From contig VCJN01000653.1 in NCBI GenBank assembly GCA_006384855.1, positions 1-64,000 on the forward strand: a stretch of 64,000 nt of DNA. The letters run 5' to 3'. Below the pieces are notes generated by a model, which searched no databases, was not told where the DNA came from, and worked only from the letters and a program-made list of their open reading frames with translations. Both the position numbers and the translations under genes were made by a program. Of this stretch, positions 1-64,000 are shown piece after piece. Origin of the DNA: Tetraselmis striata. Its lineage: Eukaryota; Chlorophyta; Chlorodendrophyceae; Chlorodendrales; Chlorodendraceae. Position 1 is the stretch's first letter, and the number at the start of each line of letters is the position of its first letter.

Positions 1-874
1 GTTACATACAGCGCAATGTACTGTTTTACTCGTCGCGTCGCCGCCACCATCCGTCATCCCGCCCACTCGAGTGGGGATGCTGCGTAGTACTACCTCTCCA
101 CCACCGCCAAGGCTGCCCCATAACCCAAACCGGGCCGTGGCAGTCAGTTATACAGAGAACAAGCCCAGGCACGCGAGTGACACAAGCGTATGTGCAGCGT
201 CTAACTCTCACAAAATGGCGCGAACGCCCGGACCCGTACCGTGACAGGAATGGACTTCGCCTTCCTTTGGTGTTGGTTTGCACTGCTGGCGAGTTGGTAT
301 GCTGCCGCCTCTTACGTGCATGCGTCCATGTGCCTCACCTCCCATGCATTCCGCCGTGCCATATTGAGACTTTCAGCTCACGCTATTAGTTACTGCCACG
401 CATGTTGGGGTAGGCCCCATCCCGATGGAGGTGCTTAGCAACCCCCCCCCCCCCCCCCCCCCCCGCGCGCACGCGGCCACCCTCTCCGGATAATGCCAGC
501 CGGCCCGCCGAGCCTCTCGGCCAAGGGCTGCGTCTGTTCGACTTCCCCCCACCCGACGCTCTCGTCGCGTGGCGGCCCTTGCCGCTGGACCTAGCCGGGC
601 CGATACGAAGTCAGTGGCGGGTCAGGGGCAGAGCCCGCCCGCAGCTAATAGGTCGCCGAGTTTGGCCAGGCTGGGGAGAGCGGCGGGCAGGGAGCCGGCG
701 CGTCGGCAGCCATACCCTCTAGACTTGCGCCCGCATTAGGCGGGGGTGAGGGCGTGCCGGATGCCAGCGGCTCGGAAGCTAAAGGCGCGACAACCACCAT
801 GCCCACGGTAAGATCTACGGAATAGGCGGAATTAAGGGCGGGGTTTTTTTTTGGGGGGGGGGGGGGGGGGGGGC
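1..874. other. Gene-free stretch at left edge
   Basis: No credible coding frame is seen. It holds a run of 23 C (442-464) and a T9-G21 run (844-873) that ends where the satellite array begins. Confidence 0.6.
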
Positions 875-2260
875 TTGCTGCGATATAATGCTGTGGTGCA
901 CCTTTGTATTCTTACGGCTTCATTGCTAATCATGTCGCCATCGCAAGTTCGACCACCAGCCCCCGACTGCGAAATTTAGCACGAGCGACGCACCCCCAGC
1001 CTTCGTTGCGGCCGAATCGCAGCCGGCCGAAAGAGGCGCCACCAGTCGCCAAGGTGGGGGGCCTTGCTGCGATATATGCTATCTTGGGTTTTTATATGTT
1101 TAAGACATGCTGAATATGTCGCCACCGCACGTTTGACCCACAGCCCCCGACTGCAAAAGCTTGCAAGAGCGTCGCCACCCTTGCCCCCCACTGCTGACGA
1201 GGCGCAGCCCGCCTCGAAAGAGGCGCCGCCCGTTGCCAAGGTGGTCAGTCTTGCTGCGATATAATGATGTTGTGCACTATTGTATTTTTTGCGTCTTGCT
1301 GATTATGTCGCCATCGCACGTTCGACCCAGCCCCCGACAATAAAAGCTGGCAAGAGCGTCGACAACCTTGCCCCCCCCCCCCGCCCCCCCCCACACACAC
1401 ACACACCGCTGCCGAGTCGCAGCCTGCCTCGGAAGAGGCGCCGCCACTCGCCATGGTGGTTGGCGTTGCTGCGATATAATGATGTTGTGCACGATATTGT
1501 ATTTTCGGCTTGCTATATATGTCGCCATCGCACGTTCGATCCACAGGCCCCGACTGCAAAAAATGGTACAAGCGACGCAACCTCGACCCCGCTGCCGACG
1601 AGTCGCAGCCGGCCTCAAAAGAAGCGACGCCCGTCGCCGAGGTGGGTGGCATTGCTTTGATGTACGGCAATGTTGGGCTTTTTGTATTGTTACGGCTTGC
1701 ATGTCGCCATCGCAAGTTCCACCCATAGCCCCCGACTTCAAAAGCTGGCACCAGCGACGTATCCCCAACCTCCGGTGCGGCCTAGTTGCAGCCGGCTTCA
1801 AACGAGGCGACGCTGGTCGCCAAGGTGGGTGGCCTTGCTGCGACATAATGATGTTGAGCACCTCTGTATTTTACCGCTTGCTAATAATGTCGCCATCGCA
1901 CGTTCGACCCTTAGCCCCCCGATTGCTGAGCTGCACGAGCGACGCACCCCATGCCCCCGTTGCCGACGAGTCGCAGCCGGCCTCAAATGAAACGACGCCA
2001 GTCGCAAGGTGGGCGGCCTTGCTGCGATGTAAGGCTATGTTGGGCTTGTTTAGTTTCCGACTCGCTGATTATGCCGCCATCGCACGTTCCACCCACAGCC
2101 CCCAACTGCAAAAGCAGGCACGAGCGACACACCCCCTCGCCTTACTCCCGACGAGTCGCAACTTGCCTCGAATTAAGGACGCCATTCGCCAAGGTGGGTG
2201 ACCGTACTGCAATATAATGTTGTTGCGCGCCTTTGTACGACTTGCTAATCTTCATTGTCG
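875..2260. repeat. Satellite array, about 186-bp unit, eight copies
   Basis: A unit opening with a variant of TTGCTGCGATATAATG recurs at about 875, 1062, 1249, 1465, 1651, 1833, 2019 and 2204, so the period is mostly 182-188 bp (one unit is about 216 bp because of a C-run and CA repeat near 1370-1405). Each unit also carries ATGTCGCCATCGCA followed by GTTCGACCCACAGCC-like sequence. Units fall into two types after the opening word: one reads ATGTTGTGCAC, the other ATGTTGGG. They appear in the order A-B-A-A-B-A-B-A. The open frames across the array are unlikely to be genes, since units diverge with frame changes. Array extent and unit positions are read directly; a centromeric or heterochromatic role would be a guess. 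Confidence 0.85.
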
Positions 2261-3924
2261 CCATGTGGCACAAGAGCCATTACCCAGAAGGCAGATACTA
2301 CGGCGCCTCCGACGCGGCGCCAGCACACCAAGCTCCAGAGATGCTCTCAAAAAAGACCAAGGAGAAGGGGCGTTTCTGTTAGTACATGTTAGCGCCCTAT
2401 GTTATATTCAATACTTTAAGCCGTTGCTGAAATATGGGCGCTTTGCCGGGGCATTACAAGTGGCGACATGCTGCCGTTCAAGCGTAACCCGGCATTCGCA
2501 CGTGCTCGGAAGCAGCATCGTCTGACGACTGCAACCGACGCCGAGGCCGAGGCCGACTTTCAGCCTCGGCCGAAGCGTAAGGCGTGTCAAGCCAGCGAGG
2601 AGCCGCTAGCGTGGAGCCTTTGTGCGCGACCGTCCAGCATGGCGGATGAAAGGCAAGCCTCGGCGGTGCCAACTTGTGTGCCTTCCTCTCACTCGGAGGA
2701 ATCCACTGCCCCAAAAAACTTCCAAATATTCGGTGTGTTGGCCGTATTCGGCAGGAAGCTACTGCCCGATCTCATGTGGCTATGGCTGCGCCTTAAGCGG
2801 GGTGGTCCACGGGGCCCCATCCATGGAACGACTGGCTTGTTTCCGATTGGCTGTTTACAGCCCACTGATTGCAAAGCAGGAAGGCTACAATGTGTACGAA
2901 GACGAGCGGGCGGGTAGGGGACGGGCCGGGGCGGGGATGGGGTGCTGCGCATCTTAGTATCCCATGACGTACGCATGTACCACCATTTAGTCGTCAGGCC
3001 AGATATTGCCGCTTTCACAGCTTCGCAGTCAGCATATTAGGTGGGACCGTCTTCGGCAGGGAGCCGGTGCCCGATAGCAAGTGCGCCTTATTAGGCAGGG
3101 CGTTCGACGGCCCCCATCCCCTCTGACGACTCGCTGGTCTAGTTGCACACTTCCTTGCCGACCGTGGCTGCCTTCGGCAGCCACTTCCGACGCGACTACT
3201 TCGGTCAAATACGCGTGGGGCTGCATGAGAGGCCCCATGAACGACGACTTTCCTAGAGGCGCAGGGTCGAACGGGGCGGCACTACACAACGCGGTGGGAT
3301 GCCCAACCACATACCCGATGTAACTCATTGTCAGCCCAACAACCTCTTGCCCACCTAACGTCCCTGGCCATCATTCGCGACAACGATGGCCTTCGCCCGC
3401 TCCATTGCAGCGTCTAGGTCATCCATAGCTTGCAAAGCAACACCCAGCATTCTGGCCCCCCCCCCTCCAGTGGGGTAGGTCATATTGGACCGAGATCGGT
3501 TGGACTAGGTGGGGGGAAGCAGACAACTGCCCGCAATATGCACCAACCGCCTTGAGATAGCGACGACTACTGGTGCCCCGCCACGCCACCATTAGGTGCG
3601 CATGTACTTTATGCAAGTATATGCGAAATGGTCGAAACAAACTGCAGCCACAGGGTTAAACGCTCGGATTGTGTATTAAAAAACAACGGGACAATTTATA
3701 GCCCCGTGGCCTATACCGTCTACGCTCGAATAATCTTGTCCCATTCCCGAGGGGCACAGGACGGCGGCGCTATATCCCTGAAATTTAGTGCGTTTCACGA
3801 CAGTTGATTCTGGTTTGCCAAAAAGGTTCTCGCAGGCTGTTTTACACGGACAAGAGCTGAAATTGGCAGGGAGGTTAAGTGAAAACGTGGAAAGAAAACG
3901 GAGTCGGGGGGGGGGGGGGGCGTT
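2261..3924. other. No gene recognised
   Basis: Short open frames on both strands show no family resemblance and no convincing splice structure. A run of 15 G ends the stretch at 3906-3920. Confidence 0.5.
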
Positions 3925-5612
3925 GCATGTAGTCGCTAACGTAGCAAAACTAGAAGATGAGAGGCTCAGTTGCTACGGCTGCTTTTACGTCTACTCGTGC
4001 TGCACCCAAAAGGGCCCTACGACAGGTGACCTAATAACCGGTGCCACTTAGCAGAAACGGTACCCGGAAAAGCGGTTAGGAATGAATGAATGAAACCCCA
4101 TAAACGAGTTTAGATCATTTCAAAGTTGAGTATGGTTTTTCCAGTATAATGAGCGAACGGGGAGAGCAGTATATTGACGAAGAAGGGTGTGCGGATGGTG
4201 TGCGGATGGTTGAGCCGCACTCGGTAGTAGTTGTAAGAAGCGCCGCACCGAAGAAGGTCTAAATGAAGTCTGTAAAGTGGCGGGGGGGGGGGGGGTCCGG
4301 TCCGGGCACAAGGCGCTCATTCCGCCGCGGAGTTGCCGGGGTTCGCTGTGTGGTGGTCACCGAAATGTGACCTCGCAATGCGCCCGCAGCTCCGACGAAA
4401 GGCGCCCCACACAGTCACTCGTGCTCGCCTTCGCGGCCACGCCCTTGACCGCCGCCATGTCCACGTCCACGCCCGCGTCTAGCGAGCGCCGCCGCCGCCT
4501 GAGCAGCGGCGGTAGCGTTTGCATTGCTGGCGACAGTCGTCCCAAAGACACGACGCTTGTAGTAGTCCTTCATCATGTCCCGAAAATCAGAAGCAGAAAG
4601 CCCAAATACCTTGCGACAAGTGGAAAATGCTGAGTCCGCAGTACGTCCAACACACCTTGGTCACCGTGCATACGCTTGATCTAGTTAAGCCTCCATAGGA
4701 TGGCTAGACGAAAGTTAGCGAAACGCCTTGTCGATGGTCTTAGCGTGATTCCGGGCGCGCGCGAGGTAGGGGGCGGTGAAGTCTTGATTAGCAGAATAGA
4801 CGTAAGGTAGCAGCTCGTCAAGGAGCACGAAAAGAGCAGCCATATGGGCCCCGGCCAAAACACGTCATCCAAAGGTATATATTCCTCCTTGGCCGGCAAA
4901 CGCCGGTCATCTTGCTTGAGCTAGTGGTTTGTCATGTCGGTAATCAAAGGACAAAGCCCAGGCACCCGGTTGGCCGTTCGAACAGCCTCGTAACCAGACT
5001 CTGCTTGTTGCAGTAGCTCTGGCACCGCAAGTTAGTCGTCCTCTTCACTCGCCGATTTTGCTTCGACACGGCTGCTCTAGACTAGCTCCAGCAAGTGGGG
5101 ACGCTATACGGCTCCCCCGCTGCCTGTCGGCTATATCCCGCGACGCGCTGCCCGGAATAGCAAGAGCCATGTTCTCTGTCTCCATCAACAAAACGATGAC
5201 AAGCCGTCAATAGGGCCAACTCCGATGTGGGCTCGCGCAACAATGTAGACTGGGTCTTCACGTCTGCTTGTAGCGATTCGAGAGTCGGCCCGGCGACGGG
5301 ATCTTCTCCATCTGGCATGGTGATGCACATACGTATGGATGAGAATTCCACACACGGCGGATGATGAGCCGAGCGTGGTCTTGAAACCACCTGTGACCTT
5401 GCTCGCAACAGGTTACGAGACAGTTAATCGCTGCGTGTAACGCAGCGAGACTGGAAGATGGCAGGCTCAGCTGTTACGGCTGCTTTTATGTGCTCGGGCT
5501 GCACCCAAAAGGGCGCAAGGACAGGTGACCAAGTAACCCGTACCACTTAGCAGCAATGGTAGCCGGAAAAGCGGTTACGAAGTAGGGAAACTCATAAACG
5601 AGTTTAGACGAT
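3925..5612. repeat. Pair of diverged direct repeats (about 190 bp), possible old LTR element
   Basis: About 3925-4117 and 5429-5612 share long blocks in the same order: GGCTGCTTTTA, GCTGCACCCAAAAGGGC, ACAGGTGACC, CCACTTAGCAG, CCGGAAAAGCGGTTA and CATAAACGAGTTTAGA. The copies lie about 1.5 kb apart and differ by substitutions and small gaps. The 1.3 kb between them holds only a weak minus-strand frame (5082-5408) with no recognisable gag or pol motif. The spacing and length fit a decayed non-autonomous LTR element, but no clean TG...CA ends or target duplication can be read, so an old segmental duplication is equally possible. Confidence 0.6.
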
Positions 5613-5882
5613 CAGCATAACGGCAGTTTTGCCGGCGCGCTACGGGTACCCACGCACTGCTGGTGCTGCTGCTCGAGCTCTGCCACAGGTACTCTACTGT
5701 AATGAGTAGCGACTACAGACCTACAGTATCATTATCATGCAGTCGCTACATACCGCATCTAGCTCATGGAATCAATCGATTGATCACACATACCGCAGTG
5801 CTTCGAAACACGCGCAATCCGCACACGTCGGGCAGCCGCATTGCCGTCTTAGCTGCACACCGCCCAACGCCCCACTGCCGCC

Positions 5883-8313
5883 ATGCCCACGCTCGCGCCC
5901 GCCATGGCATCCTGCTCTTATGGCGCCCATTGTAAGGCGTCAGATGGGCCGAGTTCAACGAGCCCTTTGCTCAAAGGGTGCGACACGGACGAGTGTCCAA
6001 ACGTGCTGCACCATATGTGCCAGGGGGAATACGAGGCGGCTCATCCTGAGGCGGCTCCAGAGGAGGTGACATACAGGTGCTTCCAATGCCTTACCCGTTC
6101 TCGCGGTAAGCAACAAGCACCGACGCCGCCCCCACCGGCCCTGCGGCTACCAACAAGACCGGCTGCTCGATCGAGCCCTCGCCTGTCTGGACGTCCGCCG
6201 CTCAGCCCACGCAGCGTGCCCGGGAGCTCGAGTGCCAACGTGACGACATCCCTGACTTTTTCCGAGGGCCAGCAGAAGGACCCAGAGCAGCACCTCGGCG
6301 ACGCGGCCCCCACGACGAAGCGTGGAGCCAAGCATGGCGTCAAGCGACGGAAGGGCGAGAAGCGCGCCTACATGAAGTGGGCCGATCAGGTCAAGACGAT
6401 TCAATATTACAACAGCTTCATTCAAGCAGAGCGGCCGAAGCTTGCCGACCTGGCCAAGTGGGCGACGGACCAGTTCAAGCTCGTCAAAGCTCCCTCTGTT
6501 GCTTTCATGAGCAAGATGATCAAAAACCGTGAGGCCATCATGCGTAAGTGATGCTGCTCTGCACTGTTCTATCTTAGTGTCATGCGGCATGCAGCCTCGT
6601 TGTCCGAACCATTCTATTCTATGCTTCCTAAACCTGCACATGTCTTTGCCATGCAGGTGACCACGGCACCTCAGTTGAGATGCACAATCATGGCGACCGT
6701 AAGCGCAAGCGCGTGGTTGGCACGAAGGAGCAATTGGAGCTGGAGAATGCCCTGGTTGCCTGGATAAGGCACCATGATGCCCCGCATGGTGGCAAGGTGG
6801 CTCTGTCCAATGAGAGGTTGAAAATGCAGGTGTGTGAGCTCGTGCCGGAACATGTACAGTTTAATTACGTGTGCAATGCCAGTGATGGCACGAGCTTGAT
6901 GTATGTTGAATTATGCGCAGGCAAAGACGATCGCAGAGCAGAAGGGCTTTGTGTTTGACCCAATGAAGTTCAACTTCTCCAGCAAGTGGCTCAACAGCTT
7001 CAAGAAGGCCAATAACATCAACCGAGTGCGCTTGTACGGAGAGGTTGAAGATGCTGACATGGCCAGCGTGGCTGCACAGAGGGAGTAGCTGCCCAAGATC
7101 CTGAAGAACTACAATCAGGACAAGATATACAACTTCGACAAGACAGGTAACTGTGCAATTCCATAAAGGCAAGTATATGTCGGAGTTGAATCCCCGAGGT
7201 GTTCTGTCTCTGAGCATGAGCTGTTCGTTTCTGCAGGTCTGTTGTATCGCATGTTGCTCAGCGCCGGTAATCTGGCGGGGAGGAAAAAGGGTCGCAAGGG
7301 TGGCAAGGTTGCGAAGGAGCGCACCACTGCTGGCCTCTTCTGGAATGCCACTGGCACAGACTTCTGGAAGCCCGTTTTCATCGGGAAGGCCAACCGCCCC
7401 CGGTGCTTTGGAAAGCACTCGAAGGGGGAGAACATCGGCGCGCGGTACTACAGCAACAGCAAAGCCTGGATTTGAGCTATTGTCTGGGAGGATGTGCTGA
7501 AGAAGTTTAACGCCTACTGCTGCTACGAGCTGAGCGACAGCGGCAAGAATCCGGGGGTGCTGCTCGCAGACAACGCGCCGTCACACTCCATCCCGCGCGG
7601 CGCCAAGTCCTGGAGCTCCAGGGATCCGCGAGAGTTTAAGGATGAGCAACGTGCTTGTGAGCTTCTTCCTTCCCAACTGCACGTCGATGGTCCAGCCGCT
7701 GGATGCAGGGTGCATCAAGACTGCCAAGGCACTGTTCCGGAAGCGACACATGCAGCGGATTCTTCGTCGACTGGAGATTGCAGCAGAATCTGCCGAGCCG
7801 CCCATGGTGAACTGCGATGTCCGCCAGGCGATTGAGTGGTTCATGTGGGCCCTGTCTCAGGAGCCAGCAACTAGCGTTGCTTATTGCCGGATTTCCACCA
7901 GGATCTTGTCCATGCTCCAGATTGAGGACCTGCGCACCGGTGGGCGCCACAATGGACGCGCTGCTAGGGGTGAGGTGCCGAACAGCTCCACTACCGTGCC
8001 GGCTGCTATCATTGACGAGCTGAGCGAGTTGCTTAGCGGTCTTGGCAAGCCACTGGCCAGTGACAAGGACCACCCTGTGAAGATGATTGAGGCAGCGGAT
8101 GTGGTCGACCAACCTATGGAGCGCGAGGTGTTTGATCCACCTGAGGGCGAGAGCTCACAGGATGAGGTGGACCCCGGGGCCAACAAGGGTGATGACCACA
8201 TTGATGGCGACCCCTGCGAGGAGGACGATGGCGCGGGCGGCGGAGAGATGATTGATGTGCAAGAGGTGGACACTGACGACGTAGATTCCACAGAAGCTGA
8301 TGCGCTTTCGTAG
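5883..8313 (+). pseudogene. pogo/Tigger-like DDE transposase, intron-containing, broken
   Basis: Spliced exons 5883-6543, 6657-6829, 6921-7146 and 7237 onward join in phase through GT-AG introns. The N-terminus is Cys/His-rich (paired CxxC and HHMC-type motifs), a possible zinc-binding module. The second and third exons resemble the CENP-B-type helix-turn-helix of pogo transposases (KRKRVVGTKEQLELENAL). The DDE core keeps all three acidic positions: Asp at 7137-7139 in NFDKTGLLYRML, Asp at 7569-7571 in LLADNAPSH and Asp at 7702-7704 in MVQPLDAGCI. Three lesions break it: TAG at 7086-7088, TGA at 7473-7475, and a frame change between about 7600 and 7641, after which the frame runs to the stop at 8311-8313. 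The C-terminal tail is acidic. Terminal inverted repeats were not found. Family assignment is firm; the copy looks recently inactivated. Confidence 0.92.
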
Positions 8314-8591
8314 TGTCACGGCTATGGACACCCAGCGGCAAGTTGCGCATGCAATGCACGAATGCCACACGCCAGGCAACTTTGAGAGACTTTTTCCAGC
8401 CTCTGCCTCGCCGTGCTCCTGAGGTAGAGGAGCAGGATGAGGGCATGTAATATTGCAAGCCACAGGCAGTGCCTTTGATCAGAATCGGATTCGCCTATGG
8501 TTTTGCAGAGGGGCAAACGCCCCCTCAACATCTTTCTAGTGAATCAATCACCCCTGCAGGGAAACGTTTCACCAAGGGGTGGCATGCATGA

Positions 8592-8649
8592 CCCCTGTAG
8601 TGACACTGGGGGGGGGGGGGGGGGGGGGGGCATGTATTCACTACAGGGG
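8592..8649. repeat. 12-bp inverted repeat flanking a poly(G) tract
   Basis: CCCCTGTAGTGA (8592-8603) and its exact reverse complement (8638-8649) enclose a loop whose core is a run of 23 G (8608-8630). The palindrome could form a hairpin, or could be the two ends of a tiny inverted-repeat element. Confidence 0.75.
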
Positions 8650-9460
8650 CGATGTCATTGTATGCTGCCGCCAGGCTACCGTATACGAGTACGAATACCG
8701 CGACAAAAACCGGACGCAATATCTCTAATTAATCGCCCTGCTGAGACACCGCGGTATACAGTATGCGGCAGCATGCACAGCGTGCTGAACGCAAATACTA
8801 GGGGACTACCACTCAGTGGGGATTTATACTTGCCGTCATGACGTAGATATTGCAATGGTAACAAATATTATCCGTTGTGGGTATCCTTCTCCAGACAGGC
8901 CAAAGCTCAGAAGAACGTGCTACCAGTACCTATCTACAAGGAAGCTCCTAGTAAAGCATTGTGCTTTCATATACACATTCATGTACATCGTTATTTGCAT
9001 TTGCAGTTTCATCACATACATCCGTATATGTCTGCGCTTTTCCCCATTAAGGCTCCCATTAAGGCGCCAAGCACTAGCTGACCCTGTGTTCTGGGATTCG
9101 CCAGAAGCCATGACTACCAACATGCAGGCGGTGGGAAGACTATGTGTACAGCAGGAGCCACGGGGCCCATCGACGGCAATAAATAGGCAGAGGTTGTGAT
9201 TGCTCCGCGGCAACGGGCATATCTTGCCTCGGTGCTTGCTTGTACATACAGATGGGTAGGTATCTACTCAGCTAAGGCGAGGCTGAAGTGAGCCCTTCAC
9301 AACTGTAGCTAAACATTCGTCACTTGATAGCGGGCGGCAACAGAGAGGACGCGCCCCCACATGCAGGGCCCCAGGCTGCCCCCCCAAGACCAACCAACCA
9401 GCCTTACCACGCTAACCAATCCTTGATCGAGGCAGTCTGGCACTTGAGCTAGCCGTCGTT
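8650..9460. other. Intergenic, no gene recognised
   Basis: AT-richer than the flanks. It holds only short frames without family signal, and lies between the transposase remnant and the 3' end of the minus-strand gene that follows. Confidence 0.5.
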
Positions 9461-12400
9461 TCATGCCGCCCTGGCCTCCTCTTGTACTGCAGGGTGATTC
9501 TCGGGCGGTAGGCACAGACCCAATAGCAGCAGATTCTTCTCGCCCAGGCTGTGCGAGACCTCGCGCGGCACCGCACTGAGCAGGTTGTTGAACGCGAAGT
9601 GGCAGGGCGGCAGGAGGTGCATCTCCGAGCAGCGCGCCGGCTCCTGGCTCCTGAGGTCCAGGCACTGCAGCCGCGGCACAGGTCAGCCCCGCAGCTATGT
9701 ATTAACCGGGCACAGTGCGGTGCCCATTCTGCTATGCATTTACCGTACTAGGCGTGGCTGTATGCTTCTGCTGCGGGATTGTGCCAGGCTGGCGGGATGC
9801 GCGTTGGCTTCCGAGATGTAAAGCCGCTCAGCCAATGTGGATGTTAACCGGCCATCCCTGCACCGCTGTAGCCACGCAGTGGTGGATTCCGTTCATGTAT
9901 GTAACTTGTCTGTAATGTTTATGAAACTCATAATGCTTTGTTGAGTTTGAAACAGTTATTAGTGTTCTCCAGACGGCGCCGAAATGGAGGTAGTATTTCT
10001 TACTCTGTCTCCTGTATACAGGGGGGCGGTGCTGGCAGAGGGCTTGGGTAGCTGCCTACCGGAACACTCATGAAGGACACATAAACAAAGGCGCCCTGCG
10101 ACAGCATGTCCACCACCTCCTTGAATTTGCGGTGGCTCTCCTCGAGAACCTCGTCCACTGGGTAGTGGCTTCCTTTCTCTGGGTCGTGCCCAAAGGGCAT
10201 TGGCGGCATGACGATAAAAACCTGCGGGGAGGCACCCCCAGGCATGCCGGCGCAGGCTGCTCAGAGGCTGCAGTTGCATAATGGGCAGGGTCATAGCCTG
10301 AACTTGGCAGGGACAGGAGGGGAGGGGGGGGGGGGGGGGGGGGAGTCACCTGTCCCGCCCACCGCTGCTTTGTTACTGGCCAGCACTCCTCCAGGGAGTC
10401 CGGGCCAGCGATGGGGTACTTCATGGGGGTTTCAATTTCGTCTGTAGGGCGCCAGTGCGCATCCCCTGCCGCGCCCGGTGGCGTGAAGCAAAGCACCTCC
10501 ACCCAGCACGCCTCACTCACCGGCATGTTGGCGTACTCATCCACCGTCAGCCACTTCAACTGCGGGGGCCGAGGCGGCAGCGCCCGTCACAGTCAATGTG
10601 AGAGGATGGAAGACGGGGGGGGGGGGGGGGGGGGAGGGGGGGGACTGGCAGGTGGCGCAGGCGGGGTATGGCTAGGCAGCGGGGAAGTGTGGCCCGCCAC
10701 ACCTGGCATGTGGCTTTCCAGGAGCAGTGCTGCCATGTCTCGGGGGTCGCGTCCGGGAAGTAAGGCAGCTCAGAGACCGGAATGGAGCCCGGGGGCGAGG
10801 ACTCTCCGTCCGCAAGGGAAGCGCCTCTAGAAAGGGAGAGGCAGTGCCGCGGCAGCGGCCGGGGTCAGTATGGCGGTGGCGACAGTGGCAAATTCTGGTA
10901 CTTGGCGGGGATGAGAGGGGCGGTTCCTACCTGGATAGGACGGTCTCGGACTCCTCTTGCGGCTCCTGTGGGCCCCTGTGCATGCCATGGCAGGGCATAA
11001 TCACTCATGCTTGGCAACATAATCACGAGTGCTTATGTAGGCAGTGTTCTTGCGGTGCATCGGGTCATCAGAGGGGCGGTATTTGTACCCTTCCGTCTGA
11101 GGTGGCTGTGGCTCCTGCAGGGGCAATGCAGGGGAGGCTTGCGGGGCATCTTCCGCGGACGGTGGCGGGGTATCGGAGGGCGCTGCCTCGGGAGGTGGAT
11201 GGCCTGGCGTCGGGCGAGGGACAGCGGGAACCGTGGACGCTTTACTGGAGCTCAGATCTGTCTGCTCCGATGCTGCCCTCTTGGCAGGGCGCCCCCCGGA
11301 CGACACAGCATCTGTGCTAGTCGCGTCAGCTGCCGCTGGTCGTTTCCGGCTCACTATGTTCTCAGCCGCGGCAACGGAGGTGATTGGGGCCGGCGGGGGC
11401 ATGGCGTCCCGTCCGTCGCTGCCCCTGTCATCAGCAGAGAGGCCTGCCCGCCCGGTAGACGGCGATCTCTGCCTTTGTTCACTCTGCCGCTCACGCTCCC
11501 CGCCATAGCTGCTCCTATCTGCTGAAGGCCTCTCGAGTCTGCTTGCTGACCCATTCCATACCCCGCTGTCCTGGGAGCACACCCGCGGCCGCGCGGCTGG
11601 CGGCGGGCTGCGGGGGCGCTCCCGCGAAGGTGACTGGTCCCACTCCCGGCTGTCACCCCGCCTCGAGGAAGGCGCGACGTTGGACCTGCCACTGGGCGAG
11701 CGCTCCCTGCGTCCGGAGCCCGTGTCTGCCGCTCTGCCAGGCTCTGAAGGCGCCGTTGTCACCTTCTTCCTGCTCCATACACTCTCATCCAAGTGGAGGC
11801 CCCGTGGCGGGCTGCGCCGGTGCTCGCTGAAGGGGGGTCTGTCTCGCCGGCTGTCCCGGCTGGGAGCTGGGCTGCGCGCGCGGTGGCGCTCTGGCTCCCG
11901 CTCCCGGCTGTCACACCGCCTGAAGGGAGGCGCGCCATTGGACCTGCCGTCGGGTGACTTCTCCCTGCGTCCGGAGCCCGTGTCTGCCGCTCTGCCAGGC
12001 TCTGAAGGCGCCGTTGTCACCTTCTTCCTGCTCCATACACTCCCATCCAAGTGGAGGCCCCGTGGCGGGCTGCGCCGGTGCTGGCTGGAGGGGGGTCTGT
12101 CTCGCCGGCTTTCCCGGCTGGAGGCCGGGCTGCGCGCGCGGTGGCGCTCTGGCTCCCGCTCCCGGCTGTCACACCGCATGAAGGGAGGCGCGCAATTGAA
12201 CCTGCCGTCGGGTGACTTCTCTCTGCGCCTGGAGCCCGTGTCTGCCGCTCTGCCAGGCTCTGATGGCGCTGTCGCCAGCTCCTTCCTGCCCCATACCTCC
12301 CCGTCCAAGTGGAGGCCCCCTGGCGGGCTGCGCCAGTGCTGGCTGGAGGGGGCTCTATCGAAGTGGCGGCTGTCCCGGCGGGAGGCTGGGCTGCGAGCCC

Positions 12401-15119
12401 GGTCCCGCTCCCGCGGGGGCGACTGGTCCCAGTGCCCCTCCCGCCCGCGCTGCCGACTGTCACTGCGCCTGGAGGGAGGAGCGCCGTTGGACCTGCCGCT
12501 AGGCGATCTCTCTCGACGTTTCAAGCCCGCATCTGTCGCCCTGTCACGCTCTGACGGCGCTGTGGGCAGCTCCTTCTGGCTCCGCACCCCTCCGTCCAGG
12601 GGAGTGGCGCGTTGCAGGGGGGCTGGTGGTTGAGGGCTGCGCCTGCGCTCGACATCATCCCTGCCTGACCGCCTCTGCTCCGCATCAGCACCTGAAACTC
12701 CCCCGCTGGGATTGCTCCTTCTGTGGGCCTCAGAGCCACCACCGCCTCGCGGCGGCTTCTCCCGGACGGTTGCGGCGATGTCCAGGGAGCGACCGCGCGC
12801 TGGGGGCGCCCCGTGTGGGCTCACTGCGCGTGCATCATCATGGGGTGGCGCCGGTGGCAACGGGTAGGAATGGAAGTCCCTCTGCCCCCGCTCCCGCGAG
12901 TGCTGCCCATACCCATGAGAGCTATGGTGGCAGTTGTCCGGCGGCGGCGGGGGCCGGCTGGGCTGGGGGCCACCAGGGCGCAGCAGTCCGCTCTGAAGCA
13001 AAGAAGGGACGGGGGGGGGGGGGGGGGAGGGGGTGGGGCGGAGCGGGGGGACTCAGCCCACAGCAGGCCGGCGGAGGAGCTACGCGGGGTGGGGAAGCCA
13101 GCAGCAGGTGACATGCCAACAGGACAAGCCACCACACCCTTAAGCACCCGAATGCCTTGTTGCACAGGTGCACAGAACTCCGCATGATATCTACTGTTCA
13201 GGAGAGCGCAGAGGAGCAGGTGTACATGTAGTCCACACAATTGGCACGTAATATCGCATATTATCAGACAGAGGACATGCGGCAAGTTTGTATCTAACAG
13301 CATCATGGTGCAGCCAAGCCAAAAGCCACAGGTACTGGTGAGGTGGGAATCCCTGCACACCTGGTACAGCTGCAGTGACACGGGCGACAGGCGAGAGGGG
13401 TCGATTTGCTCGAGCTCCATGGCGTCCGGGGGTGGGCTGCCGTCGCGCGCGTAGTTGTACCCGATCGCGGTCTCATCGAGCTCCTCAGCTGCCGGCGCCC
13501 AGGCCGCCGCATCCTCACACTGGCGGGGCGGCTGCGGCTGCGGGGGCTGCCAGCGGCGTCCTGGCGGCGGCTGCGGCATCGACGCGGACCGCGAAAGCGT
13601 TGGCCCAGAGCCACGGGTGGCGCCAGAACGGCCATCTCGCGCTACCGGCCTGGCGGAGGAAGCAGGGCGGGGCGGCGGTGGCGGCAGAGGCGGCCCGGGC
13701 CGCGGCCGTGGTGGCGGGCGGGGCACAGGCATGCTATTAGAACGACCTATCAGAGGACCCCGATCTGCCGCGGACGTGTCCTCCTCCAGTACCCTCTGAG
13801 TGACATACGGCACCGCCGGCTGCGCCTCCACCGCCGGCTGGAAGTGCGCCCGCGCCCCCTGGGTCCCCGCCGTCGTGGCCTGCCAGCGCCCCCAGATGGC
13901 CCTCGCCGTCTCCGCTGCCTCCGTCGGCACAGGCTGCCGCGGCGGCTGGTACTCTACAATCTGCCGGATGACCTTCTGCGCCTCACTCCAGCGCGTGGGG
14001 TCCGCCACCAGGCGTTCCCGGGGCCTGGCTCCCATTGGGGTGTCGATGCTGGGCATGATCTGCCACACATGGGCGGCAATAGACACAGGCAGCACTCAGC
14101 CCCCGCCCCCCCCCCCCAAACACACAAAGGCACAGCACCTTTGCCCCAGTTCTCATCCCTGCAGCGTACCTCCTTCCCCAATTTCCAGAGCACGATGAGG
14201 CGGCACGTGGCGGTCTGAAAGTCCTCCTCCAGCAGCGGCGGGTGCCTGCCCTCCTGTACCCGCCGGCAGAGGTCCGCTACCTCCGCCTCCTGCCACCACA
14301 GCCGCGAGCATGTTTGCATACAAGTACACGCCACCCCCCGCCCCCATCACCACCATCACCCCCACCCATTCCCGTCTGCCCCTCAAGTCTTCAGCTGCTG
14401 CTACCAGCCCGGCGTGCCAGGGCATATACCGTGAAGGGCGTTTCCGACACAGAGTCGAGGGGAATCCACGTCTTGGCAGCGCCATTCCACACGCAAATGT
14501 CCGTCTCCTGCGGTCAAAGCCGCCATTAGTCAGCGCCCCCCCCCCCCTCCCCCCCCCTTTCTCCCTTCTCCGCGCCCAGACATGCCAGCTTACCGTGCCA
14601 GAGGCCTTCTTGCGCATGCGGTAGCCGTCCATGCAGTGGAGCCCCATACCAGGTTGCTCCACCTTGACGATCGCACCCTGCAAACCCCCAACACAAATAT
14701 ATGAAGCCAATTAGTTAGTTGCCCCCCCCCTTCCCCCCCCCTCCCCCCCACTGGCGTGCATTGGAATTGCCCATGGGGCGTCTGCGCGCGCCTCTGACCA
14801 GCGCTCTTGTGGCCAGCAGCGCACCCACACCTACCTGAACCAAGCTGAAGCCCCCCCCCCCCCCCCCCCCCCCCCCCAAAGCGCGCAAACATAAACACAC
14901 AGCATCGGCGAGCAGTCCTTCGACGGCACACCGACGGACAAGATGCACCTGAAGCTGAGTCAGATGCTTGTCGCGGCTGAGGTGGTGGTTGGTGGCGGTG
15001 TCCCGCACGGTGCGGATGATGTCCCGCAGCTCAACGCGCTGGCAGTACAGCAGCCGCACTGTGTCTGCCTCCACCCGCACCAGCCGCCCAGGTGGCGCAC
15101 TTCCACCACTCGCGGCCAT
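9461..15119 (-). CDS. Arg/Ser-rich protein with 86-residue tandem repeats, unknown function
   Basis: I do not recognise the family. Ten minus-strand exons close in phase: 15119-14901, 14677-14594, 14507-14430, 14289-14170, 14059-13361, 12992-11005, 10826-10703, 10559-10350, 10221-10060 and 9664-9461, giving about 1295 residues. Residues 1-167 look globular. Residues about 168-400 are proline-rich with basic patches. The sixth exon (about 400-1063) is dominated by Arg, Ser and Pro, with RRSP and RARSP motifs, and carries the 86-residue repeats at about 550-835. The last 230 residues are again globular, with motifs FPDATPETW, KWLTVDEYANM and VFIVMPPMPFG. RS-type composition suggests a nuclear, possibly RNA-associated protein; that is inference from composition only. 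The start is the first ATG downstream of an in-frame GTG-only region. The ninth exon could instead read through to a stop at 10000. Several introns contain long homopolymer tracts. Confidence 0.65.
11690..12540 (-). repeat. In-frame coding minisatellite, about 258-bp unit, three to four copies
   Basis: Plus-strand landmarks such as CCGGAGCCCGTGTCTGCCGC recur near 11717 and 11974, with variants near 12232 and 12525, so the period is about 257-258 bp, with a longer, more diverged last unit. The period is a multiple of three, encoding an 86-residue unit that contains APSEPGRAADTGSRRREKSP and SPPRGLHLDGSVWSRKKVTT. The two central units are nearly identical, which points to recent expansion or homogenisation. 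Confidence 0.85.
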
Positions 15120-15199
15120 TGCTCCCGTGCGAACGCCGCCGGACAGATCCCCTGTTGTCGGCCGCTCTGAGGGAATGAGGCGATGCGGCGCTATCACCG

Positions 15200-18080
15200 C
15201 CAGGCAGGTCTGTGGCGAAATACGAGAAGTACCAGTACTAATAAAAAGGACGGCGCGCCACCCCCTGATGCGCCATTGAGTGCCAAACCTGTGGCACTAG
15301 GCCTCTGTGGCGGCTACTTGTAGATGGCCGGTATAAGAATTGCAGAGTTAACCTGTCCACGTCTGTGTTCCAGCATGTCGGGGACTGGGGGGCCGGGCGA
15401 AGACTGAAGTCGTCCACGCAGGCGAGCAGAACCATCTCACTGTAGCGGATGCGGACGACGCGCCGCTACCGGTACGATGAGTAATAAACATCTTTTTGGT
15501 CACAGGGAGAGAGTCAAGAGAATGCACGGAAAGTACTAGGGAAGGAAAAAGCCGCTACGACAGGTGATGGGTATCGTGAACAGGGAATTTTTTTGAGGGG
15601 CTGGGCCAACATCAAACTGAGATGTAGTCGCTAGTACCTGTAGTCGCTAATGGAATAATGCGGATTATCATATCTGCGCATGTATGGAATTAATCCTTAT
15701 TCCGTTAGCAGCATAATCCACCGCGCTGAAGCGCGGACGACGCGCCGCTACGGGTGATGAGTTTGGTGACACAGAGTTTTTTTTTTTGAGAGGCTGGGCC
15801 AACAACAAATTCAGATGAAATGGAATAAAGAGTAGATTAAAGTGTTAATAATACGTTAAATAGGAGGGGGAAGAGGGACACCGTTGCCAGAAGCCACGCT
15901 CTATGGGTATGGGGTCTGATATATTTAGTGTTCCCGGAGCCACCCCCGTCTTAACCCGTCCCATGATATCCCTATATTAAGTTCTAATGAAGGTAAGCAT
16001 ACGACCCATAGTCGCTAACTCTGTTGACTTGTAGTTTTAGGAATAAAAACAAACGAGGTACGATGTCATATGCCTTCCTAAAGTGAACGAATCCCGCGTA
16101 CGCGGGTAGACTACCTAACGCTTGGCGACAAACCGCGATATCGAACAAACTGGCGACTTGCATGTTGGGGCCCTCCTCATCATTCCGCATAAACCCCGCT
16201 TGCCAACGGCGGATAATCCCTTAGCCCGCCAGACGACGTCATGCAAGCATTGGATGATTACGGTCATATAAGGAGTTTCATATAGCAGCACCCATAATCA
16301 AAATATACCCCTACAATTGTCCATCACGGTCAAGTGGCCTTTTTGGGCACCAATACATACTATCTATTGAGTCCAGCCAGGCGCCGGCGTGCCCAACCGA
16401 TACGATCGAGCTACGCCATTGATGGGGGATGGAGTTTTTAGTCCATATCATCTCGTTAATTAAGGCCAGCAATGTCTTGCCAAAATGGCTATTCGGGGCG
16501 AGCGCGGAGCTAATGTAGCTACACCCACTTGTATAGTGAATGGTACACTCAAAAGCAAGAATCGCGTATTTAATGTGCGGGTTTTCGGATTTGGAATATT
16601 TCGAAAAATACTCTGAATCGAGAAATGAGGTGAATGATTAAACTATGGGGCAACAACGCGGGCAAGCACCCCCCGAAAGCACTAGCGGTGGGTACGCAAG
16701 GGGCGCACCGCCGGTAGATCGTCAATGGCGCCTTGAGGCAACCTGCGAGTGAAATCGCTCGGCTGCTCTGTCGTCAGGAATAGCGGTTGTATCTCCGACT
16801 CAGTTAGCTCTTCCGAGTCGCCGTCGTCTTAAATCACCTTCATCACCAGCTCCCTATCCGCCGGGTTTGCGTCATTGTTAGCGTATCTCCAACTCACGAC
16901 CTTGATAATATACACGGGTGGCTACCACTAGGCGGCAAGGGCCTATGGCAGGTGTAACGGGATGTCCGGGAGGGCACCGGGTGGGGTGAGGTGGGGGAAG
17001 GGGGGGGGGGGACATGGCCAAAGCTCCCGACCCGCGTCCCGGACGTCTTGGTTATGACAACCCCAACGTGAAGTTCGACGTTCATCTCATGCGCTACCAT
17101 GCTTGTTGCCATGCCACCATCACACGTTCGAACGCCCCTCCCCGTCGCTGGGTGCGGGGCTCGCGGATTCGTTTCGGGGAGACGAGAGCGGCAGAAAGGG
17201 CAGCGGGGGCGACGGCGGCGACGACGGTATCGATGCACCCGGCTCACCCCGAGTTTCGGTATGACCCGATCGGGACGGAGCATAGGCGTGACGGCCGTAC
17301 GGAGCAGAGCTACCGTAGGGGCGCAATCACCACCGGTTGCGGCAGGCGCGGCAACGGTGGGCGCAGGCGGCTCGGCGCGCACGCCCATCTGGACTCTAAT
17401 CTCAAACCTCGTAGATTAGAGTCCTTGTGAAGCATGCGTCACAAATGCGGCAGCAGCGGACTCTCTTGGACATCGGTAACGGAATCCCCTCGGCAGCGGC
17501 CCAGCCCTCCTTATTGCCCCGAGGAATACGGCACTTGGAGTTGCTACGCCCCATGGCACTACACCACCACTCGGCGCCGGCGGCTCGCAGCGGCGGGGGG
17601 TGGTAGGGGCTAGTGACTGGCGCTCCGGTTGCTGCGATGCATGGTAAAGTGTCCGGGTGACTTCAACTTAGCCGCGTGAGCATGGCTTGAGACCTACAGT
17701 ACCGTTGGGCGTTGCATCGTCACGGACCTTGTGAGGCGTTAAAAGTACAGTGTGGCGAAATCCGGCGGAGCCATATTACTATGGGTACACGCGCGAGGCG
17801 CGATGTCGGTCCAATGAATTTACGATGGGGATGGTATTACATCGTAGGAGGTAGCATTATTACGGGAAGCGGGCGAGCCGGGCACGTCATTGTGACTACT
17901 GTGCCTAGCATCAAAGTGACGATTACACGGTAGATACGGGGATTCCGGGTTTATTCCCTAGGCAAATTATCGCGATTACGGGCCATTACGGGGTAATTAC
18001 AAGACAGTCGGGGAGACTACCGGGGCAGTAGGGCTTTGCCTCCAAACCTCGTTGGAGACGCGCCCAAGCCCCATGTGGTA
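15200..18080. other. Gene-poor stretch with decayed repeats
   Basis: No gene is recognised. Two diverged direct copies of a motif with a T-run followed by GAG-GGCTGGGCCAACA lie at about 15586-15625 and 15777-15823, and a GACGACGCGCCGCTAC-type word recurs at about 15452 and 15736. Overlapping frames on both strands at 16894-17430 have no family signal. Confidence 0.5.
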
Positions 18081-18087
18081 CGGGATA

Positions 18088-18489
18088 GTGATGACGTGGA
18101 CCCCCAAATGGCACGTTCTTGCTGATGTAGTGCACACTTTGTCGCAAAAATCCTAGCCGCATGAGATCCCACAAAGGGAAAAACGCATACATGCACTTTT
18201 ACAATATACAACATGCATGCAAGAGTCGTCAATATATTACCGGTTTCGGGTTTTACAGTTCAACGGGTAATCCTTAGTATTAGACGTGTACCCCCAATTG
18301 CCACTACGTGTTTGTTGATAGGGATCACGTAGTGCATCACACTTTGTCGCGAAAATCCATGGCCGCATGAGATCCCACAAAGGCACAAGCGCATAGATGC
18401 ACTCTTGTAATTACAACCTTTATACAATCGGCAGTACATTACCGGTTTTGGGTTTAATGGTTCAACGGGTAGTCCTTAGTATTAGTTGG
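18088..18489. repeat. Tandem duplication, about 200-bp unit
   Basis: Two adjacent diverged copies (about 18088-18288 and 18285-18489) share GCATGAGATCCCACAAAGG, ACACTTTGTCGC and ATTACCGGTTT, and both end in TCCTTAGTATTAG. No coding frame is associated. Confidence 0.8.
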
Positions 18490-18777
18490 GCCAGTCGGAA
18501 TTCATATCCCGTTTTAGGACCCAAATCTGGCTCAAATCACATGGGGGGGGGGGCTGAAATTTTTGCAGCTGGCACATAGTTTTGTAGCTAGTACTTAAGC
18601 AGTGCTTTCCGACCATACCCGTCACATCACGCACCGTCGCAGCCGCGCATTGCGGCAGCGGCGGTGGCTATATATACCGTACGGCGGCGGGCGCATGCTG
18701 CACCGCCACTATTAACTGCCAGCCACCGACCCGGCGCCGCTACCTAGGTGCTCGGCCAGCTTGCAAGCGCCAGCACG

Positions 18778-19378
18778 ATGGCGGACGATGATGAAATCTC
18801 TGTGAAGGTGGGCGAGACCCGAGGCGGTAGGCCGCTGGGCGGTAGGCCTCGGTTGTATCCACGATTTGAGGATTGGCTGCGCGGCAAAACGTGTTACGAA
18901 CTGATCGATGGAGCCCGTGGCGAAAGAGCTAGACGTCCAACTTCCATTTGAGCTCGTGGACTCCGTGACGATGGTGATAGTGGAGCACGAGGACTACCGG
19001 ACAAGGTCTGAGCGGAATAGGCGGCGGACCATGGGTAGCTTCGTGGAGCAAACTGCATGTTGCAGCGCAAAGTGTGGAGGACACACCGACTCATCGGCAC
19101 ATCATGTTCGACATACCCATGCGGGAGGTCCGCCGCGCCCGTGCAATAGTTAACCCCTTTGCTACCGTGGCGAGCGCTCAAGCCGTCCAAAACCTGCACT
19201 ACCCACTTGCTATGGACTTTGAGGCCATGAATGCAAAGCACAAGCTACACAAACTGTTATTTCTGTGTTGGTTGAGGGAGCGGAAGGCTAGGTGGACAAG
19301 AGCCGAGGCACAAGCAGAGGGGGAAACCTTCCTCAAGCAGATGGCTGGGGCGCTCTTCCCTCTTTCCGACGAGATGTA
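18778..19378 (+). pseudogene. Possible broken ORF in three frames, unknown
   Basis: A TATATATA word near 18668 lies about 110 bp upstream of an ATG at 18778. The reading frame begins MADDDEISVKVG, then protein-like sequence continues in a second frame (about 18908-19070) and a third (about 19074-19378, ending FLKQMAGALFPLSDEM and a stop). Two frame changes are needed to join them and no GT-AG introns solve it, so a decayed gene or a chance run of open frames are both possible. No homologue is recognised. Confidence 0.3.
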
Positions 19379-19379
19379 G

Positions 19380-20930
19380 TGGGAAAGGTTGTCTGACCCC
19401 AAAACGAAGGCAAATACCCGACGTAACTATGCGTCAATGATGCGGGTATAACTATGGTATAAATGCCCCCGAACGTGCCGCCTTGCATGCATGTCTGTCT
19501 GCATACTGCCGGCTTGTGCGCCTCTCGTTCCGCATGTTTGTATTTTCTCTGGCTCACTGCGCATGCTCTCGCTTCATCGTATCACAATCAGTTTTTGGTG
19601 CGGAGATTTAAGCAAAATGACAAACAAAAGTCGCATGAGATGGAGCGTCAAAGAAGGCGCGATGCAACAATTCCAACTACTAGCAACAACTACTACAACT
19701 ATAACAACTACTACAACAACTACTACTAGCCGTTCAACAGCCAGCCGTCCAACACCGCCTTGCCGTTCAGCGCCGAACCAACAACCACATGATGCCAATA
19801 ACTAGATGTAATATCTCGTGAAATACAATTGTAATGCGGTGTTCTGTGCTCTGTATTGCCGCTCCCATTATTGGTGTACATGATCATGATGCTGCACAAT
19901 AATAGAGGTAATTGTGCCCGTTTCCCCTTGGTAGTGCTGATACTGGTACTTTACACAGTACATCGGTCAGCTACAAAGCATCTGGAGGGGGGCGGGGGGG
20001 CACATCGGAGGGGGGGGAGAATCCTATAACGGGACATGGATTCTGGTTGGCATTAGGGGTACTGGTACTCCTAATCGCGTGTAAAGGATTTCGCCCTTGC
20101 TGTGATGGGTGACTCCTTAGGGCGCTGGCGGAGACCATATATAAGGATTAGCGCTGGGGGAGTCGATTATGATGATGCTGCTGATGTAGTTGGCGGGGCG
20201 ATACCAAGGATTACCGCCTTCGTAATCAACGACCTCCCATCATCACCCAGCGCAGCGGCAGGCGCGCGCGCATGCAGCGACCCTGCTTTAGTCTGCGCCG
20301 TGTACAGCCCTCGTCACTATAACTGGCGGGTAATATCGGCCCTTTTATTCAGCGATATCGCTCTAGCGGTCGCGATATTACCATACCGTACCAGAACTGC
20401 AGTGTACCCGGGTAGGTTGCGGGCATCACCTATTTTATATAGTCGCTATATTTTAATATAAGTACATGGTTACTGCGGCTTCTAGCAGCGCAGTAGTACC
20501 TGTACGTACTTTCGATCTCACTGTACCAGTACCCGTACAGTAGAAGTAGTCTCAATGTGCTGATAATATGCGCTGCAATACTGACGAGCGGAAGCGCTGA
20601 TGAGATGTGGGCGCTGATACCAGCTGACCCCTGCTGATACCTGCTGTACATATGCGCTGCCAGTGGCGCGACGACTAATCCTCATTAATCCTTATGTATT
20701 GCGATGCTTCGCGTGCTGCGGTGCGGGCGCTCGCGCGCGATGGATGCTTGAATAACGCTGCGCGCCCTACATACCGGTATGAATGCGAGTACCTGTACCT
20801 GTACCGGATACGAGCAGGTCGCTGCTGCTACGACCACCGCGCGCGCCAGGCCAGGGGTACCCCTGCTGCTGCTCGTACGGCCTCCCCGTGATACTTCCGG
20901 CCGACGTACGCGGGCGGCAACATGCCGGCG
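19380..20930. other. Intergenic with simple repeats and GTAC-rich arrays
   Basis: Holds an (ACA/TAC)-type trinucleotide stretch (about 19676-19730) and GTACCTGTACGTAC and GTACCAGTACCCGTAC arrays at 20496-20538. No gene is recognised. Confidence 0.55.
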
Positions 20931-20935
20931 GCGGT

Positions 20936-20945
20936 GGTATATAAG
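20936..20945 (+). promoter_or_regulatory. Probable TATA box of the F5/8C-domain gene
   Basis: GGTATATAAG lies about 240 bp upstream of the ATG at 21182, in the right orientation and without intervening gene. A 5' UTR of about 200 nt is implied. Confidence 0.5.
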
Positions 20946-21181
20946 ACCATCGCCAGAGCAACCTTGTATTCGTAATAGCACCGAGATAGCCAGACGGCTC
21001 CCTCTACCTGTATTCGTCAAGAAATCTGGCACGTGCATACCCATCCTGCCCACTTACGCCCCCTCAGGCGATATTGCTGCCGCTGCAGCTGAAAGTGCCT
21101 GCGGCGACAGCTCGAGACGTCGTAGCTGTACCGTACCTACCGTTGCTGAGTTGTTATCACGTACGCGTACCTGTACGCCAG

Positions 21182-23325
21182 ATGGCCGTCTCTCGCCTGC
21201 TCCTATTGGCAGTGGCTGGCTGCTGCTTTGCCGCCGCCGCAGTCGCTGCCCCATACTACGACAGCACACTCGATTTTAAGACTGGAGTGGATCCAAACCT
21301 GGCGCTTCGCAAGCCGACGTACGTGTCGAGCGTGCACAATGGCGAGGAGGACACTTCCGGCCGCGCGGTCGACGGCGACATCAGCCACTTCGGCAACTGC
21401 GTGCACACTTCCGAGCAGAACTGGCAGTGGTGGTCTGTCGACCTCGAGGAGACCCACTTTGTCAAATACGTGAAGGTCTATGACTTTGTCGACTACGCCA
21501 GGTGGTGGCAAGACAACTTGGATTCCGGCTTCTACCTCGAGATAGCAGTCGACGTCGACGCCGAAGGTTCTCCCATATGGACTGGCACTGAAGGCATCAA
21601 CCACGAGGGCGACGTCTCTTCTCTGCGCCGTCTCTATGGCGCCACCGGAATCTTCCGCGTTGATGCCGACGCCCGCTTTGTCCGCGTCCTCCGGAACGGG
21701 TAAGTGCGCTGCCTCGAATTTCACAGCCCTCGAAGCTAGAGTGATAATGAAAAAGAGCCCAATAACAATAAATAATAGGCTGAGATCGCAATTTGTTGAG
21801 TGACTATCGTCCCTATAATAACAGCGTACTTCCGTATATAGTCGTCGCAGAAAGATTGCCGTTTTGCTCGTAAGGATACTGTACTCTGACACACCTATTC
21901 ATATCGTATCACTCGCGTCATGCAGCCCTGCTATGATCAGCACTGACGAATCCTCTAAATACGACCCGCTGGCGTACATGCGCTAGTTCTGGCTTGCTAC
22001 TGTCAATAATTCAAGTGAGATATTCTGATAACTAATGTTATGTACCCCCAAATGGTTCTAAGAATGTGTTGTTGCTACATTCTTCTTTGCCGTCGCACAG
22101 GTGGGGGATGCTCAACATCTGCGAGGTCGAGGTCTATGCCATCGAGCCCACCGTGTCCTACTCCGTTCCGCAGCTTGTCATTGACGCCGCCAATGCTGGT
22201 GCGCCCGTCGCCTGCTCAGACGCTGGCCCCCTGGCCCAGGCCTGCGAAGACAAGCTCGAGACATACAATAACGACGCTGCCATGGCACTCGCGGCTGCCA
22301 CCATGGAGGGCCCCATTGACTGTGGCGGCCGCGGCTTCTTCTGCCGCATGAAGAAGGACGAGTACTTCTCTGGCACCCCGTATGACCAGCTGTACAATAA
22401 CTACAACTACGGCTACTGCATGGACACAAGGGTGGAGAATCCCGACAACAACTTCCCCGGAAACTTTGATGATCCCGAGCGCGACGACGGCCACTGCCAC
22501 GGCAGCAACCTGGACAGCGTGTACCATGATGTGCTGGAGGATCACTACCACCGCATCTACCGCGGCACCCTGGAATGCTGCTGCGGCGCGGAGGTCACCC
22601 CTTCCAACGCCGATGGCTACCCTGAGGACAGAGACGCCTGGAAGCCGGCCCCCAACTTCATCTACCGCTGCGACTACCGCGGTCCGGATGGCAACAACGG
22701 CAACTACAACTTCGATGACGGCTGCGGCGGCGATGTTGTGTCCGGTGACTACACTGATCCCAGCAACTTCATCTCCCCGGCAGACTTCAAGCAGGCCAAC
22801 ACCGATGTGTGCTGGGAAACAAAGCACTTTGGCCGCCAGCCGGTGTTCTACAGCGGGCCCAACCCGCTTGTGGCAACAACCGCCAACCCCACAGCCTTCC
22901 CGCCGTACCCTCAGCCCACTGTCAGTCTCATCACATGCACAAACTCCGCCGAGACGCCTGACTGGGAGGGATGCCTTATGTACGCCTCTGGCCGCAGCAA
23001 CTCGAACCTCGTTGTGCTCATCTCCACCGAGGCTACCCCTGAGCCGCGCTCCCTGAAGCACCTGGATGTCTGGGATGACAAGCCCCACGCCTGCAGCGAT
23101 GTGCACAATGTGCGCGTTGGCTCTGCCAACCTTGAGTACCACAACTTCAACGAGCTGGACAGCGATGGTCAGCAAGCTGGGTATGTGCGTGTGACGCCTG
23201 CCTTCAATGACGGCGACTCCGTGTACATCCAGGTCTGGGACACCGAGACCTGCATGATGAGCGAGCTGGCCTCAGGCTCTATTTCCACATCTACCGGAGG
23301 CAACCGCCGCCTCCTCATGACATGA
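21182..23325 (+). CDS. Secreted F5/8-type-C (fucolectin-like) domain protein
   Basis: Two exons, 21182-21699 and 22101-23325, joined through a 401-bp GT-AG intron in phase, give about 580 residues. Residues 1-22 form a signal peptide (basic start, then LLLLAVAGCCFAAAAVA). Residues about 35-185 match the eel-fucolectin/F5-8C pattern: ALRKPTYVSSVHNG, SGRAVDGD, CVHTSEQNWQWWSVDLEE, VKYVKVYD, and after the intron LNICEVEVYA. Such domains bind sugars or cell surfaces outside the cell. The remaining 390 residues are Asn/Tyr/Asp/Cys-rich with no domain I recognise, and contain many possible disulphide cysteines. The start was chosen because it begins the signal peptide; a longer open frame upstream (from 21074) would bury it. 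Extracellular or wall-associated location is inferred; the ligand is unknown. Confidence 0.87.
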
Positions 23326-24328
23326 GCGATCATGGCGTGTTGCACGCCTTCACCACAGCTGCTGCTACACGATGGGGCAGTCGTCATAACACTTTTTGAA
23401 GCCTGGCCAAGGCTGCGGCTCCACCGCTTCTTGTTTTGCCATGGTTCAGTGCGCTGAACTTTGATTCCAGATTGTCCAATTTGTATCACATTTATTGCGG
23501 TTGAGTGCAAGTCACTCGTCCGCCAAAGCATCTAGCACCTGAAACGGTGGCTCATCTGTCAATGCTATTCTTTTAATCTATCGTAATCTCCAGGAGACAT
23601 GTCTGATCAGTATTATCCCATGTACTCAATCGCATCATACACCTGATTGAAACATCCAGAGTTGAACTGAGCCAGCTGTACGTCTTCGAAGAGCTGCAGC
23701 CAATTGTCCCATTGTCACTTTACGGCTTAATCCCCTATTTCAAAATGACAATCGTGGAGGCTTTCACTTATTGGAGAGACATGTTGATATCATATAAATG
23801 CCGGTGACGTGATGCTCCTCAGCTGCTAATAACTCACACAGGCGCACTCGTGGTTTTACATGACTCTCCCGTTTGCTCTCAATGGCGGAGTCTTGCAATC
23901 CATTGATGGTAATGCATGCAAAACAGCACACCTGATGGATTCCTTTAATCAGCTTCCATCCCTTATCCATGCATGCTATCCATGTCGGCAGGTAGCCCTA
24001 GGAATGACCAGGCAGCCCCTGCGAGAAACGAGCTACCAGCGTGACCATTCCCCCGGGCAAGGTACACACATTAAGTCGACAGATGGGCCGTGATGTGTGG
24101 TGCATGGTGTGGAAGTGAGCGATGATGTGCCATCAGCCTGGTAGGTGAGACGCCATCATGTACGGCATTGAGAACAAAATGGCACAGCACCGCGCATGAA
24201 ATGACTAGGCAGAGAGAGAGAGAGAGAGAGACTGAGACCGAGACAGAGGGAGGGCAGGGCTGGCTGGTAGGTGAGACACCATCATGTACGGCCTTGAGAA
24301 CAAAAGGGCACAGCACCGGAATGACTAG

Positions 24329-24369
<41 letters not shown>

Positions 24370-24689
24370 CAGAGAGATACAGAGGGGGGCCAGGCTGCCT
24401 GCTTGCCGCGCCTTTCCATTGGCTTCGGCGCTCTACTTGGATGATGCTACGGACGACAAGTATGGTTCTCTATAGGGTAAGGGTCCCTGCCCTTTCCCCT
24501 TGCTTATTACAAAAAATATATATGGAATCGTTGTGCATATGCCTTGGCGCCTGTGTACACGATTCCCTGCGAGTAATGTCTGGCTGCCGGGAATCACGCA
24601 CAGGTGGGCACATCTGGGGGCAGGCAGGCAGGCAGGCAGGCGACCACCGGCAGCCGCAGCCATTCGATGATAGAGCCGGAAAGCTAGAG
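23326..24689. repeat. Intergenic region with (GA)n tracts and an 80-bp tandem duplication
   Basis: About 24144-24231 and 24268-24366 are two copies of a unit that reads GGTAGGTGAGAC, CATCATGTACGGC, TTGAGAACAAAA, GCACAGCACCG and ends in a (GA)n tract. A GGCA repeat follows at about 24623-24645. The rest of the stretch has no recognisable gene. Confidence 0.75.
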
Positions 24690-27308
24690 CTACATGGGTG
24701 GATAGCTGGAGCAAGGGTCCGCACAGCAGGCCACCATCGCGCCCATGTAGCTGTCCGGCGCGCAACGCAGCCCCCAGCCCGAGCCGCGCACCACGTAGTG
24801 CCCTGGCACGACCGGCCCGGCGCCGTCGCTGTCGTCGTGGTAGTCGCAGCCGCGGTGCGTCCACACGTGGTGGTAGTTGACGTAGCAGCCGGCGTCGAAG
24901 AGAGCGCCGCCCTCCACCTCCGCTGGCCCGCACAGCCGCGCACCGCGAGCCTCGCACGCAGCCACGGCGGCGGCCGCGTCCACGCCGTACGTGCACGGCA
25001 GCGGCGCCTCGTCGACGGGAGCCGCGCCGGCGCGGACGCTGGTCATCGTGCACACGGCGCCGGACCAGCGCTGCCGGAAGTGCGGCAGCTGCGCACAGCA
25101 CGCCGCCGACTGTGGCGGCGGCGGTGGCGGCTGTGGCGTGGCTGTCGGGGTCGCAGGGTTAGGTGACGCGGTGGCCGTCGCCTCTGGCGTGGGCGTGGGT
25201 GTGGCGGTGGGCCCGTCAGGGCGCGGGTTGACCACCGGGAGCCGGCGCTCGGCCCCCCAGCCGGCCATGGTCTCCGTCACCCAGTCGATGACGGTGCTGA
25301 CCTTGGCGTACACGCCCGGGTAGCGCGGGTCGGCGCAGCCCTGCCCCCAGGAGATTACCCCTACCTGCAGGGCCCACGGGGAGGGGGGGGGGGGGGGGGG
25401 GGGGGGCATCAGGCTGGATGATGGCACTGCTGGATTGCAGATTAGCGTGGGAATCTAGGGTTTATCCATGGGATTCAGGGTTTGGGGTTTGGGTATTAGG
25501 TGCACTCTGGAGTGGCTGGCGTGCGCCATGTGGGGCAAGCACGCAGCGCCCTTTCGCAGCCCGGAGGCATCCCGTGCGAGGATCTCGGGCAGGATCCACA
25601 TTAGGTGCCGGGTTGCTGATTGCGCCCGTGTCCACAGGAGGCCACTTATTGCGGGCTTTGTGCTTGTGCCGTAGAGCTTTGTTAGGCGCTGCGGGCGTAA
25701 CAGCCCTTCGACAGCGACCTGACCTGCGGCGCTGACTGGACCTGAAAGGAGCTCATCTGGCCATGACCAGCCAACCTGAGATGATCGTATTGTTTTGGGG
25801 TGTGATTCGCCCCTCGGAGGTGGTGCTACGGGCGTGAGCCGATTCGCTGCCCACCTGCGCAGAGCCCGCAGCGGGTTGGCGCGCGGCAGGCGGGATGCGG
25901 CGCACCTGCACGTCCTCGCCCGGGTTGCCGAGGCGCAGCAGCGGCCCGCCGCTGTCGCCGCGGCAGGCGTCGCGCCCCGGCTCGATGGCGCACATCATGG
26001 CCTCGTTCACCAGCCAGCCGCCCTGCTGGCACACCGGGTCCTCCGCCGGCAGGAAGCCCACCTCCGCCACCATCAGCTCCGCCGCGGTGCGCGGCATCGC
26101 GCTGGGGCTGGGGTCCATGATGCCCCAGCCCAGCACCGTCAGCGGCTCCCCCGCCGCCAGGGCCTCGTACGCGTGGCCGTCGTCCAGCAGCACCGGCTGC
26201 TGCGCGGACAGCGTGGCCAGCCGCAGCAGCCGGAAGTCCCAGTCCGGCACCGCGCGCTGCACGCTGTAGCGCGGGTGCGCCTCGTCGTCCGCAATCACGT
26301 GCTCCTCAAACAGGCCATACTGCTCGCAGCGTCCGACAAAAGGCTCGGCACATCAGCAAGTCACACCCAGAAGGGGGGGCAGAGAGTGAGAATAGGCCTG
26401 CGGGCGAGCCGGTGGGTAGGTGGCCGCCCACCTCATCGTCCAGGCTGTGCAGCGCCACGTACGCGAGTTCAAAGTTGGAGCAATGGCCGGCAGTCAGCAC
26501 GACGCCGGGCGCCACCAGCGTGCCGCCGCACAGGAAGCCGCCGCCGTAGAGGTAGACCATGTAGGGGAAGCGCCCGCGCGGGGCGCCCAGCCCGCCCACA
26601 ATGCGCGGCTGGATGCGAGGCATCTCGGCGCCTTGCTCCGCCTCCTCCTGGGGGCATGGGGCAAGACAACAGGAGGGGGCAGGTGTAATCAGGCCCAGCA
26701 CCGAACTGCCCTGCTCCTGGCGATGCTGTCCGCAGTAGCACCAAACAGCCCAGGCGCCCAGGCGGCTGTCACTCCATGCCTCGCCCAGGCGGCTGTCACT
26801 CCATGCCTCTTTCTCCATGTCTCTGTGTCATGCTGGCTGTCTTCTATTCTATCCCCCCTATTGAGTGGTCTACGTAGCTAATTTGTGTCTGAATCGGTTA
26901 GAAATACTACATAAGTGTGGCTCGAGACAGTGCTGCCGCCGGCGCACATGGGAAGTCTCTCAGCGCCGCCGACATCTAGAAAAGCTTAAGAATGGACTGC
27001 TTTACTAAAACTGTACTCGTAATGGTACTCCCCCAAAAAATCAAGTGCGGTACGCCGGGACAATACGCGGCCGTGCGCACCTCCTGCGGCTCCGTCGGCA
27101 CCGGGGTCACCAGGAACACCGGCTTATGCGCCGCCACCGGCACGCCCCACACCGCGCCTTCCCCCAGCTGGTCGCCGCTCACCAGCCCGGATTGCCGGGG
27201 TGGCCCTGGCCGTCGCTGCGCCGCGGCGAGGTCGAGACGGAGCAGCAGCAAAAGCGCCAGCAGCGCCCGCGCCGGCCGGGCCGGGGAGCACCTCCGCCCG
27301 TCCGCCAT
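24690..27308 (-). CDS. Secreted trypsin-like serine protease with Cys-rich C-terminal module
   Basis: Four minus-strand exons, all phase 0 (27308-27081, 26647-26432, 26319-25906, 25364-24690), encode about 510 residues. Residues 1-30 are a signal peptide with a run of leucines. A short propeptide ends before IVGG at about residue 92. The peptidase S1 triad is intact: His in LTAGHC (about 131), Asp in [10 protein letters not shown] (about 176) and Ser in GDSGGP (about 271). [10 protein letters not shown] puts Asp at the S1-pocket position, predicting cleavage after Arg or Lys. The catalytic domain ends near [10 protein letters not shown] Thr/Pro-rich linker ([15 protein letters not shown]) leads to a C-terminal Cys-rich module with [12 protein letters not shown] and a GC...VWT pattern, resembling modules in other secreted algal proteins; I cannot name it with confidence. 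The third intron has a 24-nt C-run on the sense strand close to its acceptor. Confidence 0.95.
26755..26808. repeat. Exact tandem duplication of 27 bp
   Basis: Two perfect 27-bp units, each starting CGCCCAGGCGGCTGTCACTC, lie within the first intron of the protease gene. The lack of differences points to a recent slip or duplication. Confidence 0.9.
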
Positions 27309-27619
27309 TACGGCAGCGCAGGCGCGCGGCTCTATCAGGACGCTGGCGGGTGCCGCGCTGTGATCGAAACTTCCGCGTCCTGTTGAAAGTCGCTGGAGTG
27401 CGGCCCGTTGTAGTCAGAGGAGGTGCTATGCGCTGTGCCGCGTGGCCGGTTGCGGCGGTAGAGAACTGGTGGCGCCGCTTGTCGAGAGTCCCAGTACGAT
27501 TTGTTTGTACTACAGGCGTCAAAAGTAATGATAATCGAGCTCAGCTGGTGTCGTGATTTTAATGTACGGATACTCATCTGCTATATGTATAGTTAAGGCA
27601 TAATAAGTTAGCTGCAAAG

Positions 27620-28230
27620 GGCGATCAGGAAACCACCCGAAAAGGCAGTAGGAAACATCCACTGCGAGGTGGTAGCAGCACCAGAAGAGGGTGCGGAATG
27701 AGCACGGGCAGACGCATCAGACTTGGGCACTTGGCCGTCTGCACTTCAGCAGAGAGAAGGCCGCCCAAGGTACCATGCACGCAAGTAGAAACTCGCTGCA
27801 ACAGCAACCCCCACCGCGTGCGCGACAGGTGATGGCGGAACTCAGCGGGCTCGCAAGCGACAAAGTTCCGAAGAGCCTGGACGGACTGACCACGAAGGAA
27901 GCATGAAGTCGGGCGCGGAAGCCCGCCAGGGAAGTTGAGCACAATAAGTAACAGCGTGAAGATGTAGACCACCGTCAAAGCGGTGTTTCCGAGGCGGCCG
28001 CGGACCCCAACCACAAAAGGGTAATACCGGTGAACACCCTGCACCGAGGCGGAAGCCGCCCGGTCCGCCACCAGCTTGTTGTGCTCCGCCTCGGTCGCCG
28101 CGATCCGAGGGGTGCACCAGCGGGTGTCGTTGCCCCATGTGAGGGTCGTGGAGGACGTAGCACGCACGCGAAATCGATCATGTACTCGCGCCCCCCCCCC
28201 CCCCCTGCCCCCCCCGCCAGCGTCAAATCG
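27620..28230 (-). mobile_element. 5'-truncated LINE-like remnant (C-terminal tail of ORF2)
   Basis: A minus-strand frame (28167-27625) encodes about 180 residues with HRYYPFVVGVRGRLGNTALT followed by a hydrophobic stretch and FLRGQSVQALRNF. It is about four-fifths identical by eye to the plus-strand copy at 61551-62087, and DNA similarity begins in both at TGACGCTGGCGGGG next to a G/C-run. The YYPFVV...GRLG pattern is like the segment after the reverse transcriptase in several non-LTR retrotransposons, hence the call; no reverse transcriptase motifs are present in either copy. A small two-copy gene family is the alternative. The 311 bp between this element and the protease gene hold nothing recognisable. 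Confidence 0.55.
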
Positions 28231-30210
28231 CCAATGAATATGCTGGTCCTAATAGTCGCTAGTTGATATATTCCGCGTCCCGTGTGCGTACTCTTCACGA
28301 CAATCTCGGGTACAATTCCAGGTATACGGCGTCTGTCATCGACTCCATCATCGGGGACAACCCAGGCGATTTGCTCGGTCCTGAGCTCTGCATGCATGGA
28401 GGCGGTGATGAAGACTTGGCGCGCGGACACCGTCGCGGAGTGCGTGCATGGGCGTGAGAGCCTCAACATCAGTCTCTTGCCGCATATCCGGTTTGGCAAG
28501 CTGATGCTTAGGGTCTTTCAACATCTATAATGTTTGCACGTGCTGCATTGCTTTACTCATTAAAAAATATAGTAATGATGGTACTATCATTATCGAATTA
28601 TTTGACATGTATATCTCATATGGTATTTTCTGAGTCTGCTCTAGGCAGCTTGTTCAAAATGTAAGACTGCAAGGCAGTGGGCTCAGACAGCGGTAACACC
28701 CTTTCCATGCAAGTGGGAAACAAGCACCCATCTTAAGAAAGTAGGGTATGTGCCGCTCTGTTTGGGCTTCACAGAATTCGTTGCCTACTCCACCAGTGTT
28801 GTTGCCCGGCAACTTGCTAGTCTCTTTCATCAAGTATGGAAAACATACAGCTGTCATTTGCTTTAATTCAGAGAAGACGGTATGTTGAGTGTTAGTGTCT
28901 CTTTCACTCAATGCAGATATGAGGTCGGCAAAAGTTGTGTAAGAGGTAGAAGATTATTTAATACTGTAGATTGCGTAACGCTCCGCATTGTTGTCCACTA
29001 TATATCAATAAGCACTGGTTTCAACATGTCAATCCACTTTACATAGTCGGAAGGGTTGAGAGTGAAGCACCAGTGTCATGATGCAATGAACTTTTTGTTG
29101 TCACTCAAAAAGTCATTTCTGACTGTCTTTTAAAGGTTGGAGCTGAGGGTGAAAGCAGTCCACAGTGTCAACTTTGTTGGACGCATTGCTATCAGCAAAC
29201 ACTTCAGCTTGGTAGGTAATATGGCATGCCGTGTTGTATTGAACAATTGCTGTGGTAAGTAAAACATCGGCATGTGCTCTATCATCGTTTAAATTCATAA
29301 TTGTGTTATTGTGGACTTATTATCAGGGGTAGGGATCGCGCAGCAGCAGCGCTCCCCCCCAGCACGCATTGATTTCGCCCGCAGCTCGCTCGTTATTATA
29401 AAGTGTCGGCCCCCATTTTATGAAGTATACCGGAGGATCGCGGACTACATAAATCCGTTGATATGTTATTACTCGCGGAGGGTAGTTGGCAAGAGAATCA
29501 CATGGCAGTTTATCTATGGCGCTTTGGCTTTCAACCTCCCCCACTTCGACAGTCTTGCAACGCCAATCTCGGCTAAAAACATGGCGCTGCAGGCAATTGC
29601 AGGCACGGAGGTCTACCTGTCTGACAGTACCTTATGACACACACCATTGCTGGCAGACAGAGGCGCAGGGGTGTCCGCGGCACTCGGGGGCGGCGGGCAG
29701 CAAGCGCAATGGCATTACTTACGCAAAGACAATTATTTCCCTTTAGTCCAGGGCAATGTATCTTCACATGCTGTGACTGCCTACCATGAGTTGCATTCAT
29801 AACCTTATGTAAGTCGGCTGGAACATTTCTTGCACTTGCAGTAGATAAGACTGGAGGTCATTAGTATGGATGTGTATTTATGGGAAGAATTCACTGCAGT
29901 CCTTGCCTAGATGGGCGATGCTCTTTGCGCCAGGGTCAGCGCTGACTAGTCTGTAGAAGAATGGCGTATAAGTCACACGCCAAAATCCGAAATCCGGCGC
30001 AGTGCAAGGAGCACAGGGGTGCCACGGCACGGCTTGCAGCGTTTGTTTTAGAAACCGCGCCGACCGCTCCGTGACCAAATTGGAAGTTGGCGCAGATCAG
30101 CGCTGTGTTTCTCCGTGCGGTGGCAGCGTCGTCTTTCGCCCCAGAGATGCTTGCCCGAAACCCTGCGGATCTCCACGCAGGCAGGTTTGGGGGCTAGTTC
30201 CGTGCAACTG
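28231..30210. other. Gene-poor stretch, AT-richer
   Basis: Only unsupported frames are present, e.g. plus 29311-29637 (108 codons) and minus 28654-28911. Neither shows a family signature. Confidence 0.5.
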
Positions 30211-31946
30211 TCACAGGTCTCCCGGCTGGACGGGGTGGCGGGGCGGCTCGCCACGGCGCGCCGCCCGCCAATTTTCAAGCAGCACCCCGCAGCTCGCGGC
30301 AGTGGTCATCCGCCCAGCAATGTGGGGTGACAGCCGCACGCGCGGGTGGTGCCACAGTGGGGAGCCCGGCGGCGGCGGCTCTGGGGAGGTCACGTCAAGC
30401 ACAGCCTCGCCCAGGTGCCCCGCGTCCAGCAGCGCCAGCACGTCCTCCTGCACCACCACCTCCGCCCGGCCGCAGTTGACCAGCGATGCGCCCGCCGGCA
30501 GCATCCGAAGCCGTGAGGCGTCCAGCAGCCCGCGGGTGTCCTCCTTCAGCGGCAGAATGGCCACCAGCACCTGCGCCACCGGCAATGCACTCACGCCACA
30601 ACAGTAAGCACTCAAGCAAAGCCATCCGTGCTCTAGAAACCGCACGTCTTCCTGGACGTTCGGGTGCTGTGAATCGTGAGGTGTGCCCCAACCAGTCAGT
30701 TTTCGTGTTTAGATGCATGCGGGGGGCGTCCGGCCAGTTCAACGCCGGCAAAGCACGATGGCCACTTTAATGACGAATATCGTCGCAACACGCCATCAAT
30801 TAAGGATTTTAAGCCACCGATTGTCAAGCGACCGCGCCCGCGACCGTCATGCAACTAAACTGCTCGGTGTGAAGCGCTTAAGTGCAACACATCCCGCATC
30901 CAACCACACTGAATTCTGCCAAACAACATGGAAACACTGCGACATCGAACAACGCAAAACGCTGTCCGACAATGCGCGAAGGCACTGAGAAGAACAGGCG
31001 CGGTTTAATTGTCCCTGCGAGATACTCAGCACGCCCGCGTACCGTTTCTACAGCAACACGCACTTACTGGCCTTGGTACCCGTACTGGTACGAGTTCGTC
31101 TGCCATCCCGTTGCTGAAGCTGCACAGCACGTCCGAGGATCACCCACACACACACGTGCTCGCGTGGCCCGGACCCTGAACCGTGTGCGCATCACTCATC
31201 CATCCCGCCTTATGCGGGATGCGGGCCGCTTTTAGGCGGCTTGCTGTGTTGATTTTCTAATTCTGGGGAACTGCACTTTTGTAATTCACACTGGTTCTCA
31301 GCACGCTCGTGTACCGTTTCTACAACACGCACTTCCTGGCCTTGGTACCCGTACTGGTACGAGTACTGTATGAACCACTGATTGGCCTTAATGTGGTTTT
31401 GATGGCCGTGCTCACTTGAAACCCGGAATATCGGCAAAGTCATCATCGTGGCGATATTCGATCGTGGCTGGCGCGGCGCCACTGGTGGTGGACACCGGCG
31501 CATTGGGCACGTGCGCCCTGCTGTCTGTGTCAAGGTGCGCCATGGGCAGAAGAACGACGCCGTACGGGTGCGTCACACACAGCCCCGCGCGCGTCTGCGC
31601 GGCGGGCTTCCCACCTGCGCCCTCCGCAGAAAGGGCTCCAGGCTGCCGCGGCCCGCCATGACCTCGCAGCAGCTGCTGGCGGCAGGGCGGGGCGACCGCG
31701 ACCACCCCACGACGCGGAAGCCTGTGCGCACCAGTGCCGCCGCCGCCGCGGAGCCACAAGCGCCAAAGCCCAGCACGCCCACCGTCACGTCCTGCGCCAG
31801 CGCTCAGTCAGCGCAATAATATGTATAAAGTTACAAGCAGAGGTATTAATGTACTTTATTGCCTCTTTTCCGGGCATATAATTATATGTATACATTCATA
31901 CTTACATAATTGCATACATATGTACATATTGAATATGTATATACAT

Positions 31947-31984
<38 letters not shown>

Positions 31985-32878
31985 ATGATAGATAGTCCTG
32001 ACGATGATGTGTAGAAAGAAAAACTAAAATATATTAAACAATTAAACTTGACTGTTACAGGAGATTCTGGCACGCAGAGCACAACTTGTGCAGATGTGCA
32101 GCACCACAGCTATGACGCCCTCCATTGCGCCTCGTGCAGTGGATACTCCCTCTCTCTCTCTCTCTCTCTCTCTCTTGTGCTCGATGTCTGCAGATGGTGC
32201 GTCAGCCATAAAATGCCCTGTGAAAGGGAGGCCACTGGGCAGTCACAGTTGTGCCGATCATCCAGACATAAGGTCCATCCAATGGCTGTTCATCATGCCA
32301 TCCCGCAGAGCGGAACGTGCCGTGCTGTGCTGTGCGAGGGAGGGATGCAAGGTCGTGCGGAGGTGGGCGGGGGAAGCGGGGGCCGCGGCGTCCTACCTGC
32401 GGGTCGCGCGGGAGGCCGGTGGCGGTGGGCTCCCACTGTCCGGCGCGCTGCTGCCGCGCCATCTCGGGCGCGCCCAGCGCCAGCGACAGCAGCGCGTGCA
32501 CCACGAAGTGGCCCATCCGCTGCGGCGCCAGCGGGTCCAGCAGCCGGCACAGCGCCACCCCCGGCGGCAGGTCCCCCGCGGCGCGCAGGTGGTCCGTGCC
32601 GCTGGCCATGCCGCAGACGAGGCGCAGGCGGTCGCCGGCAGCGGCCCACAGCCCCGGCGGCGGGTCATACACAAACAGGGCGTCGGCGCCCGCCACCGCC
32701 GCGGCCGCCGCCGCCTCCGGCTCGTCCGCCGTCCAGACCGCCACGTGCGCCCCCGGCGCGGCTGCGGCCAGCCGGGCGGCGATGTCGCGCCCCCAGTCCA
32801 CGTTCATGGGCCCGCCGCACACCACAGCGGCGCGCGCGCCGTGCAGCACATCCGCGCCCGAGCCCCCAGCCTGGCCGC
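30211..32878 (-). CDS. GhrA-like glyoxylate/hydroxypyruvate reductase (D-2-hydroxyacid dehydrogenase)
   Basis: Exons 32878-32397, 31791-31615 and 30570-30211 encode about 338 residues covering the whole GhrA-type fold. The enzymes reduce glyoxylate to glycolate or hydroxypyruvate to D-glycerate with NAD(P)H. The first exon holds the substrate-binding half, the second the Rossmann motif TVGVLGFGACGS, and the third the catalytic Arg (NCGRAEVV), Glu (TSPEPPP) and His (LSPHIAG), ending at a natural C-terminus. The first exon begins at a splice acceptor, not at an ATG: the only in-frame ATG (32807) would cut off the first beta-strand. An upstream exon is therefore needed, and the nearest coding sequence upstream on this strand is the aminotransferase. 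Introns are 605 and 1044 bp, with (TG)16 at 31952-31983 and (TC)12 at 32151-32174. Confidence 0.9.
31027..31367. repeat. Direct repeat pair inside the reductase's second intron
   Basis: About 31022-31095 and 31295-31367 share TCAGCACGC, GTACCGTTTCTACA and CTGGCCTTGGTACCCGTACT; only a few bases differ over roughly 70. The copies end in the GTAC-type array seen elsewhere in the window. Confidence 0.85.
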
Positions 32879-33084
32879 CTGCGAGCAAGGTTGGACAGAG
32901 CAGCAGCGATTACATACGTAGAGCGAGAAAAACAGGCTGCTGGGAGTAAAATGACATGCTACATATGTATCACATCATATATCATACATCATATTGTTAT
33001 GTATGTTCTTACATATGTACACATAAATTGGTATGCCTACCCGTGTATATATGTTACAAATGTATGATTGCACATGCTGCATAT

Positions 33085-35125
33085 TCAAACGCGCAAATAT
33101 ACTACTCCATATATGTTTATTACGCAATTTGAAAATGTCTTTGACGCAGAGGGGGGGCTGTTAGCGTTCATGTGCTGCGCCACGCCATGGGGTGGCGCGC
33201 CTGGGCTGGGCGAGGTCTGGCCCTGCGAGGCGGCCTGGAAACTCTGGGCGCACGCCACGATGGCGCGGCCCGCCGCCCGCATGTCCTCCGGCGCCGCCAG
33301 CAGCCCCACACGGATGAAGGGCGCCAGCTCCGCGCCAAACGCCTCCCCCGGCAGCACGCTGAAGCCGTGGCCGTCCAGCAGCGCCTCCGCAAACGCGAGC
33401 CCACCGGGCGCCCCGCTCGCGCTGCACACGTCGACCAGCACAAACATGCCTGCCTGCGGGACGATGGGCCGCACCAGCGCGCTGCCGCCCAGGCCCGCCA
33501 GCAGCGCCGCCAGCCGCGCGGCGTAGCGCGCCGCCTCCGCGTTGCCCGGCGCCAGCAGCGGCATCACCGCCAGCGCGGCGTGCTGCGTGAGGGGGGAGAC
33601 GCCGTAGAGCACCGCCTCGGACACCGCCTGCGCGGCCGCCTGCAAGGCCGGCGGGACAGCCATCCAGCCAACCCGCCAGCCGGGGCGCAGCCCAATCTGC
33701 GGTAACACACAAAAGTGGCCCGGGGGGGGGGGGGGGGGGGAGGGGGGGGGGGGGGCGTATTGGGTCAGCCGATTACAGCCTGCTCAATGCAAGTTACAAT
33801 GAGGCAAGGCGGAGAGGCGCATGCTGGGCCAACATGCAGGGGGAGGCTCTTTGGACGGCTATTGGATTCACACTGCACCGCGCGGCAACCTCCTAAAGCC
33901 CCTGGTCCCGGCATTAGCCCCTTGGAGGCATGCCCAGGAAGGTGCTGCTGGGAATGGTGCGCCGGCGAGGCCACGGCTGCAGAGAGGGCGGAGGCGGAGC
34001 ATGGCCAGCGGCCTTCCTGGGGTGGCGAGGAAGGGGGGGGCTACCTTGGAGAAGGAGCCCAGGCAAATGGCGCGCTGGCAGAGGCCCGGCACGGCGGTGC
34101 AGCTGCGGAAGAGGCGCGCCTGCGGGTTGTCGCCGTACACCAGCGCGCCGTACACCTCGTCCGCGATCAGCGTGACGTCGTGCCGCTCGCATATGGCGCC
34201 CAGCTCCGCCAGGGTGTCGGCGCCGATGAGGTGGCCGGTGGGGTTGTGCGGGTTGGTGATGAGGATGGCGGCCGCGGCGCCTGGGTGTGCCGCCAGCGCG
34301 GCGTCCAGGCTGGCAGGGGACAGTCGGAAGTCGTCGGACGCGGGCTGGGGCACCGCCAGCAGCCGGCCCCCGGCCATGGCGACGGTGTGCTCGTACGTGG
34401 CGTACAGCGGCGTGGGCGTGAGAACCAGTGGGGCAGACCCTGCTGGGCGAGTGAAGGTGCGGAGAGGCAGACCCCATCATGCACCGCCTCAGCAACGCTG
34501 CACTGCCACGTGCCCAATGCAAATCAATACTGCCGCCCCGTCACGCAATCAGAGTAAGTCGCCGCCATCCCACAAACCATCCCTACCCATGTCGCCACCC
34601 TGCTATGGATAGCGAGCGCCCAATAATCCTGCTAATTCCCTCCTCCCCTTTCCTCCACTCTCGTCATCCGTTTAAGCGTGTCTCTTCTGTCGAAACCCTA
34701 AACCCAAGGTGGCCGGCCGCTTAGCACAGTCACTGTGCGCCATGGTCGGCTCGACCGCACCCAGTCCCCAGCCCCTCGGCTCTCCGGCGCCACCCACCTT
34801 CCGGTGCCCCGCCTCGGCAAGCGCGCTCGCGAAAGCGGCGGCACAGCATCGAGACAGCGATGAAGAGCGCCGTCTGAGCGCCGCAGGTGATCGACACGCA
34901 GTCCGTCCCCGCCGCGCCAAGCCGCTCCGCCAGCGCCGCGCGCAGCTCCGGCAGGCCCAGTCCCTCCGCGTAGCCCTCTTCGCCGCGCGCCACGGCGGCC
35001 TGGACCGCCTCCAGCGCGGCGGGCGCGGAGGGGGTGTCCGGCTCGCCCATCCCCAGCAGCACCACCGCCTCGCCCGCGGACTTCCGGGCGGCCGCCAGCC
35101 GGTGCAGAGCCCACGGGTTGACCAT
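33085..35125 (-). CDS. PLP-dependent class I/II aminotransferase
   Basis: Exons 35125-34798, 34439-34045 and 33696-33085 join in phase (1, then 0), giving about 444 residues if the last exon reads to its TGA. Fold-type I features in order: VNPWALHRL and LLGMGEPDTPS near the N-terminus, GYAEGLGLPELRAAL, TNPHNPTG, ADEVYGALVY, and GSFSK with the PLP-binding Lys at the exon junction followed by PGWRVGW. The substrate is not deducible. The start at 35125 fits the family, but an organelle-targeting exon upstream cannot be excluded; an Arg/Ser-rich frame lies there in another phase. The last about 35 codons (after CAQSFQAAS) go beyond the usual family end and look like linker or intron. The GhrA-like exons begin only 206 bp downstream on the same strand. 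The second intron carries 19- and 14-nt C-runs (sense) close to its acceptor. Confidence 0.9.
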
Positions 35126-36680
35126 GTCCGCTGCCCCGGGTCGGTCGACGAGGCCGGCTGGAGGCAGTACTGGGTCGCAATAACAATCCTAGGTGTTATT
35201 GGCCCCGCGGAGGGAGGGGGCGGGGGAGGGGGGTGTGCCCGGACCGTTCGTGAGGACTGTCGTAGCAGTGGCGACAAAGAAAAGGCGCGGCGCGTCGTGC
35301 TGGCAGCAGCAACACGACGACTGCTGCGCCAGCTTCGTCGCCAATCGCGGGCGGCTGTCCTGTTGATCTTAACGGCGAGCAGTTGCCGCGCCGCGCGCGT
35401 GCGGAGAGGACGGAGGGATGGTTTCGGAGCAGCATTTAGTCGGGAACGACGACGTTGTGTACACACTGTGTGCGTCCGCTCATGCGCTGTTCACGCCCGC
35501 ATCAGCGGCGGCGTCGTCATGGGCGGTCGACTTCATATGAGGGCACCACGGAAGGTAATTTTTTTGCGGGGAGTATTTGTAGTTTATTGCGGGCCCATCG
35601 AAATTACCAACCGAAGTCGCGACGTCGCGACGCGATGATGGCGAAAAAACGAGCGACGGGCGGCGGTGCGAGCGCCCCGAGGCGGCGCGACATCTGGAGA
35701 CGACAGCTGCAGGAGGGCGCAAGTGATGCACGACCTGGGGAAAGTCGCGCTTAGTATGCGCATCAGCTGCTGCCAGCGGTCAGGCCATCGGTCACCGTAC
35801 TGGGACGTCGCCGCACAGCAGCGGTGGCGGAGTAGAGTAAACATAGCAGCGAGTAGTGAGCACGGCGGGTCGTTTGGTACCTTAAATTGCTCCTCTAGTT
35901 AGTAGGACGGTAGGTAGCCGCCGTACTGGCAGGATATGCGCGTGTCAGGGAGGCGGTGTCGGAGCATGCAAAAACTGCAGCTAGCCACCGTTAAGCTGGC
36001 AGAATAGACAGCACCCGTCCTAGTTGTTTCCTGTTCCTCTCAGAGGTCAGTGGGTCACTGCTTCGTGATGTTGGGTTCCGTGGTTTTGGAGCAGCAGCAG
36101 CAGCATCACCTCACTGCTGTAGTCATCCTCATCGACGGCTGCGCCTGCATAAGATTCGTTTTCCTGGGGGGAGGGGGAGGTCGCATAAATACCGACCAAT
36201 TATGTTGTCGCGACTATAACCACCAAAACGACCCGCGCTGTGCAACTGAAACATTGCTACTGCTGCCAATCAGGTATGCCCATTACCGTGATGCGCCGTG
36301 CGGACGAGACTACTGCGACGGGATGGTGCTGGCGAGATTCGATTGCGAATGACACGACCGACATAAGATGAATGACATTTGTTTAAGGGGCATTAGTGTT
36401 GATGCTTAACTATTTTCGCCTAGTCAAGTGGCACCGTGATTGTCAGCAGCAGTGCACACGTTATGCAAAATGGAAAACAATAAATTGTATTCCGAGTCGT
36501 GTTCATGAACTGCAATGCAACAGACGAGGCGTATCTAACATACAAAACAGCGCTGTCAATCAGTTTGCAACTCCAAATGAAAATTCGTATTTACATGTCG
36601 GCATATCCAGAGCCAGGACTAGGATCTGCAGCAATACGAAAGCAGCTGCAGCTCCCGGCCCTGGATGACATACGTCCAAG
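35126..36680. other. Intergenic, no gene recognised
   Basis: It presumably includes the aminotransferase promoter, but no TATA word is obvious. Short frames only. Confidence 0.45.
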
Positions 36681-37477
36681 CTCACACGTTGAGTGTGCTC
36701 ATCTCGCAGAAAAGGCAGCCCGGGCAAGTAACAAAGACCCTCGTGCCCTCACCGGTGTTTCTATAGCCACATAATACTACTGAAACGGCGATACGCAGCT
36801 GATGTCCCGTAGACACGTGGCAAAATGAAAGGTGATATGCCCCGAGCCCTTCAGCGGCAACGCTGCCTGCCGCAAACATTGGCGTGCCTTGTTTCAGGGT
36901 GTTGATCGCAAAGTCTATGAGTGCGCCGTACTGGACATGAGCGGTGCTGACTCGGCGCACATGTCTGGCACGCTGGGAAGGCGTCAAGGCGGGAAGCCAT
37001 GATGATACCACTGGGGGTTTCAACACCTGCATTGGGGAAGGGTGGCTCTTGTCAATCACAATGAGCTGCCAGCTGGGGCCTCTGCGGCCTCCGCGCAGCC
37101 CGGAAACAGTCTTCACCCATGGTGAACGTGCAGCTCAGTTAGGTGCCAAAGGGCGTCAAGACGATCCAGCATGCCTCGCCTGCTGTTGGCTGAGCAGCCC
37201 CGTCCCCAACTACTCGCCTCGCAAGCATCTCCTGCACCTCTGTGCTTTCCAGAATGTCTGCTAAATTCGGCGATTGTTGCTGTGTCACGCGCCAGGTGCA
37301 ACGCGCCAGCAGCTGCCCCAACTCCAGACCGCTTTGTCTTTGGCGCGGCCTTCGGCACCTTCACGCAGGATGTGCCACCAGTCTTTACGGCCTCCTTGTT
37401 GGCCTCGTCCATTGGTGCCACACCCTCGCTTCAGTCTGTTGCGAAAAAAATTGCGGCTTGATATCGCACGGACGGCA

Positions 37478-37893
37478 TCAGTGCATGAGAATGTCCTGCC
37501 TTTGGAGGGGAACTACGGATAGCTGAATTCTGCGCGCGCATTCCTCAGGAGTCTGCCAAGCAACACGCTGGCGGGAACACTGCCGCGCGCTTGAAGCGCG
37601 CTCCAATCCATGACAACAATGTGAGGCCACGTCCTCCTGGCTCATTCTCCAGGGCCCATTCATCACCTGCATCGTGCGCAAGCTGAGCTGCGTTATACAC
37701 TCACAGTTCCCTTCTTGGCGCTGTTTTCATCAGTCAGTGCTTCATTCCCAGTCAATTCAGTGACGGTAGACCTTGAGCACTCCCACATGCGCCCATACCA
37801 GCCGTCCGCCATTCCGCTGCCAAAGTACACGGAGAATGCATGCGTCATAGGGCTCGGCTTGGTGTGCAGGCTCCACTGCGGAGCTACATGAGC

Positions 37894-37924
<31 letters not shown>

Positions 37925-38179
37925 ACCTTTGCAGAGACCTTGCACACAACCATGGCCTCACAGGACAGCTCCCGGACGACTGGTCCGCCCTCGTGGCGCT
38001 TCAGGAGCTGTGAGTGTGGCCCTCATCGAGTTTGCTATTGTCGCCATATCTTTGTGTTCCTGGGTGCAGGGTGCAGACCTGTGCGCCCACCCCACCATGA
38101 GCTGTGGTGGCTGCTGATTGCCCGTGCCCTTGATTGATCTCCAGGAATATGAACGGCACACAGATCACCGGAGGACGGC
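37478..38179 (-). CDS. Hypothetical multi-exon gene fragment
   Basis: Exons 38179-38091, 38007-37927, 37875-37705 and 37666-37478 join in phase through GT-AG introns and read PPVICVPFIFLEINQGHG, then KRHEGGPVVRELSCEAMVVC, then WSLHTKPSPMTHAFSVYFGS, then VMNGPWRMSQEDVASHC to a stop. The first exon opens at an acceptor, so the 5' end lies upstream (a frame at 38473-38279 is a candidate). The family is not recognised. A 29-nt G-run (sense) starts directly after the second donor. Further protein-like minus frames at 37113-37421 and 36682-37116 (WQLIVIDKSHPSP) may belong to the same or a following gene but could not be joined. Coding status is moderate to weak. Confidence 0.4.
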
Positions 38180-39235
38180 CTGAGTTGTGGCGCCTCCTGA
38201 CATCCCTTTCTGTCCTGTGGGGCCGCACGCCACATTGCCTCACCACATGCAGCGTTGATAACATCTCTGTTTCGCTCGACCAGCGGTCGCCCACCTGAGC
38301 AGGCAAGCTGTGTCTGCCCCGTTCCCTTCCCATGCAGGACCCTTCCCAATTAGAGCGCCGGAGCATCTGGACCGCTCAGCCCAATTCGGCATGCCAACTC
38401 GGTATCCCGTCAAATGGGATGTTACACCTTCGTGGCTCGCAATACCACGCCGTGATTCAACCGCCGCAAGCACGGGTTTGGCGTCCTCTCAAGCGACGCC
38501 TTTGTGCTGCTTGGCCCGCAGCATCCTGAGTATTAGTTTCCCTACTAGCCATTGTCCTGATATCTCACTCGTAGGTATCCGCCATCACTCTGTCCTTCTC
38601 CTGTTTCATCCGCGTTATGTATGTGCTCCGAGGCGAGGCCATGGCGAGGGCACCCAGTCATCAGGATAAAATAACATCGGGAGGCAGGAAAACTCGACTG
38701 TGATTTGGCGCGGCTAGAACGGGCATGTTGATGTGCTCATAGTACTTAGCGACAGCTACGCCAAGTATGCTGCCGGCACAGCGACGACGCACATGGTGCC
38801 GGCTGGCTTTGGGATCCGATCAAAGTGCCGTGGATTGCAGCAGGGGGCGGATTCGGGAGCGGGGCCCGCGCTAGTTTCCACATATCAAATACCATATAAT
38901 ACCCTAGCTACTATGTGCTGCTCGTTCCACTCATGCGTGTTCGCCCAAGCATATCCCATGGCTCAGGAGAAGCCAAGCCGTCGAAAAGGCAATCAGAACC
39001 GTGCGCAATTGCCATGGTGTGAGGGGCTGTGCGATATTGGGGCGGAATGTCTTATTATTTGGCAGGCCATGCAGCGCGGCGGTGTAGCCGCGGAGCGATC
39101 AATCCGCGAAGCGTGTGGCAGCACGACGTAGCAACAATCAACATCTTGGCAGTTAATGCACTTAACCAGTACGACTGTGTCCATGGTTTGATGGCCCTTG
39201 ATATCTCCACCAAGGGGGGCGCTTCTTAGCGCGCA

Positions 39236-39640
39236 GCAACCACATGCGCACTACATGCCGCGCGTGCTGACAGATGATACCCCCTCCCCCCCCTCCCAAC
39301 CCCGCCCGGTGGGGCGCCCTGAGCTTCGCAATTGTCGATATTCTACAACCAGGAGGACCCCAACCCGGGTCTCTAACCAACTAGGATTCAAGCTGCACAA
39401 TGCATTGGTGAAATGCCAGCACCGGTACACTGACAGCTATCATTTCAGTCCAGGGGCTGAACCACATGCGCACAACATGCCTCTCGTGCTCACCCCCACC
39501 CCGCCCCCCCCCCCAATCGTCGATACTCCACAACCAGGAGGATCCCAACCCGGGTCTCTAACCAATTATTTAGGATTCAAGCTGCACAATGCATTGGTGA
39601 AATGCCAGCACCGGTACACTGACAGCTATCATTTCAGTGT
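39236..39640. repeat. Tandem duplication, about 190-bp unit
   Basis: Two units share a 64-bp block that starts ATTCAAGCTGCACAATGCAT and is identical at 39387-39450 and 39577-39640. Further shared words upstream are CCCAACCCGGGTCTCTAACC and AACCACATGCGCAC. Each unit has a C-rich tract. The region 38480-39235 before it holds nothing recognisable. Confidence 0.85.
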
Positions 39641-39844
39641 AACGGGCTGAGCCGCCGAGTGGCTCTTTGGCCAACCAACATATGATCCATCATGCTCAGC
39701 TGTGAACCGATCAGATGTTTCAAAGCCGCTCAATATGCAAATCAAAGCTTCACTGCTTGAGGTAACATGCAACTTACAGCACACGCAAACACAAAACTGC
39801 CCTGGAATCTATGTCATGGCCGACGTATTCAACATTGCGTGCGC

Positions 39845-42800
39845 TCACTGAAACGTATGCAGACCCCCGTCTTGCTTGGCCTGCTGCTTGGGCCCCTTGC
39901 CGCAGAGCATGCGCACAAAGCGGGTGGCGGGGCTTGAGTGACGCTTGCCGACATCTAGAGGTGTGTCCGCTCCCTGCACCCTGCGCCACGTGGGCACCTG
40001 CTCCTCCTCTGGCGCGCACTGCGATGGCAATGGCGGCGGAGGCCAGTCCGCGGCTGGTGAGACCCCGGGGCTGTTTTCAGCATTACCGTCGCGGGGCTCC
40101 CCGAGGGGTGCCGGCTGAGTGGCACTCCCGGATACGCTCTCCCCCGCTGCTGCGCCGTGCAGGCGGGACAGCGACAGCCGAGGAACGCGGCCACCGGTAA
40201 GCCCCGCCAGCGAGGTCGCCACGCTACTCGGAGCTCCCTCGGCATGGATAACGCTGGCAGCCGGTGTATGTGGAGGGCACCCCTCGGAGCGCGCCCGGGC
40301 CGGGCTGTCCACGGTCACTGTGCGGCCAGCCAGAGAGACGCCGCTGTGACTGTAGCTGCGCAGACAGTAAGACAGCCGCCCCGGCGGCGGCACCTCCGGG
40401 CAGGGCTCCAGCTCCCACAGCGACGCGAACGCGGAGGTGTCCGCCGTCGCGTGCAGCAGGCTGCTGCTTGAGAGCATGCTGGTGCTCGGGAGTTCATGAG
40501 CCACTATAGAGTCGCGCCCGTCTCCATGCCTGGCCTCTGAAGCATGTGTTCCATCACCCTCATCGCCGCCACGCTTGATGTTGCTGTTCTGGCGATGATG
40601 AGCATCCCCGGGATGCCCCTCCTCCGCACGCGTGGAAAAGCCACGGCTCACGTCGACAGACGCCAGCCTGGAATGATCAGAGGAGTCCAGAGAGTAGCAC
40701 GGCAGCTCCGTTCGGGCAGTCGGCGCCGCGTCGCCGGGCACAGCGTCCGGCATGTGTGCGCGGGTGGCCGTCGGCCCTTCCTTCGCTGCCACACCCGCTG
40801 GGGGCACTTGGGCGTCGTCGGCCAAGGATGTCACAGAGTCGTCCTTGCCGGCCGTGGTGGCTGCTTCCTCGGGCTCAGCTGCGGTGATTGCTGTGGGATT
40901 CGTGCCACTCGCTGGCTCATGCTCGCCGGTCGGCATAGATGGGGGCTCCAACCCGTCATGAGCGACAGGCTGGTCGGTCTCGTCGTGCTGGCCGCCCGCA
41001 TCAGCCTCGGCGCCGGCGCCGGGACTCGACTCCGCACCAGGGTCCGTGCAGACTGCGCCGCAGCCAGTCGCCGGCGAGAAGTCACAGCACTGTCTCTGCG
41101 GCTGCTCGGCTGTGTCGCCGGCGAAAGGATCCTCCTCACCATCCAGGCCATGCATGTTGCTCCCGCAGTGCGGATCGACAGAGGACTCCAAGCTGCTGCC
41201 GGTAAGCATCCCGGTGTTGCAGAGTCCGGCAGAGGATGAGCTGTGGTCGATGTCGCGCCTCCGGTCCTCCGGGCCCATGGAAGCCTGGTCTTCACTGTCC
41301 GGAGTTTCCTCCTCATAGCTCAGCCTGCTACCACCCTCCGCTGCCGTGTCGTTTGTGGTGGAAGACAGCGCGCTGTGCTTGCGCGTGTGGCGATTTAGCT
41401 CTGCTAAGACTCTCCCGTCCGCTGTGACTACGGAGTGGTCAATCCAGCTGCCTTGCTCAGGGACAAACATCTCGCCGGCTGCCTGTTTTAACAGCTGCCG
41501 CTCATTGGCCATGCCGTACCGCGCACTGGCGGACGGCGACCCATGCGGGGCCGGGATGACGGCGTAGACAAACACGTCTTGGGCCGTCATTGCGAGCCCC
41601 TCCTGCGTGGAGACAAGGCAATGCGACGCCTCAATATCCCAGCTGGCAAACTTCACTTGCACGGATACATCAGAAAGATACATACCATGACAACAGCATG
41701 CCTGCAAGCGCGAGTGGAAAGGTCTACCTGCGGGCTGAAGACTGCCGGCCTTCTCTCATCCGGCTCCCCGTCCTCGACGCGCACAGTTTCCAAGCAGCCG
41801 TCATCACCTGGCGCCACCGCCTCGTGACTGCCGCCGTCGTCCACAGCAGCCAGCTCCGGATCAGAGCTGTCTGCACGCGCGATGACTTTCCAGGCATCGT
41901 CACACTTGTGCTCAGGCTCTGCACCAGCCTCATGCTGGACCTCCTCGCTGCCAGCAGCCACGGGAAGACTCCCCCGTTTGTTTCGCAAAGTATGGTCTCC
42001 GCCCAGAACTGATGGAGGAGGTCTGCTATCTGAGGGAGGAGACCCTTCCTTGCAGTCTCCTGGCTGAGCAGCGACTGCCTCTGGCTCTGGCTCCTCCTCG
42101 GCTCCGCTGGCATTGCTGCAGGCGGCGTGCGGAGGCAAGCTCGGCTGCTGCTGGCGCAAGGTAGCGCCCGAGCCATCATCACAAGGACTCGATTGCTTTG
42201 AAAGGGACGGGCGCTGCTGATGGCGCCCAGAATCCAGGTGACTCAGCTCCGCGTCCGCAATATAGCCGCTTTCAGAACCCTCGGCGCCATCCAGCAGCGC
42301 GTGCACCGCTGGTGGCGCCTCTTCGATGTATTCTAGCTCGGCTTGAGATGGTTGAGAAGACGTCCTCATTGGCGGCGGAGCAGCGTTGGGCGAGCCATTG
42401 CTTAGCTCACTCACATCCAGCATGCACGACTCGGACAGGACGGACGTATCAGGCAGAGGCCCGGGCTCCCCGGGCAAGCTGCCCTGCTTCAGGGTCGCGG
42501 GGTCCGTGGCATTCGCAGGTGGTGCGTGGCCGAGCACACGCTGCGCCTCCTTTCCACCAGCGCTCAGTTGAGACGCTGAACCCGCGACAGGAGCCTCCTT
42601 GGCTTGCTTGCCAGAGCTCGTGACATCCTCGCTTTCCCCAACAACCCGGGCGTCTCTGCCTCCTTCGTTGCCAATGGCCAGCGCAGTGCTGTCCTCAGGG
42701 GTGGTTGCACAGGCCAGAGTGCTGCCCAGGGAGGGGGCCTTTGCGAGGGAGGGCGGCGGTGATGCTGCGTTGGCCGCCGACTCCCGAGCTGACTGGTTCC

Positions 42801-44964
42801 ACCGGGCCATGCAGCAAGGGCACTCCAGCCACTGCGGGTTGCCCAGCTCCGCTCCGGGGCTCCTGTTGGATTCCACACTGTAGGCAGTAGGACAGAGCAT
42901 GGACGCTCAGCTCTTGTCACACCTTAGGCCCCCCTCCGCATAATGGATCCCGAGGTATGCACTGATTTCAACACCTCGATGTGATGTCGCGCAGGTCGCT
43001 GCTGCCTGATTCGCAACGGGTTGGCACACATACCTGTCCGTTCCAGTGTTGCCTGTGATGATGTCACACTGCACGCCACACTCTGCCGTCTTGAGGGGGG
43101 AGGTGCTGCTCTGTTGTCTCTTGCTGCTGAGCCCGCGCAGCAGTGCAAGGTACTCCTGCAGACAGACACAGCGACCAAACTGTGTCAGGCCTTTGATGCC
43201 CCAACTAAGTATGCTGAAACACACCGGGGCCGACCACAATCACTCAGTGCCACAACGGCGCAGCCAGGGGGCAGCCGACCTTGGTCTCGCCATCAAGAAA
43301 TGACGCCTCCTGACTGTGCCAGCTGTCAAGACAAGGGATGACTTTCACTGTTCTTTGCGGCGATTGGTTGCTTGAAGGTGTCACCGCGGGGTCTGACCGC
43401 CCCATGGCGCCACTGGCAGGCTCATTGTCGCTCGCAATGGCCACGTGACTGGCATTGCCCACATCATCAGAGCCATCGGGCGAGTGTTCGATTGCGGGCC
43501 CGCGCCCAGCGGCTTCGCTCACACGAGCCGCCAGAAGCTGCAGCAACCTGTGTTTTGGCGGCATGGCAATTGTGGGGTATTCCATAATAGGTAAGTAGCA
43601 CAACACCACTGTGCAGCATGAGGCAGGCGGCAGCTGGCACGCTTGGGATGCATTACGGCTTTGAGGCAAGCACCCTCAATGGGAAGTAAGGATCTCTATA
43701 GATAAGACATCTACAATGATCTACCGCCCACCGCTTTCAATCAATGCGGCTGCACTGGCATGGGAACCACCTGCGCAGTGTGGGGCTGCTGGCCACCTCG
43801 GCACCGCCCTTTGTTGCCTGCTCCAGCACGTTTCGGAGCGAACGCCCAGGATTCTGCTCCGCGGTGCCAGGGCTCCCGCGAGGGGCAGAGTGTGGGCACT
43901 TGGCGGATGCTTGGTCTGCAGCCCGCAGACATCAAACAGCCAGATAAGTAGAGCTTCCTGAGCTTCAAGCTTCTTGCCAGCGGCCGCCTCACAAGCTGCT
44001 GTTGCACAACATGCAACAGTTTCCTGCAGCGACATTCAGTCCATCGGGGGCCAGGGGGGATCTCACCTGCTGTCCATCGGCGTCTGCCTCCGGTCGGCTC
44101 TTGTTCTCTGGCAGCAGTAGCAGCACCAGCACGAGGGGACGAAAACGCAATAGTGTGGCGCCGTGGGGAGGGTGCTTCCCGCCTGCTGCCTCTCCCATTA
44201 TCCCAAGCACCTAAGTGATGTGTTGCCCCCTGCTGCCCGTGCCCCTCGTTCCACATCCGGTCGAACAACTTCTGGAAGCCAGGTGAGGGGGTCCGCTCTC
44301 GTGAGGAGCACAGGCTGCTGTCGGCCGATCCTGGCAGTGGCATGCGCCAGTGCGAGGGGGTGTTTGGGCTGTCGTGCGGCGCACCGCATCGAAATGGCGG
44401 GCTCTCTGCCAGGTCCACCATTCGCTGCCTCCGCGCCTGGGCCCTGGGCGAGCTGCGCCGGAGAGGCGTAGTCTCTGCGAAGCTCTGCGCGTGATAGTGC
44501 GCAGTCTTGGTAGTCGAGTCGAGCTCAAGCGTGTTTGAGACGACGTGCAGGGAGCCAACATCGCCTGACACGCGTTTCGGCGAGGCGTTGCTGGTGCGCC
44601 TCGAGGGCGGCTTAGACCTGTTCGCTCCTATTGTTTTCGTGGAGCCCGTCGGCCGCCAGGCAGGACGACGTTCAGCTGACGAGACGGCTCGAGCCGGCAA
44701 GCCGGCCGTCGCGGGCGAGCCGCCCCGCCTCTCGCCGCTCCTCGCCATCGGCGAAGGGCTCCGCCTCGCGGCAGCGTAGACTTTGTGCCGGGGCCTTTCG
44801 TCCGGGATGATGAAGTCATCCACTGGATCCTCGTAGTACGCCATCCCGCCATACACCCGCCAGGAACTCCCCCCACCCCCGCAGTCGGTGGACGCCGAGT
44901 GACCCGGTCGGGCGCTCCATTCTGCCCCTGTCTGCGTCCTGCGCGCGTTGTCATCGCCAAACAA
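39845..44964 (-). CDS. Large low-complexity protein, seven exons, unknown function
   Basis: I do not recognise the family. Exons 44964-44211, 44107-44067 (41 nt), 44023-43797, 43547-43280, 43155-43034, 42877-41728 and 41650-39845 close in phase with no stop, giving 1455 residues; this agreement is the main evidence for one gene. The N-terminal 250 residues are Ser/Arg/Pro-rich (MAYYEDPVDDFIIPDERPRH, SSRERTPSPGFQKLF). A more ordered stretch follows (KLEAQEALLIWLFDVCGL, RLLQLLAARVSEAAG, KVIPCLDSWH, EYLALLRGLSSKRQ). A pair of close cysteines (LECPCCMARW) opens the sixth exon. The rest is acidic, Ser/Ala/Pro-rich and probably disordered, apart from a segment near WIDHSVVTADGRVLAELNRH. The intron before the third exon is only 43 bp. 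Cytoplasmic or nuclear location is a guess, as there is no signal peptide. Confidence 0.66.
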
Positions 44965-45012
44965 AGCAGCAGAACTTCAGCAATAGTCAATTTATTCAAA
45001 AACTTTCGTCTG

Positions 45013-45020
45013 CTATATAG
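45013..45020 (-). promoter_or_regulatory. Possible TATA box of the seven-exon gene
   Basis: CTATATAG lies about 50 bp upstream of the ATG at 44964 on the minus strand. This would leave a 5' UTR of only about 20 nt if transcription starts 25-30 bp downstream. The word is palindromic, so orientation rests on the gene's position. Confidence 0.4.
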
Positions 45021-45823
45021 CCCGCCCTGTCGGTCGCAGCGGCCTGTCGTGATAGAGCAGTGGCGGTGGCGGAGTAAAATCCCCTCGAGCGCGTTTGGTT
45101 GCGAACTGAGTGTGGCACGAGTGGTGGCGCGTGGAGTGTGTCGGAGTGGATGGTATTTGTGTGCTGATTGGCAGATTTTCATGCGGGATAGCATATTGCG
45201 AGGGAAATGTTAAGAACTCGACTATCCCACTTGGCTTGACAGCCGGGAGACCCGCTGGCAGGGTTACCGGTACCTGTCGACGGTAAGGTGCGTTGTCGGG
45301 GAGGGCGAGCGCCGGAGGCCGGTAGCCCATACCGCCGTCAGTTCGCGGTCACACATCGGAACCGCGGCGCCCGAGTTGACCTTCACCGGCACCAGTGCTA
45401 CACGCGCGGGTGCAGTGCGCAGTTTCCTGCGCCGCTTCGGCTCCCCAGTCGAGAACGAGCTGGTTGGCGTGGTCGGCGGCGGCTCAGCTCAAAGTTATTC
45501 GGGTACGACCGTTGGTTGTGTTTGGCAACACGCTCGCGACACTCCAACGGCGAACCGCAGTTGTGAGCAGCGCAAACCCAAACGGCTTGCTTTGCAGAGA
45601 TCACGCGTGGCAGCCTGAACCCGCGGCTTCGCTCTGATGGCGCTGCAGGTCTAATCGTGGCCAGCGGTTCGCGCGGCTCGTTGTGCTGTCGAGACGCTGA
45701 GGCTCGCGCTTGCCGATTCGACCCTCGACTGCAGGTTGCATGCATCGGCGTGCCCGCTTCGTCGAGTAGTAGTAGTTGTCATCGGATGTCGTCGTCGGAG
45801 CGATCGTCGCCGATCAGCATCAT

Positions 45824-45858
45824 ACTACCGGTAAAAAAAAAAAAAAAAACTACCGGTA
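45824..45858. repeat. A17 tract between two copies of ACTACCGGTA
   Basis: ACTACCGGTA occurs at 45824-45833 and 45849-45858, with an unbroken run of 17 A (45833-45849) between and overlapping them. It abuts the left end of the DIRS-like element. It looks like a target duplication around a bare poly(A) insertion. Confidence 0.8.
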
Positions 45859-45865
45859 CAGGTTC

Positions 45866-46170
45866 GCAAAGCAGGGGGCTCGCAGTTTTGCCAAACAGGT
45901 TTCAGATCTCTTACAACATTTGGCAGAGGGGCTCAGGCCCCAAAGCCCGCATAAAAGGGTTGGGAAGGATGGGTTGCGCTAGCTGGAAGCTGGCGCAAAG
46001 GCAGAAGGTAGAGACACCGCCGCGTCGCGGGGCGTCATATCGGGGTTAGGGATGGACGTGGGCACACGGCAGTAGCGTACTAGCCGCGTATGGCGGAATT
46101 GTAACGTCGGGTACCACCCGTCGTACTTAGCCCCGTGCAATTCAAACCTCTATAATTCTCAATATGACCA
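45866..46170 (+). repeat. Left inverted terminal repeat of the DIRS-like element
   Basis: About 305 bp, matching the reverse complement of 48477-48774. Shared blocks include CGCAGTTTTGCCAAACAGG, TTTCAGATCTCTTACAAC, GACACCGCCGCGTCGCGGGG and AACCTCTATAATTCTCAATA. Confidence 0.9.
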
Positions 46171-46259
46171 TTAGCAACGCACGGGGCTCGCAGTTTTGCC
46201 ATCATGTCGCCATTTGGCGTGGCACCTCTTTGGCTGGATGATCGCCCCAGGGTCATCCA

Positions 46260-47177
46260 CCCTGGGACACGGACACGGCAGCACTGTTGGGTCGATGTAG
46301 TCAAGCACCATGCATGCTGGACTCCATCGCCAAGCCGCCGAAGTACTTGATCTTCTGCATCGTCACGCCGATCACGTACGCGGCTGTTGTGGCCCCCCTT
46401 TCGGAGGGAGTGGGACGTCCACGCGAACCCCGCGGGGGAGGGGCTCTTGCACTGCTGTCAGCACCAGTTGCAGCCAGCTGGTGAGGGTGCCCGCCGTCCA
46501 TTTGGCCTGCCCCTCGCGCTGGCTGATGGCCCATCGCGCCGCTGGCACGCGGCCGCCGGCGAACACCTGACGGGCGGCATCAAAGTAGTGCAGCGGCTCC
46601 GCGATGTCGGCATGCGCTGACGCTGGCAGCTGACACAACAAATTCTTGCTTGCATCCGCGCCACGCTGGCCTTTCCGGTCGCGATGGTGTAGGAGGATTC
46701 CGCCGTCCGGGCCGACCGTGAGGTCGCCCGTACGACACTCCACCCCCACTCCTCCGCGGCAGAAAAACAGACAAAGCACGATGACTGCCAGGCTGGCGCG
46801 GAACAGCTCCACGCGCACCACGGTACTTGGGTCCTGCCCCAGGTAGGTCCCATCTCCAGCCGTAGGGCTATTGCCAAGGTCAGGGCTTTCAGCACCACAC
46901 GCGCCGGCAATAGGGCCCGCATTAGCTCGGGGTTTAGCGTCACCTGCGACGCCGCAAGGCCCTTGCGGACCCTGCTCACCAGATTGCCCAGAGCCATCGG
47001 CTCCCGGCCGTGGTCCTTGAAGAAGTTGTTGACGGCCGACATGTAATAAGGCTTCGAGCTGGAGGCTTTGATCGTCCCCATGTTGCCCAACCACGTGACG
47101 TACCGTGCCACAGTCCCGGGGTCGGCAGCCAGGGCCGGTCGCCGCTCCTCTTCGCAGAAACGGAAATATTGCTTCAT
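46260..47177 (-). pseudogene. DIRS-type tyrosine recombinase, frameshifted
   Basis: The N-terminal half reads FCEEERRPALAADPGTVARY and KPYYMSAVNNFFKDHGREP, as in the core-binding domain of DIRS/Ngaro recombinases. The catalytic half then changes frame near 46850 (LFFCRGGVGVECRTGDLTV, LLHHRDRKGQRG). It changes again near 46410 (GATTAAYVIGVTMQKIKYFG) and once more before VLDYIDPTVLP, which contains the presumed catalytic Tyr. At least three frame changes make it inactive. Confidence 0.8.
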
Positions 47178-47296
47178 GCAACTGGCGTAAGACGCCGCAG
47201 TGGCCGGCGCCCACGCAGCTGATAGGAGCTCCAGGGCTGGGACGCCAAGGGTGTATGTCAGACCCTAGAACCCGTGTCATGTACGGGCGCATCGAA

Positions 47297-48340
47297 TCAG
47301 CCCATGGTGTCGGACAGCTCGACGCGGTACTTCACCGCTGCAGTTCGTACTGGTGCCGCACGTACAACCGGTAGTTGGTGGCCGTTGCCGGGAAACATGG
47401 ATAGCGTAGCACTTACGGCCCCTCGGCGCAGGTAGACCCATGCCGCAAGGAAACGCGGAATACAGTCATGGGCCAGTGAGGCATGCCGATCATACCTCGC
47501 CCGTCCTGCCGTCCCGGCCGGAACAATCCGGTGCACGGCACCACCGTGAGCTCCTCCACTGCCATCTCGGTGAGTGCATGGTGCCACGCCTTGTCCTCCC
47601 ATCGCGGGGCGACGACGGTCGCCACTGCGCCACTCTGCGCAGCTTCTGCACGAGGTCGTGTAGCATGGGCCAGGGTGCGTTGCACCAGTTGTGCACAAGA
47701 TGAGCCGGGTGGCCTGCCGGGAGAGCCGGTTCAGCTTGTCTGCCGGTGAGTAGAACATGCCGGACGCTGAGTCGATGTCCACCCCCAGGTGCCTGCCGAT
47801 TTGGCAAGGCTCCCAAAAGCCCTTTGTGGGGTTCCATTGCAGCCTCGAGGCGTCGAGGAGGCTGGCGAGCCGTTGACGGAGGTGGAGCGCCTGCTCCATC
47901 GATGGGGAGAAGAGGAGGAAGTCGTCCACGTAAGGTAGGATGCACGCTTCCTTCCACATGGTCCGCCGGAGGCAACGCTTGCTCCGTGTGGGCTGCCTAG
48001 ACGATGAGGGGGGCTCGGGCTCGGGTTTCCGCAGGTAGGTGATGAATACTTGGGTGAGCGTGACGAAGTAATAGGGCGAGAGGCTCCAGCTCATTGGCAG
48101 ACCCGCAAGCATGTAGAGCTGACCTCGGACGTCCACGGTGAAGTAGTCTCGGTCCGCCTCTGCGATGCCTAGAGCATAGAAGCCGTCTTGGAGGTCGAAG
48201 GAGAGCATGCAGTCTCCCTTTTTGGTGAGGTGGCGCACTCCCAGTAGGGTCTCCATCTTGAGCCGCTTGCGCACACAGTAAGAAAAAGATGCTGCTACTG
48301 AGTGCATTTTTCTAGTACTATATGCAGAAGTTGTAGTCAC
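47297..48340 (-). pseudogene. DIRS-type reverse transcriptase, RNase H missing
   Basis: The frame shows the reverse transcriptase motifs in order: FDLQDGFYALGIAEADRDYF (motif A), GLPMSWSLSPYYF (motif B), LPYVDDFLLFSPS (the YxDD catalytic box) and IGRHLGVDIDSASGMFYSP. After TRLILCTTGA the frame loses similarity. The expected RNase H is not found, and the downstream segment (PRWEDKAWHHAL) reappears in another frame at about 47640-47460, so both a deletion and a frameshift are inferred. The 5' part (gag-like) is also absent; only about 140 bp separate the frame from the right terminal repeat. Confidence 0.85.
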
Positions 48341-48476
48341 AAAATATACGAATGTAATACGATGTAATTACGAATTTTTGGTTGAACACTTGCAGTTAAT
48401 CTTTTTGGGCAAGTAGGGGGTGATATACCCTAGCACCCTCTGTTTCCGCACGGTCGTCTGACGACGACTGTAGTTT

Positions 48477-48774
48477 TGGTCATATTGAGAATTATAGAGG
48501 TTTGAATTGCGCGGCGTTAAGTACGACGGGTGTTACCCGACGTTACAATTCCGCCATACGCGGCTAGTACGCTACTGCCCACGTCCATTCCTCACCCCGA
48601 TATGACGCCCCGCGACGCGGCGGTGTCTCCACCTTCTGCCTTTGCGCCAGCTTGCAGCTAGCGCAACCCACCCTTCCCAACTTTTTCAAGCGTGCTTTGG
48701 GGCCTGAGCCCCTGTGCCAAACGTTGTAAGAGATCTGAAACCTGTTTGGCAAAACTGCGATCCCCCTGCTCTGC
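48477..48774 (-). repeat. Right inverted terminal repeat of the DIRS-like element
   Basis: About 298 bp, inverted copy of 45866-46170. The high similarity of the two ends indicates fairly recent movement, although the coding region is broken. Confidence 0.9.
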
Positions 48775-48866
48775 GCTGCTAACCGCCGTGATGCTGATGG
48801 GGCGCAGAGGACAGCGCAGCGCCCGCGTACCAGTACGGGTACCTGTACGGCTAGGTTCGTGCCCTC

Positions 48867-50540
48867 TGTTATAGTACATTAGTACTAGCGCAGCGACAGC
48901 AGTATCTTGGGCGCTCGCCAGGTGCGCGCGCCGCTACATGGCGGCGCGGGCGCTGCGGGCGCCACACACTTTCTTTAACCTCACCGCATCCTCCTGCCCC
49001 TCCCACTCGGCTGCCCCTCGTCAAGGGCCTACGCCCGTGCCCTGCACCAGGGCTATAAGAGGTTATGGTGCCCTCCTAGCCTCACAGCGTCGCTTCCCGC
49101 TGTGTGCTCCGTCTCGATGCGCCGCGCCCGCCTGCACGGCGCGCTCTCCTGGCCATGTCGCCCGGTTTCTCCGTGAGCGTTTGTATGTCCAACCTCATGC
49201 CTGCCCCGCCGCCGCCATGCGCCGGCGGATCCTCCGACCAATGGCCCGCACTTGGCCAACCCTTTGGCCCCCTATCCCCTGCCTCCCGGGGACAAGTCAG
49301 CTCTGCAGCGGTCCAACACGCCGTGCAAATGCAACAAGCTGCCTCAGCCGAACTGAAGTCTCAGCTGCTCGCGCTGATGCGAGACATCGCGCACGATGCT
49401 GCCACGGCCGCCGCCCGCGCGGTTCTGCAGGCACATGACCTGCCCCGGCTCTCTCTCCAGCACCAAACGGCGCAGCCGGAGCCCGCGCCTCCGCCGCCTG
49501 CCGCCCCCGTGCAGCCGGAGCCAGTGCCTCTGCCGCGTGCCGCCCCCGTGCAGCCGGAGCCCGTGCCTCCGCCGCCTGCCGCCCCCGCGCAGCCGGAGCC
49601 CGTGCCTCCGCCGCCGCCGCCGCCCGCGCAGCCGGAGCCCGTACTTGTCGCCCCCACCTCAGCGCCCGCCGCTATCCGGCACGCCGCTATCCGCGCAGCC
49701 AGAGCCCGTGCCTCTGCCGCCTGCCGCCCCCGTGCAGCCGGAGCCCGTGCCTCCGCCGCCTGCCGCCCCCGCGCAGCCGGAGCTCGTGCCTCCGCCGCCT
49801 GCCGCCCCCGCGCATCCGGAGCCCGTATCTGCCGCCACCACCTCAGCACTTGCCGCTATCCAGCACCCAGCCATCCCTTCAGTCGCCGCCATCTCGCCAG
49901 CGCCAGCGCCACCGACAAGGCCCCGTTCTCCCGAGAGGACTATGAACCGTATCGGTGCTGGTTCCTTGGGCTCTGTCAACTTCGTCACGATGTGCACCGG
50001 ACTGGACCTCGCCTTCGCTGTCAGCGTGCTCAGAAGGTTTCAGTCTGCCCCGCAGAACACCCTGCCACCTCATGCGTGCTCTGCCATCTCGAAGGCACCC
50101 CTGGCATGGGCATCACCTACGGGGCCACTGCACCGGGGGGGGCTCGCCTCGTAGTCTACTCAGACTCCGACTGAGCAACTGACACCAGCAACCGGCGCTC
50201 TCAGTCGGGTGCTATCAGCATGCTCAATGGTGCCGCCATTGGATGGGCTCATCAAAGCCCTGCCAGAACCTACTCACACCCTGCTGCTTAGACAAGCATC
50301 GGCACTAGTCAACTGTATGACCGGCCTATGCTTGAGAGGGGCTGTTATAGTACATTAATTAGTACTAGCGCAGCGACAGCAGTATCCTGGGCGCCCGCCA
50401 GGTGCGCGCGCCGCTACATGGCGGCGCGGGCGCTGCGGGCGCCACACACTTCCTTTAACCTCACCGCATCCTCCTGCCCCTCCCACTCGGCTGCCCCTCG
50501 TCAGGGGCCTACGCCCGTGCCCTGCACCCGGGCTATAAGA
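48867..50540 (+). mobile_element. Short non-autonomous LTR retrotransposon with 5-bp target duplication
   Basis: Direct terminal repeats of 194 bp (48867-49060) and 198 bp (50343-50540) differ by one 4-bp gap and a handful of substitutions. They begin TGTTATAG and end CTATAAGA, an imperfect inverted pair. The element is flanked by CCCTC at 48862-48866 and at 50541-50545. A purine-rich GAGAGGGGC abuts the 3' repeat, as expected for a polypurine tract, and a TGG lies a few bases inside the 5' repeat as a possible primer-binding start. No reverse transcriptase, integrase or protease is present, so it must be mobilised in trans. At 1674 bp it is larger than typical TRIM elements because of its internal ORF. 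It sits 92 bp from the DIRS-like element. Confidence 0.87.
49104..50174 (+). CDS. Proline-rich gag-like ORF of the LTR element
   Basis: The 356-codon frame starts inside the element. After an Ala/Gln-rich helical stretch (QMQQAASAELKSQLLALMRD, AAARAVLQAHDLPRL) it has a minisatellite encoding QPEPVPPPPAAPA-type units (about 49470-49660). The same DNA unit recurs at about 49690-49830 but is read in another frame there (ARASAACRPRAAG). The C-terminus (FSREDYEPYRCWF, then two close CxxC-like pairs) resembles the end of gag-type proteins only loosely. Assignment as gag rests on position. An overlapping frame (49396-50154) reads the second repeat block in the proline frame, so an indel between the blocks is possible. 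Confidence 0.5.
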   Translation: MLRLDAPRPPARRALLAMSPGFSVSVCMSNLMPAPPPPCAGGSSDQWPALGQPFGPLSPASRGQVSSAAVQHAVQMQQAASAELKSQLLALMRDIAHDAATAAARAVLQAHDLPRLSLQHQTAQPEPAPPPPAAPVQPEPVPLPRAAPVQPEPVPPPPAAPAQPEPVPPPPPPPAQPEPVLVAPTSAPAAIRHAAIRAARARASAACRPRAAGARASAACRPRAAGARASAACRPRASGARICRHHLSTCRYPAPSHPFSRRHLASASATDKAPFSREDYEPYRCWFLGLCQLRHDVHRTGPRLRCQRAQKVSVCPAEHPATSCVLCHLEGTPGMGITYGATAPGGARLVVYSDSD

Positions 50541-50582
50541 CCCTCAGATTCCCGCCGCCGCCTGCGTGCTGGCGCTGCTAAC

Positions 50583-50614
50583 GGTACAGGCCAAAAAAAA
50601 AAAAAAGGTACAGG
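50583..50614. repeat. CC(A)14 between two copies of GGTACAGG
   Basis: GGTACAGG at 50583-50590 and at 50607-50614 encloses CC and 14 A. This is the same arrangement as at 45824-45858, with a different flanking word. It lies 43 bp beyond the LTR element. Confidence 0.8.
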
Positions 50615-50948
50615 GTACCTGTACCAGCCCATCACATCAGTTCTAGGGAACAGCCTTTTTTGTAATTCACACCAGCCCATCTTCTGATTGTTAGAAGTAC
50701 AGCAGGTAAATCCTTACTGGTACTTTGCTTTGCGGTCGATTTGCTACTGGCCTTTTGTAATTCATACTAGCAAGTACCTGGCTGGCTGCCTGCGCGCTAC
50801 TGCTCACCTACTTGTTCCGCTGTCCGGGTAGATCTGGCTCGTCCTTATGCGTGCCGAGAAGCAGCCCGCTGACAACTGCCAAAGCCCCGACGCGATCGGC
50901 GCATCCTGAAAAACCAAGCCCCCTCTGCTTGACATCTGCGACACTGCC

Positions 50949-52228
50949 ATGCTGTCTGCGCAGCCCACCTCCGCGCTTGCGCGGCGCGGAACCCTTGCCG
51001 GCGCGGCCTTCGTTGCCGTCGTGCTCCTGGCCGCCTTCTCGCTCGGGAGCGCCAAGCCCGACTTGACCTACACCAGCAAGGTACGGCCAGCCCAAATTTC
51101 GACCCAGGCGCTGGCCTCTCCTGAATATGGAACGCATCCCAGATCGAGCACGTTCTGCGCTGCTGCTGGTCTCCCACCAAACTCTGCATCACGCTCGCGT
51201 ACCAAAGCCCGTACCGTGCTTGCCCCGACCTGTTTTTTGTCACGCGGGCCAGCGCGGGCAGTGCCTTTCTGCGCTCTGCACACATTTTTCCAGTGCTAAG
51301 CACTTCTTAAGCTTCATGTACCTCACATAGGCACACCAAGCGCATTGCAGAGGTTAGGCCAGGCGGCCCACTTATCCTTCAGCTGCTGGCTGCCTGAGGC
51401 GCTTGCGAACTGTGTTGCGGCGCAGGTCTTTTTTGACATTGAGATCGATGGGTCACCAGCAGGTGCGATTTTGCTATCGCTGCCCTCATTCCAGCCTTGG
51501 ATGCCCGAGCTTAAACCCACTTGGCAGGGGGTAAACTGCTTCTAAGCCTGGATGATTTTGCGCTGAAACTGCAGGCCGTGTCGTGATGGGCCTGTACGGA
51601 AACGTGGTGCCAAAGACTGTGGAGAACTTCCGCGCGCTGTGCACTGGTGAGAAGGGCGTGGGCAAGAGCGGCAAGGAGCTGACCTACAAGGGGTCCAAGT
51701 TCCATCGCGTCATCCCCAAGTTTATGCTTCAGGGCGGCGACTTCACCCATGGCACTGGCACCGGCGGCGAGTCCATCTACGGCATGAAGTTCAAGGTACG
51801 GCGTGGGAGATGGTGGTTTTCAAAGCCGCGCCGGTATCACCCATGACAACACTGACAGCATGCTATGCCCGGTGCAGGATGAGAACTTTGAGCTCAAGCA
51901 TGAGGGACCCGGCTACCTCAGCATGGCCAACGCTGGTCCGGACACCAACGGATCCCAGTTCTTCATCACCACTGTGAAGACCGAGTGGCTCAACGGCCGC
52001 CATGTTGTGTTTGGCAGGGGTATGCAGCCTTTACTTGCAGCACGCTTTCATCCGCTCACGGTTCGACTTGCTCTCAGGTGCATGATGCGAGGCATGGAAC
52101 TGACACTTCTGCCCCCCGGTCTCACAGTTATCGAGGGCATGGATGTTGTGTACGCTGTTGAGGCCGTCGGCTCGGGCAGTGGCAAGACCTCCAAGACCGT
52201 GACCATCGCTGACAGCGGTGAGCTGTGA
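50949..52228 (+). CDS. Cyclophilin B-type peptidyl-prolyl cis-trans isomerase (ER/secretory)
   Basis: Five exons (50949-51080, 51426-51462, 51575-51795, 51878-52019, 52128-52228) close in phase to 210 residues. Cyclophilins isomerise Xaa-Pro bonds during protein folding. Residues about 12-35 are a hydrophobic signal or anchor segment ([17 protein letters not shown]). The domain follows: [51 protein letters not shown] (catalytic Arg, Phe, Met and Gln), [20 protein letters not shown] (includes the cyclosporin-contact Trp) and GRHVVFG (active-site His). The [19 protein letters not shown] insert is the usual secretory-type spacing. The protein ends IADSGEL; the last residues only faintly resemble an ER-retrieval signal. 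The second exon is just 37 nt. No promoter word is obvious upstream, where the LTR element ends about 400 bp away. Confidence 0.97.
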
Positions 52229-54099
52229 GCAAGCTTCTTCATAGCTGCAGCCCTTGCTTCGCTGTTTCGCCATTGCCTATGGGCAGTATCACTGATGGTG
52301 TTGCCTTGGCGCCTCGCTATTGCGACTGGTTTCTTGGCTGGCCATTTTAAACAGTCAAGTGAAGTGCCCACCTGCTTGCCCGACAAGGCAGCCGGCAAGG
52401 TGATCAGGCCGGCACTCGTGATTCGGATGGTACGGGTGTTTCCTTAGTAATCCTTAGTGATGTATCTCCATGAAATTTTATATGGAGTATGGGCTGATGT
52501 ACACTACAAAAAATGTATGGTTGATGTTATTTTCGTATATGTGTACATAGCTGAGTATCAGGATGCATTAGGAGGATTGCAACTGGTGGAGCATTCCATT
52601 GTTCTATAGACTTGCACTCGTGATTGCGTGCGATCATTGTGACAGTTATGATATCTACAGACGCTACAAGACAGTGTACGGTGTGGACCTGGGGTTGCGA
52701 GTTTATACGATATCAAGCTGCCGTGTGGCAACTGTTGTGCTTTTAACGGATGTCCCCTCGATTGTTACACTGGTTATCGGAGCTTGTGTTCTCGATCCAG
52801 GGACCTAGAGAACACCGCTTCCATCCCAGATGAAATTGAAATCTGATGTCTTGCGGAGGGAGGAATGTAGTGTGACAATTCAGATACCTATACCCGCTAC
52901 GAGTGTGTACGGCGGTCACGTGTATGCGGCCGGACTGGCGCCCCTGTACCCGCGCGATCCCCATGTCTATAGTCGCGCACCGATATCGGTGATGCGAAAT
53001 TAGTACCAGCAGTGCAACACAGCTACGTTGGCCTTCTGAGGTCCCGCCCTACTTGCTTTGATTAGCGGATCCCATGCGGGTTGGTCAGGGGCGGGCCCTT
53101 CCCTAATGTTGGCGGGTAAAGACGTAAGACAGCGTGTAAGAGAAAGAGCACATATTTGTAACAAATTTCAAATTCAAGTATGTGTACCAGAGGTTGCGAA
53201 TATATATCTCCAGATATATACGATATCACACCGCCGTGTGGCAAGCGTTGTGTTTTTGAGGAAATTGGAATTGGTTAGAACATGCTACTGTGCCGCTCTC
53301 CACTGCTCAGACTGAGTTGAGAGGCGGGCTGCGGCAGCTCAATGCCAACGGCTCAAAGGGGTGGGGGTGGGGGAACCATGCTGGCGGCCGCACTCCGGAG
53401 ACCTTATCCTATCCTGTCGAAAGACTGAGTAAAGTAATACTTTCCTCAACACCGTAAAAAAGGAGGCGGAAAAGTATGAAATGTGTGTCGCAACAGTATT
53501 ACCGGCGCCGCGCATTGTTGCGGTCGCCGTGCGTCTTGGCTCCACCCGTCGTCATTGCAAAACATATCCCGCACGTCGCGGCGCTGATCGCTCCGCCGCG
53601 CCGGCTGTGGCGGTCCAATGGCCTCGGCCGCGGTCTGCCGATGCTGCCGCCATCGCCCCCGCCGGAGCTCCTCGCGGTAGGGTCCCCAAAGGGGGCGGGA
53701 AGGGGGATGAAGGGCGAACACCAAATCCCCCCCACCCCCCCCCCATCCCCCCTCCCAACGTCCGCGCGTCATCACTCTCTGACCGGCTGGCTGGTCATGA
53801 TCGCCATCGCGCCGCTTGCTTCCGCAACACGCCTCGTCGATGTATAACCGCCTATCAAAGGTCAGACCGCGATGGCCGCCAGCTCACTCCTCCTGCTGCT
53901 TGGCCCCGACACCCTGAGAGCACTCCGGCTCCTGTCTCTTGGTCCCCAAGTCGCTGCCGGCACTCCTGGTAATCATTTGCCGCCATATCTCGGTGGCGAT
54001 GGGCTCCGCCCTCTCGGAAAACATCACGTCGGACAGCGCCGTCTCCTTATATCTAATCCAAGGCATGATGTACCGACCAATAACTTTGAGATGACACAC
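52229..54099. other. Intergenic with a diverged direct repeat
   Basis: A block reading ATACGATATCA, GCCGTGTGGCAA and GTTGTG occurs at about 52706-52746 and 53218-53258. A CCTTAGTAATCCTTAGTGATG stretch lies at 52444-52464. No gene is recognised; frames at 53440-53970 overlap on both strands and are C-rich. Confidence 0.5.
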
Positions 54100-55370
54100 A
54101 CAACAAATTGTTTCGGGAACACATACTTCAACTCGAATATTGGGCAGCTGCCGGCCTCCGAACAATCATTCAAAACGCCAAAGCACACATAATATGGGTA
54201 ATCGGCAACGAGCAGGCCGGCACAACTGCGGGCGAAGTGACCAACGGCGGGACGACCCTACCTCACAACATGGCTTCTACATAGTAGGCGCACTTTCGGA
54301 GGCAGCCGATGACGTGTGGTTGACCTACTGCCAAGGGGCGCCAACAAGTTGCCGCACCCCCACAACCTGAAAAACGCCTTCGAAAACATGCTAATACCGC
54401 ATGTGTGGGCTCCAACGCCACCGACGAAATCCTTCACTCCCAGGACCTCATCGACATGGCGCTAGCCACAATACATGAGCACTAGCCACATGAGCGCTGC
54501 CGGACCTCATCATGCCCTCAGACATCACCACCTCATAGAGAATACACATACCGGAATTCATATGGAGAGCACACTCCAATAAAAAAGACGCAAAGGCTAG
54601 CCATGATCCTTCAGCACCTTCGGGAAGTGCGGAGAAAATCTCAACACGGCCACATGCCTGGCAACTTCCCGTCGATGGCTCGATGTCCGACCTAACGACG
54701 GATAGGCACAAGATCACACTTAAAGTACTCATCGGAGAACCGGAAACCCTAAACGGCGGACGATGGAACAGTATGTCGGCATACGTCGCCAACCAACTTG
54801 TGGCCAACTTCTCCTCAAGGACAGAGACACTCTCATCTCCGACCTCATAGACCGAGTCCGACACACGCTCTCCCTCGTCAAGAACACCGACCTTGGCAGA
54901 TACCAAGGGGAAAACCGAAGTGAGTCCCCAAACCGGTGAAGCGGTACCAATGCTACTAAGTAACCTCGACCATGCTAGCCCCTCATCTGCACCCAAAACC
55001 ATGCAAGCCTGACATCATAGTACTTATCGTCGGATATGAATGGGACCCGGCCACCGAAACCATAGCAATACAAATAATACAGATAATCGAATTCCAATAC
55101 TGTAATTCAAAACCTCCACCATCATGCCGCCATACACACCCTCATCCACAGAAAATATCAACCTCTAGTGGAGGCCCTCAAAACGCAAGCATGGACATTT
55201 CCGATCGGAGATGTTCCCGTCACCCTTTGCCAAAGCGGCTCCATACACAAATTCACTCTAGAAACCATCCAACGCCCCACGGTCCTCCGCCCCAGGAAAC
55301 ACCCCTGGACCAACCCCCTCCGCCCCCCGTGCCGCCGCGATCCGCTTTGCAAAAAATGAAATAAAGGACA
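54100..55370. other. Stretch of distinct base composition, possible decayed coding sequence
   Basis: The plus strand is rich in A and C, unlike the G+C-rich genes around it. A 184-codon minus frame (55002-54448) is open, and on the plus strand protein-like pieces occur (LISDLIDRVRHTLSLVKNTD near 54830-54890) in broken frames. No family is recognised. It may be an old insertion from a source of different composition, or chance. Confidence 0.3.
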
Positions 55371-57514
55371 ATCGATAGGATGGCTGTACACCCCCCCGCA
55401 TATCGAAGCAGTCCCTCAAACCCACCAAGACTGAATCCATTACCTCTCACAACCCAACCTCACACCGCCGACGTTAATAACAACCACGCTTCAACATATC
55501 ACCGTGCACAACATTCCCGCGCCCCGACAAGATAGCTAGGGCGGGGGGGGGGGGGGGGGGGGGCAACTCTGAGCGAAAGGAGGAGGGGTGCGGACGATGA
55601 ACGAAACGAAGGAGGCCGGCCGGAAGCTGCATCCGTGATCCCAACGGTTCCCACAGCAGTTGGATAAAGCATGTCCTGAAAGCAACTCGGCTTGGGCAGT
55701 GGAGAGCAGCAAGACAACACTACGTATTTAATTCATAATTTTTTTCATTTTCATACTGATATGTATGGCTCGCAATCACCGGGGCAATCCATGGGCTATG
55801 CGCAAGAAGAAGTACCCGGCAGCGACCTCCCGCAACTCATGCGGAGTCGTGACTGTCCTCGAGATGGGGATGGTCACCGTCCACATGCCAGACGCCACGT
55901 CGAGTTGACCGAACTACAAGATATGTTGTCCACTTGTGACAAGGAGAGTGCCCACTTCGTTCGGAAGCCTAGAGTTGTTGGCATAGTCCAGGAAAGCCGC
56001 CAGATCATTCTGTGAGCCCGACGCAGCCTCCGCCTCCCGCTCCATCGCACGGACGTCCCTATCGCCGAGGTGGCCGGGAGGAGCCGCTAGAAGGCGCCCC
56101 CACGCCTCGCGCACCGCGGCGGCGTAGCCGCGTAGGTGGCCGACCGGCGACCGCTGACCCGTTGAGTACTCGTAGCGCCTACGATGACAAATCCTTAGTA
56201 ATCCTTATATACCTGTTAAAGTACGAGGTCGAGAAACAGCGCGCAGCGACGCGCGCGGGCGAGACGATGATATGTTCGATGAGTCCCGGATGAGTCATCG
56301 AGTCGCGATGACATCAGCATACTGACGACCTAGCAGTCGCTCTTTATTGACCGCCAAAAGCTTTTTAAACATACCTTATGCATGACCCCCTAAACCAGTG
56401 ATTTCCCGCCGGACAGCAGCGCAGATAAAGCTGACGCAATCGCGAGGCACCTTCTACTTGGCTCGAGTGGCAGCGCTCATCTGGCGCTACTGCAGCGGAG
56501 TTCGGCGCACCTACTCCCACCCCCGACCAAGCCCACGGGGTAGTCGGTTATCCATCTCCTCGTCGCCGTGCCTCCCTGACTGCAGCTCTGTCGTGCCTTC
56601 AAAAACTTCAGGTATGAAAAGCCTCCCCGACCGAGCTCATTCCAACCATGCGAGTGCGGGCGCAGATATTTCGAAAGAAAGTTCCCGCATTTGTAACGGG
56701 TATGCGTTTGTCGTGCCCCGCGCCAGCCCTCCCCGGCAGCTTTTCGCGTGTCAGTCTCACGCCGTTCAGTCTTGGCGCTTCTGGCGGGGTGTTGGTTGTC
56801 CCGCCGGGTGTATGCCCGTTATCCGCGGGTACGCTTGAATGGACACGTAAAACTACGGCTCACAAAGGGGCGCCGGCGAAAGTTGCGGGGGAGCTCGGAG
56901 GCATGCCGACCAGAAGCGTCGCCTTATTACTCGTCCGCAGCACTCTTTTGGCATTTCCAGCAGGCGCTAGAGCGCACGATTGTTTTATGGCTATGCGAGG
57001 CCTGCACAGTAGCTCCGGCCGTGCCGTGCATGACTGGACAGCGCCTCCACCGAGGTCTTCGCAGCCCTTTCGAGTTCCGGTCACAACCGGGGGCGGGGGG
57101 GGGGGGGGGGGGGGGGGGGGCATCCGTGCGCATTCGTTCGCATGGATAACGGGCTGAACAAGTTCGACAGAGGTATAACTAACGCACGGGGGAAAGCAGG
57201 CTGCATCCCACTCAGCTCCCGGTCGTACCCCCGCGCTCGAGCCTCGCTTACCCTTCGGCAGCCTAACTGACCTTTGAAAACCTTCCTCGGCGGCAACTTC
57301 TTCGTGCTGCCCCACTGTCCCCTACGTGCTGCCCCACATTATCTATACGTCTCAGTCAAACCCGCACTCGCCACAGCTTGAGGCTTGCATGCCCTCCATA
57401 TCACAGCTTCTCCCCGCCTGGACGCGGAAGCTAATGCCTGTGCTGGGCTGTTCTCATGCAGGAACCTGTGCCAGCTCTTCAGAAGCCTGCCTGTAGCGGA
57501 GCATCTCTGACACC
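55371..57514. other. Intergenic, no gene recognised
   Basis: Holds G-runs at 55543-55563 (21) and 57095-57120 (26). Open frames between 56398 and 57160 have no family signature. Confidence 0.5.
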
Positions 57515-60377
57515 ATGAAGCCCGCTGTGATACTTTGCGCGGTCCTACTTGCAGCGGCCACGATAGCCTGTGCGGCATCTACCGATAGGTGCAAACTCCT
57601 TCTACCTAGTACTGTAAGTATGACGGCGCCGCTTGCGAGCGGGTTGTATGACCACCTCTGACAAGTGACGGCATCGTGTGCGTGCAGCCGTAAGAACTTG
57701 GAGGAGTTAACACCACTCGAAGTCACTCGGTGAGCCACTGACACCAGCCCATCCCCATTAAACCCATTTTCAGCAGTTGCATGGTCACGACCAGTGATCG
57801 CGGATCGCCCGCCTCCTGAACCCAACAGTCAGCACCGCCTCTGAAATGTGGCCACCCCTCCTTTGTCCTGTCTTGCGCCGCAGCTCCGGCAAGCTGATTG
57901 TCAAGTACTCAAGCGAACCCAAGAAGGCTTCCTGGCCGGAGAAGTACAAGATCGCCAACCCGCTTGAGGGCGAGGCCGAGTGGTGGCCATACCGGGGCGA
58001 GTCTTTCGAGATTTACTCAAACCCCATCCCGCTGAAGTACGCACAGGTCGCCTACCAGTTCCATACGGGCCTGCTGCTGCCGGAAGACTTCAGGAAGAGG
58101 TGCGCGCGCCCATGCAACCAGCCTTGACTCTACCGTTGGCCCAGCCTGCGGCATACTTGAATAAACATATATGTAACTCCCCTGCCCTGCGGAACTCACC
58201 GCCAGGTTCCACGGGAAAGACGTTGCGTTCACGGGCTACGAGATCAACGTCGTGCGCTTTGATGAGGACGGCAATGAGGAGTCCGTGCCCAGCTTTGATG
58301 CGTACAATCATCACTACGTCATATACATGAAGGGCGCCAACTGGACGGTGTGATGCCCCCCTCCACCCCTTTCCAGCATGACGTGCGCCAACAGGGCAAG
58401 CGCACTGCCTCGCTTGTACTGATATCACGGAACTGGCTCGCTGCACAGGATGAATGCACTGGGCGGTGGTGCCCTCCGGGCGGCCTCCCAAGTGGCGAGG
58501 CAGCCAATCTGGGGCAGGTTCTGCGGCGCTCCAGCAATGATCACCTCAACATCCAGATGTTCAGTGAGGGCAATGGCAACGAGCACCGTGGATCCTTCCA
58601 TGGCTACCCAAAGGGCTTCTCCCAGGTGAGCTGCCTATCGGCTACGTATTGGGATAACAATAGGTAGTCGTAGTCGTACAGGGATCATGACAATCTGTGT
58701 CTCCCCAACTGACACCCTGCTGCCTGCCCTTCTTCCGTCCATCCCACGCCCACCCTCCCACAGATCCTCCACTCCCCGCACTCTCTGGACCCCTTCTTCC
58801 ACCTCATCAACACCAGGTGTGTATTATCCAGGCTGCCCGCCATGCCGCCAGCTGTGCCCGTGAGTGGGCAACGTGGATGACAGTGCCTTGCCGTGTTCTG
58901 CAGGGGTGGGGGTGGCCGCGGTGGGGTCGGCAGCTCCCTGCTGCCAAGGTCAAGCAATGCCAAGCCAGATGCGAGGTGAATATGGCCGCTGAATGCAAGT
59001 GTCTTGTGCATCAGCTCCTTCTGCTATGCTACCCCACACCTGCCTCGAACCCCCCTCCCCTGCAGACAGAGCGCCCCATCTTTGATCCCTCCCCCCCCTG
59101 CTCCATTGCGGTCCTGTTAGATCACAACTCTATGCTTGGCGCAATGCTGGACGGCAGGTACTCTGGGCTGATTGAGTGCCCATGCACCACTCGTCGCCAG
59201 TTCGACCTCGAGAAACTCACCATCGACGGCAAGGCCCCAGAGATGGCCTTCGGTGCCTGCCGGGTGAGCTGTCCTGCGTGACATGCTGCAGGGCTCATTT
59301 GACATGGTCGAGAGAGGCTATCGTCTGCCATCCGAACTCGATTCCCTGCCCCTGACCTTGCACGTGCTGCCTTGGGACCGCGCAGCAAGAGATTGCGCAC
59401 CAGAATAACCCTTCCTGCGAGCTGGAGACATATCGTGGGGGGCTGCGATGCTGCGGCGACCAGATGGTTCTGCTGGACGAGGACCAAGAGGTGAGCTATC
59501 GTGATCAGTAATGGCCCATTGTCTGATGTGCTCTCTCTCTCTCTCTCTCTCGTTCTTTCTCCATATGCACAGTGTAGGTAGACACCCTTGCGGGGTGTGA
59601 GGGAGTGGGCCTGTCTGCTAGGATGCGCCCGGCCTGGACGTCTTCTACTTCAAGATGCGTTGGTGGTTTGAGGACCCCGCCAAGGTCCCCTCCAAGAACC
59701 TCTTCCGCATGTTTTGGGAGACAGAGGACCGCAACAACGAGTACGACATCCCGCAGTGCGCACCAAAGTCCAAGTCGGTGAGCGGCTGTGCTGAAGGGCA
59801 GAGACTTTCTGTCACTATGTACTGCGCCGGTAGGTGTGCTGCCCAGTCTGGTGCTGAACCCTCCGACGCTTTGGTTCGTCAGTGTGTGCACACCCTCATC
59901 AATCGCTTCACCGTCAAGGAGCTGTGCGAGGTCTGGACCTGCGGCGACAGGCCGGTGGGCGAGGAGGGCTTTGATCTGATCTTCGCCGGCCCGCACCTGC
60001 ACGTCGGCGGCATCTCCATGGAGCTGATCAACGCCGACACAGGCGAACAGCTGTGCATCGGCGCGCCCGAGTATGGCGACAGTGACGAGGCCAGGAATGA
60101 GGAGGGGTGAGTGTTGTCCGGTCCATCCGCTGCGCTTGCCACTGCCAGGGGTGGTCGCATGGTGCCATTGCTGACGTGTGCATCGGTGGTGCGACGCAGG
60201 TATGTGACGTCCATCCCTCCGTGCCTCTGGAGCCACGAGGACCCCGGCTTGCCCAGTCCCCCGCGCCTCTTCAACGAGACACGCCTCATCTCCATCGCCA
60301 AGTACAGCACCGACCCCCAGCGCTGGGGCGCGATGGCGCTGTGGCAGATGCGCGGCGTCTACGTCGATGAGGAGTGA
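57515..60377 (+). CDS. Stress up-regulated Nod19 (SURNod19) domain secreted protein
   Basis: Ten exons are proposed: 57515-57588, 57884-58099, 58206-58347, 58449-58625, 58764-58816, 59066-59263, 59386-59490, 59622-59777, 59883-60106 and 60200-60377. The first encodes a signal peptide (MKPAVILCAVLLAAATIACA). SURNod19 hallmarks in order: YNHHYVIYMKGANW, GSFHGYPKGFSQ, a Cys-containing IECPCTTRRQFD segment, GGLRCCGDQ, VFYFKMRWWFEDP, LIFAGPHLHVGGISMELIN, CIGAPEYGDSDEARNEEGYV and GAMALWQMRGV. The family is known from plants and algae as stress- or nodulation-induced secreted proteins; its biochemistry is unclear. All junctions close in phase except one: 58764-58816 ends in phase 2 whereas 59066 needs phase 0. 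A small exon is probably missing between them (a candidate lies in 58910-58975), or a base is lost in the C8 run near 59090. Confidence 0.9.
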
Positions 60378-61529
60378 TCAGCGCGCCGCGTTGCATGTAT
60401 CAATGCCTGTATATAAAGATGGCAGGGCTCCGCACCTGTCACAGCGAGCCTGCAGAATGAATGAGCTGGTTGTTGCAGGCCTCATGGCGTGTATTTGGGC
60501 AGCAGCAACTCTCCTAGAACTCGCGGAAAAAGGCAGATGAAGGTGATGATAGAGGAGCATTTCCGCCGACCATTGGCTGCCGGTGATGCTGTGCCGCCCA
60601 CCGGGAGCGGCCAGTGTCTGCAGGTGGCAACAGATGTAATATCCATGGATTCAGCCGTTGTGTTCACGACATGAAACCCCGATTCATCATAAAGTGGCGC
60701 ATGTATGCCATGGAATGAGCTGATGAATCTGGTAGGCCTTGCCATTTGATGGAAACTACAGCAGCAGCTCCAATTGTTCAGTGGCGGTCCTCAGCGTGGA
60801 CCCCTCCGAGATGTCAGCCCCACATATTGGTCGACTGTGGAATTGTACTTCGGCACGCACAGGGGTGGCAAAGCCAACACATCATGACGCCCACAAAACG
60901 TTCAAGATATTACATCTCTCCAATCAGGTCAGACTCGAATGAAAAAAGTCAGTTCGAGCGACAACTAGCGACAAGTACCTCCTGTAGCGATAAAGCCGAC
61001 AAGTAGGTATGTGATTCTTGCAGGTTCGCAGTTTTTTCATAGTAGTGAACTACATAGAACCTGCCCAAGCATCGTCCATACGTACCTGTACTAATATATC
61101 TGTATATGAGGATTGCATGACCTGGCTGCAAGAGATGTTAAAAATCACCTCCTGCCTCGGGCAGTAGGCACTAGACAGGCAGTCCTTGCTGCAAAGTCCT
61201 CACGACGACAGGATATGTAGGTTTTATTTGGCGCAATCAGGCGCAACGACCGATCCGTCTCCGTCCGCCCGCGCTACTCCTGTACTGTACGAGAAGTTAT
61301 CGTCGCCTGTACTCTTCGGATGGCTCGAACCGGAGCGCTACGGATTTCATCGTGGATCATCTACCCATATGCCCCGTAGCGAACTACAAGCACCGCATGC
61401 ATACCGCTTTGAAGAATCTGTGGGCATCTGTGGCAATTGATGCGGGGCGGTGCTTGACCGGGACCGCTCGGGAGCCGGCGACTTGACCCTTGAGCCGAGT
61501 GGGCTGCGCCCAGCGGACCGCTCGCGGCC
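60378..61529. other. Intergenic, no gene recognised
   Basis: Contains the 3' flank of the SURNod19 gene and an AT-richer stretch. Frames are short and without signal. Confidence 0.5.
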
Positions 61530-62090
61530 GTCGGACCTGACGCTGGCGGGGTGGGGGGGGCGGCGTGCGATTACGTGATCGACTTCGCGTGCGTGTCCTC
61601 CACGACCCCCACTTGGAGCAACGACCCCCGCTGGTGCACCCCAGGAATCGCGGCGACCGAGGCGGAGCATGCTAAGTTGGCAGCGGACCGGGCGTCTTCC
61701 GCCCCAGTGCAGGGTGTTCACCGGTACTACCCGTTTGTGGTTGAGGACCGCGGCCGTCTCGGGAAGTCCGCTTTGACGGTGGTCTACATCATCGCGGTGC
61801 TGTTGGCTGTGCGCAACTTCCCTGGCGGTCCTTCCGCCCCGACCTCTTGCTTTCTTCGTGGTCAATCCGTTCAGGCACTTCGAAACTTTGTCGCCAGCCA
61901 ACCTGCTGAGTTCCGCCGTCACCTATCGCGCACACGGCGGGGGCTGTTGCAGCGGGTCTCGGCTTGCGTGCATGGTACCCTGGGCGGCATTCTCTCTGCC
62001 GGTGTGCATATGGCCAAGTCTGATGCGTGTGCTCGTGCCCACTCTGCGTCTTCTCATGTTACTGCTTCCACCCCGCAGTCGCTGTAGAGG
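61530..62090 (+). mobile_element. 5'-truncated LINE-like remnant, inverted relative of 27.6-28.2 kb
   Basis: The plus frame 61551-62087 encodes HRYYPFVVEDRGRLGKSALT, a hydrophobic stretch, and FLRGQSVQALRNF, ending with a stop before a T-rich 3' flank. It is about four-fifths identical by eye to the minus-strand frame 28167-27625. The open frame has no upstream reverse transcriptase and no evident start codon or promoter, so it is probably a dead 3' fragment. Similarity between the copies begins near TGACGCTGGCGGGG. The next 620 bp (62091-62711) hold nothing recognisable. Confidence 0.55.
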
Positions 62091-62711
62091 ACCTTTCTGA
62101 TTGCCTTTTATTTTGGTGATTTCCGATATCGCCTACTGCTGCTAGCTCATGTAAATATAGAAGTTATCGTCGCGCCGCGCGAGAGCTTGAGGGTCCACTT
62201 CATCCACTAGTCATCCCTGGAACAAACACAGGAAATAAGCGGATGTATTGCGATATTCAAGTGATCATCATCATGACGGCGACGATGAGCGACGAGCGCC
62301 GCAGCGGCAGGCGAACTATACAGGGTAGTCGCTACCGCCCCCAATATCCGGCTATCAGCATTTCATCGACAGCATCTACGCGGGCCGCGGATTGTTCGCC
62401 CACCGCGCAGCAGCCTCTGCTGTGCGGTAGTTCCTCATACCGGCACGAGTAAGAATAAGTGGTGGATCCGACTACACGAAAAGTCTTTACCAGCCAGGTA
62501 GCACGTGGTATGTGAGCGGAGGATTATACGCGCGCAATAATAATCGCGCGCGTCACCGACTGCCCCGACCCTGGGCCCTCCCCCAGGGCGTTGACGGCGG
62601 GTGTGGAACCGCGCTGTCCACAGCTGCTGCAGGCTCACACCTGTCTCTGCGACTGGGCGAGCAGGGATGCCGCGCTGTGGTCGCCGCCGTGGCGGGGCCC
62701 GGGGGCCGCTG

Positions 62712-63684
62712 ATGGCGGTGCTGGCGCTGTGTGCGACGGTGCTGGGTGGCCCGGTCCGTTGCTGCGCGGCCGGGGGCTCGGCGGTGCCTCAGCCAGGTTA
62801 GCGCTGCCTTATTGAAAGGGAGAGTGTGTTGGGGGGCGGGGGGTGTCCTGCACTGTGCTGCACTGGGCTCGGTGTGGCTGTGCTGGCCGTCGCCGCCTTG
62901 CCGCACTGCACGCCATGGCTCCCTACTCCCTGGGCTCTCACAGCTCCGCACCAACCAATCAACTGACCACCCCCTTCGCTTATCCCCCGCGCGCCTCCCC
63001 TCCATCTCGATGCAGTGATAGCAACAGAGGTCCGTGGCGATTCGGCAGCCTGGCATCGAGGTGCTGAGCGCGATCGGGCGGGCGCGGGGAGCAGCGCGCG
63101 GCGACAGTTGCGGCTGGTGGGGGGCAGGGTGTGGTCGCTGCCGCGATCGCCGCAGGGGGATGGCCCCGACTGGGATGAGACGGCGGACAGGCCGCTCGAG
63201 ATGGGCGCACAGGAGGGGGGGCGCGCCAGCTGGAACCTCCCCGCCCCCGCCGGGCAGTGTGGGGGCATGCCAGCGGCCTGGCTGCCCTCGCCCGCGGAGG
63301 CCTCAGCAACGCCACTGCATCGTGCCCTGCTCGGCAAGGAGCCGGGCCCCCGCCCGCACGTGCGCTCTCGCCGGCGGATGCTGGGCTTCACCGCCATGGG
63401 CGCCGGGTGCGGCAAGGCCAAACAGTACCGTGTGCCGCACGAGAACGACGGCGCGGGGCCGCAGGTGCGGAGGAACCCCAAGGCGTCGGAGAGGCCACTG
63501 GTGGAGTGCCTCAAGGTGGGGCGCCTGCCCCGCCACGCTGGCCTGCATGCAGTGCGCAGCCCCTCCGTGAGCGCGGGGCTGACGCCGCGCCATCGCTGCG
63601 CGCAGGACATCACCAAGTGCAACGCCCCCGCCCGGGCGGCGGCCCGCCAACTGCCCGGCGTGAAGCTGCTGATGAGCAAGCGCG
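62712..63684 (+). CDS. Secreted protein gene, 5' part only
   Basis: The first exon (62712-62796) encodes a signal peptide (MAVLALCATVLGGPVRCCAA). A 219-bp GT-AG intron leads in phase to 63016-63684, which reads VIATEVRGDSAAWH, VWSLPRSPQGDGPDWDE, RRRMLGFTAMGAGCGKAK and HRCAQDITKCNAPARAAARQ. A strong donor (GTGAGC) at 63685 suggests that the gene continues, probably beyond the window; reading through instead gives a stop at 63798. I do not recognise the family. The second exon might contain further introns, since other frames are also open there. Confidence 0.5.
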
Positions 63685-64000
63685 GTGAGCGCCCCGGCTG
63701 CCGAGCCAGTCCCTCCCTGCCAGCAGCGATGTGCCGGTCCTGTGCGTGCGGTGCAGCAGGAGGGATGCCAGGCAGGGCGTTTGTGGACGAGAATATGTAG
63801 CCAACTGCGCGTGAGATGAATACCGCACATGCAAGGGTCGTGGTGCTCTTCTATTGGATGACCGCCGCAGGGCACCATGTACCGTCCATGCTATGTCAGA
63901 GCGCAACGCGATCCTGGGTGTCATTCCCCAGTTTACCTGTTTATACATCTAGAGTGGTTGCGCGAAGCCAAGCCGCCTGAGGGTGGCTGGTGTCACCACG

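Follow-up and report, generated by a model that had tools for sequence, protein, structure and literature searches.

A probable aminotransferase-reductase fusion gene in the green alga Tetraselmis striata

Gene layout and domain content

The analysed window, a 64,000-nt stretch of Tetraselmis striata DNA, carries on its minus strand a class I/II PLP aminotransferase followed by a GhrA-like reductase, with a gap of 206 nt (33084-32879) between the two open reading frames. The genome has 63 matches to PF00504, which mark it as that of a green alga, and scans of the window against Rfam and for tRNAs gave no matches. A preceding sequence-only reading had described this pair at 30211..35125; its coordinates, strand and content proved right.

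The aminotransferase begins with an ATG at 35125. Its exon 1 (34798..35125) ends at a phase-1 donor, AAG/GTGGGT, and exon 2 (34045..34439) opens at the acceptor CCCAGCAG, carries N175, D203, Y206 and K241 (in SFSK) and ends at a phase-0 donor, AAG/GTAGCC. In the preferred model, exon 3 (33201..33696) holds the end of the domain, including R370, and the first part of a linker, terminating in FQAASQGQTSPSPG. Read without further splicing, the ORF runs from the ATG to a TGA at 33087-33085, is 1,335 nt long and contains several ATGs. This half scored 145.7 bits against PF00155 (cut-off 19.7), which identifies it as a class I/II PLP aminotransferase. N175, D203, Y206, K241 and R370 were invariant in all four aligned aminotransferase sequences; we take the first four to be the PLP-site residues (the catalytic lysine and the Asn, Asp and Tyr cofactor contacts) and R370 to be the carboxylate-binding arginine.

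Exon 1 of the reductase (32397..32878) encodes a linker segment, GQAGGSGADVLHGAR, and the start of the domain, and ends at a phase-0 donor, CAG/GTAGGA. The nucleotide-binding motif GVLGFGACG and the segment GWSRSPR lie in exon 2 (31615..31791), and the R, E and H positions in exon 3 (30211..30570), which closes with the TGA at 30213-30211. With 147.5 bits against PF02826 (cut-off 25.1) and a GxGxxG motif, this half belongs to the D-isomer-specific 2-hydroxyacid dehydrogenases; R254, E283 and H302, presumably the catalytic Arg, Glu and His, were invariant in all three aligned reductase sequences. As judged from these alignments, both domains are complete and carry the expected catalytic residues. 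As claimed earlier, the exon has no usable ATG and opens at a splice acceptor: the first in-frame ATG falls within the first strand of the domain, as assigned from the alignment, and upstream of 32878 the reductase frame meets a TAA ahead of any ATG.

More specific family models were not reached by either half. The methionine aminotransferase model NF006569 gave 123.8 bits (curated cut-off 420), and the model for GhrA glyoxylate/hydroxypyruvate reductase, NF012013, gave 131.1 bits (cut-off 403), so that the reductase is not filed as GhrA. For the aminotransferase 69 NCBIfam models matched, of which the 25 listed all stayed below their cut-offs, as did the 21 listed for the reductase, and serine, named in the sequence-only reading as a possible substrate, thus found no support.

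The junction between the two coding regions

The aminotransferase ORF continues for 45 codons beyond the end of its bacterial relatives, in keeping with the earlier remark that the last exon overruns the family end, and the predicted C-terminal tail of the unspliced ORF is TFSNCVINIYGVVYLRV. Its final 21 codons, which with the TGA occupy 33085..33150, had a GC3 of 0.29 and were not coding-like. The values for 29 other distinct gene ends of the genome were 0.62-1.0, in a set built from 24 antenna-protein, 9 chaperonin and 4 dehydrogenase loci and the reductase by merging identical ends, in which many antenna genes are close paralogues and the end of L053 may be wrong. Two ends omitted from the set, L002 and L008 (ORFs extending beyond the domain by over 130 codons), gave 0.67 and 0.76. 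L046-L051, omitted because their first stops lie within the match or follow a frame that is broken or incomplete, gave 0.33-0.9 before those stops; L048 (0.33) and L047 and L051 (both 0.48) fell below the 0.62 floor. The final stretch of the aminotransferase ORF also scored under every 17-codon coding window of both genes, windows that come from the two genes themselves and are also within the codon training set. In the 51 nt directly 3' of 33200 the in-frame signal was still moderately coding. Because the end of the ORF is not coding-like, the exon probably leaves by splicing.

On the reductase side, the acceptor at 32878 is in phase 1 and scored 6.7, a value attained by only about 3-5% of the AG sites on the minus strand of the window; a second acceptor at 32870, in phase 0, is weak (score 2.1). 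There are nine GT sites in 33300-33087, six in phase 0, two in phase 2 and one, the very poor site at 33242, in phase 1. All nine ranked at or below 1/57 reference donors, a poorness that is exaggerated, since candidate donors were pre-ranked by consensus likeness and the reference set is biased to good donors. That set comprises 57 distinct GT donors retained by hand from 78 exon pairs (27 + 51); some 20 pairs that were duplicates or could not be resolved were discarded, and of the initial 21 donors two do not recur in the second set.

A GC donor at 33200 (CAG/GCGCGC), 7-8 codons beyond the end of the bacterial aminotransferase family, is in phase 1 and has a flank score of 8.0, equalling or exceeding the scores of 53 of the 57 GT donors taken from the genome's other genes. 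Together with the acceptor CTCGCAG it would bound a 322-nt intron (32879..33200) with the consensus-like GC donor and AG acceptor of the GC-AG class. The 5' part of this proposed intron is GC-rich and the 3' part AT-rich, a pattern shared by the 605-nt intron at 32396-31792. A score as high as that of 33200 is reached by only 4 of 2,318 coding GC sites, and with eight phase-1 GC sites in the aminotransferase tail about 0.014 such donors are expected by chance. Much of the weight of this good donor is nevertheless cancelled by the rarity of GC-AG introns in the genome, where one clear case was found among 58 exon pairs with GC donors allowed. Of 51 pairs, 7 had a top-scoring GC candidate ahead of their best GT candidate (L153, L155, L156, one of L175, one of L182, L185 and L191); a GT donor was used for L175 and L182, and only L191 (ATGGAG/GCAAGA; residue difference 0, poor GT alternative) was counted as clear.

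Joining 33200 to 32878 would yield, conditional on the GC-AG intron, a CDS of 2,238 nt with a single, terminal stop and 745 residues, which retains PF00155 and PF02826 and reads FQAASQGQTSPSPGGQAGGSGADVLHGAR across the predicted junction. Based on the non-coding-like end of the ORF and on the donor and acceptor scores, a single fused aminotransferase-reductase gene is the probable structure of the locus. The 206-nt gap, short compared with the median gaps of 3,415 and 2,518 nt reported for colinear monocistronic genes in two other green algae (PMC11291117), was also counted for fusion. Such a nuclear gene would extend from 35125 to 30211 in six coding exons, those of the two halves being linked by the GC-AG intron. 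Its two-domain product would consist of the aminotransferase (approximately residues 1-399), a Gly/Ser/Pro-rich linker of about 22 residues and the GhrA-like D-2-hydroxyacid dehydrogenase. Fusion had been left as one of two options in the sequence-only reading and is now the better one, but it runs through a phase-1 GC-AG intron and not through splicing of a phase-0 GT donor to the second acceptor. The phases given there hold for both acceptors and for six of the nine GT donors; GC donors, among them 33200, had been omitted.

Three other joins were considered. GT donors paired with the acceptor at 32870 were rejected, every such donor being poor, and the donor at 33253, in phase 2, fits neither open acceptor. 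Skipping exons 2 and 3 would keep exon 1 of the aminotransferase (phase 1) in frame with 32878 and leave a quarter of the aminotransferase domain, which is implausible, although not disproved.

Alternative readings of the junction

We consider it unlikely, though the strongest of the alternatives, that the locus holds two separate neighbours, with the aminotransferase ending at the TGA at 33087 and a short AT-rich 3' UTR with TGTAA, and the reductase having its own first exon, either in the gap or unseen. The main evidence is a TGTAA at 33054..33058, likely a poly(A) signal in this genome, which lies 26 nt past the stop in an AT-rich flank, as in many antenna-protein genes. Of 24 antenna-protein genes (L022-L045), 18 have TGTAA 6-93 nt past the stop, as do 19 of 30 loci in all, but it is so placed in just 2 of 15 ends of chaperonin and dehydrogenase genes. 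The AT-rich introns of the genome also contain it, the gap itself has further copies (offsets 71 and 170), and the 3' flank of the reductase has none in 900 nt. A phase-compatible exon with an ATG at 33082 is present in the gap (33013..33082), but its donors are poor: TAT/GTAAGA at 33012 (phase 1) ranked 0/57, and CGG/GTAGGC at 33040 (phase 0) ranked 6/57 and would serve only with the weak acceptor at 32870. A 3' UTR, promoter, 5' UTR, first exon and intron would all have to fit into the 206 nt, and the low GC3 of the ORF end argues against a genuine terminus there. The two families were paired in no bacterial locus among the best 80 of 548 reductase relatives, a point in favour of separate genes.

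A broken join, in which an assembly error or recent damage to the 5' end of the reductase left missing or wrong bases that would account for the phase puzzle, appears improbable. The C7 run in the tail (33157-33151) and the AT-rich sequence beyond it could be misassembled, and the genome offers no second copy for comparison: the next reductase has 36% identity over a long stretch (one 40-residue piece, 50%), the next aminotransferases have 26-33% identity, and the gap sequence is unique in a search skipping simple repeats, with no allele found. However, nothing is unusual about the remaining exons and splice sites, the catalytic residues are kept, and a fitting splice is available without altering any base.

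A bicistronic mRNA, with the reductase translated from the same transcript as a second protein by leaky scanning or re-initiation, would agree with the ATG 2 nt past the aminotransferase TGA and with a gap near the Chlamydomonas inter-ORF median of 183 nt (PMC11291117), but is very improbable, as the first ORF is long and holds several ATGs, unlike described green-algal bicistronic loci with a short first ORF (median 291 nt in A. protothecoides), depleted upstream ATGs (PMC11291117) and separate start and stop codons for the two ORFs; the reductase exon lacks a usable ATG, and the second ORF would still depend on splicing from a first exon whose donor is poor.

Proposed reactions and comparison with known systems

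In the fused enzyme, the first domain would convert an amino acid to its 2-oxo acid by transamination and the second would reduce this to a D-2-hydroxy acid with NAD(P)H, the oxo acid thereby being kept from loss or back-transamination; cofactor and stereochemistry are those expected from the reductase family. A fusion, if true, names the pathway, as the second domain would then act on the oxo acid that the first one forms, and two enzymes become one testable step from amino acid to D-2-hydroxy acid. It also suggests that such a gene may be called as two separate ones by gene finders that ignore GC donors.

If the alga is marine, candidate roles include the first two steps of DMSP synthesis or a glycerate-forming side path of photorespiration. 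The 4-methylthio-2-hydroxybutyrate of the DMSP route is the D form. A fused methionine aminotransferase/MTOB reductase for the transamination route, taking methionine through 4-methylthio-2-oxobutyrate to D-4-methylthio-2-hydroxybutyrate in one polypeptide, is a speculative and improbable assignment: the algal route (methionine aminotransferase, then NADPH-linked MTOB reductase) has these reaction types in the same order, but methionine as substrate is without support here. The DMSHB intermediate has been reported from Tetraselmis (PMC5395565), and T. striata has a clade B DSYE reported to be active (PMC11306096). The portions of these two papers used here name no verified algal gene for the first two steps; they describe the bacterial DsyGD, a fused enzyme of later DMSP steps that combines a methyltransferase and a decarboxylase (PMC11306096, PMC5395565).

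Roseobacter PLP aminotransferases such as WP_011241850.1 align end to end with the algal half at 35-39% identity and have the same PLP-site residues; the algal protein carries some 14 inserted residues and is without 13 residues close to its N-terminus. They are stand-alone proteins, no such reductase being annotated beside them in the three records examined, and the WP_011241850.1 gene adjoins a 5-guanidino-2-oxopentanoate decarboxylase. The reductase half shares about 36-41% identity over most of its length, and the nucleotide-binding and catalytic motifs, with bacterial GhrA-type reductases (NF012013/PRK15469; PDB 6oxn), which unlike the proposed algal fusion are also stand-alone; its best PDB match was 5vg6, a D-isomer-specific 2-hydroxyacid dehydrogenase.

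Bacterial GhrA-like neighbourhoods (e.g. L076-L078 and L020) resemble the alga in having a PLP aminotransferase gene near the reductase, but the genes are separate, in reverse order, and the aminotransferase is of class III (PF00202). Among the 80 loci, the best of 548 confirmed candidates, 27 contained such a gene, a raw count that is uncorrected for the rate near random genes and includes 11 Variovorax loci that are not independent; in 24 of the 27 it lay downstream on the same strand. In bacteria, this type of reductase thus seems coupled to an aminotransferase of another class, a linkage of enzyme types that was likewise counted for the algal fusion, and such a pairing may have more than one origin. 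A relative of the algal aminotransferase at E <= 1e-3 was found in none of these best 80 loci (66 of them at least 9.6 kb long), and a bacterial origin of the exact pair was rejected on that basis. When matches up to E <= 10 were admitted, the top loci among the 80 were L078, where the match is part of the class III gene, and L085 (both E ~0.01); as a control, the same query found three roseobacter loci at E ~1e-43 or better. No both-domain relative was seen among these bacterial loci or among matching plasmid records, 0 of 1,110 of which covered at least 80% of the fused protein in one place, and the viral contigs among the pattern matches encoded no relative of either half.

Phosphoserine aminotransferase is a class V enzyme, and phosphoglycerate dehydrogenase belongs to the D-2-hydroxyacid dehydrogenase family. 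The nearest comparable fusion found in the literature combines these two in an oomycete, Ps142688 (PMC2705460), where a table associates the aminotransferase half with a bacterial clade and the dehydrogenase is placed with metazoan sequences. The oomycete protein, in which the dehydrogenase is named first, runs from hydroxy acid to amino acid (serine synthesis), opposite to the proposal for the alga, and its aminotransferase differs from the algal class I/II domain. Like the predicted algal enzyme, it unites a dehydrogenase and a PLP aminotransferase for consecutive steps in one polypeptide.

Layout of the locus

In this 224-Mb draft genome of 2,903 contigs, the minus-strand exons of a class I/II aminotransferase (35125–34798, 34439–34045 and from 33696) are followed after 206 nt, on their 3' side and on the same strand, by those of an intact D-2-hydroxyacid dehydrogenase (32878–32397, 31791–31615 and 30570–30211). 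The aminotransferase is 35–39% identical to three roseobacter enzymes, aligned end to end; for the reductase, alignment to two GhrA-type proteins gives 36–38% identity. Both halves keep the expected family catalytic residues in these alignments. The sequence-only reading had held that the last aminotransferase exon runs past the normal family end and that the first reductase exon lacks a usable ATG, and both observations stood: the roseobacter enzymes end at the algal SFQAASQ, with the algal ORF extending 45 codons further, and upstream of the reductase exon its frame reaches a TAA before any ATG. The start of the two GhrA-type proteins corresponds to a point 13 residues into this exon.

A high-copy repeat of ~200 bp (31095–31300) lies within the second reductase intron and has 97–98% identity to at least 39 other places (40 scored among 2,206 candidates). 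Also present in the window are a partial DDE_1 transposase (7534–8313, PF03184), minus-strand exons of a trypsin-like protease (24693–26352, PF00089), a retroelement reverse transcriptase (47297–48367, PF00078), a cyclophilin exon (51788–52228, PF00160) and a SURNod19 exon (59622–60110, PF07712). Elsewhere in the genome, chlorophyll a/b-binding protein (PF00504) gave 63 matches, an abundance that marks the organism as a green alga; five near-identical ones (L028–L031 and L033) fall inside ~58 kb of a single contig, C1767, and are perhaps a tandem array.

Exon exit and candidate intron

Because the codon statistics of the aminotransferase ORF end are not coding-like, the coding sequence probably leaves this exon by splicing before about 33150. 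The stretch 33150–33088 scores -7.98 bits per codon, compared with -7.44 for the lowest 17-codon window of both genes, and its GC3 is 0.29, compared with 0.91 across 3,929 training codons. Among 30 distinct gene ends this one has the lowest GC3, the remaining 29, including that of the reductase, lying at 0.62–1.0; the values are 0.67 and 0.76 at two more gene ends omitted from this comparison, and 0.33–0.9 at six loci where the frame is broken or partial and the stop falls elsewhere than at the family end. The 51 nt following 33200 remain moderately coding-like, so composition leaves the exact exit unfixed.

Donor sites were compared with 57 donors kept from this genome's own genes for chaperonins, kinesins, dehydrogenases and antenna proteins; these donors carry G at -1 in 55, at +3 in 44 and at +5 in 41 cases. 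The nine GT sites within 33300–33087 match or exceed at most 1 of the 57. A phase-1 GC site at 33200 (CAG|GCGCGC) scores 8.0, equal to or above 53 of the 57, in a scoring that disregards the intron's two opening bases. This score is reached by 6 of 13,454 GC dinucleotides in the window and by 4 of 2,318 GC sites in 17.6 kb of coding sequence; on the latter rate, ~0.014 such donors are expected by chance among the eight phase-1 GC sites of the aminotransferase tail. The acceptor at 32878 (CAACCTTGCTCGCAG) scores 6.7, within the 1.1–10.0 of 21 known acceptors, and ~3–5% of AG sites on the same strand attain such a score. The GC-AG class is in use in this genome, since the aldehyde dehydrogenase gene L191 (C2494:96900–97700) holds a clear example (ATGGAG|GCAAGA), and it accounts for about 1 of the 58 exon pairs in which GC donors were allowed. 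Within the proposed intron of 322 nt, a GC-rich 5' start gives way to an AT-rich 3' part, a pattern shared by the 605-nt reductase intron; AT-richness at the 3' end is absent from the remaining three introns of the locus.

One gene or two

Aminotransferase and reductase probably form one fused gene. The donor evidence is largely offset by the a priori rarity of GC-AG introns; the balance tips to fusion because an aminotransferase with no coding-like end and a reductase with no start independently demand splicing, and because the single good donor suits phase, place and domain limits. Joining 33200 to 32878 yields a CDS of 2,238 nt with a single terminal stop and a predicted product of 745 residues, in which the linker GQTSPSPGGQAGGSGADVLHGA sits between two complete domains, PF00155 (21–377) and PF02826 (535–711).

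Two separate genes, the aminotransferase with its own 3' end and the reductase with its own first exon, appear unlikely. The main evidence for them is TGTAA, a likely poly(A) signal in this genome: of 24 antenna-protein genes, 18 have it 6–93 nt past the stop (19 of 30 across all loci compared), and the aminotransferase 3' flank has it at offsets 26, 71 and 170. However, among 15 chaperonin and dehydrogenase ends it falls within 93 nt in just 2 and is missing from the retrieved flank in 8; it is also missing from the 900 nt past the reductase stop, and occurs four times inside the AT-rich reductase intron. A reductase first exon in the gap would moreover depend either on donor 33040, at 6/57 and paired with the weak acceptor at 32870, or on donor 33012, at 0/57. 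A bicistronic mRNA carrying both ORFs is very improbable: the gap agrees with the spacing of such loci in Chlamydomonas (median 183 nt), but the length of the first ORF does not fit them (PMC11291117).

Possible function and relatives of the proposed fused enzyme

The domain order of the probable fused gene suggests that an amino acid would be converted to its 2-oxo acid by the aminotransferase domain and then to the D-2-hydroxy acid by the reductase domain. We infer D stereochemistry and NADPH use from the reductase family and its GWSR motif. Neither half reaches any of the function-level models listed. In two of three records a 5-guanidino-2-oxopentanoate decarboxylase adjoins the roseobacter aminotransferase relatives, a neighbourhood that hints at varied aminotransferase substrates and no more. 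Since the algal DMSP pathway opens with the same two reaction types (PMC5395565, PMC11306096), the gene could perform the first two steps of DMSP synthesis, although we regard this as highly doubtful.

Neither half has another close counterpart in the genome, the next reductase being 36% and the next aminotransferases 26–33% identical. A GhrA-like frame without interruption, L006 (C1698:7922–8449), lies on a 32-kb contig between GC-rich flanks (0.71–0.72) and could stem from bacterial DNA contaminating the assembly. In the collections searched, the nearest relatives among the matches listed are mostly proteobacterial and about 30–45% identical.

None of 80 bacterial loci of reductase relatives (the best 80 of 548 confirmed candidates) had a relative of this aminotransferase beside the reductase, in a search whose query recovers three known relatives, and none of 1,110 plasmid records held 80% of the fused protein. 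The same best 80 of 548 loci (L073–L152) gave an unplanned hint of a conserved pairing with a class III aminotransferase (PF00202, assigned at L078 and L020): one is present in 27, a raw count that includes 11 non-independent Variovorax loci, 24 of the 27 follow the reductase on its own strand, and 18 begin at most about 410 nt past the reductase match end. In bacteria, then, this reductase type seems to be coupled with an aminotransferase from a different class, an arrangement that speaks for a joint task of reductase and aminotransferase but not for a shared ancestry of the pair. Among published architectures, the closest that we found is the oomycete fusion of phosphoglycerate dehydrogenase and phosphoserine aminotransferase (PMC2705460).
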